A DNA stretch of 51,066 nt from Gemmatimonadota bacterium (GTDB taxonomy: Bacteria; Gemmatimonadota; Gemmatimonadetes; Longimicrobiales; Gaopeijiaceae): contig VXMI01000088.1 in NCBI GenBank assembly GCA_009841165.1, forward strand, positions 1 to 51,066, read 5' to 3'. Below, one piece after another: positions 1 to 51,066 of the stretch. The notes beneath the pieces are model-generated. The model worked only from the letters and a program-made list of their open reading frames with translations, ran no database searches and was not told the DNA's origin. How positions within the stretch are numbered: the first letter of the stretch is position 1; every line of letters begins with the position of its first letter. Both the position numbers and the translations under genes were made by a program.

Positions 1-29
1 GGCCCGCGAGCCTTACCCCCCCTCCCCCC

Positions 30-1991
30 TTAACCCTTCGGATTCACCAAAAGCGTGATGTGCGTGGGGTGCGCTCCAGACCGATACACCCTCTTCGTCG
101 CCTTCGCGAAATCCGCCTCCACCGCCTCGAAGATGTTCGGCACCCACGTCTGCGGATTGCGGTCGATCACCGGGAACCACGTACTCTGGACCTGCACCAT
201 GATCCTGTGTCCCGCCTGGAAGCGGTGGTCGCGGTCCCGCAGGCTGATCGTGTAGGGCGTGATCTCGTTCGGGACGACGGGCTCGGGCACGCGGAAGCTG
301 TTGCGGAAGCGAGCGCGGAAGACCTCGCCGGCAACCATGTACTGGTAGCCCCGTAGCGCGGGATTGGGGTGATCGTCGGGGTAGACGTCGATCAGCTTCA
401 CGATCCAGTCGGCCCCGCCGCCGCTGGTCGAGGCGTACAGGTGGGCCACGATGTCGCCGGTGATCGCGAATCCCTCCTCGAGCGCCTCCGACTCCCAGGT
501 CAGCACGTCCGGCCGACCGTCGACAAAGCGCTGGTCCTCGGCCTGCCAGTAGTGCCAGCGATCATAGTGGATCGGCCGGTACTGGAAGGGGACCGGGTTG
601 TCGGGGTCGGAGACGTACTCGTCGTAGGCCGTGTCGTCGCCCTCCGAAGCCGGCGGGGGGTCGAACGAGACGCCGCCGTCGGCGCGCAGGTACACGTTCC
701 TCGGCACCATGCCCACGGCGGGCCAGCTATCGTACTGCTTCCACTCGTTGGAGCCGGTCTGGAAGGTGATCGCCTCGGCGGCGGGCAGCGAGCCCTTGTC
801 CTTCAGCCAGTAGGCGAACCAGGGGGCGTGGATCTCGTCGCGGAAATAGCGGGCGGTCTCGCTCTCCAGGTCGAAGTCGAGCACCTTCCGGCCGACCTCC
901 TCGAAGGTCCAGCCGCCGTGCCGCCAGGGGCCGAGCACGAGGAAGTTCTCGTTGTCGTCGTCGTCCTCCTCGAGCTGCTTGTAGACCTCGATGGGGCCGT
1001 AGAAGTCCTCGGCGTCCCACCAGCCGGTGACATGGAGCGCAGGGACGGTCATGCCCTGCAGATACGGAAAGACGCCGCACATCTCGGTTTCCCAGTACTC
1101 GTCCAGGTTGGGATGCGCCACGTAGTCGTTCCACATGCGCGAATTGCCTTCGAGCATCTCGGTGACCCGGGACAGCGGGCCCATCTCCAGGTAGCGCGTG
1201 TACTTGTCCCACGCGCCCTCGGGGGGCCATAGCTCCGGAGGCATCTCGAACCGCACAGCCGCCTCGTACGCGTAGCTGAACCGGAAGGCGCCGTTATGGT
1301 GGAAGTCGTCGCCGATGAACATGTCGGCGCAGCTCGCCTGCGGTGAGACCGCGGCCAGCGCGGGGTGGGGGTCGACCATCGCGCGCGTGGCCAGGAAGCC
1401 CCCGTACGAGATGCCCCACGTGCCGACGCGGCCGTTGTTGCCGGGCACGTTGTTCACCAGCCACTCGATCGTGTCGTAGAAGTCGGTGGACTCGTCGGTG
1501 CCGTCGACGTCGTCCGGCTTGCGGTTGGGGCGCAGCGTGACGAATTCGCCCTCGGACTCGTAGCGCCCGCGCAGGTCCTGCAGCACGAAGATGTACCCAT
1601 CGTCGAAGAACTCCTCGTACCAGTCCAGCCGGATCGAGTACTCCTGCTCCTGCGGGTTGGCGTAGTAGGGCGTGCGCTCCAGCATGATCGGAAGCGGCTC
1701 GGTCCGGCCCCGCGGGATGTAGATCTCGGTGTGCAGCCGCACCCCGTCGCGCATGGGCACCATGACGTCCCACTTGGGCTCGAAGATGGCCGCGAGGTCG
1801 AGGTCGGCGCGGTCCTCGTAGCCGTACCGCGTCATGACCTCTTCCTGCGCGCCGGCGGGCGCGGGCGCGAGTAGCACGGCGGGGGCCAGGAGAACGGTGG
1901 TGGCTATGGGAGCGACCGCAGCACCGACCAGGTGTGAGCATATGAGCATATGAGTACAAATGTGTCCCGGATTGCATCCTGACCGTCGCAT
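30..1991 (-). CDS. CocE/NonD-type S15 hydrolase (X-Pro dipeptidyl-peptidase family), exported
   Basis: A 653-residue alpha/beta hydrolase of the S15 X-Pro dipeptidyl-peptidase/CocE group, which cleaves ester or Xaa-Pro amide bonds. Visible triad: Ser195 in GISYGG, Asp326 in VTGWWDAED and His358 in GPWRHGGW; the C-terminal third fits the family's jelly-roll domain. The start is supported by AAGGAGG six bases before the ATG. The N-terminus is a hydrophobic export signal ending near APAGAQ, preceded by an atypical 14-residue segment (MRRSGCNPGHICTH). A tandem 8-mer TGAGCATA (2.5 copies, 1935-1954) lies inside this leader. The gene is divergent from the next one, with about 100 bases between them. 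Substrate unknown: peptidase and esterase activities cannot be separated from sequence. Confidence 0.88.
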   Translation of the reverse strand: MRRSGCNPGHICTHMLICSHLVGAAVAPIATTVLLAPAVLLAPAPAGAQEEVMTRYGYEDRADLDLAAIFEPKWDVMVPMRDGVRLHTEIYIPRGRTEPLPIMLERTPYYANPQEQEYSIRLDWYEEFFDDGYIFVLQDLRGRYESEGEFVTLRPNRKPDDVDGTDESTDFYDTIEWLVNNVPGNNGRVGTWGISYGGFLATRAMVDPHPALAAVSPQASCADMFIGDDFHHNGAFRFSYAYEAAVRFEMPPELWPPEGAWDKYTRYLEMGPLSRVTEMLEGNSRMWNDYVAHPNLDEYWETEMCGVFPYLQGMTVPALHVTGWWDAEDFYGPIEVYKQLEEDDDDNENFLVLGPWRHGGWTFEEVGRKVLDFDLESETARYFRDEIHAPWFAYWLKDKGSLPAAEAITFQTGSNEWKQYDSWPAVGMVPRNVYLRADGGVSFDPPPASEGDDTAYDEYVSDPDNPVPFQYRPIHYDRWHYWQAEDQRFVDGRPDVLTWESEALEEGFAITGDIVAHLYASTSGGGADWIVKLIDVYPDDHPNPALRGYQYMVAGEVFRARFRNSFRVPEPVVPNEITPYTISLRDRDHRFQAGHRIMVQVQSTWFPVIDRNPQTWVPNIFEAVEADFAKATKRVYRSGAHPTHITLLVNPKG

Positions 1992-2097
1992 TTACAGCCT
2001 CCTTCGAGGAACGGAGCGTGACAGGCATTGTTACCGCGCGTAGCCTTGGGGGAGCAACCTGTTCCACTCAGCGCTGATGATCGAAACGGAGCCAATG

Positions 2098-3522
2098 ATG
2101 TCACGCACACTGCGAACCGCGGCAATCCCGCTCGCGATATCCTCTCTGGGCATGGCCACCGGAGCCTGCCAGCCCGACACCCCCGGCGAACCCGCCTACC
2201 GGCAAGCCGCCGCGACAGAGGAGGAATTCCGCCTCCGATCCGACGTCGAGGCCGCCCTCCCCGCCCGCGCCGACGCCTTCGCCGCCGACCCCACCGACGA
2301 AGACGCGCGACACGCCTACGCCGACATCCTCTTCAAGCTCGGCAACATGTGGCAGGCCGACGAGGTCATCGCACCCCTCGCCGATCCCTCCTCGTCCAAC
2401 GTCGACGACCTGCAGCTCGCCGCCCGCCTGGCTTACCTTCTCGGCGACTACACCCGCGCCGAGACCCTCTACGACCGGCTGATGGACCTCACCGAAGCCG
2501 GCTCCGAAGCCCACGCCGACGCGACGAGGGGCCTCACCCTCACCTGGTACCAGACCAACCAGTTCGCCAGGGCAAGTGAACTCCCCGCGCCGGAAGACAG
2601 TGAGGGCGCGTCCAGCCTCCTCACCTACATGCAGGCCTTCGAGGGAGAACCCTACGGCGTCGAGTGGGCCACCGACGAGCGCATCTCCCACCTCCCGATG
2701 ACCAACGACATCACCCAGCCCGGCGCCCTTCCCATCGTCGACCTGGAAGTCAATGGCCAGACCGTCTCGCTCATCCTCGACACCGGCGGCGACCGCCTCT
2801 ACCTCGACAAGGGCATCTACGAGAGCCTCGGCCTCACCACCCTCACCCACCGCGAGGCCCGCTACGCCTACACGGGCGGCGCAACGGTCGAAGAGCCCCT
2901 CGGGGTCGCCGAAGCGGTCACCCTGGGCGACGTCACCCTCACCAACGTGCCCGTCGTCGGCGCCACCTGGAAGGAGATCGGCCAGACCAGCGACGGCGTC
3001 CTCACCACCCAGCTGCTCAAGCAGTTCCTGAGCACGATGGACTACGACAACCGCCGCATCACGCTCCGCGAACGCACTCCCGGAGCCCTCGCCGAGGTCA
3101 TGGCGACCTTCGGGGGCACCCCGCCCCTCGAAGCGCCCTTCTACATGACGACCACGCACCTCATGTTCGCAAAGGGCGACCTCAACGGCCACGAGATCAA
3201 CTACTTCATGGACTCCGGGCTCGCGATGAGCATGCCCATGATCGTGGTCGACGAAACGGTCGAACTCCTCGGCCTCGAAACCAACGACATCGAAGGCACC
3301 CCCTACTACTGGACCGCCATCGAGTCCCACGGCCTCAACGGACTCGTGAAGGGCGCCACGCAAGCCATGGGCAACGTCTTCGTCGAGCAGGACTTCTTCT
3401 GGCAGAGCGGCTTCATGGCCGACGCCCTCATGTCCCACCAGTACCTCTGGCCCCTCGGCTCCTGGACGATCGACTTCGACAACATGACCTACTACTTCCC
3501 GGCCCCTGAGTCCGAGGAATGA
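2098..3522 (+). CDS. Lipoprotein with two retropepsin-like aspartic protease motifs
   Basis: Predicted 474-residue exported protein. A signal peptide ends at a weak lipobox (Cys24), followed by about 180 mostly helical, TPR-like residues. Two retropepsin-like half-domains follow: SLILDTGG (Asp228) and YFMDSG (Asp372), each preceded by an NGQ/NGH turn typical of the clan AA Asp_protease_2 family. Having both D[T/S]G motifs in one chain would allow a bilobed, pepsin-like active site without dimerisation; this is inference. GGAG six bases upstream favours the second of two adjacent ATGs; an ATG at 2077 is an alternative with no visible SD. The stop overlaps the next start as ATGA, so the gene is probably co-translated with the M23 genes. 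Confidence 0.75.
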   Translation: MSRTLRTAAIPLAISSLGMATGACQPDTPGEPAYRQAAATEEEFRLRSDVEAALPARADAFAADPTDEDARHAYADILFKLGNMWQADEVIAPLADPSSSNVDDLQLAARLAYLLGDYTRAETLYDRLMDLTEAGSEAHADATRGLTLTWYQTNQFARASELPAPEDSEGASSLLTYMQAFEGEPYGVEWATDERISHLPMTNDITQPGALPIVDLEVNGQTVSLILDTGGDRLYLDKGIYESLGLTTLTHREARYAYTGGATVEEPLGVAEAVTLGDVTLTNVPVVGATWKEIGQTSDGVLTTQLLKQFLSTMDYDNRRITLRERTPGALAEVMATFGGTPPLEAPFYMTTTHLMFAKGDLNGHEINYFMDSGLAMSMPMIVVDETVELLGLETNDIEGTPYYWTAIESHGLNGLVKGATQAMGNVFVEQDFFWQSGFMADALMSHQYLWPLGSWTIDFDNMTYYFPAPESEE

Positions 3523-4781
3523 GAGTACGCCGCGGTTCCCCCGGGACGCCGTCCGCGCGCCTTCGCTTCGTGCCCGGCCGCACAGTCCCGCCTGCGGTAT
3601 GCGCAGCGTCCCGCGCGGCCACCGCGTCGCTCGGGGCCACCGCGTTGCTCGTAGCCACCGCGTCGCTCGCATTTCCCCCGGCCCCGGCCACAGCCCAGTC
3701 GCTCCGCCCATTCCCCCCGCCCTTCGAGATCCGCGTCCCCGTCCCGCCCGGCCCGCTCGTATCCGGAGACACCCGCTACTTCGTCTACGAGCTCCTGATC
3801 ACGAGCTTCCTCCCCGCCCCGGCGCAGGTGACCCGCGTCGAGGTCTTCGCGGAATCGCCGGCCGGACGGCGCCTGCTGGAGTATTCGGGCGAGGAGCTGG
3901 GCGCGAACATGCTGCCGCCGTTCGAGCAGAAGGACGATCCGGTCGCGCAGCGAACCATCGGGCCCCGGTCGCACGGGGTGGTGTACGTCATGCTGCCCCT
4001 GCCGGCATCGGCCGCTACTCCGCGGCAGTTCTTCCACCGCGTGTGGTTCGACCTTCCCGCGGGCGACTCCACCGAGGCGGACTACGTGGCCCTGGAGACG
4101 CCGGTCCACGAGGGCTCCGTGATCGAGATCGGGCCGCCGCTTCGGGGCGGACCGTGGGCGGTGTTCAACGGTCCCTCCAACGACTCCGGGCACCGCCGCA
4201 TGCCGCTCCAGCTCTTCGGACGCTCGGCGTTCGCGCAGCGGTACGCCATCGACTACATGCTGGTCGACGCCGAGGGTCGCGCCAGTCCGGTGGAGGGCGG
4301 CGACAACGACACCTATCCGGGCTACGGCGAAGAAGTGATCGCCGTCGCGGACGGGGTGATCTCCTCCGTGCTCGACGGCGTCCCGGAGAACCGTCCCGGA
4401 GAGACCTCGCGCCCCGCTGACTTCAACCTGTCCACCGCCATCGGCAACCACGTCATTCTGGACATCGGCGGGGGCCGCCACGCGCTGTACGCCCACCTTC
4501 TGCCCGGGAGCGTGCCGGTCCAGGTCGGCCAGCAGGTGCCGCGCGGCCAGGTACTCGGCCAGGTCGGCAACTCCGGCAACTCGGGTGGCCCGCACCTGCA
4601 CTTCCACATCACCGACGAGAACGTGCCGCTCGGTGCGGAAGGGTTGCCGTTCGTGCAGGACGCCTTCGACCTGCTGGGCTTCTGCCGCCAGGGTCCAGCC
4701 GGGCCATGCGAGATGCACGAGCCCGAGACGCGGCGAGGCGAGACCCCGATGCGGGATCAGCTGATCAGGTTTCCGCGGTAG
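3519..4781 (+). CDS. M23 (LytM-type) metallopeptidase, first tandem copy
   Basis: A 420-residue exported protein with a long, Ala-rich leader ending near PATAQ and a C-terminal M23 domain (about residues 230-370). M23 enzymes cleave peptidoglycan cross-bridges or act as catalytically dead activators. Visible signature: YAHL (His326) and PHLHF (His359, His361), plus Asp245 in RYAIDY. The usual first zinc ligand, His four residues before that Asp, is Arg241, so zinc binding may be altered. The N-terminal 200 residues resemble no domain I recognise and are shared with the next gene. The start overlaps the previous stop by four bases. The downstream paralog begins two bases after this stop. Confidence 0.8.
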   Translation: MRVRRGSPGTPSARLRFVPGRTVPPAVCAASRAATASLGATALLVATASLAFPPAPATAQSLRPFPPPFEIRVPVPPGPLVSGDTRYFVYELLITSFLPAPAQVTRVEVFAESPAGRRLLEYSGEELGANMLPPFEQKDDPVAQRTIGPRSHGVVYVMLPLPASAATPRQFFHRVWFDLPAGDSTEADYVALETPVHEGSVIEIGPPLRGGPWAVFNGPSNDSGHRRMPLQLFGRSAFAQRYAIDYMLVDAEGRASPVEGGDNDTYPGYGEEVIAVADGVISSVLDGVPENRPGETSRPADFNLSTAIGNHVILDIGGGRHALYAHLLPGSVPVQVGQQVPRGQVLGQVGNSGNSGGPHLHFHITDENVPLGAEGLPFVQDAFDLLGFCRQGPAGPCEMHEPETRRGETPMRDQLIRFPR

Positions 4782-4782
4782 G

Positions 4783-5979
4783 GTGAACGGCACGGGACCA
4801 GCCCCGGGATCCATCGGCGGCGCGCTCGCACTGGTAGTCGCGCTGGCGATCGCGGCGACCGCGTCCGCCCAGTCCCTGCGTCCCTTCCCGCCGCACGTCG
4901 GGATCCACGTGCCCGTGCCGCCCAGCCCGGTTGCCTCCGGCGGCAACCACTATCTGCTCTATGAACTCCTGCTCAAGAGCTACGTACCCGCGCCGGTACA
5001 GGTAACGCGGGTCGAGGTCTTCGCGGAATCGCCCGCTGGGCCGCGCCTCCTCGAGTACGCGGGCGAAGAGCTGGGCGAGAACATGGTCTTCCCGGTATTC
5101 ATCGAGGATGACCCCGTCAGGCAGCGGACCATCGGTGCCCGGTCCCACGGGGTAGTGTACGTATTGGTCTCCATCTCCAGGTCGGCCACGGTCCCGCGGC
5201 AACTGTTTCACCGCGTATGGTTCGATCTCCCCTACCAGGAAGAGTGGTTCGCGACTCCCTCGGCAGACTCCACCGTGGTCGACCATGTGGACCTGGCGAC
5301 GCCTGTCTACTCGTCGGCGATCGAAATCGGTCCACCGCTCAAGGGCGGACCCTGGGCCGCGTTCGCGGGCCTTTCCAACAATGGCGACCACCGCCGCATC
5401 CAGACACAGGTCTTGGGGCGTTCGGTATTCAGCCAGCGCTACGCCGTCGACTACCTGCTGGTCGACACCGAGGGGCGGGCCGTTCCTGTTGCCGGCGGCG
5501 GCAACGATACCTACCCGGGCTACGGCCAGGAGGTCATCGCGGTCGCCGACGGGATCGTCTCAACTGCCGTCGACGGAATCCCGGACAACACCCCGGGGGT
5601 GACTACACGTCCGGGGGTCTTCAACCTGACGACCGTACCCGGGAACCACGTCATGGTGGATCTCGGCGACGGTCGTTATGCGGCGTACGCACACCTCATT
5701 CCGGGAAGCGTGGAGGTCCGGGTCGGCCAGCGCGTGCGCCGCGGCGATGTCCTTGGCCGGGTCGGGAATTCCGGCAATTCGAGTGCTCCCCACCTCCACT
5801 TCCAGCTCGCCGACAACAATCTGCCGCTTGGCGGCGAGGGGTTGCCGTACGTGCACGACGCCTTCGAGCTGGTGGGCTTTTGTCCCGAAGGCCGACGCGG
5901 TCCGTGCGAGATGAGCGAGCCGGAGCTGCGGCGGCATGAAACACCGATGCAGAATCAGCTGATCAGGTTTCCAGAATAG
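4783..5979 (+). CDS. M23 (LytM-type) metallopeptidase, second tandem copy
   Basis: A 398-residue paralog of the preceding gene with near-collinear sequence: both mature proteins begin QSLRPFPP and both end in QLIRFP. It starts with GTG directly after the previous stop. A short signal peptide (residues 1-29, ending ATASAQ) replaces the longer leader of copy one. The M23 residues are His304 (YAHL), His337 and His339 (HLHF) and Asp223. Arg219 again occupies the usual His zinc-ligand position, so the substitution predates the duplication. A small insertion (YQEEWFATPS, residues 151-160) distinguishes it. The two copies probably arose by tandem duplication and may act on related wall or protein substrates. 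Confidence 0.82.
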   Translation: MNGTGPAPGSIGGALALVVALAIAATASAQSLRPFPPHVGIHVPVPPSPVASGGNHYLLYELLLKSYVPAPVQVTRVEVFAESPAGPRLLEYAGEELGENMVFPVFIEDDPVRQRTIGARSHGVVYVLVSISRSATVPRQLFHRVWFDLPYQEEWFATPSADSTVVDHVDLATPVYSSAIEIGPPLKGGPWAAFAGLSNNGDHRRIQTQVLGRSVFSQRYAVDYLLVDTEGRAVPVAGGGNDTYPGYGQEVIAVADGIVSTAVDGIPDNTPGVTTRPGVFNLTTVPGNHVMVDLGDGRYAAYAHLIPGSVEVRVGQRVRRGDVLGRVGNSGNSSAPHLHFQLADNNLPLGGEGLPYVHDAFELVGFCPEGRRGPCEMSEPELRRHETPMQNQLIRFPE

Positions 5980-5995
5980 GGAGGACGATTCTCTC

Positions 5996-8227
5996 ATGAA
6001 TCACAGACGCGAGCTCGCGCTCGGCGCGGTCCTGCTGGCGACGGCCGCGACAGGCGCACCCACGGTCACCGCCCAGGTCACCATCCACCGCGACCCGTGG
6101 GGCGTACCCCACATCATCGCCGACACCGAGGAGGCCGGGTTCTACGGTCTCGGATACGCCCAGGCCGAAGATCAACTTGAGTTTATCCTGAACATGTTTC
6201 TCGCCGGGCGTGGCGAGCTTGCGGCCGCATTCGGAGACGGGACGACTTCGGGTTTTGGCGGGCCGCCCACCGCGAACGCGGTCACCACGGATGTCCAGTC
6301 CCGCATGTGGCGGCACGTCGAAGAGGCGCAGGCGGGGTTTGAGCAGCTGAGTCCCGAGCTCCAGCAGAACTACATCCACTACGTCGCGGGCATGGAAGCC
6401 TGGATGGCCGAGCACCCGGACGACACCCCCGACTGGGCCCCCGACCTCGAACCCTGGGATCCGGTGGTGCTGTCGCGCTTCGTGCTCTGGCCCGGCTACC
6501 AGGCCGGACAGGGCCTGCAGGACTGCGCGCGCGGCGGCGTCCAGCTCGCGGCCGTTGACCGCCATGCCCTCGCCCGAGCGGACCGGAACGCGTCCAACGA
6601 GTGGATCCTGGCTCCCTGGCGCACCCGCGCCAACGCCATGATCGTGCTCAGCGACCCTCACGGCGGCATCGACGGCGCCTTCACCTATGAATCACGCATG
6701 CACGCGGGCGATCTCCACGCGGCGGCGTACTCGCTCGGACCCCTGCTGATCCTGACGCACACGCGCGACGTCGCCTGGGGCATGACCACCGGTGCCCCGG
6801 ATGTCGCCGACTGCTACGAGGTGGAAGTCGACCCCGCCGACTCGCTCCGCTACCGCTACGACGGCGAATGGCGCCGGATGGAGACGCACGACGTCACAAT
6901 CGAGGTGCGCGGCGGCGACCCGGTCACGCGCACCTTCGCCTACACCCGCCACAACGATGTCCTCTCGCCCGTGGTCGCGCGGCAGGACGGCAAGGCCTAC
7001 GTGGTCAGCACGTCCTACATGCACACCGCCGGCGACTTCGATCAGGAGGTCTACGAGATCAACCACGCGACGAGCATCGCCGAGGTGAAGCAGGCCATGC
7101 GCCGGCTGGGCATGTTCCCGCAAAACGTCATGTTCGGCGACCGCCACGGCGACTCGTGGTACGTGCGCGCGGGCCGCACGCCGATGCGACCCGACGGCCA
7201 CGACTGGAACCGGCCCGTGCCCGGCAACACCTCGGCGACGGCGTGGCTCGGGATCCACCCGCTGGAGGATCTTGTCCAGCTTGAGACCCCCGCCGCGGGC
7301 TACATGCAGAACAACAACATCGCGCCCGACGTGATGCTCGAGGACAGCCCGCTCACCGCCGACCGCTACCCGTCGTACATCTACAACGACACACCGGGTC
7401 GCCGGAACACGCGCGGCGTGCGGGCCGTCGATGTCCTTTCGGGCGCGTGGGACTTCACCTTCGACGATGCCGTCGAACTCGCCCTCGACGAGATGTGGGT
7501 GGGCACCGCCGCCTGGCAGGAAGCGCTACGGCGCGCCCTCAACGCCGACCTCGACCGCGCTCAGGCCGCCTCGCCGCACGTCCGCACCCTCGCGGCCCGC
7601 ATCCTCGGCTTCGACGGCCATTCCCGCCAGGAGTCCCGGGCCGCGCACGCCTACCTCGTCTGGCGCGAGCAGATCTTCGCCCTCCCCGACCTCGCCGCCG
7701 CCGCCCGCGCGGCCCTCACCGACCCGCTCTGGGAGAAGGACGGCGTCCCGGCGGCGCTGCTCCCGCGCCTCCTCGACGCCCTCGACGCCACCGCCGCGTT
7801 CATGCTCGACACGTACGGCTCGATCGACCGCACCCTCGGCGACGTCTTCCGCATCGGCCGGGGCGGCCGCACCTGGCCCCTCGGCGGCCTCTCGATCGTG
7901 CCGCCCGCCGGTGGCGGGGTGGGCTGCGCGCTCGACCTCTCCTGCATCTTCACGCTGCGCGCCATGAGCACGTTCAGCCCGCCCGACTCGCTGGGCCTGC
8001 GCCATGTCGAGATCGGCTCGCGGCTCCTGCGCCTGGTGCAGTTCACGGACCCCATCCGGTCGTACACGCTGCACAACTACGGCCAGAGCGAGAACCCCGA
8101 CTCGCCCTACTACGTCGACCAGGCCCGGCTCACCAGCGAGCGGCTCCTCAAGCCGACCTGGTTCGACACTGCAGAGTTGATGAGGCATGTGGTCTCGACC
8201 AAAGTGCTGGAGGTCGGCGTCCCCTGA
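5996..8227 (+). CDS. Penicillin acylase family amidohydrolase
   Basis: A 743-residue Ntn-hydrolase of the penicillin amidase/acyl-homoserine-lactone acylase family; members hydrolyse the amide of N-acylated substrates in the periplasm. A signal peptide ends near VTAQ, and the alpha-chain motif HRDPWGVPHI is present. The beta-chain start is at Ser200 in the context NASNEW, the expected autocatalytic nucleophile. GGGAGGA upstream of the ATG is a good ribosome binding site. Downstream of the M23 pair with a 16-base gap, probably in the same operon. Its last 48 codons (8084-8227) are repeated at 9066-9209, beyond the sigma-factor gene. Substrate (beta-lactam, AHL or acyl-peptide) cannot be assigned. 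Confidence 0.85.
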   Translation: MNHRRELALGAVLLATAATGAPTVTAQVTIHRDPWGVPHIIADTEEAGFYGLGYAQAEDQLEFILNMFLAGRGELAAAFGDGTTSGFGGPPTANAVTTDVQSRMWRHVEEAQAGFEQLSPELQQNYIHYVAGMEAWMAEHPDDTPDWAPDLEPWDPVVLSRFVLWPGYQAGQGLQDCARGGVQLAAVDRHALARADRNASNEWILAPWRTRANAMIVLSDPHGGIDGAFTYESRMHAGDLHAAAYSLGPLLILTHTRDVAWGMTTGAPDVADCYEVEVDPADSLRYRYDGEWRRMETHDVTIEVRGGDPVTRTFAYTRHNDVLSPVVARQDGKAYVVSTSYMHTAGDFDQEVYEINHATSIAEVKQAMRRLGMFPQNVMFGDRHGDSWYVRAGRTPMRPDGHDWNRPVPGNTSATAWLGIHPLEDLVQLETPAAGYMQNNNIAPDVMLEDSPLTADRYPSYIYNDTPGRRNTRGVRAVDVLSGAWDFTFDDAVELALDEMWVGTAAWQEALRRALNADLDRAQAASPHVRTLAARILGFDGHSRQESRAAHAYLVWREQIFALPDLAAAARAALTDPLWEKDGVPAALLPRLLDALDATAAFMLDTYGSIDRTLGDVFRIGRGGRTWPLGGLSIVPPAGGGVGCALDLSCIFTLRAMSTFSPPDSLGLRHVEIGSRLLRLVQFTDPIRSYTLHNYGQSENPDSPYYVDQARLTSERLLKPTWFDTAELMRHVVSTKVLEVGVP

Positions 8228-8314
8228 GGTGTCAGCCGCCCCATTCCGCCACAGCTCGGCGTTCTTGGAGTGCCTTGGCGGACACGTGCGTCGGGCGTGA
8301 GCACGCGCCGAAGG

Positions 8315-8908
8315 TCACCTGTGTCCGGGTTTCTTCACCATCATTTGCCGCAACTCGCGGATTGCTCTGAACCTGTAGCTGCGGACAGTCGCCTCGGCCA
8401 CGCCGAGGGCAGTGGCGATCTCGTCATCCGATATCCCTTTGACGAGCATGTATTGCAGGGTCAGCCGCTGTCTCTCGGGCAGCCGTTTCGCAGCCCGCAA
8501 TACCTCCTCGACGCGCCGGTCTGCAATCTGCGGTTCCGGGTCCTCTGTGCCGACCAACTGATTGCAATGATCGCGCAGCAGCTTTCCACGTCGGTTCCGC
8601 TTCCTGACCGCCTGTCGCCCCAGATTCCTGGTGACGCCCACCAACCACGCGCCTGAGGATTCGACCTCTTTCAATCGGTGAGGGTTCTTGCAAACGACCA
8701 CGAACGCCTCCTGAACGATGTCCTCTGCTGTCACAGTGCGGCCAGAGTACCTCCTCGCTACCTTGAGCATGACGTCACGCTGCTCCATCACCAGTCGTGT
8801 GAGCAGTTCCACGGTGAGTTCGTGACCCTCATCGTCGCGCGTCTGCGTCCTCGACTTGTTCGAATGAGCCGTCCTTCCGGGTACGGTGTCCGACCGTGTG
8901 TCAGCCAT
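8315..8908 (-). CDS. ECF-type RNA polymerase sigma factor
   Basis: A 197-residue sigma-70 family protein. Region 2 spans about residues 35-105 (TAEDIVQEAFVVV, then a basic RNLGRQAVRKRNRR stretch); region 4 spans about 140-190 (LPERQRLTLQY, GISDDEIATALGV, ATVRSYRFRAIRELR). Region 3 is absent, as in ECF sigmas. The reading frame is open to 9043, but the ATG at 8908 has GAGG eight bases upstream and gives the usual length. No anti-sigma gene is adjacent; the flanking genes belong to the acylase/amidohydrolase block on the other strand. The gene sits between the intact acylase and a remnant of a second copy, so it may be inserted or be what survived a deletion. Confidence 0.85.
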   Translation of the reverse strand: MADTRSDTVPGRTAHSNKSRTQTRDDEGHELTVELLTRLVMEQRDVMLKVARRYSGRTVTAEDIVQEAFVVVCKNPHRLKEVESSGAWLVGVTRNLGRQAVRKRNRRGKLLRDHCNQLVGTEDPEPQIADRRVEEVLRAAKRLPERQRLTLQYMLVKGISDDEIATALGVAEATVRSYRFRAIRELRQMMVKKPGHR

Positions 8909-9065
8909 CGGATTTGCCTCATCGTAGGGGTGGTGCTTCGGCTCGATGCTTAGTAGATGCTTTCTGCGACGATCAACCGGGGATACCCTCTCTTCCGCCT
9001 CCGTCGTACCCTTGCACATTGCCCGCGCTTGCTCCCCACGCATACCCTCTCATAAAGCGGGATCC

Positions 9066-9209
9066 CAGAGCGAAAATCCCGACTCGCCCTACTACGTCGA
9101 CCAGGCCCGGCTCACCAGCGAGCGGCGCCTCAAGCCGACCTACTTCGACACCGCGGAGCTATTGAACCATGTGGTATCGACCAAAGTTCTGGACGTCAGC
9201 GTGCCTTAG
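9066..9209 (+). pseudogene. 5'-truncated remnant of a second penicillin acylase gene (last 48 codons)
   Basis: 144 bases that align without gaps to the last 144 bases of the intact acylase gene (8084-8227), about 86 percent identical by eye. Of roughly 15 differing sense codons, about nine are synonymous, and both copies keep the frame and a stop, so this copy seems to have evolved under selection before being truncated. Homology begins abruptly at the CAGAGCGA shared by both copies; the sequence upstream (8946-9065) does not resemble acylase. No start or SD suits a protein here. The remnant also contains the start codon of the downstream amidohydrolase in another frame. Confidence 0.8.
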
Positions 9210-12200
9210 CCTCACCGCCGCTCTCCTCGTCACCCCCGCCCAAGCCCAGAGCGTCGCCGAGTGGGACGCCACGCTGGCCCGCGGCACACCCCGCGAGATC
9301 GACTTCATGACCGATCAGGGCACGTGGATGTCCCTCGACATCAGTCCCGACGGGCGCTGGATCGTCTTCGACCTGCTGGGGCACATCTACCGCCTTCCGG
9401 CCGGGGGCGGCGACGCCGAATCGCTCACGCAGAACAGCGGCATCGCCGTCAACTACCACCCGACGTACTCGCCAGACGGCACGCGGATCGCGTTCGTCTC
9501 GGACCGCGGGGGGCAAGACAACCTGTGGGTCATGAACGCCGACGGCTCCAACCCGCGCGCGATTCATCTCAGCGTCGAGTACCGGCTGCAGGAGCCGGAG
9601 TGGACTCCCGACGGCCGCCAGATCGCGGTCACCCGCAAGCTCAAGGGGCCGGTCGGGTTCTACCGCACCACCGACGTGATCTCGATCTTCCCGGCAGAGG
9701 GCGGGCCGCCGACCGATCTGGTCGTCCTCGGCGCGTCGGGTGCCACCGCCCCGGCCCGCTCGGGCTTCTGGGAGGGCGCCGACCGCGCGCAGAACCCGTC
9801 GTTCACACCCGATGGCCGCACCCTCTTCTTCGGCTCCGCGATCTTCACCGGCGAGGAGCGCCGCATCCGCCGCCTCGACCTGACCACCGGCACCATCGAC
9901 GACGTGACCGAGTCCACCGGCCGCTACCTCCATTGCTGCGGGCGTCCCGCGTACCCGCTGCGCCTCGGCGAAGTCGGCGCCGAAGTCTCGCCCGACGGCC
10001 GCTGGCTGACCTTCGCGCGCAAGCTCCCGGGCGGCGTCATGTCCTACCGCGGCCACGAGTACATGGGCCGCACCGCGCTCTGGATCCGCGACCTCGAAAC
10101 CGGCGACGAGCGCATCCTGATGGACCCGATCACGCCCGCCGCGACCGATCATCACCCGAGCTGGAACATCGGCGTCCTGCCCGGCTACAGCTGGGCCCCC
10201 GACGGCCGCTCGCTGGTGATCACCCAGGGCGGCCGCATCCGCCGCGTCGACGTCCAGACCGGCGACGTCGAAACGATCCCCTTCCGCGCCCGGGTCCAGC
10301 GCACCATCTCCGAAATGGCGCGCGCCTCGCGCCGGATCGCCGACGACGATTTCGCGGTACGCTTCGCCCGCACGCCCGTGACCTCGCCCGATGGCCGGCA
10401 TGTCGTGTTCGAGGCCGCCGGTTGGCTGTGGATCGAAGAGGTCGGCGAAGGCAGTCCCCGCCGCCTCACCGACGCCAGCGGGTACCTGACCGCCGCGGGG
10501 TCGGATGGAAGTGCCGCCAGCTCGGGCGCGGCCCCGATGGCCGACCCGCATCCTGCCGATCAGCCCCTCGAGACCGGCCCGGCCTGGTCCCACGACGGAC
10601 GCTGGGTCGCCTACACGTCCTGGGACGATGTGGACGGCGGTCATGTCTGGAAGGTCCCGGTGCGCGGCGGGACGCCTGTGCGGCTTACGACCACGGCCGG
10701 CCGTTATGCGCAGCTGGCCTGGCGTCCCGGCGACGGCGCGCTGGTCGTCAACCGCTGGGACCCCGCACTGAACTGGGTGACCTTCGGCGGGCGCGGCTGG
10801 CAACTCGTCGACGTCCCGGCCGATGGCGGGCCGGCACGCGAACTCACGGCCAGCGGACCCCAGCGCGACATCACGATCGGCGAGGACGGCCGACTCTACT
10901 TCGCCGGCAACGACGGCGGCGCACCCGCGATCCTGTCGCTCGCGCCCGACGGCGGCGACCAGCGGGTGCACCTACGGCTCCCACCCGGAACCGAGCAGGC
11001 CGCGCTGTCCCCCGACGGCCGCCACGTCGCCTTCCGGCAACTGCAGGCCATGCACGTGGCCCCGGCCCCGCCCGGCCTGACTGCGAGCGGCCCGCTCACC
11101 ATCGATCCCGCCGGCCCGGGCGTCACCCGACTCCATGAGGGCGGCATCTATCCGCACTGGCGGGACAACCGCACGCTGGAGTACGCCTCCGCGGCCCGCC
11201 ACGCCACAGTGACCATCGACGGCGAGGTCTCGTCGAGCATCCACGACCTGGGCCTGCGCATCGCCCGACCCCGCCCCACCGGCACACTGGCGCTGGAGGG
11301 CGCGCGGATCGTGACCATGGCGGACGATCACGTGATCGAGCGCGGCACGATCGTCATCGACGGCAGCCGCATCGCGTGCGTCGGCGACTGCGACACTTCG
11401 GGCGCGGACCGCGTCGTCGACGTCTCCGGCAAGACCATCATTCCCGGCCTCCTCGACGTGCACGCCCACCACCTGACCTTCGCGGGCAACTCCTTCATCC
11501 CGCCCCAGCGCCGCCACGAATCCGCACGCTATCTGGTGTACGGCGTCACGACCACCCACGACCCCTCCGCCCAGCCCGACCCCTCGTTCGTGATCGCGGA
11601 GATGCACGAGGCCGGCCGCGTGATCGGCCCACGCACCTATTCGACCGGTCAGACCTTGGTCTGCCCCCCGCACGGACCCGTCCGCGAGATCCGGTCCTAC
11701 GACGACGCGCTGGGCCATGTCAACCGACTCGCGGACCAGGGCGCCCTGTCGCTCAAGGACTACAAGCAGTGCACGCGGGTGCAGCGGCAGATGCTCGCGC
11801 AGGCGTCGCGCGAGCGCGGCGTCACCCTGACCGCCGAAAACGGCGACTTGATATACCTCCTGGGGCTGATCATGGGCGGCCACACCGGCTGGGAGCACCC
11901 CATCCAGAACGTGCCCACGTACAGCGACGTGACGACGTTCATGGGGCAGGCCGGCGCGACCTACTCGCCGCAGATCACCCTGACCGACTACCCGAAAGGC
12001 GTCGCGCTGGAGTTCTGGCTGGGCGAGCAGGACCTGTGGCTCGATCCGCTGCAGCTCACTTGGTCGCCGTGGCAGGAGATCGCGGTGCGGCGCAGCTTCG
12101 TGAAGAAGCCCGCCCGCGAATACATCTTCCCGCTGATCGCCGAGGGGGCGGCCGACATCGCCCGCGCGGGCGGCCACGTCGCAGTCGGCGCGCACGGGGA

Positions 12201-12564
12201 AGTCGACGGCCTGGGCGCGCACTGGGAGATGTGGGCGCTCGGCGAGGCCATGACCCCAATGGAGGCGCTGAAGACCGGCACGATCAGCGCCGCGCGCTTC
12301 ATCGGCCTGGAGCAGGACATCGGCTCGATCGAGGTGGGCAAGCTCGCCGACCTGGCCGTGCTCGACAAGAACCCGCTCGAGGATATCCGGCTGTCGTCCG
12401 AGGTCAGCCTGGTCTTGGTGGGCGGCAACCTGTTTGACGCGAGGACGTTGCGGCAGACGTGGCCGATCGAGCGCGACTACGGGCCCCGGCCGTGGACGAA
12501 CGAGGATATCACGAGGACGGATGTACGGGCGGATGACTACTGGGACCGGCCCCCCGGGGGGTGA
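9169..12564 (+). CDS. TolB-like beta-propeller/amidohydrolase fusion, exported
   Basis: A 1131-residue secreted protein. The signal peptide ends near TPAQAQS. Residues about 30-690 contain repeated WD40-like TolB propeller blades (for example SPDGRWIVFD, YSPDGTRIAFVSD, TPDGRTLFF). Residues about 700-1110 form a metal-dependent amidohydrolase domain: the HxH pair is His765/His767 in DVHAHH, further His residues occur in MGGHTGWEH and AVGAHGE, and the IEVGKLADLAVLD C-terminal signature is present. Family members include imidazolonepropionase-like and prolidase-like enzymes, so the substrate is unknown. The ATG lies inside the acylase remnant in another frame and overlaps its stop by 41 bases, suggesting former coupling to an acylase gene. 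Confidence 0.85.
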   Translation: MWYRPKFWTSACLSLTAALLVTPAQAQSVAEWDATLARGTPREIDFMTDQGTWMSLDISPDGRWIVFDLLGHIYRLPAGGGDAESLTQNSGIAVNYHPTYSPDGTRIAFVSDRGGQDNLWVMNADGSNPRAIHLSVEYRLQEPEWTPDGRQIAVTRKLKGPVGFYRTTDVISIFPAEGGPPTDLVVLGASGATAPARSGFWEGADRAQNPSFTPDGRTLFFGSAIFTGEERRIRRLDLTTGTIDDVTESTGRYLHCCGRPAYPLRLGEVGAEVSPDGRWLTFARKLPGGVMSYRGHEYMGRTALWIRDLETGDERILMDPITPAATDHHPSWNIGVLPGYSWAPDGRSLVITQGGRIRRVDVQTGDVETIPFRARVQRTISEMARASRRIADDDFAVRFARTPVTSPDGRHVVFEAAGWLWIEEVGEGSPRRLTDASGYLTAAGSDGSAASSGAAPMADPHPADQPLETGPAWSHDGRWVAYTSWDDVDGGHVWKVPVRGGTPVRLTTTAGRYAQLAWRPGDGALVVNRWDPALNWVTFGGRGWQLVDVPADGGPARELTASGPQRDITIGEDGRLYFAGNDGGAPAILSLAPDGGDQRVHLRLPPGTEQAALSPDGRHVAFRQLQAMHVAPAPPGLTASGPLTIDPAGPGVTRLHEGGIYPHWRDNRTLEYASAARHATVTIDGEVSSSIHDLGLRIARPRPTGTLALEGARIVTMADDHVIERGTIVIDGSRIACVGDCDTSGADRVVDVSGKTIIPGLLDVHAHHLTFAGNSFIPPQRRHESARYLVYGVTTTHDPSAQPDPSFVIAEMHEAGRVIGPRTYSTGQTLVCPPHGPVREIRSYDDALGHVNRLADQGALSLKDYKQCTRVQRQMLAQASRERGVTLTAENGDLIYLLGLIMGGHTGWEHPIQNVPTYSDVTTFMGQAGATYSPQITLTDYPKGVALEFWLGEQDLWLDPLQLTWSPWQEIAVRRSFVKKPAREYIFPLIAEGAADIARAGGHVAVGAHGEVDGLGAHWEMWALGEAMTPMEALKTGTISAARFIGLEQDIGSIEVGKLADLAVLDKNPLEDIRLSSEVSLVLVGGNLFDARTLRQTWPIERDYGPRPWTNEDITRTDVRADDYWDRPPGG

Positions 12565-12592
12565 AGCGGCGCAGCTTACTCCCTTTGCAGGC

Positions 12593-12642
12593 CGTCGTGC
12601 TCTTAGTACAGGTTAGCTGCTAACCTGTACTAACGCTCGTAC
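12593..12642. repeat. Dispersed palindromic element, copy 1
   Basis: The core 12603-12633 is a perfect 31-bp palindrome: arm TTAGTACAGGTTAGC, one central T, and the exact reverse complement. It lies between convergent genes (amidohydrolase and ygfZ). A second copy of the same length occurs at 29920-29950, and flanks of 8/10 matching bases on the left and CGTAC on the right are shared, so the repeated unit is about 50 bases. No T-tract follows, so a classical terminator is not clear. It could be a bidirectional hairpin, a dimeric protein-binding site, or a small dispersed repeat. Confidence 0.75.
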
Positions 12643-12702
12643 GGGCAGGAGCAGTAGCATCAGAACCGAGGCGGTAGGGCCGCATTCCGGGGATTTCAAG
12701 CT

Positions 12703-13722
12703 CTAGCGGCGGCAAGCCTCCACACCCAACGCCGCCCCTTCCCCACTCCCCAGCCGCAACGTCGCCGGCGGTTCCACCTCGCGCCGCACATACCCCAGGC
12801 CGACCACCTGCCCGAACCGCGGCGAGTCCGCCACCGAGGTCACGCGGCCCCGCACCTTCGTCCCACCCGCCTCGAACAGCTGCGCCCCGGGCCGCGCGGC
12901 GGAATCCCCGAACCTGAGCGCCCGCAGGTGCCAGTTCACGCGACCGCGATGCCGGATCCGCACGATCACTTCCTGGCCGGTGTAGCAGCCCTTGTCGTGA
13001 TCGAAAGCGACATCGACGAGTCCGGCCTCGACCGGGATCGTGCCGTCGTCCATATCGATGCCGAACTCCGGGAAGCCGGCCTCGACGCGCAGCGTGTGCC
13101 ACGCGCCCGCACCGACCGGAACCGCCCCGTGCCCTCGAAGCCGATCCCATACGCCCGACGCCGCGTCCGCCCCGACCCAGACATCCCATGACGGGACCTG
13201 GCGCACCCCACGCGCCACCAGCGCGCCGTCGCCGAGGGGCCCATCACCCAGCAGCGCAAACCCGTCCGCGGGCGCCGCGCCGAACGCCGCCGCAACCGTC
13301 TCGCCCGCGCGGGGGCCGACCAACGTGAGTAGCCGGGCTCCCGCGCCGCGGTCCTCGACTCGCGCAAGCCTCGGGGGGAGAAACCGCCCGAAGTGCGCGA
13401 GCACGGCCTCGTGCGCAACCTCCGCGACACTCAACCCCAACCCTTCTTCCTCTCCAGCCCCCAGCCACACGGTCACCAAGTCGGTCACCATGCGTCCCTT
13501 GGCGGTGAGGATGGTCCCGTAGACGGCCTCGCCCTGCATGGGCTGTCCTACGGGTGCCTCGGGGATCCGGCTCGTGACGATCCCGTTGAGCATCTGCACC
13601 GGCGCGCGCCCGTGTACGCGCAACAGCCGCCGGTCCGCGCGAACGACCACTCCGCACCCGTCCACCGCCGCCCGGTATTCCGCGGCGGGATCCCCGTAGT
13701 GGCGCCTCGGCTGCAACGTCAC
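12703..13722 (-). CDS. ygfZ: YgfZ/GcvT-like folate-binding protein
   Basis: A 339-residue protein of the YgfZ/IBA57 family, tetrahydrofolate-dependent factors for assembly or repair of Fe-S clusters in certain enzymes. The diagnostic KGCYTGQE motif lies at residues 244-251, followed by VRIRHRG, and the preceding GIDMDDGTIPVEAGL stretch is typical. Length is close to the family norm. No export signal, so cytoplasmic. The start is 16 bases after the stop of the SirB1-like gene on the same strand, so the two are probably one transcript. The 3' end converges on the palindrome at 12603-12633. Confidence 0.88.
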   Translation of the reverse strand: MTLQPRRHYGDPAAEYRAAVDGCGVVVRADRRLLRVHGRAPVQMLNGIVTSRIPEAPVGQPMQGEAVYGTILTAKGRMVTDLVTVWLGAGEEEGLGLSVAEVAHEAVLAHFGRFLPPRLARVEDRGAGARLLTLVGPRAGETVAAAFGAAPADGFALLGDGPLGDGALVARGVRQVPSWDVWVGADAASGVWDRLRGHGAVPVGAGAWHTLRVEAGFPEFGIDMDDGTIPVEAGLVDVAFDHDKGCYTGQEVIVRIRHRGRVNWHLRALRFGDSAARPGAQLFEAGGTKVRGRVTSVADSPRFGQVVGLGYVRREVEPPATLRLGSGEGAALGVEACRR

Positions 13723-13738
13723 CGCGGGTCGCCTCCGG

Positions 13739-14584
13739 TCACCGCTTCCCGCCGGCCTTCCCGTTCCTGAGCTCGTGGACCAGCGCCTCGACTCGCTGCA
13801 CGTCCCGGGCCGCCGGCGCGAAGGTCAGATACGTCTCCAGCTGGGTGACCGCCTCCTGCGCGCGCCCCAGCTGCGCCAGCAGATAGCCGCGGTCGCGAAT
13901 CTGTGTCGGCGCGGTCGGCCGGACGATCAGAATCCGCTCGACGGCCGCCAGCGCCCGGGCATGGTCCCGCGTGCGATGGTAGATGCCCTTCAGGTTGAGC
14001 AGAAGCCGCACGATCATGTCCTGCTTCGTGGCGGTCTTCAGGTGCCGGTCGTCCAGCTGCACCACGCCGCCGTGCTGCCGGTCGAGAATCTTCTGCGCTT
14101 CGGACCGCAGCCGGACCTTCCCGCCATGGAACGGATCGATCAGGAACTCGACCGCCTCGCCCCGGTAGCGCACCAGGAAATGTCCCGGGAAGTTGACGCC
14201 CTCCAGCGGCAGATCCAGGCGCCATCCCGTTTCGAGAAGGATGATTCCAAGGGTGAGCGGAATCCCGAGACCCCGATCCAGTACGTCATTGAGAAACGAA
14301 TTGCGCGGGTCGTGGTAATGGTTGCGATTCCCGCGCAGCTTGCGGACCCCGAATAGGTTCCTGAGCGTCTCGGTCAGAACGACCGGCGGCGCGTGCTCCG
14401 ATCCGAGTCGGTCGCGCGCTTCCTCGGCGAGCATGTCGAGCCGCACCAGGTAGCGGTCCACCGGGAGCTGGACGTATTCCTCCCGTGCGACCAGCAGCGC
14501 CACCCGCGCGAGATCGATGTCCTCGTCGGGACGTTCGACCTCGCGGGCGAACTCCTGCCGCGCAGACCAGGCGGGCGCGTTCAT
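13739..14584 (-). CDS. SirB1-like transglutaminase-fold protein with C-terminal TPR
   Basis: A 281-residue cytoplasmic protein of the SirB1/transglutaminase-like superfamily 2. Conserved blocks visible: NSFLNDVLDRGLGIPLTLGI (about 95-114), GVNFPGHFLVR (129-139) and IDPFHGG (149-155). Residues about 190-270 form TPR-like helices. Exact biochemical role is unsettled; family members are usually annotated by homology only. The frame stays open further upstream, but the ATG at 14584 has AAGGA upstream and begins at the conserved N-terminus. It leads the ygfZ transcript and is divergent from selD with a 96-base gap. Confidence 0.8.
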   Translation of the reverse strand: MNAPAWSARQEFAREVERPDEDIDLARVALLVAREEYVQLPVDRYLVRLDMLAEEARDRLGSEHAPPVVLTETLRNLFGVRKLRGNRNHYHDPRNSFLNDVLDRGLGIPLTLGIILLETGWRLDLPLEGVNFPGHFLVRYRGEAVEFLIDPFHGGKVRLRSEAQKILDRQHGGVVQLDDRHLKTATKQDMIVRLLLNLKGIYHRTRDHARALAAVERILIVRPTAPTQIRDRGYLLAQLGRAQEAVTQLETYLTFAPAARDVQRVEALVHELRNGKAGGKR

Positions 14585-14647
14585 GGGCAGAATCCGTCCT
14601 TCATCATGCCATGAGGATGGGCACCGTCTCCGTCCATGTAAACCCCG

Positions 14648-14678
14648 TCCGAATACGCGGCATGCGATTAGATTCGGA
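14648..14678 (+). promoter_or_regulatory. Short inverted repeat overlapping the selD ribosome binding site
   Basis: TCCGAAT (14648-14654) and ATTCGGA (14672-14678) are exact reverse complements separated by 17 bases. The right arm overlaps the GGAG at 14676-14679 just before the selD ATG at 14681. In RNA this would place the only SD-like sequence in a stem, which could limit translation, or the repeat could be an operator. The stem is only seven pairs and may be chance. Confidence 0.3.
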
Positions 14679-14680
14679 GC

Positions 14681-15742
14681 ATGAGCACCACACCCCGCGA
14701 CCAGAAGCCCGGGATCAGGCTGAGCACGCTGTCGCACGGCGCCGGCTGAGCCTGCAAGCTCGGCCAGTCCGAGCTGGCGCAGGTTCTGCGTCACCTGCTT
14801 CCCACCGACGACCCCAGTGTGCTGGTCGACGCCAGCACGAGGGACGACGCGGCCGTGTACCGTCTGGCCGACGGACGCGCCCTGGTCGTCACGCTCGACT
14901 TCTTCACGCCGATCGTCGACGATCCGTACGACTTCGGCCGCATCGCAGCCGCGAACGCGCTGTCGGACGTGTACGCGATGGGGGGGCGGCCGCTCTTCGC
15001 GCTCAACCTGCTGTCGTTTCCGCGGAAGCTGCTCGCGGACGGGATCGCCGAGGAGATCGTGCGCGGCGGGGCCGACAAGGCGCGCGAGGCGGGGATCGCA
15101 GTGCTCGGCGGCCACTCGATCGACGACGCCGAGCCCAAGTACGGGATGGTCGCGGTCGGGGAGGCCGATCCGGCGACCATGCTCTCGAACGACCGGGCGC
15201 GGCCCGGTGACGACCTGGTGCTGACCAAGCCGCTCGGGTCAGGGGTCGTGGCTACCGCGATCAAGGCGGGCGCGTGTCCCCCCAACGTGCTGAGCGCCGC
15301 TGTCGAGATGATGGCCCACCTGAACCGCAGCGCTTCCGAAGCCGCGCTCGCCGCCAGCGCCAGCGCGGCCACAGACGTGACCGGGTACGGCCTCATCGGC
15401 CACCTCGGCAACATGCTGCGCGCTTCGGGCGTGGCGGCGCGGGTCGAGGCGGCCGCCGTGCCGGTGCTGGAGGGAGTGGCCGCGCTGGTCGAGGCCGGCC
15501 ATGTCCCGGGCGGCACACGCCGCAACCAGGACGACGCTGCCGAAACGGTGAGCTACGGGAGAGAGATCTCCGACGTCACGCGCATCCTGCTCGCCGACGC
15601 GCAGACCTCGGGCGGCCTGATCATCGCGAGCCCGCCGGAGCGGACCGCGGGGCTGCTGGGCGAACTGGAGGCGCGCGGCGAGCAGGGAGCCGTCTTCGGG
15701 AAGGTGAGCGCGGGGCCGGAAGGCCGGATCGCGATCTCGTAG
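14681..15742 (+). CDS. selD: Selenophosphate synthetase, predicted selenoprotein (in-frame UGA = Sec23)
   Basis: 353-residue SelD, which makes selenophosphate from selenide and ATP. Translation from the ATG at 14681 reads STLSHGAG, then TGA at 14747-14749, then ACKLGQ in the same frame as the remaining 330 residues. The SelD catalytic motif is normally GAG-Cys/Sec-x-C-K, so the UGA falls exactly at the catalytic Cys/Sec position and Lys26 is the conserved partner. Downstream motifs agree: SDVYAMGG, GGHSIDD, ATDVTGYGL. Starting at the GTG at 14819, as an automatic caller would, removes the active site. A SECIS-like hairpin follows the UGA. The 3' end converges on lon with a four-base gap. Sec insertion genes (selA, selB, tRNA-Sec) are not in the window. 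Confidence 0.92.
14747..14749 (+). other. selD: Selenocysteine codon (UGA recoded) in selD
   Basis: In-frame TGA at codon 23, flanked by GCCGGC and GCCTGCAAG (Ala-Gly before, Ala-Cys-Lys after). This is the position of the catalytic Cys or Sec in all SelD proteins. No other stop interrupts the frame up to 15742. Confidence 0.9.
14751..14783 (+). promoter_or_regulatory. Bacterial SECIS-like hairpin in selD mRNA
   Basis: Begins one base after the UGA. Lower stem CCTGC (14751-14755) with GCAGG (14779-14783), an asymmetric internal loop (A against GGC), then a perfect seven-pair upper stem AGCTCGG (14757-14763) with CCGAGCT (14769-14775) and the five-base apical loop CCAGT, which contains the GU typical of SelB-recognised bacterial SECIS loops. 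The loop starts 14 bases after the UGA, at the short end of the known range. It also encodes SelD residues, as bacterial SECIS elements do. Confidence 0.8.
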
Positions 15743-15746
15743 GCGG

Positions 15747-18269
<2,523 letters not shown>

Positions 18270-18833
18270 GTGTTATGACCTCTCACCGCCGGAAGGCGGC
18301 ATCTGCAGGCTGTCTTGATGACGTCGAGGGGATGCGGCGCCCGCCCCGTTCCCCCTCATCGCCCGATCCGGTTTCGGCGGCGCCAGCGCCCTCTTACACC
18401 GGAAACCCCGAAAGGTGCGCCCGCGCGACCGCAAAAACACCATCTACTGCATGAACCTTGCCAATCTCTACGAGGCTGCCCCGCCCTCGGTTACGGTTCA
18501 TAGTACTGCCGTTTTGTCAGAATGCCATCATTGGGCGGTCATTCTGGCAGATAGCGTTGCCCGATGGTGAGGCCGGGGGCGGGAATCGGCCATTTCGGCA
18601 GGCTTTGTCGATCCGGGGGATCGGCCATTTCGGCAGGGGTGCGGCCAAATCGGCGGGAGTCGGCCATTTCGGCAGGTCGTCACGCGGCGAGTCCTCCCGT
18701 ACCGATGCGCTCGGCTGGCCCCGGATCCTTCCGCATGCCTAACTTGAAGCGCGTTGGGCCGACGCCCATGCGCTCCGACCGCTTCCCCGGGTGCAGCACC
18801 CCCAGTCTCAGGACCTGCCAAGGACACTATGCG
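18270..18833. other. 564-base gene-free region containing lon upstream sequence and a repeat cluster
   Basis: No open frame here looks like a protein: the longest merely translates the repeats (GIGHFGR/GVGHFGR). Next to lon there is a short hairpin CCGCC-GGAA-GGCGG (18286-18299) in its probable leader. CAGAATG (18519-18525) and CATTCTG (18540-18546) form a small inverted repeat. From 18535 to 18676 lies a cluster of 17-base repeats, listed separately. The remainder (18300-18510 and 18677-18833) holds nothing I recognise. The promoters for lon (-) and the gamma-glutamyltransferase gene (+) should be in this region. Confidence 0.6.
18535..18676 (+). repeat. Cluster of 17-bp repeats, consensus TCGGCCATTTCGGCAGG
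   Basis: Three identical copies at 18586-18602, 18621-18637 and 18660-18676, one variant (GCGGCCAAATCGGCGGG) at 18641-18657, and one more diverged copy (GCGGTCATTCTGGCAGA) at 18535-18551. Start-to-start distances are 51, 35, 20 and 19 bases, so this is not a CRISPR array. The identical orientation and irregular spacing resemble a multi-site operator or the subterminal repeats of a mobile element, and the nearest downstream gene is the gamma-glutamyltransferase 157 bases away. Confidence 0.75.
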
Positions 18834-20483
18834 ATGCAGACCCGCAGCCTCCTCCTCGCCGCAGCCTTCACGGCCCTCGTGCCCATGACCATCCAATCCC
18901 AGCAGGACATGGGGCGCCGCTCGACGGTCTACGCCCCGCGCAACGTCGCCGCCACCAGCCAGCCGCTCGCCACCGCAGCCGCCCTCGAGGTCATGCAGCA
19001 GGGCGGCAACGCGATCGACGGGGCGGTGGCCGCCGCGGCCGTGCTCAACGTGACCGAACCGCACATGACCGGGATGGGCGGCGACGCCTTCTCGATCGTG
19101 TGGTGGGCCGAGACGGGCGAACTCCATGGCATCGACGCGAGCGGCAGGAGCGGCAGCGGCATGTCGGTCGACGCGCTCCGGGCGCGGGGACACGACCGGG
19201 TGCCGGGGTCGGGGCCGGAGGCGGTCACCGTGCCGGGAGCGGTCTCGGGGTGGCACGCGCTGGTCGAGCGGTTCGGCAAGCTCACCCTGGCCGAGGTCCT
19301 GCAGCCCGCGATCCGCATCGCGAGCGAGGGCTTTCCGGTGACCCCCGTCATTGCGCGACAGTGGGCGGGCGCGACCGAGAAGCTGGCCCGCGACGAGGGG
19401 GCCCGCGCGACCTACCTGGTCGACGGCGAGCGTGCGCCCAGAGCCGGTGAGTGGCACACGAATCCGGATATTGCCCGTTCGTTTCAGAGGATCGCCGACG
19501 AGGGGCCCGGCGTCCTCTACGGCGGCTCTCTGGGACAGGATCTTGTACACGGGCTTGCGGAATTGGGAGGTTTTCTGACGCTGGAGGATCTCGCCACGCA
19601 TCAGCCGAGGTGGGTCGAGCCGCTGAGCACGGACTTCCGCGGGTTCACCGTGTGGGAGCTTCCCCCGGCGGGGCAGGGGATCGCCGCGCTGGAGATGCTG
19701 GAGCTCCTCGAACCCATGGACCTGGCGGGAATGGGGCACAACTCCGCCGACTACCTGCACCACCTCATCGAGGTGAAGAAGCTGGCCTTTGCCGACCTGC
19801 ACCGGTACGTGTCGGATGCCGACCACATGGAGATCGACCCCATGTCGCTCCTGAACCCGTCGTACATCGACTCGCGGCGGGCGCTGATCGACCCACGTGT
19901 CGCGGCCGACCGGGTCAACCCGGGGCGCGCGGTCACCGACTCCGAGACCATCTACCTCTCCGTCGCGGACGCCGACGGGAACATGGTGTCGTTCATCAAC
20001 TCGGTGTTTTCGGGGTTCGGATCGGGGGTCGTGATTCCCGGGACCGGGTTCGCGCTGCAGAACCGCGGCGCCGGCTTCGTTTTCGACGACGGCCACCCCA
20101 ACCAGGTCGCGCCGCGCAAGCGCCCCTTCCACACGATCATCCCGGGCTTCGTGACAAGGGACGGCGAGCCGCTGATGGCCTTCGGGCTGATGGGCGGCTC
20201 AATGCAGCCGCAGGGGCACACCCAGTTGCTGCTCAACATGCTCGTCTTCGGGATGGACCCGCAGGAGGCGGTGGATGCGGCGCGGTTCCGGCACCTTTCG
20301 GGCAAGCGCGTCGCGATCGAGCGGATCAGCGACGAGGTGGCGGCGGAGCTGGAGGCGCGGGGGCATGAGCTGGCGGACTGGACGCGCACCGACTTCGGCG
20401 GCGCGCAGGTGATCCTGCGGCTGGAGAAGGGGTGGGCGGCGGCGTCGGAGCCCCGGAAGGACGGGCATGCCGCGGGGAACTGA
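18834..20483 (+). CDS. Gamma-glutamyltransferase family protein, exported (copy 1)
   Basis: A 549-residue Ntn-hydrolase of the gamma-glutamyltransferase family, which cleaves or transfers gamma-glutamyl groups such as those of glutathione. Signal peptide MQTRSLLLAAAFTALVP then an N-terminal block with MQQGGNAIDGAVAAAAVLNV and the substrate-pocket motif HMTGMGGDAF. The expected autocleavage nucleophile is Thr372 in SETIYLSVADADG, where typical enzymes read TTHFSVVD, so the nucleophile is kept but the following residues differ. AAGGA lies nine bases before the ATG; the open frame further upstream only translates repeats. The NUDIX gene begins inside its last 17 bases, suggesting coupling. Confidence 0.85.
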   Translation: MQTRSLLLAAAFTALVPMTIQSQQDMGRRSTVYAPRNVAATSQPLATAAALEVMQQGGNAIDGAVAAAAVLNVTEPHMTGMGGDAFSIVWWAETGELHGIDASGRSGSGMSVDALRARGHDRVPGSGPEAVTVPGAVSGWHALVERFGKLTLAEVLQPAIRIASEGFPVTPVIARQWAGATEKLARDEGARATYLVDGERAPRAGEWHTNPDIARSFQRIADEGPGVLYGGSLGQDLVHGLAELGGFLTLEDLATHQPRWVEPLSTDFRGFTVWELPPAGQGIAALEMLELLEPMDLAGMGHNSADYLHHLIEVKKLAFADLHRYVSDADHMEIDPMSLLNPSYIDSRRALIDPRVAADRVNPGRAVTDSETIYLSVADADGNMVSFINSVFSGFGSGVVIPGTGFALQNRGAGFVFDDGHPNQVAPRKRPFHTIIPGFVTRDGEPLMAFGLMGGSMQPQGHTQLLLNMLVFGMDPQEAVDAARFRHLSGKRVAIERISDEVAAELEARGHELADWTRTDFGGAQVILRLEKGWAAASEPRKDGHAAGN

Positions 20484-21342
20484 CGGAAGCCGGGCGGCGG
20501 ACGGAGGCGCCGAGCCACCTCCCTACGAGATCCCGGAGGAGCGGCTGCCCCCGGGATTCGTCGACACGCTGGCCAACGTGCCCGCCACGCCGGCCGTGCC
20601 GCATCCGTCGGCCACGGTGGTGCTGATGCGCGAGGGCGGCAGCGGGCCCGAGGTGCTGCTGCTGCGCCGCAATCGCGCCACGGGGTTCGTGCCGGGCGCG
20701 TACGTGTTCCCGGGCGGGCGGGTGGACGCGGCCGACGGCCAGGACGCGCTGGTACGGTGCTGGGACGGGCTGACGCGTGAGGGGGCGGCCGCGCGGCTGG
20801 GGATCGCCCCGGCCGCGGAGCCGCCCGCGTTCGCGTACTACGGGGCCGCGCGGCGGCAAGCCATCGAGGAGACGGGGCTGCGGGCCGGGGTCGTGGCCGC
20901 GAAAGGGCCGCCGGGTGGGGAGGTGGTGGGTGAGGCGAGGGAAGCCTTGTTGGGGGGTGGAGCTTCATTCGCCGCCGTGCTCGATGGGCTTGGCGCGCGC
21001 CTGGATGGCAATGCGGTCGAGTACATCGCCCATTGGGTCACCCCTGAAGTCGAACCCCGCCGCTACGACACGCGCTTTTTCGCGGCAAGGGTCCCGGACG
21101 GGTCACGGGCTGTCTACGACCGGCGCGAGATGACCGATGCGGTCTGGCTCACCCCCGGCGCGGCGCTCGACCGGCACCGGCGCGGGCGGCTGCCCATGAT
21201 CTTCCCGACGATTCGCACGCTGGAGGACCTGAGCGACTTCGCGAACGTCGAGGAGCTGCTCGTGCACTACCGGGCCCGCACGATCACCCGGGTGCAGCCG
21301 ACGATCGTGCGGACGGAGACGGGGGTGTCGCTGCGGGTGTAG
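20467..21342 (+). CDS. NUDIX hydrolase (NUDT19-like arrangement)
   Basis: A 291-residue cytoplasmic NUDIX protein. The box is split: FPGGRVD at 81-87 and RRQAIEETGL at 129-138 with Glu134/Glu135 as metal ligands, separated by about 40 residues instead of the usual short spacing. Such an insertion is seen in the NUDT19-like group that hydrolyses CoA derivatives; assignment to CoA is inference. It overlaps the end of the gamma-glutamyltransferase gene and ends 15 bases before the convergent beta-lactamase-like gene. An Arg/Gly-rich start region gives no export signal. Confidence 0.8.
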   Translation: MPRGTDGSRAADGGAEPPPYEIPEERLPPGFVDTLANVPATPAVPHPSATVVLMREGGSGPEVLLLRRNRATGFVPGAYVFPGGRVDAADGQDALVRCWDGLTREGAAARLGIAPAAEPPAFAYYGAARRQAIEETGLRAGVVAAKGPPGGEVVGEAREALLGGGASFAAVLDGLGARLDGNAVEYIAHWVTPEVEPRRYDTRFFAARVPDGSRAVYDRREMTDAVWLTPGAALDRHRRGRLPMIFPTIRTLEDLSDFANVEELLVHYRARTITRVQPTIVRTETGVSLRV

Positions 21343-21357
21343 TGGCAGCGCGGCGCC

Positions 21358-22611
21358 TCAGTTCTCCGCGACTTCGCCCATGGCCTCCAACACCGTGTGC
21401 ACCACGTCGGTGAACGCGCCGCCCTGGATCCACCTGCACACGATCACGAGTTCGTTCTCAGGGTCCACGTAGATCAGGTTCGAGCCGGCGCCGGTGTGCG
21501 TCCAAGTGTACTCGGGGGCGTTGGGGTAGCGGCGCTGATCGGTGTTCAGCGAGAAGTTCATGAAGCCGTAGCTGCGGTTGATCTCGCCGGGCGTCGTGGC
21601 CATGTCGAACCAGTCCTCCGAGAGGAGCTGCTTCCCGTTCCAGTTGCCCTTGTGCATGGTGAAGAGGCCGAAGCGGGCCTGGTCGTAGGCGCTGAGGATC
21701 ATGCCGCCGCCCCAGTGCGCGCCACCGCTGACCGCCTGGACCTCGCGGCCGTCCAGGATGACCCACGAGTTGTCGTAGCCGTGCCATCCCCAGGTGGACG
21801 AGGCACCGATCGGGTCCATGATGTGCTCGCGCAGGACTTCGGGCAGCGGGCGCCGCCAGACTGCGGTGGCGGCGAGGGCGAGCAGGTTCACGCGCGTGTC
21901 GTTGTATTCGTAGGCGGTGCCGGGCTCGTTGCGGGGGCGCGTACCCCAGGTGGAGCGGTCCTGGTCGGGGCGGTCGGCCCACTCGGGCTTGCCCCAGAGC
22001 GTCCCCTCCCAGTCGCTCGTCTGCCTGAGCAGGTGGTCCCAGGTGATTCTGCGGTTGTGCTCGGACTCGAACAGGAGCTTCGGGCGGCGGCCGTTCTCGT
22101 CGCCGGGCTCGCCGTCGCCGGTGTCGAGGATGATTGGGGGGATGTAGTCGCGCACCTTGTCGTCGACGTCGCGGATGAGCCCGCGGTCCCAGGCCAGCCC
22201 GACGGTGGACGACAGGAAGCTCTTGGAGACGCTGAAGGTGTTGTCAGCCTTGGCGGGGTCGCCCCACTCGGCAATGATGTACCCCCGGTGCACTATCACG
22301 CCGGACTGCGGGCCGCGGACGGTGAAGGGGCCGACGGCGTCGCCCAGGGGCTCGCGCCCGAAGGTGCCGAGGTGATTGAAGGCGAGGTCGCGGGGTGACT
22401 GCGATTCCCCCGCTATTGCAATGTCGACCGCGCGCTGGATCCCGGCGGGGTCGAAGCCGGCCTGCTCGGGGGTGCGGCGCTCCCAGTCCGGATGGCGGCC
22501 GGGGAAGTACGTCTGCGCGGCGACCGACTGCGCGGTGGTGAAGAGGAGGGCGAAGAGGACGAGGGTCGCGCGGTGCGGAAGGGTGGGGCGGGACGTGACG
22601 GTGCGGCGCAT
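21358..22611 (-). CDS. Serine hydrolase, class C beta-lactamase/penicillin-binding family
   Basis: A 417-residue secreted protein (signal peptide ending QSVAAQ) of the beta-lactamase-related serine hydrolase family. SxxK is Ser127-V-S-Lys130. The second motif reads YEYNDTRVN, so the catalytic Tyr236 is in a YxD rather than YxN context. The third (HxG/KTG-like) is probably HTGAGSN near residue 384. Such proteins include esterases, D-amino acid peptidases and beta-lactamases; resistance should not be assumed. It stands alone, convergent with the NUDIX gene, with 112 bases to the next gene on the same strand. Confidence 0.85.
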   Translation of the reverse strand: MRRTVTSRPTLPHRATLVLFALLFTTAQSVAAQTYFPGRHPDWERRTPEQAGFDPAGIQRAVDIAIAGESQSPRDLAFNHLGTFGREPLGDAVGPFTVRGPQSGVIVHRGYIIAEWGDPAKADNTFSVSKSFLSSTVGLAWDRGLIRDVDDKVRDYIPPIILDTGDGEPGDENGRRPKLLFESEHNRRITWDHLLRQTSDWEGTLWGKPEWADRPDQDRSTWGTRPRNEPGTAYEYNDTRVNLLALAATAVWRRPLPEVLREHIMDPIGASSTWGWHGYDNSWVILDGREVQAVSGGAHWGGGMILSAYDQARFGLFTMHKGNWNGKQLLSEDWFDMATTPGEINRSYGFMNFSLNTDQRRYPNAPEYTWTHTGAGSNLIYVDPENELVIVCRWIQGGAFTDVVHTVLEAMGEVAEN

Positions 22612-22723
22612 GACGGTCTCTCCGGAGCTGTTTCGTGCGGCAGATTGCCTTTGGGGCGCCGCCCTGGTGCGAGCGGCGCTCCCGGGTCAGCCAGCGCAGG
22701 CGGGCATCCGCCGCCGCCCGGGC

Positions 22724-24115
22724 TCAACGAACTTCGGCCGGCAGCCTCCGCACCACCACACTGGCAACGTCAAAGTCGTCAAGCTCGATGAACGCCGCCA
22801 GTCCATTCGGGCCGAACGCGTCGGGCATTTCGGTGTCACCGGTACGGTAGGTGCCGACATACTCGCCGTCGGCGGTCACGACGTCGATGGGACCATCTCC
22901 GATCAGTTCTTCGCCCTGCCGCATGACCCAGATCCGCCCCTCCCAGGTCGTGAAGAGGCTCTGGAGGACAGGGATCTCATGGTAGAAGCCCGGAGGCGCC
23001 AGGGTCAGCGACATGGACGCCGGAGCGCTCGTCGTGGGAGCGCCGCCGCTGGCGCTGGACCTGCTCCGGAACTGGACCATGCTGACCCCTCCGGCGGGAC
23101 GACCGCCGCTTCCGCCCTCTTGACGCCTGGCCTCGCGCAACTCCTCGTATTCCTCTTCGACCCTCGGGGTCACCGCCTCGGGAGCGAAGGGCCGAGTGAT
23201 GGTGCGCACCACGTCGCCGGTTCCCGCCCGCGCGACTTTGAGGGCGTATGCGGAGGAGTCCGAGTACGCGACGCCGCCATCGGGCAGGACTCCCATCAGC
23301 AGTTGGGGCTCGAAGGTCGAGGGCATCGACAAGCCGCTGAACATGTTGCTGATGTTGACCCTTCGCCCGTCGGATGTGGTCACGTCGCCGCTGAACGGAT
23401 TCTCCTGTTCGGGGCGGGGAGGAAACCAGCCGTGCACGACTGTATCGGTCCTCACGGCCTCGCCGTCGAGGCGGTGCCGGGTGATGGGGCGCGTGGCGGA
23501 CTGTTCGCCGTCAGCCCCGGTGGCGTCGATCCTGAGCCCTGCTCCCGCCGACCCGGCATAGACGGCGCCACCCCGCGGATCGGGCAGAATGGCGGTTGCT
23601 ACACTGATCGTCCGGGCCATTGTTCGGGCCGATCCCCTCCCCGCGGGAGCCGCACCGGATACGGCGGACTCCGCACCTGCTCTGACCATTCGCACGAACT
23701 CGCCGGACTCGTCGAAGATCTGGTACGCATTGTGACCCATGTCACCCACGATCGTGGTGCCGTCCCTCAGAACCGCGTAGCTCATGGGCATGTTGAACTC
23801 GCCCGGTCCCTCTCCCGCGGCACCGAACTCGCGTACGAACTCGCCCGCTGCGTCGAACACCAGTACGCGCAAGTCCGGCGCCCGGTCGAAGACGTAGAGG
23901 TTCCCGCGCTCGTCGAATGCCAACTCGACGACGTCGCCGAACATCTCCCACGACTCGCCGTCGAGGACGCCGACGCGGTAGACCTCTTCGAAGTCGGGCT
24001 CGATTTGCCGGTCACGGCCGGGGAGTTCGATCACTTCCTGGGCCGACAGGGTGGTGGCGACAAAGGTGAGCGCGAGGGCGGCTGGAGTGAGGGCGTTCAT
24101 GCGAGCCGGTTTCAT
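22724..24115 (-). CDS. 6-bladed beta-propeller protein, exported
   Basis: A 463-residue protein with a signal peptide ending TLSAQ. Repeats of the NHL/6-bladed propeller type are visible: [43 protein letters not shown] and [11 protein letters not shown] low-complexity Gly/Ser/Ala-rich linker lies about residues 338-375, and the C-terminal part resumes propeller-like strands. No catalytic residues are evident; such proteins are common exported proteins of unknown binding role in this kind of genome. Divergent from the cyclophilin gene with 185 bases between starts. Confidence 0.75.
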
Positions 24116-24300
24116 GGTGGGTGGTCTCCTGCAGGCTTGAGATGACGGGCGGCGGAGCCGGTGTTTGCAGTCGTGGTGGCGGGGCCCCGGGCCGCCGAAC
24201 TCTTCCTTGGATACCCTACCCCATTCGGCAGGTTGCCCGACATTTGTTGATCAGGTATCCATACGCCGTTGACCGGCACACCCCAACCCTGGAGGCATCC

Positions 24301-24966
24301 GTGAGCAACGCACGGACCCAACGCCGTTTCCCCGCAGCCGCCCTCGGATTTGCCGCGGCTGCCTGCCTTTTCGCCTGCGACTCCGGCTACAACCCCATGC
24401 TACTGACCCCCGACGCGCTCACCGCCACCGCCCCCGACGTCTTCCAGGCCCGCTTCGAGACCTCCAGGGGCGACTTCGTGATAGAGGTCAACCGCGAATG
24501 GTCGCCCAACGGAGCGGACCGCTTCTACAACCTGGTGTCGAACGGGTTCTACGACGACGTGCGCTTCTTCCGGGTGATCGACGGGTTCATGGCGCAGTTC
24601 GGGATCCACGGCGACTCGGCGGTGGCGGCTGCGTGGCGGGAAGCGCCGATCCCCGACGACGCGGTCGTGCAGAGCAACGCACGCGGATTCATCAGCTACG
24701 CGATGGGCGGCCCGGGCACGCGCACAACCCAGGTCTTCATCAACTTCGTGGACAACAGCCGCCTGGACGGCATGGGGTTCTCGCCCTTCGGGCAGGTGGT
24801 CGAGGGGATGGAGGTCGTCGACCTGATCAACTCGGAGTACGGCGAGGGTGCGCCGAGCGGTACCGGGCCGATGCAGGCGATGATCCAGTACCGCGGCAAC
24901 GCCTACCTGAACGAGGAGTTTCCCAGGCTGGACTACGTGATCAGAGCGTCGATCGTGGACGGGTGA
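24301..24966 (+). CDS. Cyclophilin-type peptidyl-prolyl isomerase lipoprotein
   Basis: A 221-residue exported cyclophilin that isomerises X-Pro bonds in envelope proteins. It starts with GTG: GGAGG ends five bases upstream. A lipobox around FACDSG gives Cys26 as the lipidation site. The domain (about 45-220) shows FETSRGDFVIEVNREW, FYNLVSNGFYDDVRFFRVI, AQFGIHG, ARGFISYAMGGPGTRTTQVFIN and FGQVVEGMEVVD, matching the bacterial PpiA/cyclophilin core; the catalytic Arg is in FFRVIDGF. Eighteen bases separate its stop from the convergent TPR gene. Confidence 0.88.
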   Translation: MSNARTQRRFPAAALGFAAAACLFACDSGYNPMLLTPDALTATAPDVFQARFETSRGDFVIEVNREWSPNGADRFYNLVSNGFYDDVRFFRVIDGFMAQFGIHGDSAVAAAWREAPIPDDAVVQSNARGFISYAMGGPGTRTTQVFINFVDNSRLDGMGFSPFGQVVEGMEVVDLINSEYGEGAPSGTGPMQAMIQYRGNAYLNEEFPRLDYVIRASIVDG

Positions 24967-24983
24967 GGGGGCGGGCGCGGCTG

Positions 24984-25715
24984 CTAGCCTTCGTTCAGCG
25001 CGTCCAGGCCGTCCAGCACATCGAGGTACACGTAGTCGTCGTAGGCATCGCCCAGCGGTAGCGAGAGGGCCCTTTCCAGCATCTCCCTGGCCCGCTCGGT
25101 GCCTCTGTCCTTGTCGAGCCGCTGAAGTCTGGTCCCGTATGCGTGCAGGACGACCCTTGACTCCGGGGCCAGTTCGAGGGCCCGCTCGAAGAGCCTGACG
25201 GCCTCCTCCTCGCTTCCGCCGTACATCGTCCGTGCCACGAAGCCTTCGGCGGCGATGTCGGCGTGCCATCCGCCGAGGGCCAGCATGGCATGGAAATGGT
25301 CGGGTTCGATGGCAAGCGTCGCTTCGAGCAGGTCGCGGATCCTGCCTGCAAGGCCTTCGCGGAGCGCCGTGAACGCACCGACACGCTGGGCGTACCGGCC
25401 GACGGCGTGGGCGGACTGGTAGTGCGCATCGGCGTTCGTCGGATCGGCGGCGACGGCTTCCTCGCCCATGCGGATCGCGCGTTCGACCACTTCGCTGAAT
25501 TCCTCTTCGGAAGCTTCATAGTGGGCGTGGACTGCAAGTGATTTCGCCGCCAGGGCGTAGCCTGCGGAGGTGCCCAGCGCTTCGCCCATATCGGCCGCCT
25601 CGACGAAACGTCCCTCTGTATATGCGGCGTTGGCGTCTTCGATCGACTGCGCGGTGGCATCGGCCGCAATGAGCGTCGCGCCTACCACCGCAGCGAGCCG
25701 GACGGTGCGGTTCAT
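24984..25715 (-). CDS. Exported TPR-repeat protein
   Basis: A 243-residue protein with a signal peptide (cleavage near ADATAQS) followed almost entirely by tetratricopeptide helices: ANAAYTEGRFVEAADMGEAL, AVAADPTNADAHYQSAHAVGRYAQ, TLAIEPDHFHAMLALGGWHAD, LFERALELAPESRVVLHAYG. Probably a periplasmic scaffold; no enzymatic domain. GAGGAG five bases before the ATG fixes the start, although the frame is open far upstream. Divergent from the S41-like gene, with 84 bases shared for both promoters. Confidence 0.78.
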   Translation of the reverse strand: MNRTVRLAAVVGATLIAADATAQSIEDANAAYTEGRFVEAADMGEALGTSAGYALAAKSLAVHAHYEASEEEFSEVVERAIRMGEEAVAADPTNADAHYQSAHAVGRYAQRVGAFTALREGLAGRIRDLLEATLAIEPDHFHAMLALGGWHADIAAEGFVARTMYGGSEEEAVRLFERALELAPESRVVLHAYGTRLQRLDKDRGTERAREMLERALSLPLGDAYDDYVYLDVLDGLDALNEG

Positions 25716-25799
25716 TTCGTCTCCTCGATTCGGGGTGCCCGGTTCAGGCCATGCCGCTCGAAGTTGGCCAGCGGCCCGCCCAGGACGCAAGTTGTCTGG

Positions 25800-27452
25800 A
25801 TGACACAACGTCAAAAGCGGTTTCGTATTGGCGCGATTGCGCTGTTCGCAGCCGTGGTCGCGGCATGCGACGGCACCGGGACACCCCCCGGCCCCGCCGG
25901 CACTCCCGAGCTGCGCGGCGCCCTCTTCGACACGATCGTCGCGCGCACGGAGCGGCGCGAAGCCTTCTCCCCCGTCAAGAACGAGTGCCTGGGGTTCGAC
26001 CCGGTCGCGGCGATGGCTGCCCTGCGCGACGATGTAGTCGCGGCGGATACCGAGGAGGCGCTCTACTACGCGCTCGCCCGGGTCAGTCACGCCCGCCGCG
26101 ACCGTCATCTCGACCTCTTCCTCGTGCCGGGCGGCCTGGCCCTGCCCGACAGCGCGGGGCTGGATGTTGCGGGAGGACCGGATCCCGCGCCGCCCAGGCA
26201 GGCGCCAGCCAGGGTTTTCCCGGACTACTCCGATGGCGCCGGCGAGGCGGAGTATTTTCTGGGAGCCGCGGCCGGGGGCGCTTTCGAATGGGAAGCAGAG
26301 GCCGGCGAGAGCTGGGCCGAGGATCTGCTTGGCGCCCGCATCGTCAGTGTCAACGGCGTGCCCATCGAGGCGTGGCACGATTCGACCGCGGCCTTCATCC
26401 GACACTCGACCCGGGCCCAGCTGCGATGGAAGCTGGCCGAGGCCATGACCCTGTCGACAGCGGCCCTGCCGCCACATCTGCGGGCCGACTCGCTTCGGCT
26501 TGAGTTCCGCGAGTACGACGGGCAAGTAAGCTCTCGCAACCTCCCTTTCGTAGATCCCGGCAGCCTCACCTGGACCGGCGCCGGCGAACCCTCCTACCCG
26601 GGCCTGTCCCTGGCACTTCGCACCGACACCTACGACCTCCTCACCCCTGACGACGCCCGCCCCTTCCTCGTCCTCATCTGGCGCGGATTCCGCGAGTCGA
26701 TGGTCGCCGACGTCGACCGCCTCATTGCCTTCGCGTCGGAGCGCGGCCTCCTCGACCACGCCCTCGTCATGGACGTCACCCGCAGCCGCGGCGGCTCGCT
26801 CGGCGCCTACGCCATGCAGCGCCTGCAGCCCCGCCCCTTCCGCACCACCTTCGGCAACCTGCGCATCAGCGACGTCACGCTCCCCTTCATCGAGGACAAG
26901 CGCCGCGACTTCGCTGCCCGCGACATCAACGACTCCGGCGTGCCGGAGACGATCGACGACGGCAACTGGCTGATGGAGTGGCTGGAGGACGACGTCCTCG
27001 GCGCACTCGAGCGGGGCGACGCGTACAGCAACAACGTCCCCTTCAAGCTTGCGCACGCTCCGCGTGACTCGGACGGGATCCTGGAGCCGGCGCCCGTGCA
27101 CTTCCGTGGCCCCCTCGGCGTCATCTCGGGGCCGAGCGGCGGCTCCCACCTCGACCAGTTCGTCTCGATCGTGGTCGACAACGGGCTCGGCCCGGTGGTC
27201 GGGATGCCGCCCGGCGGCTATTCCAACACCTGGGAGTGGGAAGAGGTGCTGACCTTCCCCGGCACCGGCCAACCCGTCGTCGGGTTCATGTGGAACATCG
27301 GCCACACGATCCGCCCGAACGGCGAGATCGCCGAGGGGAACCCGGCCGACGTGGACGAGTGGATCCCGCTCGCGGCGGAAAACGTGGTGACGTACTACGA
27401 GGACATGCTGGCGCGCGTGCTGGAGCTGATGGGGGTCGGCGCGGGATCATGA
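25800..27452 (+). CDS. S41-like (C-terminal processing peptidase-type) lipoprotein
   Basis: A 550-residue lipoprotein (lipobox AVVAAC, Cys23). A PDZ-like stretch LLGARIVSVNGVPIEAW lies near residue 180. The S41 core appears as LVLIWRGF, then DVTRSRGGSLGAYAM (the position of the family's D-x-R-x-N-x-GG), then ISGPSGGSHLDQF where S41 enzymes have the nucleophilic Ser, followed by GPVVGMPPGG. The Ser/Lys dyad cannot be fixed by eye, so an inactive member is possible. No clear SD is seen before the ATG. Its stop overlaps the symporter start as ATGA, forming an operon with the next two genes. Confidence 0.65.
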   Translation: MTQRQKRFRIGAIALFAAVVAACDGTGTPPGPAGTPELRGALFDTIVARTERREAFSPVKNECLGFDPVAAMAALRDDVVAADTEEALYYALARVSHARRDRHLDLFLVPGGLALPDSAGLDVAGGPDPAPPRQAPARVFPDYSDGAGEAEYFLGAAAGGAFEWEAEAGESWAEDLLGARIVSVNGVPIEAWHDSTAAFIRHSTRAQLRWKLAEAMTLSTAALPPHLRADSLRLEFREYDGQVSSRNLPFVDPGSLTWTGAGEPSYPGLSLALRTDTYDLLTPDDARPFLVLIWRGFRESMVADVDRLIAFASERGLLDHALVMDVTRSRGGSLGAYAMQRLQPRPFRTTFGNLRISDVTLPFIEDKRRDFAARDINDSGVPETIDDGNWLMEWLEDDVLGALERGDAYSNNVPFKLAHAPRDSDGILEPAPVHFRGPLGVISGPSGGSHLDQFVSIVVDNGLGPVVGMPPGGYSNTWEWEEVLTFPGTGQPVVGFMWNIGHTIRPNGEIAEGNPADVDEWIPLAAENVVTYYEDMLARVLELMGVGAGS

Positions 27453-28663
27453 CCGAAGCCGAGTCCGGCAGCGTGAACCGCCGCACCGGGCCCGGCACCC
27501 GCATCCTCATCGGGATGCTCGCGGGGGTCGTGCTGGGCGCGTCGATGGGCGAGCGCGTCGTCGTTCTGCAGCCGGTCGGCGACCTCTTCATCAACCTGCT
27601 GATCCTGGCGGCCGTACCGCTGGTGTTCTTCAACCTGCTCGCGGGGCTCACCGCGCTCGGGGACACGCGCACCCTGGGACGGCTCGCCGGGAAGACGGTG
27701 GGATACTACCTGACGACCGACCTGATCGCGCTGTTGCTGGGAATCGGGGCTGCTGCGCTCCTGCAGCCGGGTGTGGGGATGCAACTCACTGAGCAGGTTG
27801 TGGGGCCGGTGGGCGAGGTGCCGTCGGTCGCGGACATCCTGCTCGGCATGATCCCGACGAACGTCTTCCGAGCGTTCAGCGACGGGAACGTGGTCCAGCT
27901 CGTCGTCCTCGCGCTGCTCCTCGGCGTGGCGACGATGGCGCTCAAGGGCGGGGCGCGAGAACGCCTGGCGACCGCCTGGGAGGATCTCGCGAACCTGTTC
28001 CGGCGCCTGGTTCACCTCGTCCTGTGGACGGCACCGGTGGGGATCGGCGCGCTCGTCGCGGTGACGGTGGGGCGCTACGGGGCCGAGCTGCTTGGGCCGA
28101 TGGCGCGGTTTCTGGGTGGCCTGTGGGCCGCGCAGCTCGTGATCTTCGCCGGGTACATGGCGCTGCTGCGTTTCTTCACCGACTTCCGCCCCGCGCGCTT
28201 CCTGCGTGACACCGGGTCCCTGTGGGCCACGACCGCGGCCACGACGTCGAGTCTCGCTTCCCTTTCCGTCGGGATGGAGACGGCGCGGAGGATCGGTCTG
28301 CCCCGCAGCGTGTACTCGTTCACCCTCCCCCTCGGTGCGCAGCTCAACAAGGACGGGACGTCGGCCATGCTGGGCGCGGTCTTCATCTTCACCGCGCAAG
28401 CCGCGGGCGTGACATTCGCGGCCGCCGATTTCGTGGCGATCCTGCTGCTCGGGCTGCTGCTGTCGGAGGGGTCCGGGGGGATTCCCGGCGGCGGATTCGT
28501 GATCGCGCTGATCCATGTGCAGGCGTTCGGGCTCCCCGTCGAGGTGGCCGCTATCGTGGGCGGCATCTACCGGCTGGTCGACATCGGGAACACGACCATT
28601 AATATCATGGGAGACATGGTGGGGACTTCGCTGGTCACCCGATCGGAGGCGAGACGAAGATGA
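27449..28663 (+). CDS. SDF-family (dicarboxylate/amino acid:cation) symporter with altered substrate-site residues
   Basis: 404-residue inner-membrane transporter of the DAACS/SDF family (GltP, DctA, GltPh). Several hydrophobic segments, a Ser/Thr-rich hairpin TTAATTSS (261-268), GAQLNKDGT at 296-304 where the family has NMDGT, and a re-entrant loop EGSGGIPGGG. In the last helix DIGNTTINIMGD (378-389) aligns with the GltPh DMGRTMVNVTGD stretch. The Arg that holds acidic side chains is Asn381 here, while Asp378, Thr382, Asn385 and Asp389 remain. A dicarboxylate/acidic amino acid substrate is therefore doubtful. Starts in ATGA overlap after the S41-like gene. Confidence 0.85.
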   Translation: MTEAESGSVNRRTGPGTRILIGMLAGVVLGASMGERVVVLQPVGDLFINLLILAAVPLVFFNLLAGLTALGDTRTLGRLAGKTVGYYLTTDLIALLLGIGAAALLQPGVGMQLTEQVVGPVGEVPSVADILLGMIPTNVFRAFSDGNVVQLVVLALLLGVATMALKGGARERLATAWEDLANLFRRLVHLVLWTAPVGIGALVAVTVGRYGAELLGPMARFLGGLWAAQLVIFAGYMALLRFFTDFRPARFLRDTGSLWATTAATTSSLASLSVGMETARRIGLPRSVYSFTLPLGAQLNKDGTSAMLGAVFIFTAQAAGVTFAAADFVAILLLGLLLSEGSGGIPGGGFVIALIHVQAFGLPVEVAAIVGGIYRLVDIGNTTINIMGDMVGTSLVTRSEARRR

Positions 28664-29838
28664 ATCCAGAGATACGCGCGCTGTTCCCCGGCGCCGAAGA
28701 ACAGGTATACCTCGACATTTCGGCGCGTGCGCTCGTGCCCGAGCCGGTGCGCGCGGCCATCGCCGACCACCTGCGGACGCGCATGCTCCGCGGCGGCGAC
28801 AAGGACGCCATGCGGGCGGTCGTCGAGGAAACCCGATCCTCATTTGCGGAGCTGATCGGGGCGCACCCGGACGAGATCGCGATCACGAAGAACGTGTCGG
28901 AGGGCCTCAACCTGTTCGGGACCAGTCTCCCGTGGGAGGCGGGAGACAACGTCGTGCTGTGTCCAGCGCTGGAGCATCCCAACAACATCTACCTGTGGCA
29001 CAACCTGGCCCGGCTGCGCGGGATCGAAGTGCGCTCCGTAGCGCCGGACGGCGGCCATGTGCCCGTCGACGCGATGCGAGCGGCAATGGACCGACGCACC
29101 CGGCTCGTAACCGTCCCCAGCGTCTCGTTCGCCCCGGGGTTCATCACCGACGTGAGGGGGATCGCGGCGGCGGCGCGGCGGGTGGGCGCGGTGACGCTGG
29201 TTGACGCGGCACAGTCGATCGGGTCCCTGCGCACCGACGTCGAGGAACTCGGCATCGACGCGCTGGCGGTCGCGACGCAGAAGTGCCTGCTGGCCGAGTA
29301 CGGCTTCGGCTTCCTCTACGTCCGCCGGGAACTCGCCGACACGCTGGTTCCGGTGCATCTCGCCCGCTTCGGCGTCGCCCTGGACGCCCACGAAACCGCC
29401 TACGTGGACGGCGAGTTGCGGTACGCGCTGGGCGCCCTGCGCTTCGACGTGGGCAACTACAACTACCTGGGCGCCGCGGCGGCTGGAGCGGCGCTGGAAC
29501 TGCTCGAGAGTTGGGGAATCGGGCGGGTGGAGCGGTTTGTCCGGCATCTGGCGGCTGATTTGGCGGACCGATTGGCCGCTCTTGACCTGCCTGTGGCGGG
29601 CGGGCGCAGCGGCTCGCACCTGGCGCACATCGTCTGCGTCGGGAAAAGCGGCGGCGGACGGCACTACAGCGCCGACGACCCCGCAATGAACTCGCTGCAC
29701 CGCCACCTGAAGGCGTCGGGGATCCGACTGGCGATCCGAAGCGGTGTGCTGCGCTTCTCGGTTGGTGTCTACAACAACGACGAGGACATCAGCCGGGTGG
29801 TGGAGGCGGCGCGGGAGTGGAGGGCACGCCGGTCTTAG
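28660..29838 (+). CDS. Class V (fold type I) PLP-dependent aminotransferase
   Basis: A 392-residue class V aminotransferase/cysteine desulfurase-like enzyme. Schiff-base Lys208 in VATQKCLLAEYGFGFLYV; Asp182 in DAAQS contacts the PLP ring nitrogen; ITKNVSEGLNLF (75-86) corresponds to the phosphate-binding region and EHPNN near residue 105 to the family's H-x-SN block. Substrate unknown; the group contains isopenicillin-epimerase-like, serine and desulfurase-like enzymes. Third gene of the overlapping run with the S41-like lipoprotein and the symporter, suggesting uptake and transamination of a peptide-derived amine. A dispersed palindrome follows 82 bases downstream. Confidence 0.87.
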   Translation: MNPEIRALFPGAEEQVYLDISARALVPEPVRAAIADHLRTRMLRGGDKDAMRAVVEETRSSFAELIGAHPDEIAITKNVSEGLNLFGTSLPWEAGDNVVLCPALEHPNNIYLWHNLARLRGIEVRSVAPDGGHVPVDAMRAAMDRRTRLVTVPSVSFAPGFITDVRGIAAAARRVGAVTLVDAAQSIGSLRTDVEELGIDALAVATQKCLLAEYGFGFLYVRRELADTLVPVHLARFGVALDAHETAYVDGELRYALGALRFDVGNYNYLGAAAAGAALELLESWGIGRVERFVRHLAADLADRLAALDLPVAGGRSGSHLAHIVCVGKSGGGRHYSADDPAMNSLHRHLKASGIRLAIRSGVLRFSVGVYNNDEDISRVVEAAREWRARRS

Positions 29839-29909
29839 CAGCAGGCGGGGCCAGACCCCCTCGGATCGGTCCGTTCGACACCTGCAAATCTTGTCCGTCC
29901 GTGGGTGGG

Positions 29910-29959
29910 CGTCCTGTTCTTAGTTCAGTTTATCGGCTAAACTGAACTAAGAGCCGTAC
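29910..29959. repeat. Dispersed palindromic element, copy 2
   Basis: The core 29920-29950 has 13-base perfect arms (TTAGTTCAGTTTA and its complement) around TCGGC, extended outward by two further pairs. It is the same length as the element at 12603-12633 and differs at paired positions 6/26 and 10/22 in a way that preserves pairing. Ten bases to the left (8 matching) and CGTAC at the same distance to the right are also shared. It lies between the aminotransferase and the toxin-antitoxin promoter. Function unknown. Confidence 0.75.
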
Positions 29960-30012
29960 ATGTGGTGGTGAAGTCGACTTGCCTCACGATCCTTGCGGCG
30001 GCACAATAGCGA

Positions 30013-30067
30013 TTGGACACATTACATGTCTGGTCATATAATGCGTCCAGACATCTAATATGTCCAA
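30013..30067 (+). promoter_or_regulatory. Toxin-antitoxin promoter embedded in a long inverted repeat
   Basis: A 55-base near-perfect palindrome: arms of 21 bases (TTGGACACATTACATGTCTGG and CCAGACATCTAATATGTCCAA, 19 of 21 pairing) around 13 bases. Within it a -35-like TTGGAC (30013-30018) and a perfect -10 TATAAT (30037-30042) are separated by 18 bases. The antitoxin starts 21 bases after the repeat. Antitoxin-mediated autorepression through this site is the normal mode for Phd-type antitoxins and is inferred here. Confidence 0.72.
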
Positions 30068-30088
30068 GTCGTTGGAGGTGCTCGAACC

Positions 30089-30346
30089 ATGGAGGCACGG
30101 AAAACAGCAGGACGGATCCCGTCGCCGCCGCAGACGATAGGGGCCGCGCGGTTCAAGGAGCAGTGTCTGGCGTTGCTGGACCGGCTCGGTCCTGATGGCT
30201 TGGTGATTACCAAGCGGGGCAAGCCGGTTGCGCGGGTGTTACCCTACGATCGCGATTCGGCCAGCCTCATTGGCAGCTTGCAGGACAAGGTGAAGGTCAA
30301 GGGAGATATCATGTCCACCGGGATCCGCTGGGACGCGGAGTGCTGA
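30089..30346 (+). CDS. Phd/YefM-type antitoxin
   Basis: An 85-residue protein with the Phd/YefM N-terminal fold: GAARFKEQCLALLDRL then LVITKRGKPVARVLPY, the usual beta-strand pair that includes the DNA-contact region. The C-terminal part (residues 50-85) is the expected flexible, toxin-binding tail. Its stop overlaps the GTG of the PIN toxin by seven bases. The palindromic promoter immediately upstream suggests autoregulation. Confidence 0.85.
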   Translation: MEARKTAGRIPSPPQTIGAARFKEQCLALLDRLGPDGLVITKRGKPVARVLPYDRDSASLIGSLQDKVKVKGDIMSTGIRWDAEC

Positions 30347-30726
30347 ACCTCGATACCCACATCCTGATCTACGCCCTTCAGGGGGAACTGAAGAGCAGCG
30401 AGGTGGAACTGCTAGCCCGGGACCAGTGGTCGATCTCCGACATCGTTCTCTGGGAGGTCGCGAAGCTCGTCCGGCTCGGGCGGATCGAAATGGACCTCGA
30501 TGACCGGCAGGTGGTGCGTGCCCTGAGCCGGATCCACAGATGGCCGATTGACCTGGCGGTGGCCCGGGCCTCGACGAGACTGGATTTCCGGGGTGATCCG
30601 GCCGACGAGATCATCGCGGCGACGAGCGTTGTCCACGGGGTTCCTCTCGTCACGCGCGACGCCGTGATCCGCAAGTCGGCCATTGTGCCGCTGGCTACAT
30701 GGCGCGAAGGGCCCGACCATCCCTAA
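30340..30726 (+). CDS. vapC: VapC-type PIN-domain ribonuclease toxin
   Basis: A 128-residue PIN-domain protein beginning at GTG. The acidic active site is visible: Asp5 (LNLDTH), Glu39 (LWEV), Asp89 in DPADEIIAATS and Asp107 in LVTRDAVI. Such toxins cleave tRNA or rRNA unless bound by the antitoxin. It overlaps the antitoxin gene by seven bases, and together they form a complete type II module paired with a Phd-type rather than VapB-type antitoxin. The PQQ gene follows 43 bases later with its own SD. Confidence 0.88.
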   Translation: MLNLDTHILIYALQGELKSSEVELLARDQWSISDIVLWEVAKLVRLGRIEMDLDDRQVVRALSRIHRWPIDLAVARASTRLDFRGDPADEIIAATSVVHGVPLVTRDAVIRKSAIVPLATWREGPDHP

Positions 30727-30769
30727 CATTGGGGTGAAATCGTCTCACCACGACCAGGGAGCCCAAGCC

Positions 30770-32782
30770 ATGCGGTCCACCCGGATACTCGTCCCCATCC
30801 TCCTGCTCGCCGTGCCCGTCTCCTCGTTCGCGCAGGAGCGGCAGAACCCGTACGGCGAGTGGCGCTACCAGAGCGCCGACGCCTGGGGCACCCGGTACTC
30901 GCCCGTCGACCAGATCAACGCGGACAACTTCGGCGATCTCGAAGTGGCGTGGGTGTGGCACGCGAACAACTTCGGGCCCGATGTGGATCCGCAGATGAAG
31001 TCGACGCCCACGTACATCGACGGCATGCTGTACACGGTGGCGGGGGAGCGGCGGACGGTGGCGGCGATCGATCCGGCGACCGGCGAGACGGTGTGGACCT
31101 ACCGCGAGCCGAACACGACGCGCTGGGAACGGTCGATGCGGCAGAACTACGGAAAGGGCGTAGCGTACGGCGAGCTGGACGGCCGCGGCGTGATCTACTA
31201 CACGTCACCCGCGTTCTTCCTGCACGCGCTCGACGCGAAGACCGGGCGGCACATCGAGGGGTTCGGGCAGCCGGTCCCGATCGAAGGGTTCCCGGAAACC
31301 GGCGTTGTGGACATGCTGCCGCCCCTTCTCGACGGCTGGGGCCCGTGGGAGGGCGCCGAGGAGGACTACGACCCGGACTACGGCATTCCGCGCGAACTCG
31401 GGTACATCACCACGTCGTCGCCGCCGATTGTGATCGACGGCGTGGTCGTGGTCGGGAATTCGGCGGAGCAGGGATACTACCAGACGCGGATCGAGAACGT
31501 GCCGGGCGACATCCTGGGGTTCGACGCGCGCACCGGGGAGCACAGGTGGAAGTTCCACGTCATTCCGCGCCCCGGCGAGTTCGGACACGAGACCTGGGAG
31601 AACGACGCGTGGCAGTACACCGGCGACGTGTCGTCGTGGGCGCCGATGTCGGCCGACTACGAGCGCGGGATCGTGTACATCCCCACCAACCCGCCGACGG
31701 TCGACTACTTCGGCGGCTTCCGTCCGGGGCACAACCTCTTCGGCACCAGCGTGATCGCGCTGGACGCGGCGACCGGCGAGCGCGTGTGGCACTTCCAGAC
31801 GGTCCACAACGACCAGTGGAACTACGACCTGCCCAACGTGCCGATCGTCGTGGACCTCACGGTGGACGGCGACGCCGTGCCCGCTGTGATCCAGACCACG
31901 AAGACGGGGCTGATCTTCGCCTTCAACCGCGAGACCGGCGAGCCGATCTGGCCGATCGAGGAGGTGGAGGTCGTGCAGACCGAAGTGCCCGGCAACTGGA
32001 CGGCGGCGACCCAGCCGGTGCCCACATGGCCCGAGCCGATGGAGCCGATGGGGCTCTCGGACGAAGACGTGATCGATTTCACGCCCGAGTTGAGGGCCGA
32101 GGCGATGGAGATTTTGAGCCGCTACCGCGTGGGCGGACCCTTCGTACCTCGACTGTACGAGGGCTACGACGGGCCGGTAGCTGAGAACATTCGCTGCTAC
32201 GGCGGACTCAACATCACCCACCCCGCCACGCTCGATCCCACGACGGGCATTCTGTACGCGTCGCACCGGCGCAACTGCAGCGGCGGGCGGGTCGGTCCGG
32301 GCGCTGACGCCGACGATCCGGACGATCCGGCGACCACGGGCATCACCATTTCCCAGTGGGTCGCGGGCGCCGGTGGCGGGCTGCCGCGCGTCCAGGGGCT
32401 GCCGATCCCGAAGCCGCCGTACAACCGCCTTTCCGCGTACGATATGAACACCGGCGACCGGCTTTGGTGGATTCCGATTGGAGAGGTCGCCGAGAACGTT
32501 CGCGACCACCCGGCCGCGCAGGGCGTCGACCTGTCACGCGCGGGAGGAGGGGGGCTCTCGATCCAGATGGTGGCGGGTGATCTGCTCTACACCACCGAAG
32601 GCGCGAACGGTCCCGCGGTGCTGAACGCCTGGGACAAGATGACGGGCGACCTTGTCGGCACGGTGGAGATGCCCGGCGCCGGCCAGTACGGCATGATGAC
32701 CTACAGCCACGAGGGGCAACAGCATGTCGTGGTGCAGGTGGGACGGCCGGGAAGGCTGGTGGCGCTGGTATTGCCGGAGTAG
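30770..32782 (+). CDS. PQQ-dependent dehydrogenase (beta-propeller quinoprotein), periplasmic
   Basis: A 670-residue protein with a signal peptide (ending SSFAQ) and an eight-bladed quinoprotein propeller. Tell-tale segments: WRYQSADAWGTRYSPVDQINADNFGDLEVAW, repeated tryptophan-docking-like motifs such as AIDPATGETVW, GFDARTGEHRW and ALDAATGERVWHFQ, and the C-terminal TTEGANGPAVLNAWD. These enzymes oxidise alcohols, sugars or aldehydes and pass electrons to quinone or cytochrome c. No cytochrome domain is fused, and the exact substrate is not predictable. An AGGGAG sits upstream of the ATG; a longer open frame upstream runs into the toxin gene and is not used. Confidence 0.88.
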   Translation: MRSTRILVPILLLAVPVSSFAQERQNPYGEWRYQSADAWGTRYSPVDQINADNFGDLEVAWVWHANNFGPDVDPQMKSTPTYIDGMLYTVAGERRTVAAIDPATGETVWTYREPNTTRWERSMRQNYGKGVAYGELDGRGVIYYTSPAFFLHALDAKTGRHIEGFGQPVPIEGFPETGVVDMLPPLLDGWGPWEGAEEDYDPDYGIPRELGYITTSSPPIVIDGVVVVGNSAEQGYYQTRIENVPGDILGFDARTGEHRWKFHVIPRPGEFGHETWENDAWQYTGDVSSWAPMSADYERGIVYIPTNPPTVDYFGGFRPGHNLFGTSVIALDAATGERVWHFQTVHNDQWNYDLPNVPIVVDLTVDGDAVPAVIQTTKTGLIFAFNRETGEPIWPIEEVEVVQTEVPGNWTAATQPVPTWPEPMEPMGLSDEDVIDFTPELRAEAMEILSRYRVGGPFVPRLYEGYDGPVAENIRCYGGLNITHPATLDPTTGILYASHRRNCSGGRVGPGADADDPDDPATTGITISQWVAGAGGGLPRVQGLPIPKPPYNRLSAYDMNTGDRLWWIPIGEVAENVRDHPAAQGVDLSRAGGGGLSIQMVAGDLLYTTEGANGPAVLNAWDKMTGDLVGTVEMPGAGQYGMMTYSHEGQQHVVVQVGRPGRLVALVLPE

Positions 32783-32783
32783 A

Positions 32784-32824
32784 ATGTAAAGTTTACCATA
32801 CAATATGTATGGTTGACATTACAT
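32784..32824. repeat. AT-rich inverted repeat between convergent genes
   Basis: Arms of 18 bases (32784-32801 and 32807-32824) pair at 15 of 18 positions around the spacer AATAT; the inner seven bases ACCATAC and GTATGGT are perfect. It fills the gap between the PQQ dehydrogenase stop and the cusA stop and is strikingly AT-rich for this region. It may terminate both convergent transcripts, or be an operator. It shares the string CATTACAT with the toxin-antitoxin palindrome. Confidence 0.65.
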
Positions 32825-35800
32825 CTATGCAGACGTTTCGGCCTTGGGCAGCCCCCGCGCCTTCCACATGTAGAACGCAACCGGGAACAACAGCAGCACC
32901 ACGGCACCGGACGTCACGACCCCACCCATCAGCGGTGCCGCGATCCGCTTCATCACATCGGCACCCGCACCCGCGCTCCACATGATCGGCAGCAGCCCGA
33001 TCACGTCGGTCGCGATCGTCATCATGACCGGACGGACCCGCTGGACCGCGCCACGCCGTATCGCCTGCGCAAGCGCGCCCCGGTCGGTGAGCAGCCCGCG
33101 GTCGCGGTAGTCCCTCCAGGAGACGTTCAGGTACAGGAGGAACACGATTGCGGTCTCGGCGTAAAGGCCTGCCAGCGCGATGATTCCGACCCAGACGGCG
33201 ATGCTGAGGTCGTAGTCAAGGATGTGCAGCAGCCAGAATGAGCCCGCCACCGCGAACGGGACGCCCAGCAGCACCAGCATCGTCTCGGTCACGGAACGGG
33301 TGGTCAGCTGGATCAGGACGAAGATCAGGAACAGCGTGAGCGGTACCACGTACGCCAGCCGCTGCTCCGCGCGCTCCAGGTACTCGTACTGGCCGCTCCA
33401 GGCCACCGTGTAGCCCGGCGTAAGCGCCACCGCTTCGGCCACCGCTTCGCGCGCTGCCTCCACGTAGCTTCCGACATCGATGTCGCGGATGTCGATGTAG
33501 ACCCACGCGTTCGGCTTCGCCCCCTCGCTCTTGATGCTCGGCGGGCCCACCACGTAGTCCATGCTCGCCAGCCGCCCCAGCGGCACCTGGTGACCCTCGG
33601 GCGTCGCGACCAGAACCGAGCGCAGCCCTGGCAGGTCGTCCCGCAACTCCCGGCTGTAGCGCAGGTTTACCGGGTAGCGCTCGAGCCCCTCGATTGTCGT
33701 GGTGACGTTCATTCCGCCGATCGCGGTCTGGATCACCTCCTGTACGTCCCGCACGGTGAGGCCGTGGCGTGCGATCGCGATCCGGTCGATCTCGAAGTCG
33801 AGGTAGTTGCCGCCCATCACCCGGTCGGCGTACACGCTGGCGGTACCCGGCACATCCCGCACGACCCTTTCTATCTCGCGCCCCAGGCGCTCCAGCTCGC
33901 CCAGATCGGGCCCGGCGACCTTGATACCCACCGGGGTGCGGATGCCCGTCGACAGCATGTCGATGCGGCTCCGGATCGGCATCGTCCACGCGTTCGTCAG
34001 CCCCGGGATCCGCAGCGCGGCGTCCAGCTCCTCGACGAGCCTCTCGGGCGTCATTCCCGGACGCCACTCGCTGCGGGGCTTGAGCGCGATGGTGGTCTCG
34101 ATCATCGACAGCGGCGCCGGATCCGTCGCCGAGTCCGCCCGCCCCACCTTCCCGAACACATGACGGACCTCCGGAAACGTGTAGATGATCCGATCCGTCT
34201 GCTGCAGGATCTCGCGGGCCTCGGTGATCGACACGCCCGGCAGGGTCGTGGGCATGTAGAGCAGGTCGCCTTCCCACAGGGGCGGCATGAACTCCGACCC
34301 CAGACGCGACAACGGCACCGCGGTCGCCACCACGCCCGCCACCGCCGCCCCGATCACCCAACCCCGAAACCGCAGCACGAACCCCACAACGGGCCAATAC
34401 ACCCCACCAAGCATCCGGCCCACCTTCGTTGCGGTCGCTGGACGAATCTCCCCCCGTACCCAATACCCCACCAGCACGGGGACCAGCGTCACCGAGAGCA
34501 GCGCGGCCGCCGCCATCGCATAGGTCTTGGTGAACGCGAGCGGCTTGAAGAGCCGTCCCTCCTGCGCCTCCAGCGAGAACACCGGCATGAACGACACGGT
34601 GATCACGAGCAGCGCGAAGAAGAGAGACGGGCCCACCTCCCGCGCCGCCCCGGCGATGATCTGCCAGTGCGGCCGCCGCCCCCCGTACCGCGCGAGGTGC
34701 TTGTGGGCGTTCTCAACCATCACGATCCCGGCGTCGACCATGGTTCCTATCGCGACCGCGATGCCCCCCAGCGACATGATGTTGAGAGTCAGCCCCTGGA
34801 GCCGCACCACGATCATCGCCAGCAGGATGCCCACGGGCAGCGCGATCACGGCCACGAGGCCGCTCCGGATGTGGGCCAGGAACAGCAGACACACCAGCCC
34901 CACGATCATCAGCTGCTGCAGGAGACCCGTGCGAATACTCCCAACCGCGCGGTCGATCAGCGCCGTGCGGTCATAGGCGACCTCCAGCTCCACACCCTCC
35001 GGCAGCCCCGGGCCGATCTCCTCCAGCCTGGCCTTCACGTCCCGGATCACCCGCCGCGTGTCCGCCCCCGGGCGCACCACCACGATGCCCCCCACCGTCT
35101 CGCCCTCGCCGTTCCACTCGGCGAGACCGCGTCGGCTCTCGGGACCCATGCTCACCCGCGCCACGTCCTCCAGCATGATCGGCGTCCCGTCCGGGCCCAC
35201 GCCGAGGCCGATCCGCCGAATGTCGTCCACCGACCGGATGTACCCGAGGCCCCGGATCATGAATTCCTTCTCGGCGACCTCGATCAGCCCGCCGCCCACG
35301 TCGCTGTTGCTCTCCTGAATCGCCGTGCGGATCGCCGAGATCGGCAGATCGTACGCGCGCAGCCTGTTCGGGTCGACCGTGACCTGGTACTGGCGCACGA
35401 AGCCGCCCACGCTTGCCACCTCCGAGACCCCCGGCACGGTCGTCAACTCGTACTTGAGGAACCAGTCCTGGATCGAACGCAGCTCACCGAGATCGTGGCG
35501 GTCGGACTTCAACGCGTACACGAACGCCCAGCCGACCCCCGTCGCATCGGGCCCGAGCTTCGGACTCACGCCGGGCGGAAGCTGCTCGGACACCGAACTC
35601 AGGTACTCGAGCACCCGGCTCCTGGCCCAGTAGAGGTCGGTGCCGTCCTCGAAGATCACATACACGAACGACACGCCGAAGAACGAGTACCCGCGCACCA
35701 CCTGCGCAAACGGCGCCGCAAGCATCTGTGTTGCCAGCGGATACGTCACCTGGTCCTCGACGATCCTGGGTGCCTGGCCGGGGTAGTCGGTCTGGATGAT

Positions 35801-35941
35801 CACCTGGACGTCGGAAAGGTCCGGTATCGCGTCGATGGGCGTGCGGGCAAGCGAATACGAGCCGGCCACCACGATCAGCAGCGTGCAAAGCACGACCAGG
35901 AGTCGGTTGTTGATCGACAGGTCGATGATCCTCGCCAACAT
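32825..35941 (-). CDS. cusA: CusA/CzcA-type heavy-metal RND efflux pump
   Basis: 1038-residue inner-membrane pump of the HME-RND subgroup, which drives metal efflux through a tripartite complex by proton import. Twelve membrane segments and two periplasmic loops are evident. TM4 GGIAVAIGTMVDAGIVMVEN contains Asp403 and Glu410, matching the CusA proton-relay residues. Methionines at 563 (YMPTTLPG), 662 (IDMLSTG) and 709 (DRVMGG) lie near the three Met positions of the CusA Cu/Ag site, suggesting monovalent copper or silver rather than Zn/Co. Starts 11 bases after cusB; last gene of the efflux run. Confidence 0.93.
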   Translation of the reverse strand: MLARIIDLSINNRLLVVLCTLLIVVAGSYSLARTPIDAIPDLSDVQVIIQTDYPGQAPRIVEDQVTYPLATQMLAAPFAQVVRGYSFFGVSFVYVIFEDGTDLYWARSRVLEYLSSVSEQLPPGVSPKLGPDATGVGWAFVYALKSDRHDLGELRSIQDWFLKYELTTVPGVSEVASVGGFVRQYQVTVDPNRLRAYDLPISAIRTAIQESNSDVGGGLIEVAEKEFMIRGLGYIRSVDDIRRIGLGVGPDGTPIMLEDVARVSMGPESRRGLAEWNGEGETVGGIVVVRPGADTRRVIRDVKARLEEIGPGLPEGVELEVAYDRTALIDRAVGSIRTGLLQQLMIVGLVCLLFLAHIRSGLVAVIALPVGILLAMIVVRLQGLTLNIMSLGGIAVAIGTMVDAGIVMVENAHKHLARYGGRRPHWQIIAGAAREVGPSLFFALLVITVSFMPVFSLEAQEGRLFKPLAFTKTYAMAAAALLSVTLVPVLVGYWVRGEIRPATATKVGRMLGGVYWPVVGFVLRFRGWVIGAAVAGVVATAVPLSRLGSEFMPPLWEGDLLYMPTTLPGVSITEAREILQQTDRIIYTFPEVRHVFGKVGRADSATDPAPLSMIETTIALKPRSEWRPGMTPERLVEELDAALRIPGLTNAWTMPIRSRIDMLSTGIRTPVGIKVAGPDLGELERLGREIERVVRDVPGTASVYADRVMGGNYLDFEIDRIAIARHGLTVRDVQEVIQTAIGGMNVTTTIEGLERYPVNLRYSRELRDDLPGLRSVLVATPEGHQVPLGRLASMDYVVGPPSIKSEGAKPNAWVYIDIRDIDVGSYVEAAREAVAEAVALTPGYTVAWSGQYEYLERAEQRLAYVVPLTLFLIFVLIQLTTRSVTETMLVLLGVPFAVAGSFWLLHILDYDLSIAVWVGIIALAGLYAETAIVFLLYLNVSWRDYRDRGLLTDRGALAQAIRRGAVQRVRPVMMTIATDVIGLLPIMWSAGAGADVMKRIAAPLMGGVVTSGAVVLLLFPVAFYMWKARGLPKAETSA

Positions 35942-35952
35942 GACCGCCTCCC

Positions 35953-37389
35953 TCAGTGCCGGTGGGGCATGGTATCGGCCGCCCCGGCGGAATCCCGGGC
36001 ATTCGCCGACTCATGCCCGGACATTCGTCCGGCGTCCTCCGCACTGCTCATCAGCTGCGAGATGGCCGACCTCAGATTCGCGTCCGAGTCGATCAGGAAT
36101 TGCGACGAAACCACGATGCTCTCGTTCTCCGCGAGCCCGCTCGCCACTTCCTGCATCTCCTCGCTTTCCGTGCCGAGCACCACTTCGCGCGGCTCGAACA
36201 CCCCGCCGCCCCGGGCCACGATGACCACCGCGCGCGCGCCGCTGTGCAGGATCGCCTCGGTGGGGACCATCACCGCGTCGAGGGCGCCGCTCGTCCTCAC
36301 CGTCACGTTTACGTACATCATGGGCCTGAGCAACAGGTCCGGGTTGGCCACCTCGACGAACGCGGTCAGCGTCCGCGTCTGCGGGTTTACGGCCGGCCGG
36401 AAGAACAGAATCCGGCCGCTCCACTCCTCGCCGGGAAAGGCGTCCGCTTCGACGGTCACCGCCTGCCCCTGGTGGACGTGGCGGAGATCGTCCTCGTAGA
36501 ACTCGGTCTCGGCCCACAGCGTGGAATGGTCCGCGATCTTCAGAACCGTCATGCCGGGGTCCAGCTTCATCCCCTCCATGGAGTCGCTCAGTTTCTCGAC
36601 GATGAAGCCTGTCGCGGGCGAGAAGACGGGGACCGTGCGCGCAACCGTCTGCGACCCGGCGAGCGCGTCGATCTGCTCCGGGGTCATGTCCCAGTAGAGC
36701 AGCCGCTCCCGGGCCGCATCCACCAGCGACTCCGCCCGCTCGACGGCCTCCGCGTAGGCGCCGCCTTCCCGCAGCCGCCGAACGTAGTCCATGGCGCCGA
36801 GAAACTCGCGCTGCGTGGTGACCAGTTGCGGACTGTAGATCTCGAAGAGCACGTCGCCCCTCGCGACCGTCTCGCCCACGTTGTTCACACTGGCCTGCTC
36901 GATCCAGCCCTCGTACTTCGTCTGCACCGAGACGACCCGCTCCTCGTTGTGCGCCAGGATGCCGACGGTTCGGATCGACACGGGCAGCGCTCCCCGGCGG
37001 ACCTCGGCCGTGCGCACCGCGAAGTTCTGCAGGAAGGCCTGGCTCACCCGAATGCCGGCGCCCTGTCCGGCGACTTGCCCGCCGCCCACGCCGACATCGG
37101 CGCCCACTTCGTCCTCGTAGACCGGCACCAGGTCCATCCCCATCGGGGACTTCCCCGGCTGGTCGGAGGTGTAGGCCGGGTCCATCGGGGCGCGCCAGTA
37201 GAGAATCCTGCGCTCTCCCGCGCCCTGCTCCGCGCGGGAGTCCTCGCCCATCCCGGACATTGCGGCCGGATCGTGGGTTGCCACGGGGGTGTCCGACCGG
37301 GGCGAGAGCAGCAAAGCCGCCCCGCCCGCTCCGACCACAATGCCCACGCCGACGAACAGCACGCTGCGAGCATTCCACCTGTTCCTCAT
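35953..37389 (-). CDS. cusB: CusB-type periplasmic adaptor (membrane fusion protein)
   Basis: A 478-residue adaptor linking the RND pump to the outer-membrane channel. N-terminal membrane anchor (residues 9-28), then a heavy-metal-binding domain YWRAPMDPAYTSDQPGKSPMG (about 64-84), a barrel-sandwich/lipoyl region, a coiled hairpin and a C-terminal barrel. Met- and His-bearing tail: DAGRMSGHESAN and ADTMPHRH. Its start overlaps the end of cusC by four bases and its stop is 11 bases before cusA, giving the canonical CBA order. Consistent with Cu/Ag specificity. Confidence 0.92.
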   Translation of the reverse strand: MRNRWNARSVLFVGVGIVVGAGGAALLLSPRSDTPVATHDPAAMSGMGEDSRAEQGAGERRILYWRAPMDPAYTSDQPGKSPMGMDLVPVYEDEVGADVGVGGGQVAGQGAGIRVSQAFLQNFAVRTAEVRRGALPVSIRTVGILAHNEERVVSVQTKYEGWIEQASVNNVGETVARGDVLFEIYSPQLVTTQREFLGAMDYVRRLREGGAYAEAVERAESLVDAARERLLYWDMTPEQIDALAGSQTVARTVPVFSPATGFIVEKLSDSMEGMKLDPGMTVLKIADHSTLWAETEFYEDDLRHVHQGQAVTVEADAFPGEEWSGRILFFRPAVNPQTRTLTAFVEVANPDLLLRPMMYVNVTVRTSGALDAVMVPTEAILHSGARAVVIVARGGGVFEPREVVLGTESEEMQEVASGLAENESIVVSSQFLIDSDANLRSAISQLMSSAEDAGRMSGHESANARDSAGAADTMPHRH

Positions 37390-38705
37390 GATCCTTCCTC
37401 CGGATAGGCCGAGCCGATGGCCCGCTCCATCTCTGCCAGCCCTTTCATGTAGTCGGCCCGCAGGCGTGCGAGCCCGAGGCGGACGTCAAGCAGCACTTCT
37501 TCGCTGTCGAGCAGCTCGACCACTCCCGTGACTCCCCCCGAGTACGCCTCCTCCGTCGCGCGGAGCGCATGTTCGGCCTGGGGCAGCAGCGCGCGCTCGA
37601 AGAGGGCCAGCTGCCTCGCGATCGTGGCCAGGTGAAACGCGGTCGACCGGACCGCCAGCGCCACACCGTTGACCGCGTCGCGATATGCCTCTTCCGCCGC
37701 GGCCAGACGCGCACCGGCTTCCCGGACGCCGGCGCCGTAGACGGACCCGAAGAGGGGAACGCTGGCTCCGAGGGTCATGCTGAACTGGTCCTGCCCGTTG
37801 TCAGGGGGCGGACTCGCCAGCCCCGGGGCGTCGCGGCGCGCCAGGACGTTTCCCCATGCAACGCCGATGGTGAAGTCGGGTCGCGACCGGCGGCTTGCCA
37901 GGCGCAGGGCGTGCTCGTTGCCGACGATCCTCAGTCGAGCCGCGCTGATTTCCGGTCTTGCAGCGAGCCCGGCCATCTGCAACCCGTCGTCGACGACCCG
38001 CACCGCCGGGAGGTTGCCGATCTCGACCGGAGGGATCGGCGCGGCCACCGGGCGATCGGCCAGCACGTTCAGCGCGGATTCGAAGTCCGTCCTCTGCCGC
38101 AGCAGTTCCTGCCGCCGGTTCAGGACCCGGGTGACTTCGGCCTGAAGCTTGATCACCTCCTGCTGCTGCCCGAAGCCCTGGGAGTAGCGGGCCTGTGCCA
38201 GCGCTTCGTAGTGAAGCAGCAGCTCCTCTTCCTCGCCCGTGATTCGCAGCGCCTGGTCGAGGTAGGCAAGATCGTAATAGGCCAGCTTGACCTGCCGAAC
38301 GATCTCGGCCCTGTGCGCCTCGTACGACTCGTTGCGGATCGCGGCCTCCGCCGCCGCCACTCCTCTTCGGTCCGACCGTGTCCCGAACCAGGGAAACGAC
38401 TGGCTGAGCGACAGACTGGAGAACTGCGGACCTGCACGCGTCTGAGGGCCCAGTACATGCTGGGTGAAGGAGACCGCGGGATCGGGCAGCGCCGCCGCCT
38501 GGGGAATGCGCGACTCGGAAGCCTGGTACTCGAGGAAAGCCCCTAGCACACGCGGGTTGCGATCGAGCGCTTCGCCGATGAGGACGGCGAGCGTGGCGTC
38601 GCCGTTGGTTGTGTACGGTTGTGACTGCGCGGCGGCGGTCGCCGCGGCGGTATGGTGGGGAATGACGATCGCATGCACGACCGCCAGGACTCGCATGATG
38701 GACAT
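37386..38705 (-). CDS. cusC: CusC/TolC-type outer-membrane efflux channel
   Basis: A 439-residue outer-membrane efflux protein. After an N-terminal export signal (MSIMRVLAVVHAIV, ending near TAAAQ), two repeats of long alpha-helical hairpin regions typical of TolC are seen (for example residues 120-230 and 300-425), with LYYDL/AYYDLAYLDQAL-type helices and the conserved PDP before the barrel strand (ALPDPAVSF). Length is close to that of CusC. It is cotranscribed with the adaptor (four-base overlap) and follows a His-rich exported protein with a 60-base gap. Confidence 0.88.
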   Translation of the reverse strand: MSIMRVLAVVHAIVIPHHTAAATAAAQSQPYTTNGDATLAVLIGEALDRNPRVLGAFLEYQASESRIPQAAALPDPAVSFTQHVLGPQTRAGPQFSSLSLSQSFPWFGTRSDRRGVAAAEAAIRNESYEAHRAEIVRQVKLAYYDLAYLDQALRITGEEEELLLHYEALAQARYSQGFGQQQEVIKLQAEVTRVLNRRQELLRQRTDFESALNVLADRPVAAPIPPVEIGNLPAVRVVDDGLQMAGLAARPEISAARLRIVGNEHALRLASRRSRPDFTIGVAWGNVLARRDAPGLASPPPDNGQDQFSMTLGASVPLFGSVYGAGVREAGARLAAAEEAYRDAVNGVALAVRSTAFHLATIARQLALFERALLPQAEHALRATEEAYSGGVTGVVELLDSEEVLLDVRLGLARLRADYMKGLAEMERAIGSAYPEEGS

Positions 38706-38765
38706 GGGTGCCTCGCAGCCTGAAAGGTCGAGTCGGCGGCGCGCCCGGCTGGACGCTCCGGAAGA

Positions 38766-39134
38766 TCAGGCGGCGTGGCGTGGAGGTGGTGGTTCGACCG
38801 CCAGGTCGGCGGCGACCGGAATCGTGCTGAAATAGGAGCCCGCGCCTTCGAAGACGGCTGGCAGGCGCATCACCGCCACCGCACGGGCCGGTCGGACCGA
38901 CGAAGCCCCACAGGCCGGAATCATCAGACAACCCTCGCTGTCACCGTGGTGTTGGCCGTGCGGGGTCATCGGTGAGCCGTCGGGGGGGTGGTGCGCATCG
39001 TGAGGCCCCGGGGGTGGCGCCGCGGTGGCGTGATGGCCGCCGTCGGGCGCATCGGTTCCCATGTCACAGCGGAGAGCGACGAGCTGGGACCACGAGATGG
39101 CCACGAAAGCGATCAGGGCTACGGTGCGGCGCAT
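38766..39134 (-). CDS. Small His-rich exported protein in the metal-efflux operon
   Basis: A 122-residue hypothetical protein with a signal peptide (MRRTVALIAFVAISWSQLVAL) and a His/Met-rich central region (GGHH, PHDAHH, MTPHGQHHGDSEGCLMIPACG): eight His between residues 34 and 63, plus Cys69 and Cys75. This fits a periplasmic copper-binding protein or metal chaperone, in keeping with its place directly upstream of cusC. No known domain recognised. The frame is open further upstream; ATG 39134 is chosen because it starts the signal peptide. Confidence 0.7.
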   Translation of the reverse strand: MRRTVALIAFVAISWSQLVALRCDMGTDAPDGGHHATAAPPPGPHDAHHPPDGSPMTPHGQHHGDSEGCLMIPACGASSVRPARAVAVMRLPAVFEGAGSYFSTIPVAADLAVEPPPPRHAA

Positions 39135-39211
39135 GGCACCAATGTGCCTCCGGTCCCTCGCGGGCGTCAACATGCGCATCGGCTCGGGAGGGCGCCTCGT
39201 CCGGCGGGAGG

Positions 39212-40255
39212 CTACCGGAACAGCGCGGGGTGGCCCCCCGTGTGCAGCAGTATTGCGTGCGCGCCCTTCGGAACCCGTCCCTCGCGGATCCACGCGATCA
39301 TCGCGGCAGCCGTCTTGCCCGTGTAGACGGGGTCGAGGATCACACCGGCCAGCGCGCCGAACAGCGCAATGGCTTCTTCGCCTGCCGGGGTGTCATGGCC
39401 GTACCCGGGGCCCACGAAGTCGCTCGTGGCCAGGACCGCCTGTCCCATCTCCTTGACCCGCTCCGTCAGGCGGAGGCTGCCGGGCCGACGCTCGGCTCCC
39501 GTGTTTTCGAGCAGGTCGGCGGCGGCTTCGGCGAGTTCGGTCGCCTTCCGGCGAATGGTCGGAGCGGACTCGTCGGGACTGACGCCCACCAGCGAGGCGC
39601 GCCACCCCAGGATCGCGCGGCCGACGATGAGGCCGGCGAGCGTGCCGCCCGAGGAGGACGAAACGAAGATCCACGGCGGGGCGGCGTCAGGTCCTGAAGC
39701 CTCGTGGTACTGGTCGTGGATCTCGACGAGGGAATGCACGTATCCCAGTGCTCCCCGGGCGGTCGACGCGCCGATCGGGATAACGAGAGCTTTTCCACCG
39801 GCGCTGTCGATTCGACGTGCCTCCTCCGCCATACAGCGCGTTCGGTCGGCGGCGTCGGCGATGGTCACGATGCGGGCTCCAAGCAGCCGGTGCAGGCGGG
39901 GGTTGCCGCGCGCGGGGTCCTCGGGCTCGCCGTTGATCACGAGCGAACAGCCCAGGCCGAGGTGCGCGGCCGCCGCCGCGGTGACCCGGCAGTGGTTGGA
40001 GTGGGGTCCCCCCGCGGTGATGAGGTGGGTCACGCCCGTCAGCCGGGCGGGGTCCAGTTCATACTCGACCTTGCGGACTTTGTTGCCGCCCAGCCCGAGA
40101 CCGGTCCACGCGTCCGCCTTCACGGAGATCTCCACACCGCGCCCGAGCCGGGCCGAGAGAGCGGGTGCGCGAAGGAGCGGTGTGGGGGTGTTGGCCAGGC
40201 GGGTACGGCCAATGCGGGCCAGGCGTTGGAGTTCGGGGAAACGGTCCTGGAGCAC
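39212..40255 (-). CDS. PLP-dependent D-cysteine desulfhydrase/ACC deaminase-like enzyme
   Basis: A 347-residue fold-type II PLP enzyme related to D-cysteine desulfhydrase and ACC deaminase. Lys59 in LGGNKVRK is the expected Schiff-base residue; GGPHSNHCR (82-90) binds the substrate carboxylate and SSSSGGT is the phosphate loop. The enzyme would produce pyruvate and ammonia, plus sulfide from D-cysteine; substrate is unproven. It starts with GTG 9 bases after the DtxR stop, so it appears to be in one transcript with the regulator and possibly the efflux genes downstream. Confidence 0.85.
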   Translation of the reverse strand: MLQDRFPELQRLARIGRTRLANTPTPLLRAPALSARLGRGVEISVKADAWTGLGLGGNKVRKVEYELDPARLTGVTHLITAGGPHSNHCRVTAAAAAHLGLGCSLVINGEPEDPARGNPRLHRLLGARIVTIADAADRTRCMAEEARRIDSAGGKALVIPIGASTARGALGYVHSLVEIHDQYHEASGPDAAPPWIFVSSSSGGTLAGLIVGRAILGWRASLVGVSPDESAPTIRRKATELAEAAADLLENTGAERRPGSLRLTERVKEMGQAVLATSDFVGPGYGHDTPAGEEAIALFGALAGVILDPVYTGKTAAAMIAWIREGRVPKGAHAILLHTGGHPALFR

Positions 40256-40264
40256 GGTGAGGCT

Positions 40265-40936
40265 CTATTCCTCCATCACCGTCACGCGCCGGGCCACCCC
40301 GGCCTTCAGGGTGAAGGGCTCCGCGCCTCCCTCCACCAGCACCGTGACCCGCCCGCTGTCGATTCCCCCCTTTTGCACCAGCGCCCTGGCACCCGGGACC
40401 AGGCTGACCGACTCGAAGTAGCGCAGGCGGGCTGGATCGTGATCCGACACGGATCTGACGGTCACCCGTGTCCCGTCGGGCACCTCGTTGAGACGCGGGT
40501 ACGCGGTCGGGTCGATCTTGCCGTTGCGGGTAGGGATCGGCGCCCCGTGGGGGTCGGTGGCGGGGTTGCCCATGGCCTCGGCCATGCGGTCCACCAGTTC
40601 GTCCGAGGCGGCGTGCTCGAGACGCTCGGCCTCCTCGTGGACGTCGTCCCAGCCGAAACCGAGCTCCCGCACCAGGTAGGACTCGATGATGCGGTGACGT
40701 CGCAGTACCTTCAGCGCTTCACGGTTCCCCAGAGGGGTGAGGCGGACTCCACGGTACGGTTCATGTTCCAGCAACCCGTCCTCGGCGAGACGGCGGATCA
40801 TGCCGCTGACCGACGCGGGTTGCACTTCCAGCGCCTGGGCGAGATGGCTGGTTCCGGCAGCCTCCCCTCGTTCGTTGAGCGTGTAGATCGCCTTCAGATA
40901 GTCTTCAACGGAGCGCGACAGGCCGGGGGACTTCAT
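40265..40936 (-). CDS. DtxR/MntR-type metal-dependent transcriptional regulator
   Basis: A 223-residue DtxR-family repressor. The winged helix (residues about 5-70: SVEDYLKAIYTL, SHLAQALEVQPASVSGMIRRLAEDGLL, YRGVRLTPLG), the dimerisation/metal domain (about 75-145, including EEAERLEHAASDELVDRM with metal ligands) and the C-terminal SH3/FeoA-like domain (about 155-223) are all present. Regulators of this family respond to Fe2+ or Mn2+; here it heads a set of genes ending in a Cu/Ag-type pump, so its target metal is uncertain. ATG 40936 gives the family length, but no SD is visible. Confidence 0.88.
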   Translation of the reverse strand: MKSPGLSRSVEDYLKAIYTLNERGEAAGTSHLAQALEVQPASVSGMIRRLAEDGLLEHEPYRGVRLTPLGNREALKVLRRHRIIESYLVRELGFGWDDVHEEAERLEHAASDELVDRMAEAMGNPATDPHGAPIPTRNGKIDPTAYPRLNEVPDGTRVTVRSVSDHDPARLRYFESVSLVPGARALVQKGGIDSGRVTVLVEGGAEPFTLKAGVARRVTVMEE

Positions 40937-40944
40937 GACCGCAA

Positions 40945-40978
40945 GATAATGGAAATCCCCAACGAAATCCGCGATAAT
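40945..40978. promoter_or_regulatory. Paired repeats upstream of the DtxR gene, candidate operator
   Basis: GATAAT occurs at 40945-40950 and 40973-40978, and GAAATCC at 40952-40958 and 40964-40970, all on the + strand. They form a symmetrical arrangement GATAAT-GAAATCC-GAAATCC-GATAAT, 9 to 42 bases upstream of the DtxR ATG. It could be an autoregulatory site, though the sequence is not a recognisable DtxR or MntR box. Confidence 0.35.
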
Positions 40979-41025
40979 CGTGTCTGGTCTGGTGAGGGCA
41001 CAGGGGGATTTCATTCCGAGGAGGT

Positions 41026-41223
41026 ATGGTGGAAGATTCGGTCGCCGTTGACGCCAAGCGAATCCTGCTCCGTTATGGCACTCCGATCTCCGTGCTGGAC
41101 AGGATCTCGAAGGAAGAGCGCATAGGACTGGCCCGAACCGTCGCCACGACGCCACTGCAGGACCGGGAAGTCCGCCTCCGCGAGCTGCTTGCGGAAATGG
41201 GGCACGTCAAGGCCGCATCCTAG
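41026..41223 (+). CDS. Small hypothetical protein (65 aa)
   Basis: An open frame with GAGGAGGT immediately before the ATG (or before the GTG at 41029). The predicted peptide is charged and well balanced (VDAKRILLRYGTPISVLDRISKEERIGLARTV...), unlike the Arg/Pro-rich shadow frames elsewhere. It reads away from the DtxR gene, with 89 bases between. No family recognised and no export signal. The SD spacing is short, so the call is tentative. Its stop lies 28 bases before the convergent ABC-class ATPase. Confidence 0.45.
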   Translation: MVEDSVAVDAKRILLRYGTPISVLDRISKEERIGLARTVATTPLQDREVRLRELLAEMGHVKAAS

Positions 41224-41251
41224 CAGGCCTGCTCGATTCCGGCGGGCCGGA

Positions 41252-42976
41252 TCAGGCCTTCCTTCCGATCATTGTCAGGGATCTGAGCCGCGCGAGAGCC
41301 GCAGCGACTTCCTGCATGCGCGGCAATGCAAGGTCTCCGGTCCGGCCGGTATCGAGCACGTCGAGGCCATCGTCGTCCAGTGAGCCCCTCAAAGCCTCCA
41401 GAATGTCCTCCACGGCCATTTCGGCGCCCATGAACCTCTGCGCGTACACCAATGCCTGCGCTACGGCACGGGTCTGCGCGCGCGACACGAGCTGCCTTAC
41501 CCCGCCAAGGTCGATCCGGTCGCTGCCGATCTCCACGACGGTGCGGGTCGGTACCTTGACGTGGATGGGCTTGCGACCGCGCCGGGGACGAATCGAGCGC
41601 GGGTCCGGGCATCGATGCCGCCACGGCCATGCGACCGCTCCGGTCTCGGTGGTGCGGCCGGTCGGGCTGGCGACCGCCACCGCTCGCGCCTCGTCCGTCA
41701 GCTCGTGGGGTTGATAGCGGATCATGCCGAGCACCCGGTCCGCCACATCCAGATAGTCGCCCGAGCCGCCGATCACGAGGAGCGTGCTGGCGCCTGCGTC
41801 CCTGTAGAGGCTACTCACACGGTCGATGAAGGGGGTGATCGGTTCGTCTTCCGCCTTCACCAGCGCCTGCATGCGCCGGTCGCGGATCATGAAGTTGGTG
41901 GCAGCCGTGTCCTCGTCGATGAGCAGCAGCCGCGATCCCGCTTCCAGAGCCTCGACGATGGCGGCGGCCTGGCTGGTCGAGCCGGACGCGTTGGCCGTCG
42001 TGAAGGACCGCGTGTCCTGACCATCCGGGAGCCTGTCGATGAAGGGGGAAATGTCGACGCCCACGACCGAGCGGCCGTCCTCTGCCTGGACCCTGGTCGC
42101 GGTCGGTTCTGTGACGACCCATTCGCGGCCGTCGCCCGGGCGATGGTTGTAGACTCCTGCCGCCACGGCATTGAGGACGGTCGATTTGCCGTGGTAGCCG
42201 CCCCCGACCAGCAGGGTCACGCCCCGAGGGATGCCCATCCCGGAGAGAGGCGGCCCGTTGAGGCGGTCCATGGTGACCTGAAGACCGGCGGGAGACTGAA
42301 AGGGGATCGCCTGACCACCGGCAAGGGGCCGGTCGTCGACGCCGCTCTGCCGTGGCAGTATCGCGCCGTTGGCGATGAAGGCGACCAGGCCGAGCTTGCC
42401 CAGTTGCGCGCGGAGGTGGTCGGCGTCTTCGTTGACTTCGGCGTGGCGAGCGATCTCGGCCGGGGAGTGGGCATCGCTCAACAGCGTTTCCCTGACCAGC
42501 TTCGGCAGAGTCCCGAGGAGCAGGGTCTCCGCCTGGCGGCCCAGGATGCGTCGTCCGGCAGCCGGAAGCCCCACGGTGAACCTCGCCTCCACCGCGCCGT
42601 CGCGAGCGACCATGACCGCGGTGTTTGCCAGGACGACCTGGCCCGGATCCACCATGCCGATTTCACCGCTTCTGCCGCTTCCCGTTCGGCGGCCCCGCGA
42701 ACCGCGGGACCGCCTGGCGAAAGCCCGGGCGAAGAGGCATGCGATTCCCGTACGGCGCGGCGCCGTGGCCAGCAAAGCCGCTTCGAGCCCCACGGCTTCC
42801 GGACTCAGAACGGCGGCGACCTGACTGGGCGCGGCGAAGGGATCGCCTTGCACGCGGCGAACTTCGAGGTTGAATTGTGGTAAGGACCAGGTGCCCCGCA
42901 GCTCCCGATAGGCGGGGTATCCGCGCCCGTCGATCCTACGGAGCGTGCGTTGCAGGTCGGCTGCTGTCCCGCCCAT
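41252..42976 (-). CDS. ABC-class P-loop ATPase
   Basis: A 574-residue cytoplasmic protein resembling the 'predicted ATPase of the ABC class'. Walker A GGGYHGKST (about 290-298), an ABC signature-like SGSTSQAAAIVEALEAG, and Walker B RLLLIDEDTAATNFM are visible; there is no membrane domain. Basic, low-complexity residues (RSRGSRGRRTGSGRSG) precede the domain. Function unknown: these proteins are stand-alone ATPases. GAGG close to the ATG supports the start at 42976; the frame is open further. The start is only 26 bases from that of the divergent DUF3179 gene. Confidence 0.75.
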   Translation of the reverse strand: MGGTAADLQRTLRRIDGRGYPAYRELRGTWSLPQFNLEVRRVQGDPFAAPSQVAAVLSPEAVGLEAALLATAPRRTGIACLFARAFARRSRGSRGRRTGSGRSGEIGMVDPGQVVLANTAVMVARDGAVEARFTVGLPAAGRRILGRQAETLLLGTLPKLVRETLLSDAHSPAEIARHAEVNEDADHLRAQLGKLGLVAFIANGAILPRQSGVDDRPLAGGQAIPFQSPAGLQVTMDRLNGPPLSGMGIPRGVTLLVGGGYHGKSTVLNAVAAGVYNHRPGDGREWVVTEPTATRVQAEDGRSVVGVDISPFIDRLPDGQDTRSFTTANASGSTSQAAAIVEALEAGSRLLLIDEDTAATNFMIRDRRMQALVKAEDEPITPFIDRVSSLYRDAGASTLLVIGGSGDYLDVADRVLGMIRYQPHELTDEARAVAVASPTGRTTETGAVAWPWRHRCPDPRSIRPRRGRKPIHVKVPTRTVVEIGSDRIDLGGVRQLVSRAQTRAVAQALVYAQRFMGAEMAVEDILEALRGSLDDDGLDVLDTGRTGDLALPRMQEVAAALARLRSLTMIGRKA

Positions 42977-43002
42977 TGGCCTCGGCTTCAAGGAGGTTCG
43001 AG

Positions 43003-44100
43003 ATGCGATGCAACCCAGACACCACAAACCTCGGATGGATCCTTGTTCTGGCGGGTGGCCTCGCGTCCTGTTCAGACAGCGAACTGGTCGGAACGCTGCC
43101 CGACCTGAACTGCGGGGACCTCGATCCCGCATTCCTCGCTGACGGGGGCGTGGGGCGAGACGGCATCCCGGCACTCACGAACCCGACCTTTGTCCCGTCG
43201 CTGCACGAGTCGGACACCGGATACCTGAGGGGTTCGGACAGGGTGATCGGAGTCCGGGTCGGCGACGAGTGGCTGGCGATTCCACACAATATCATGTACC
43301 GCCACGAGATAGTCAATCTGGACAGGGGGGCGCAGGCCATAGCTGTCACCTACTGTCCGCTGACCGGCTCGGCGCTGGCGTTCGACCGGGGGTCGGTGGG
43401 CAGTGCGGAGTTCGGTGTGTCGGGTCTGTTGTATCAGGCGAACCTGATCATGTACGACCGGCAGTCCGACGATTCGCTGTGGCCGCAAATGAGGGGAGCG
43501 GCGGCCTGCGGCCCCAGAGCGGGGCAGGCCCTGGTCCGCTATCCGCTGGTGGAGATGAGCTGGCAGGGGTGGAAGGAGCTGTTCCCGGGTTCGTCGGTCA
43601 TCGGGGTCTCACTGTTCGACCAGGACGCCTATAGCGTGAATCCGTACGGCAACGCCTACGAGCACCCGAACAACCCTTCGTACCTCGGCTTTCCGATCCC
43701 GAACGACGATGACCGGCGGCAGCCCAAGGAGAGGGTTCTGGGGCTGCCGGCGCAGGCGGGTGGTTCACCTGTCGCGTTTCCCTTCCACGCCATGGAGGCC
43801 CGAGGCGAGAAGTGGGTCGCCGAATTCGATCATGGCGGTGCACCGGCCGCGGTCCTGTGGGACAGAACCCTGTTCGCGGCCGTGGCCGTGCGTCCCGTCG
43901 CACAGGGCCGGCACCTCACTTTCAGGGTCGAGGACGACGTGATCGTGGACGACGAGACCGGATCCTGGTGGTCGGTAGCGGGCGTGGCGACCCATGGCCC
44001 CCTCGCCGGAGAGAGCCTCGAAATCATCCCCGAGGCGTACGTGGCTTTCTGGCTTGCCTGGGTCGCATTCCATCCGGGAACGGAGCTGTTTGTTGAGTGA
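43003..44100 (+). CDS. DUF3179 lipoprotein
   Basis: A 365-residue lipoprotein (lipobox GGLASC, Cys23) that is mostly one DUF3179 domain, a family of unknown function in bacterial envelopes. Conserved-looking stretches include YRHEIVNLD, TYCPLTGSALAFDR, LYQANLIMYDRQSDDSLWPQ and FHPGTELF. AAGGAGG six bases before the ATG gives an unambiguous start. The gene overlaps the following outer-membrane-type gene region by a TGA/ATG arrangement, suggesting coupled expression with it and the second gamma-glutamyltransferase. Confidence 0.85.
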   Translation: MRCNPDTTNLGWILVLAGGLASCSDSELVGTLPDLNCGDLDPAFLADGGVGRDGIPALTNPTFVPSLHESDTGYLRGSDRVIGVRVGDEWLAIPHNIMYRHEIVNLDRGAQAIAVTYCPLTGSALAFDRGSVGSAEFGVSGLLYQANLIMYDRQSDDSLWPQMRGAAACGPRAGQALVRYPLVEMSWQGWKELFPGSSVIGVSLFDQDAYSVNPYGNAYEHPNNPSYLGFPIPNDDDRRQPKERVLGLPAQAGGSPVAFPFHAMEARGEKWVAEFDHGGAPAAVLWDRTLFAAVAVRPVAQGRHLTFRVEDDVIVDDETGSWWSVAGVATHGPLAGESLEIIPEAYVAFWLAWVAFHPGTELFVE

Positions 44101-44107
44101 TGCGCGG

Positions 44108-45016
44108 ATGGGCGACGCGTTGCCGTGTGGTGCGCGCCCATCCGGTACGGGATGCCTGAGGGCGTGCGGCCGGTCGGGCGGCGTCCTCCTGGCGATCGCG
44201 CTGGCCGGACCCGTGCTGGATGACGGAAGCGCCGCTGCCCAGTGGGTGGAGCCGCCCGGTCGCGGATGGATCGCCCTGGCCGTGTATCACCAGGACACGA
44301 AGGAACATTTCGGCATGACCGGCGACGTCAGGCCGTTCTTCGCGGATGGCCACGCGGTCACCACTTCGTCGTTCCTGACGTCGGCGCTGGGGCTGGCACC
44401 CGACCTCGACCTGTGGACCCAGTTCTCCTTCAACAGGCTTCGCTACGACGACATCGCGGGCGATCGCGCGTCCGCCGGACTCGGCGATGTCCGCATGTGG
44501 CTGCGGTTTGCGCCGCTCAGGTGGCTGGATGTGTCCCTGCCGTTCGCGATTCGGGGCGGCGTCAAGCTGCCGGTCGGCGATTTCGATGTCGACGCCGAGA
44601 TCATCCCCCTCGGCGACGGGCAGCGCGACTGGGAACTCATGGCCGAGGTGGGCCATTCTTTCTGGCCGCGTTCGCTGTACCTGTCGGGGTGGGCGGGCTA
44701 CCGCTGGCGCGAGGAGAACAGGGAATCGAGAAAGGACTTCGGCAACGAGTTCTTCTACTTCCTGCAACTGGGCGGGCGGCTGGGGCCCCTCGGCTACAAG
44801 GTGGCAGTGGACGGATGGGACGGGGCCGCGGGGGTCACCGAGGGGATACGGGTGCCCGGCTTTCAGCGGGAACTCGTGCAACTCCAGCCGTCCGTGCTCT
44901 ATAATGTCGGCTCGGGCCAGGTCGAGCTGGGAGCCCGCTTCGCGCTCAGGGGGAAGAACCTGCCGTCGGGGGCCGCGCTCATGGCACAGTACTTCAGGAG
45001 ATGGGAGCCGTTCTGA
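44108..45016 (+). CDS. Outer-membrane beta-barrel/transporter-like protein
   Basis: A 302-residue exported protein of unclear family. After a leader (GGVLLAIALAGPVLDDGSAAAQ), the sequence alternates short hydrophobic strands and polar turns (for example GWIALAVYHQDT, LDLWTQFSFNRLRYDD, LGDVRMWLRFAPLRW, SLYLSGWAGYRW), ending in the aromatic QYFRRWEPF typical of beta-barrel C-termini. It resembles the transporter/MetA-degradation-like barrel group; this is inference. The start is uncertain: no clear SD, and TTG at 44093 is an alternative. The stop is in TGATG with the next gene. Confidence 0.6.
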   Translation: MGDALPCGARPSGTGCLRACGRSGGVLLAIALAGPVLDDGSAAAQWVEPPGRGWIALAVYHQDTKEHFGMTGDVRPFFADGHAVTTSSFLTSALGLAPDLDLWTQFSFNRLRYDDIAGDRASAGLGDVRMWLRFAPLRWLDVSLPFAIRGGVKLPVGDFDVDAEIIPLGDGQRDWELMAEVGHSFWPRSLYLSGWAGYRWREENRESRKDFGNEFFYFLQLGGRLGPLGYKVAVDGWDGAAGVTEGIRVPGFQRELVQLQPSVLYNVGSGQVELGARFALRGKNLPSGAALMAQYFRRWEPF

Positions 45017-46728
45017 TGCTGGACCGGACGAGGATCAATGCGCTGGGCGCGGCCCTGCTGGCGGGGTTGTCCGCCTGCACCCAGGCCGGCGACGCGCCGC
45101 GCGACGGGGAAGCCGGGCCGGCGCCGCAGGTGGCGTCGTCGGTGGACGGGGTGGTGGTTGCGGCGCAACCGCTGGCGGCGGAAGCCGGGGCCATGGTGCT
45201 CCGGGCGGGCGGGAACGCAGCCGATGCGGCTGTCGCGGCGGCGTTCGCCGTCTCCGTCGTCGAACCGTCGATGAACAGCATCGGAGGCCGTACCCAGGTC
45301 CTTGTGCGGCTGCCGGACGGCACGTTTGCCGGGATCGACGCGACGACGCAGGCGCCGGCCACCTACGATCCCGCAACCGCTCCGCAGGCTTCCTACGGGT
45401 ATCCCACCGTCGGGGTACCCGGAGCCGTGGCCGGACTGACCAGGCTCCTGGACGAGTACGGCACCATGGATCTGGACCAGGTTATGGCCCCGGCCATCGC
45501 CCTGGCGGAGGACGGGTTCGAACTGCTCCCGGGGGAGGCGGCGCGTCACCGGGCGGGTTCCGGCCAGCTCGCCGAATTCGATGGCTCGCGCGCACACTAC
45601 CTGAACCCCACGGGCGAACCCCGCGCAGCCGGGGAGTCGTTCGTGCAGCCGGACCTGGCCGCGACGCTGCGGACCATCGCGGAGGGTGGTGCGGATGCGT
45701 TCTACCGCGGCCCGATCGCGGAACTAATCACCGCGGACATGGAGACGCACGGCGGCGCGGTCACCCTTCAGTCCCTGGCCGACTACCAGGCGCTGGACGC
45801 CGCGATCGTACGCGGGAGCTACCGCGGGTACGACCTCGTGGGCACCGATATCCCCGCCTCCGGTGCGGTGACGATCGGCATACTGCACATCCTGGAGCAC
45901 TTCGACATGGCGTCGCTCGACCAGGACAGCTGGGCCGGCCTCGTTGGAACCGCAATAGCTCGCGCCTTCGAGGAGCGCGCCGCGATCCGCGAGAGCGGCT
46001 CCGGGAACCTGGAGCCGATGACGGACAAGGCCTGGGCGGCCGGCGTCGCGGCCGGGATCGAGGTTCCGGGCGCGATGCTGCGAGCAGCCGGGGCCGCGAG
46101 GACCGACACGCACGCGATGGTCGCCGCCGCGAACTGGGAGGACAGCGCCTGGGGGCCGGCCGACAGCCACACCACCCACCTTTCGGCCGCGGACGCCGGA
46201 GGCATGTACGTGTCGCTGACCCAGACCATCGGCCCGAATCTCGGTTCGAAGGTGGCCACTCCCGGACTCGGGTTCCTGTATGCCGCGACGCTGGGCGGGT
46301 ATCTGGGCTACATGGAGCCGGGCGAGCGGGCGCGGTCCAGCATCTCGCCCCTGATGGTGGTCCAGGACGGTGAGCCCGTGCTGGTGCTCGGGGCGGCGGG
46401 GGGCGCCAGGATCATCTCGGCGGTGGTGCAGGCGGTGCTGCGCGTGGTGGACCAGGGCATGACCCTTCCTGACGCGCTGGCCGCGGCCAGAGTGCACCCG
46501 ATCGACGACGGAATCGCGATGGAGACATCACCCGTGATCGGGTGGACGCCGGAGGTGGTGGCCGAAGTCGAGTCGTGGGGGATGGAGGTCCAGGCGGTCG
46601 AGCGGGAGGGGGCCTTCGGGCGAATACACGGGATATGGGTGGACCCGCGGACGGGTGAGAAGGTGGGCGTGGCCGATCCGGACTGGGAAGGTGCCGCGGT
46701 CGTACCGGACGCGAAGGAGCGCAAATGA
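45016..46728 (+). CDS. Gamma-glutamyltransferase family lipoprotein (copy 2)
   Basis: A 570-residue lipoprotein (lipobox GLSAC near residue 20) and second gamma-glutamyltransferase-like enzyme of the window. Family landmarks: LRAGGNAADAAVAAAFAVSVVEP, GGRTQVLVR and the nucleophile Thr386 in HTTHLSAADAGG, closer to the canonical TTHfS than copy 1. The binding-pocket GLGF and GAAGGARI motifs are present near residues 415 and 460. GGGAG eight bases before the ATG, inside the previous gene's end, sets the start. The next gene overlaps by four bases (ATGA). Confidence 0.85.
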   Translation: MLDRTRINALGAALLAGLSACTQAGDAPRDGEAGPAPQVASSVDGVVVAAQPLAAEAGAMVLRAGGNAADAAVAAAFAVSVVEPSMNSIGGRTQVLVRLPDGTFAGIDATTQAPATYDPATAPQASYGYPTVGVPGAVAGLTRLLDEYGTMDLDQVMAPAIALAEDGFELLPGEAARHRAGSGQLAEFDGSRAHYLNPTGEPRAAGESFVQPDLAATLRTIAEGGADAFYRGPIAELITADMETHGGAVTLQSLADYQALDAAIVRGSYRGYDLVGTDIPASGAVTIGILHILEHFDMASLDQDSWAGLVGTAIARAFEERAAIRESGSGNLEPMTDKAWAAGVAAGIEVPGAMLRAAGAARTDTHAMVAAANWEDSAWGPADSHTTHLSAADAGGMYVSLTQTIGPNLGSKVATPGLGFLYAATLGGYLGYMEPGERARSSISPLMVVQDGEPVLVLGAAGGARIISAVVQAVLRVVDQGMTLPDALAAARVHPIDDGIAMETSPVIGWTPEVVAEVESWGMEVQAVEREGAFGRIHGIWVDPRTGEKVGVADPDWEGAAVVPDAKERK

Positions 46729-48317
46729 CCAACCCATTGACGGGTCGAAGTCGGCCCGGACCGAATGCCGTGCTCGCCCTCGGCGCCGCCCTCGCGCTGG
46801 CCGCCTGTGAAGCCCCGGTCTACGACACGATCCTGCGGGGCGGCCAGGTGGTCGATGGGACCGGCGCCCCCGCCCGACAGGCCGATGTCGCCATCAGCGA
46901 CGGGATCATCGCAGCGGTGGGCGACCTGAGTGGCGCGGCCGCCGAGACCGAACTCGACGTCACCGGCCTCTACGTGACCCCCGGATTCATCGACACCCAC
47001 TCCCACGCGGGGCCCGGCCTGACCACCGCCGGGCTCAGCCACGCCGAGCCGCTCCTCGCGCAGGGACTCACCACCGTGGTCATCAATCCCGACGGCGGCG
47101 GCCCGGTCGACCTGGTCGAGCAGCGTACCGCGCTCGAGGAGGACGGCCTCGGCGTGAACGCGGCGCAACTGGTGCCGCACGGCACGATCCGCCGCCAGGT
47201 GATCGGCATGGAGGACCGCACGTCCACGGCCGACGAGATGGCTACGATGCGGGACATGGTCCGCGCCGGGATGGAGGCGGGCGCGTGGGGGCTGTCTTCG
47301 GGCACCTTCTATACGCCCGGCAGCTACTCCGACAACTCCGAGCTGGTCGAACTCGGCCGCGTGGTGGGCGAGTTCGGCGGCATCTACACGAGCCACATCC
47401 GCGACGAGTCCAACTACACCGTCGGTCTGGTCGCCTCAGTGGAAGAGGTCATCGAGGTTGGGCGGGAGGCGGGGATCACCGCCGTCGTGACGCACATCAA
47501 GGCGCTGGGTCCGCCGGTGTGGGGCGCGTCCGCCCAGATCGTCGAGCGGATCGAAGCCGCCCGCGCCGAGGGCGTGTCGATCTACGCGGACCAGTACCCG
47601 TACCTGGCGTCGGCGACGGGTCTCTCGGCGGCGCTGCTGCCGCGCTGGTCCCAGGTGGGCGGCAGCGGGGCTTTCGCGGAACGCGTCGCCGATCCGGACA
47701 CCGGAGCCCGCATCCGCGAAGCGATGGTGGACAACCTGGCTCGCCGCGCCGGGGCGGACCGCATCCAGTTCCGGCGCTTCACCGAGGATCCGTCGATCGA
47801 AGGGCGTCTGCTCTCCGATCTGGCCGAGGAGCGCGGCAAGGACGCGATCGACGTGGCGCTGGACCTGATCCTGCAGGGCGGCCCGTCGATCGTCTCGTTC
47901 AACATGAGCGATGAGGACCTCCTGCGGTTCATGACCCGGGACTGGACCATGACGTCATCGGACGGAGACCTGCCTCTGTTCGATGTCGGCGTACCGCACC
48001 CGCGCTCGTACGGCGCATTTGCGCGCAAGGTCGGCAAGTTCGTCTTCGAAGACGGGGTGATGACGCTGGAAGCCGCGATCCACACCATGACCGCGCTCCC
48101 GGCCGAAGTGATGGGGATGAACGACCGCGGGCGGATCGCGGAGGGCCTGGTCGCCGATATCGTGGTCTTCTCCGAGGACTTTCGCGACAACGCGACCTTC
48201 ACCGAGCCGCATCAGCTGTCGTCCGGCGTGGTGCATCTCTTCGTGGGCGGGGAAGCCGCGATCACGGACTCGGGGTTCACCGGCGCGCGCGCGGGCGCGG
48301 TGCTGACGCGCAGCTGA
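46725..48317 (+). CDS. N-acyl-D-amino-acid deacylase-like amidohydrolase, lipoprotein
   Basis: A 530-residue metal-dependent amidohydrolase with a lipobox (ALAAC, about Cys28). YDTILRGGQVVDGTGAPARQADVAISDGIIAAVGDL and the DTHSHAG metal motif are typical of the D-aminoacylase group, which releases D-amino acids from N-acyl-D-amino acids; later YTSHIRDES and GITAVVTHIKALG fit the same subfamily. Start overlaps the gamma-glutamyltransferase stop as ATGA. Its tail (AEGLVADIVVFSED) is the usual amidohydrolase end. Four bases separate it from the convergent PhoD gene. Confidence 0.88.
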   Translation: MTNPLTGRSRPGPNAVLALGAALALAACEAPVYDTILRGGQVVDGTGAPARQADVAISDGIIAAVGDLSGAAAETELDVTGLYVTPGFIDTHSHAGPGLTTAGLSHAEPLLAQGLTTVVINPDGGGPVDLVEQRTALEEDGLGVNAAQLVPHGTIRRQVIGMEDRTSTADEMATMRDMVRAGMEAGAWGLSSGTFYTPGSYSDNSELVELGRVVGEFGGIYTSHIRDESNYTVGLVASVEEVIEVGREAGITAVVTHIKALGPPVWGASAQIVERIEAARAEGVSIYADQYPYLASATGLSAALLPRWSQVGGSGAFAERVADPDTGARIREAMVDNLARRAGADRIQFRRFTEDPSIEGRLLSDLAEERGKDAIDVALDLILQGGPSIVSFNMSDEDLLRFMTRDWTMTSSDGDLPLFDVGVPHPRSYGAFARKVGKFVFEDGVMTLEAAIHTMTALPAEVMGMNDRGRIAEGLVADIVVFSEDFRDNATFTEPHQLSSGVVHLFVGGEAAITDSGFTGARAGAVLTRS

Positions 48318-48321
48318 GGGG

Positions 48322-49860
48322 TTACCCGGGCTGCAATCCCGGGCGTCCATCCTCCACGACGAAGGTCGACCGCGTGACGACCGGCGCGCCCGGACGGGTT
48401 ACGTACGGGACTACCCGATAGTCGGCGACGAGACGCTCGGGCGTCGCTTCGCATCGTACGTAGCCGCGCTGGCCGTTGAAGAAGTGGACGTGCGGGTTGC
48501 GGGCGAGCGTGTCTCCGGTCCGCTCGTTCGAGTCCGCGCCGTCGCCGCCCGAACTGATCGAAGTGCCGACCAGCTCGGCGCCCACGGTCGCGCTGGCCGG
48601 GTTGCGGAAATCGGCCTTGAGGTCGGCGGCCCAGTTGGAGTGGATGTCGCCCGTGACCACGACGGGGTTGGGCGGCCGCACGCGGTCGAGAAACGACATC
48701 AGCCGGGTCTGGGCGGCCGGATAGCCGTCCCATCGGTCCATCGACACGGCTGTCTCGCCGTTCGGCGCCGCTCCCTCCAGCCGCGCGATCATGACCTGGT
48801 TCGCGAGTACGTTCCATCGGCTCCGCGAGGCCGCCAGCCCGTCGAAGAGCCAGCTCTCCTGCGCGGCGCCCAGCATGGTGCGTTCGGGGCCCAGCGCCTC
48901 CGCGCACATGGTCCTCCTGCCGTCTCCGCACGCCTGATCGCTGCGGTACTGGCGGCCGTCCAGGACGTGGAAATCGGCGAGGTCGCCGAAGCGCAGGCGT
49001 CGGCTGAGGGGGATTGCCGGACCACTCGGCATCGAGGTCCTTCGCAGCGGCATGAATTCGTAGAAGGCCTGGAAGGCGGCAGCCTTGCGCAGCAGGAACT
49101 GCTCCGGGTCCTGTTCGTCTTCAGGGGTGTCGCCCGCCCAGTTGTTGTCGACCTCGTGATCGTCCGTCGTGACCACCCAGGGGCACGCCGCGTGCGCCGC
49201 CTGCAGGTCCGGGTCGGAGCGGTAGAGGGCGTACCGTCCGCGGTACTCGTCCAGCGTGTGCACCTCGCCCGCCTCGTGCTCGCGAACGCGGCTGTTGCCG
49301 AATCGCCGCTCGTAGATGTAGTCGCCGAGATGCAGAACGAGATCCAGATCCTCGCCGGCCATGTGGCGGTAGGCCGTGTAGAAGCCCTGTTCGTAGTTCT
49401 GGCACGACGCGAAGGCGAAGCGGAGGCGGTCGGCCGCCGCGCCGGGAGCGGGCAGGGTGGATGTGCGGCCCGCCGGGCTCGCCTCGCCGGCCGTGATGAA
49501 GCGGTACCAGTAGGGTCGGCCCGGTTCGAGCCCGCCCACCTCGACGTGGACCGAGTGGCCGAGTTCGGGACGAGCGTCGTGCGCGCCGGACGCCACGATG
49601 CGCCCGAATCCGTCGTCTGACGCAAGCTCCCAGCGCACCGGCACGACCCGCTCGTGCACGCCCGCTTCCAGCAGGGCTCGCTCAGACACTCGAGTCCATA
49701 GAACAACCCCGTCCGCGCCCGGATCTCCCGACGCCACGCCATGGGGGAAGGGATGGGACTTCAGTCGCGGCTCCGGGCCGTTCCGGCAGGAGCCAAGGGC
49801 GCCCAGAGCGATCAGCCCCGCCAGGTCGCGTCCGACTCGAGCGAATTCCCTGCGCGTCAT
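48322..49860 (-). CDS. PhoD-family alkaline phosphatase/phosphodiesterase, Tat-exported
   Basis: A 512-residue PhoD-like phosphatase. The N-terminus is a twin-arginine signal (MTRREFARVGRDLAGLIALG, then a possible lipobox LGSC). After a Fn3-like domain (residues about 35-135: GVVLWTRVSE, VGGLEPGRPYWYRF) comes the metallophosphatase core: FAFASCQNYEQG, HLGDYIYE, DDHEVDNNWAG and VVVTGDIHSNW supply the metal ligands. It probably removes phosphate from phosphate esters or phosphodiesters outside the cell. The start at 49860 overlaps the P1 peptidase stop by four bases; the frame is open further upstream but shadows that gene. Confidence 0.9.
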   Translation of the reverse strand: MTRREFARVGRDLAGLIALGALGSCRNGPEPRLKSHPFPHGVASGDPGADGVVLWTRVSERALLEAGVHERVVPVRWELASDDGFGRIVASGAHDARPELGHSVHVEVGGLEPGRPYWYRFITAGEASPAGRTSTLPAPGAAADRLRFAFASCQNYEQGFYTAYRHMAGEDLDLVLHLGDYIYERRFGNSRVREHEAGEVHTLDEYRGRYALYRSDPDLQAAHAACPWVVTTDDHEVDNNWAGDTPEDEQDPEQFLLRKAAAFQAFYEFMPLRRTSMPSGPAIPLSRRLRFGDLADFHVLDGRQYRSDQACGDGRRTMCAEALGPERTMLGAAQESWLFDGLAASRSRWNVLANQVMIARLEGAAPNGETAVSMDRWDGYPAAQTRLMSFLDRVRPPNPVVVTGDIHSNWAADLKADFRNPASATVGAELVGTSISSGGDGADSNERTGDTLARNPHVHFFNGQRGYVRCEATPERLVADYRVVPYVTRPGAPVVTRSTFVVEDGRPGLQPG

Positions 49861-51066
49861 TGGCGCACCACTCCGTACCGACGAAGCACTTCCAGGGTCT
49901 CGTCGATCGGCAGCTCTTCGCGGGTGCCCCAGCGGCTGCTCACGGTGACCGCCTTGAACATCGAGTTGTAGATGGCCTCTTCGGTGGCCTCCAGGGTGGC
50001 CTGGAATATCGCCGAGATGTTGTTGTTGGAGAGGTCCTCGATGGCGCGCACCACGTCTCCCGGCCGGCGTCGCACGCCGGGAGCGGTGGAGAAACCGATC
50101 ACGTAGTCGCCCGATCCGTTGCCGGCGAAGGAGCCCGTGCGGGAGAGGCCCATGACGGCGCGCATCGCCATGCGCTCGAGGTTGCGTTCCGAGAGCGGCG
50201 CGTCGGTGGCCACGACCATCATGATCGAACCCCTGGCCTGGGGCTCGGGGTCCTCGTGCGGTGCGGGGTCCTCGCCCCGGCCGCCCCCGACCTGATTCAT
50301 GAACGAGTAGCGGCCCAGCTCCCTGCCGACCGGAGCGCCCGCGATCTGCAGGATGCCGCCGAAGTTGGACTGGACCAGCACGCCAACGGTGTAGCCGCCC
50401 AGTGATTCGGGCAGCGCGCGCGAACTCGTGCCGATCCCGCCCTTCCATCCGAATGCCGTTGTCCCTGTTCCCGCGCCGACGGACCCTTCCTCGACCGGCC
50501 CGCCGGACGCTCCCTCGAGCGCCGCGCGGACGTGCCCGGGCGTGATCGGACGGTTGCGGATGTCGTTGAGGCCTCCGTCGTTGGTCTCGCCCACGACCGG
50601 GTTGATCGACCGGACGCGCTCCATCCCCTCGAGGCCCAGCGCCCATTCGACCATGGCGTCGGCCGCTTTCCAGACACAGAGCGTGCAGGTCAGAAGGATC
50701 GGCGTCTCGAGTTCGCCGAGCTCGCGGACCTGCGTGACCCCGAGCAGCTTGCCGAAGCCGTTGCCGACGTACATCGCCGCGGGAACCCGGTCGAAGTAGA
50801 GGTTGCCGCCGTGGGGGCGGATGGCGGTCACGCCGGTGCGGACGTCGTCGCCGCTGATCACGGTGGTGTGGCCGACCAGGACGCCGTCGACGTCGGTTAT
50901 GGCGTTGTGTGTGCCGGGGGTGAAGACGCCGACCTGGATGCCGAGGTCGCGTGCGCGGGGCCGCGGGGCTTCCTGTTGCGACGCGGCGGCGGAGGGGAGC
51001 ATCGGCGCCAGGGCGACGGCGAGGGTCAGCGGCGCGACGAGCCGGGTGTCCGCGGTGCGGGCGGGG
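49857..51066 (-). CDS. P1 (S58, DmpA/BapA-like) aminopeptidase, 5'-truncated by window end
   Basis: S58 family peptidase that releases N-terminal residues and often acts on D- or beta-amino acid peptides. An internal ATG at 51002 gives 381 residues, but the codons upstream to the window edge are open and encode a hydrophobic leader (LVAPLTLAVALAP), so the true start lies beyond base 51066. Family features: ITDVDGVLVGHTT, NPVVGETNDGGLND, GTGTTAFGWKGGIGTSSR, YTVGVLVQSNFGG and the self-cleavage junction ARG-SIMMVVATDAPL, where Ser should become the new N-terminal nucleophile. It overlaps the PhoD gene by four bases, indicating one transcript. Confidence 0.87.
   Translation of the reverse strand, partial: PARTADTRLVAPLTLAVALAPMLPSAAASQQEAPRPRARDLGIQVGVFTPGTHNAITDVDGVLVGHTTVISGDDVRTGVTAIRPHGGNLYFDRVPAAMYVGNGFGKLLGVTQVRELGELETPILLTCTLCVWKAADAMVEWALGLEGMERVRSINPVVGETNDGGLNDIRNRPITPGHVRAALEGASGGPVEEGSVGAGTGTTAFGWKGGIGTSSRALPESLGGYTVGVLVQSNFGGILQIAGAPVGRELGRYSFMNQVGGGRGEDPAPHEDPEPQARGSIMMVVATDAPLSERNLERMAMRAVMGLSRTGSFAGNGSGDYVIGFSTAPGVRRRPGDVVRAIEDLSNNNISAIFQATLEATEEAIYNSMFKAVTVSSRWGTREELPIDETLEVLRRYGVVRQ

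Follow-up and report, generated by a model that had tools for sequence, protein, structure and literature searches.

What are the short repeats that stand in a gap between two divergent genes of a Gemmatimonadota draft genome (G000; 4.27 Mb, 239 contigs), and which of the two genes do they serve? The gap spans 564 bases (18270-18833) of the 51,066-nucleotide stretch of DNA analyzed here, hereafter the window. To its left, on the minus strand, lies lon, encoding ATP-dependent protease La (15747-18269; TIGR00763, E = 1.2e-266), which we propose as the target gene and whose closest named lon loci are in Gemmatimonadetes MAGs. To its right, on the plus strand, lies a gene for gamma-glutamyltransferase (GGT; 18834-20483; TIGR00066, E = 4.3e-110), a divergent neighbor that is probably not the target of the array.

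The repeats are copies of a palindrome in the lon promoter region

The gap length of 564 bases presumes that GGT starts at 18834, a start adopted because a signal-peptide-like sequence, recognized by eye, comes next; the ORF listing also holds a longer GGT frame with an ATG at 18564, which would run through the repeats, and an antisense frame at 18528-20132. A simple scan of the gap returned no sigma-70-type promoter or terminator. The initial annotation had described the gap as free of other genes, and none is apparent in its 564 bases, but it did not mention that the promoter region of lon falls within the same gap. The divergent lon/GGT pair (15747-20483 in the window) is conserved, for no evident reason, in 41 of the 65 lon loci with enough flanking sequence.

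The 17-mer TCGGCCATTTCGGCAGG is present in three exact plus-strand copies, at 18586, 18621 and 18660, and a search allowing up to three mismatches returned only these three matches in the window (shuffle mean 0.18; 0 of 100 shuffles reached three). Reading of the words adds two variant copies, GCGGCCAAATCGGCGGG at 18641 and GCGGTCATTCTGGCAGA at 18535, bearing out the earlier count of three exact copies and two variants. Genome-wide, at up to two mismatches, the 17-mer occurs in four places, the three in the window and one on contig C63 (the control gave one match on each strand). This fourth match, TCTGCCATTTTGGCAGG, stands before dnaK and contains the perfect palindrome CTGCCATTTTGGCAG. On the strength of that copy, the repeat unit is recognized as a 15-bp near-palindrome, CTGCCANNNTGGCAG, of which the 17-mer is a decayed form; the palindrome consensus dates from the earliest searches of the genome and precedes any reading of the lon loci.

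Six diverged copies of the palindrome, annotated without a strand, lie in the window between 18506 and 18675, with scores of just 9 to 10.7 of 12. They comprise CTGCCGTTTTGTCAG at 18506-18520; CGGTCATTCTGGCAG, a sequence match at 18536-18550; CGGCCATTTCGGCAG at 18587-18601, 18622-18636 and 18661-18675, in each case within one of the exact 17-mers (at 18586, 18621 and 18660, respectively); and the weak CGGCCAAATCGGCGG at 18642-18656, which scores 9 of 12. The first of these, more diverged and previously overlooked, lies 42 bp from the sigma-54-type element described below, and the array as a whole lies 158-328 bases upstream of GGT. The repeats had been characterized as sharing one orientation and as irregularly spaced. 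The exact copies are indeed all on the plus strand, but since the unit is near-palindromic their shared orientation says little; start-to-start distances are 30, 51, 35, 20 and 19 bp, of which one step is off, but four of the five fall near whole helical turns. The repeats are real; it is their neighbor that had been misassigned.

A sigma-54-type promoter element accompanies the palindromes at lon

On the lon side of the array, 42-212 bp from the palindromes, stands a sigma-54-type -24/-12 element, TGGCAAGGTTCATGCA (GG-N10-GC; 18448-18463, minus strand), which scores 11 of 12 and points to lon. Lon upstream regions in general present the palindrome followed by TGGCAAGGNTCNTGCA, which fits a sigma-54 -24/-12 element. 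The textbook consensus used for scoring was widened after the lon promoters had been viewed, to admit A at position 6 and C at position 12, and the element counts therefore lean somewhat toward it. Among 80 Gemmatimonadota lon upstream regions (79 relatives and the window; related loci, not independent ones, with L089 left out for a match beginning at residue 35), the palindrome occurs in 62, the lon-directed element in 57 and the two together in 50. In L043, L046, L049 and L051, one of two element matches overlaps the palindrome's own TGGCAG. Shuffles of the same 80 sequences gave means of 2.89, 0.27 and 0.01 (maxima 8, 3 and 1), none of the 80 carries the element on the opposite strand at score 11, and a count of palindromes gave 97, against 1 in the reversed sequences. 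At an element threshold of 10, both motifs are present in 60 of 79 lon upstream regions, with a gap of 38-43 bp in 48 of those 60. Within 45 lon/GGT gaps, the element points toward lon in 36 and toward GGT in none.

In other families of the order, palindrome and element (score at least 11) were each found in 6 of 10 lon upstream regions (palindrome shuffle mean 0.36), and the 11 last-ranked lon loci (L094-L104; mostly Gemmatimonadetes, some Gemmatimonadaceae or Gemmatimonas) hold the palindrome in one case. A strict combined pattern of palindrome and element, without mismatch, matched in 10 of 298 genomes with one control match; because G000 itself gave no match, this pattern is no measure of the regulon. 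The candidate lon promoter combines a TGGC-type -24 with a TTGC- or TGC-type -12, arranged as GG-N10-GC, and with helix-phased upstream sites, and rpoN (PF04552) is present in 31 of 31 genomes, including G000.

Palindromes and promoter element share one face of the helix

The 97 spacings between neighboring sites fall at 18-24, 30-32, 40-44, 50-52 and 62-64 bp, with a resultant of 0.77 at a period of 10.5, and none of the 97 measures 25-29, 33-39 or 45-49 bp; the spacings in the window agree with this phasing except for one step. Gaps from the nearest palindrome to the element follow a similar rule, being mostly 8 (all four hsp20 genes), 17-19, 28-32, 38-43, 49-50 and 59-63 bp, that is, about 10.5 apart, with exceptions at 54 (three cases), 108 and 126. 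Their phasing gives a resultant of 0.66 over 79 gaps and of 0.60 over 21 distinct gene-and-gap values, in sets that partly overlap and that, like the site-to-site analysis, leave out L026, a near twin of L025. This double periodicity places the sites on one face of the helix, both mutually and toward the promoter, and the common face ties the palindromes and the sigma-54-type element together.

The same palindromes precede dnaK, clpB and hsp20 genes

Clusters of the palindrome occur in three places in G000, before lon, dnaK and clpB. Single matches with one mismatch are no commoner there than those of a reversed control (29 versus 38), and it is therefore clustering that marks these three genes; the single palindromes at C20:9521 and C128:3381, which appear inside coding sequence, were taken as chance. 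A tighter pattern, run on 23 genus genomes, matched 191 times forward and 181 times in reverse, compared with 18 and 20 matches of its reversed control (hand-summed). Reading of 30 stretches, from 5 of the 10 genomes among the matches listed, identified lon, dnaK, clpB and hsp20 as clear targets, and profiles confirm dnaK, clpB and four hsp20 genes. To eight arrays (L210, L211, L214, L222, L228, L231, L234 and L236) no target could be assigned.

For dnaK in other genera of the family, 30 genomes were searched and 28 loci obtained, G113 and G135 being left out because the gene is cut. The palindrome precedes 23 of 27 correctly placed genes (L270 is misplaced; shuffle mean 0.99 of 28), and an element scoring 11 precedes 13 of 26, with 0 on the opposite strand; lowering the threshold to 10 brings opposite-strand matches in 4 of 28 as well. 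The dnaK element of G000 reads CGGCACGCTATTTGCT. An equivalent search for clpB in 30 genomes gave 26 full-length loci, of which 23 are correctly placed (L280, L288 and L293 are not), and the palindrome precedes 21 of these 23 (shuffle mean 0.96 of 26); once placed, L280 and L288 both have palindromes. None of the 26 clpB upstream regions holds an element scoring at least 10, and by this scoring clpB lacks a canonical sigma-54 element.

The clpB palindromes lie near the start codon, mostly between it and a TGGCCCGGAWCTTGA-like element. This conserved element is found upstream of the palindromes in 17 of the 23 placed clpB upstream regions (L274-L297), with a variant in G000 (L021:6390-6410), and looks like a sigma-54 site lacking its -12 GC. 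This arrangement suggests either an unusual promoter activated from downstream or a different role for the palindromes at clpB. Upstream of the hsp20 genes (L207, L218, L226 and L232), the nearest palindrome lies exactly 8 bp from a sigma-54-type element in four of four cases, a gap that would be close enough for polymerase contact and is closer than that of a usual enhancer.

Some arrays stand in other surroundings. Those at L228 and L234 are near genes that by eye resemble formylglycine-generating-enzyme (SUMF1) type proteins, and at L224:4024-4250 seven palindromes are packed within 230 bp next to a CitMHS-type transporter, from which a sigma-54-type element points away. Among the matches listed, contigs C7, C198, C293 and C328 of genome G008 end in or near palindrome arrays, and such arrays may therefore break assemblies.

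With the same palindromes before lon, dnaK, hsp20 and clpB, the best reading of these sites is that they define a proteostasis regulon.

A candidate activator is encoded among proteostasis genes

G000 encodes four bacterial enhancer-binding proteins (EBPs); the search gave two more, weak matches, clpB itself among them. The most likely activator, and the predicted binder of the palindromes, is a 547-aa protein encoded on contig C63 (G000:C63:4392-6035) that carries an AAA+ sigma-54 activator domain (PF00158, E = 8.9e-71) and a Fis HTH (PF02954, E = 5.3e-15). Its loop reads GAFTGA in 23 of 30 loci, G000 included, and GSFTGA in the other seven, and its recognition segment, GERTLYRK, is identical in 22 of 23 aligned proteins, the remaining one being cut. 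Residues 1-120 gave no Pfam match at E up to 1, and thus no Pfam receiver. By eye the N-terminus is receiver-like, with an acceptor position that is not Asp in the 23 aligned proteins; the L176 protein has an Asp two residues past that position. This receiver-like domain seems unable to take phosphate, which raises the question of what the EBP senses.

The gene lies in a cluster (G000:C63:1-17100; L151, L022) in which hslV-hslU-argF-gcvT-EBP faces ysxC-lon2-clpX-clpP-tig, followed by htrA and dnaK (argF and ysxC named by eye). In G000 it is flanked by gcvT and by a 225-aa gene convergent with it, and no kinase gene stands beside it there. A search of 40 genomes recovered orthologs in 38, G000 included, the G024 copy being cut and holding a stop. 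Genome G013 keeps the palindromic sites with no EBP ortholog detected, G009 has the EBP but hardly any consensus sites, and G015 is the only genome lacking both. In 13 of the 17 genus genomes with both listed, the ortholog lies within 12 kb of the second lon-like match; in the other four the two are on different contigs. Among the four EBP neighborhoods read, proteostasis genes are found only at the C63 EBP. The EBPs on C178 and C15 have a normal receiver domain, as ordinary response regulators do, and the one on C15 is preceded by a gene that by eye is kinase-like.

A probable enhancer for sigma-54-dependent expression of lon

We consider it likely that the array is the enhancer of a sigma-54-dependent lon promoter, that its sites are of a kind shared with dnaK, hsp20 and clpB, and that the C63 EBP is the likeliest protein to act through them. 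Dimers of this AAA+/Fis-type protein would occupy the 15-bp palindromes along a single face of the helix and assemble into an ATPase ring, which would remodel sigma-54 polymerase held at 18448-18463 and so allow lon to be transcribed; the same palindromes would serve dnaK, hsp20 and, otherwise arranged, clpB. Given the genes that share the sites, the regulon would be a protein-quality-control set, probably induced by heat or misfolded protein. From sequence comparison we infer the binding of the EBP to the palindromes, the need for sigma-54 and the nature of the inducing signal. A bolder and more tentative extension, which we would hold as possible though not as the expected outcome, is that much of the phylum Gemmatimonadota controls its heat-shock response via sigma-54: a single dedicated EBP, with a pseudo-receiver not open to the usual phosphorylation, might sense misfolding directly, for example by being released from DnaK or another client-bound chaperone, and activate lon, dnaK, hsp20 and clpB together, while HrcA keeps groESL.

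The initial annotation had placed the repeats upstream of GGT and likened them to cooperative operator sites or to the subterminal repeats of a vanished transposon. Control of GGT by the array appears very unlikely. The array does lie 158-328 bases upstream of that gene, and GGT is the divergent neighbor at 41 of 65 lon loci; sigma-54-type elements, however, point toward GGT in 0 of 45 gaps, a direction that disfavors it as the target, and 14 of 24 loci without GGT keep the palindrome before lon. The operator comparison holds in kind, since the sites turn up repeatedly ahead of functionally related genes and are in phase with the helix, but GGT, the target it implies, is probably not the right one (an element faces GGT in 0 of 45 gaps and lon in 36 of 45), and the sites are best read as activator sites. 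As to a vanished transposon, or mere chance, three identical 17-mers do resemble a recent duplication, but in many genera the motif is associated with lon, dnaK, hsp20 and clpB, far above shuffles; with all assignable copies preceding these genes and no transposase gene apparent within the 564-base gap, we give this origin practically no credence.

Two further explanations accept the regulon and assign its control to other proteins. The palindromes could be the sigma-54 enhancer of another EBP (on C178, C15 or C79) in a classical two-component system like Myxococcus HsfBA, as the presence of four EBPs in the genome, the normal receivers of the C178 and C15 proteins and the kinase-like gene before the latter would allow. 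We regard this as unlikely, given that proteostasis neighbors distinguish the C63 EBP alone among the four neighborhoods and that C63-type orthologs keep within 12 kb of the second lon-like match in 13 of 17 genus genomes with both listed. Less probable still is that the palindromes are operators of a heat-sensitive repressor of lon, dnaK, hsp20 and clpB, with another EBP activating the sigma-54 promoter. An AT-rich-core palindrome resembles any dimer site, the clpB sites lie near the start codon, downstream of a promoter-like element, and the nearest hsp20 site abuts the -24/-12 element, all of which would suit a repressor. At lon and dnaK, however, the sites are on the upstream side of the element (with a gap of 38-43 bp in 48 of 60 lon cases), a position that is activator-like and would be unusual for a repressor, and HrcA, a repressor already known, was found in 31 of 31 genomes, the sole CIRCE found in G000 standing at groES.

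Comparison with known systems

In bacteria, heat-shock regulation is commonly attributed to sigma-32, HrcA, HspR or CtsR. If the proposed mechanism holds, an enhancer-based sigma-54 circuit governing lon, dnaK and small heat-shock genes across many Gemmatimonadota genera would constitute a distinct solution, and the motif and the candidate gene make such a proteostasis circuit directly testable. The palindromes share with the HrcA/CIRCE system the placement of an inverted repeat before chaperone genes, and differ from it in sequence. At up to three mismatches, CIRCE (TTAGCACTC-N9-GAGTGCTAA) has one site in G000, a perfect one at groES, and none at lon; HrcA coexists with the regulon in 31 of 31 genomes.

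With sigma-54 systems of the NtrC-Fis enhancer type, the proposed circuit has in common the GG-N10-GC element, the upstream palindromes and an AAA+ protein with GAFTGA and a Fis HTH. The usual target sets of sigma-54 are nitrogen, flagellar or envelope genes, whereas the targets here are core chaperones and proteases, and the nearest hsp20 site is only 8 bp away. FleQ, an NtrC-family activator with a receiver-like N-terminus that is not known to be phosphorylated, controls flagellar and biofilm genes. It is among the best PDB matches of the candidate EBP, in sequence matches that cover the AAA+ domain only; FleQ-like EBPs offer a parallel for an unphosphorylated receiver-like N-terminus and differ in that FleQ serves flagellar and biofilm genes.

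In the literature searched, the core palindrome matched only in a human-gene context, and neither the motif nor a sigma-54 proteostasis regulon in Gemmatimonadota was found described; a publication on Gemmatimonadota, sigma-54 and heat shock, in the portions accessible, contains no description of such a regulon. Sigma-54 has been linked to chaperone genes elsewhere, as we propose here: in Bacteroidota and Planctomycetota, computed sigma-54 regulons are enriched in groEL, ibpA, groES, grpE, dnaJ and dnaK, and grpE and groES of Bacteroides thetaiotaomicron are called sigma-54-dependent, after earlier work (PMC12316311, accessible part). The main text of that study has no mention of Gemmatimonadota or clpB, and its accessible part presents no enhancer motif or activator (PMC12316311).

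The closest precedent among the sources available, in part as excerpts, is the HsfBA-lonD system of Myxococcus, whose regulator HsfA acts through sigma-54. In Myxococcus xanthus, an NtrC-like protein directly regulates the heat-shock lon gene lonD (HsfB-HsfA), a finding credited to Ueki and Inouye 2002, and HsfA is phosphorylated by the kinase HsfB (PMC9109919, accessible part). NtrC-like control of a heat-shock lon gene is therefore already known, while for the motif and the Gemmatimonadota regulon the accessible literature gave no description. The likeness to HsfBA-lonD lies in NtrC-like control of lon. Unlike HsfA, the candidate EBP has no Pfam receiver, no Asp at the usual position and, in G000, no kinase gene beside it; and in contrast to HsfBA-lonD, the presumed sites here precede not only lon but also dnaK, hsp20 and clpB.
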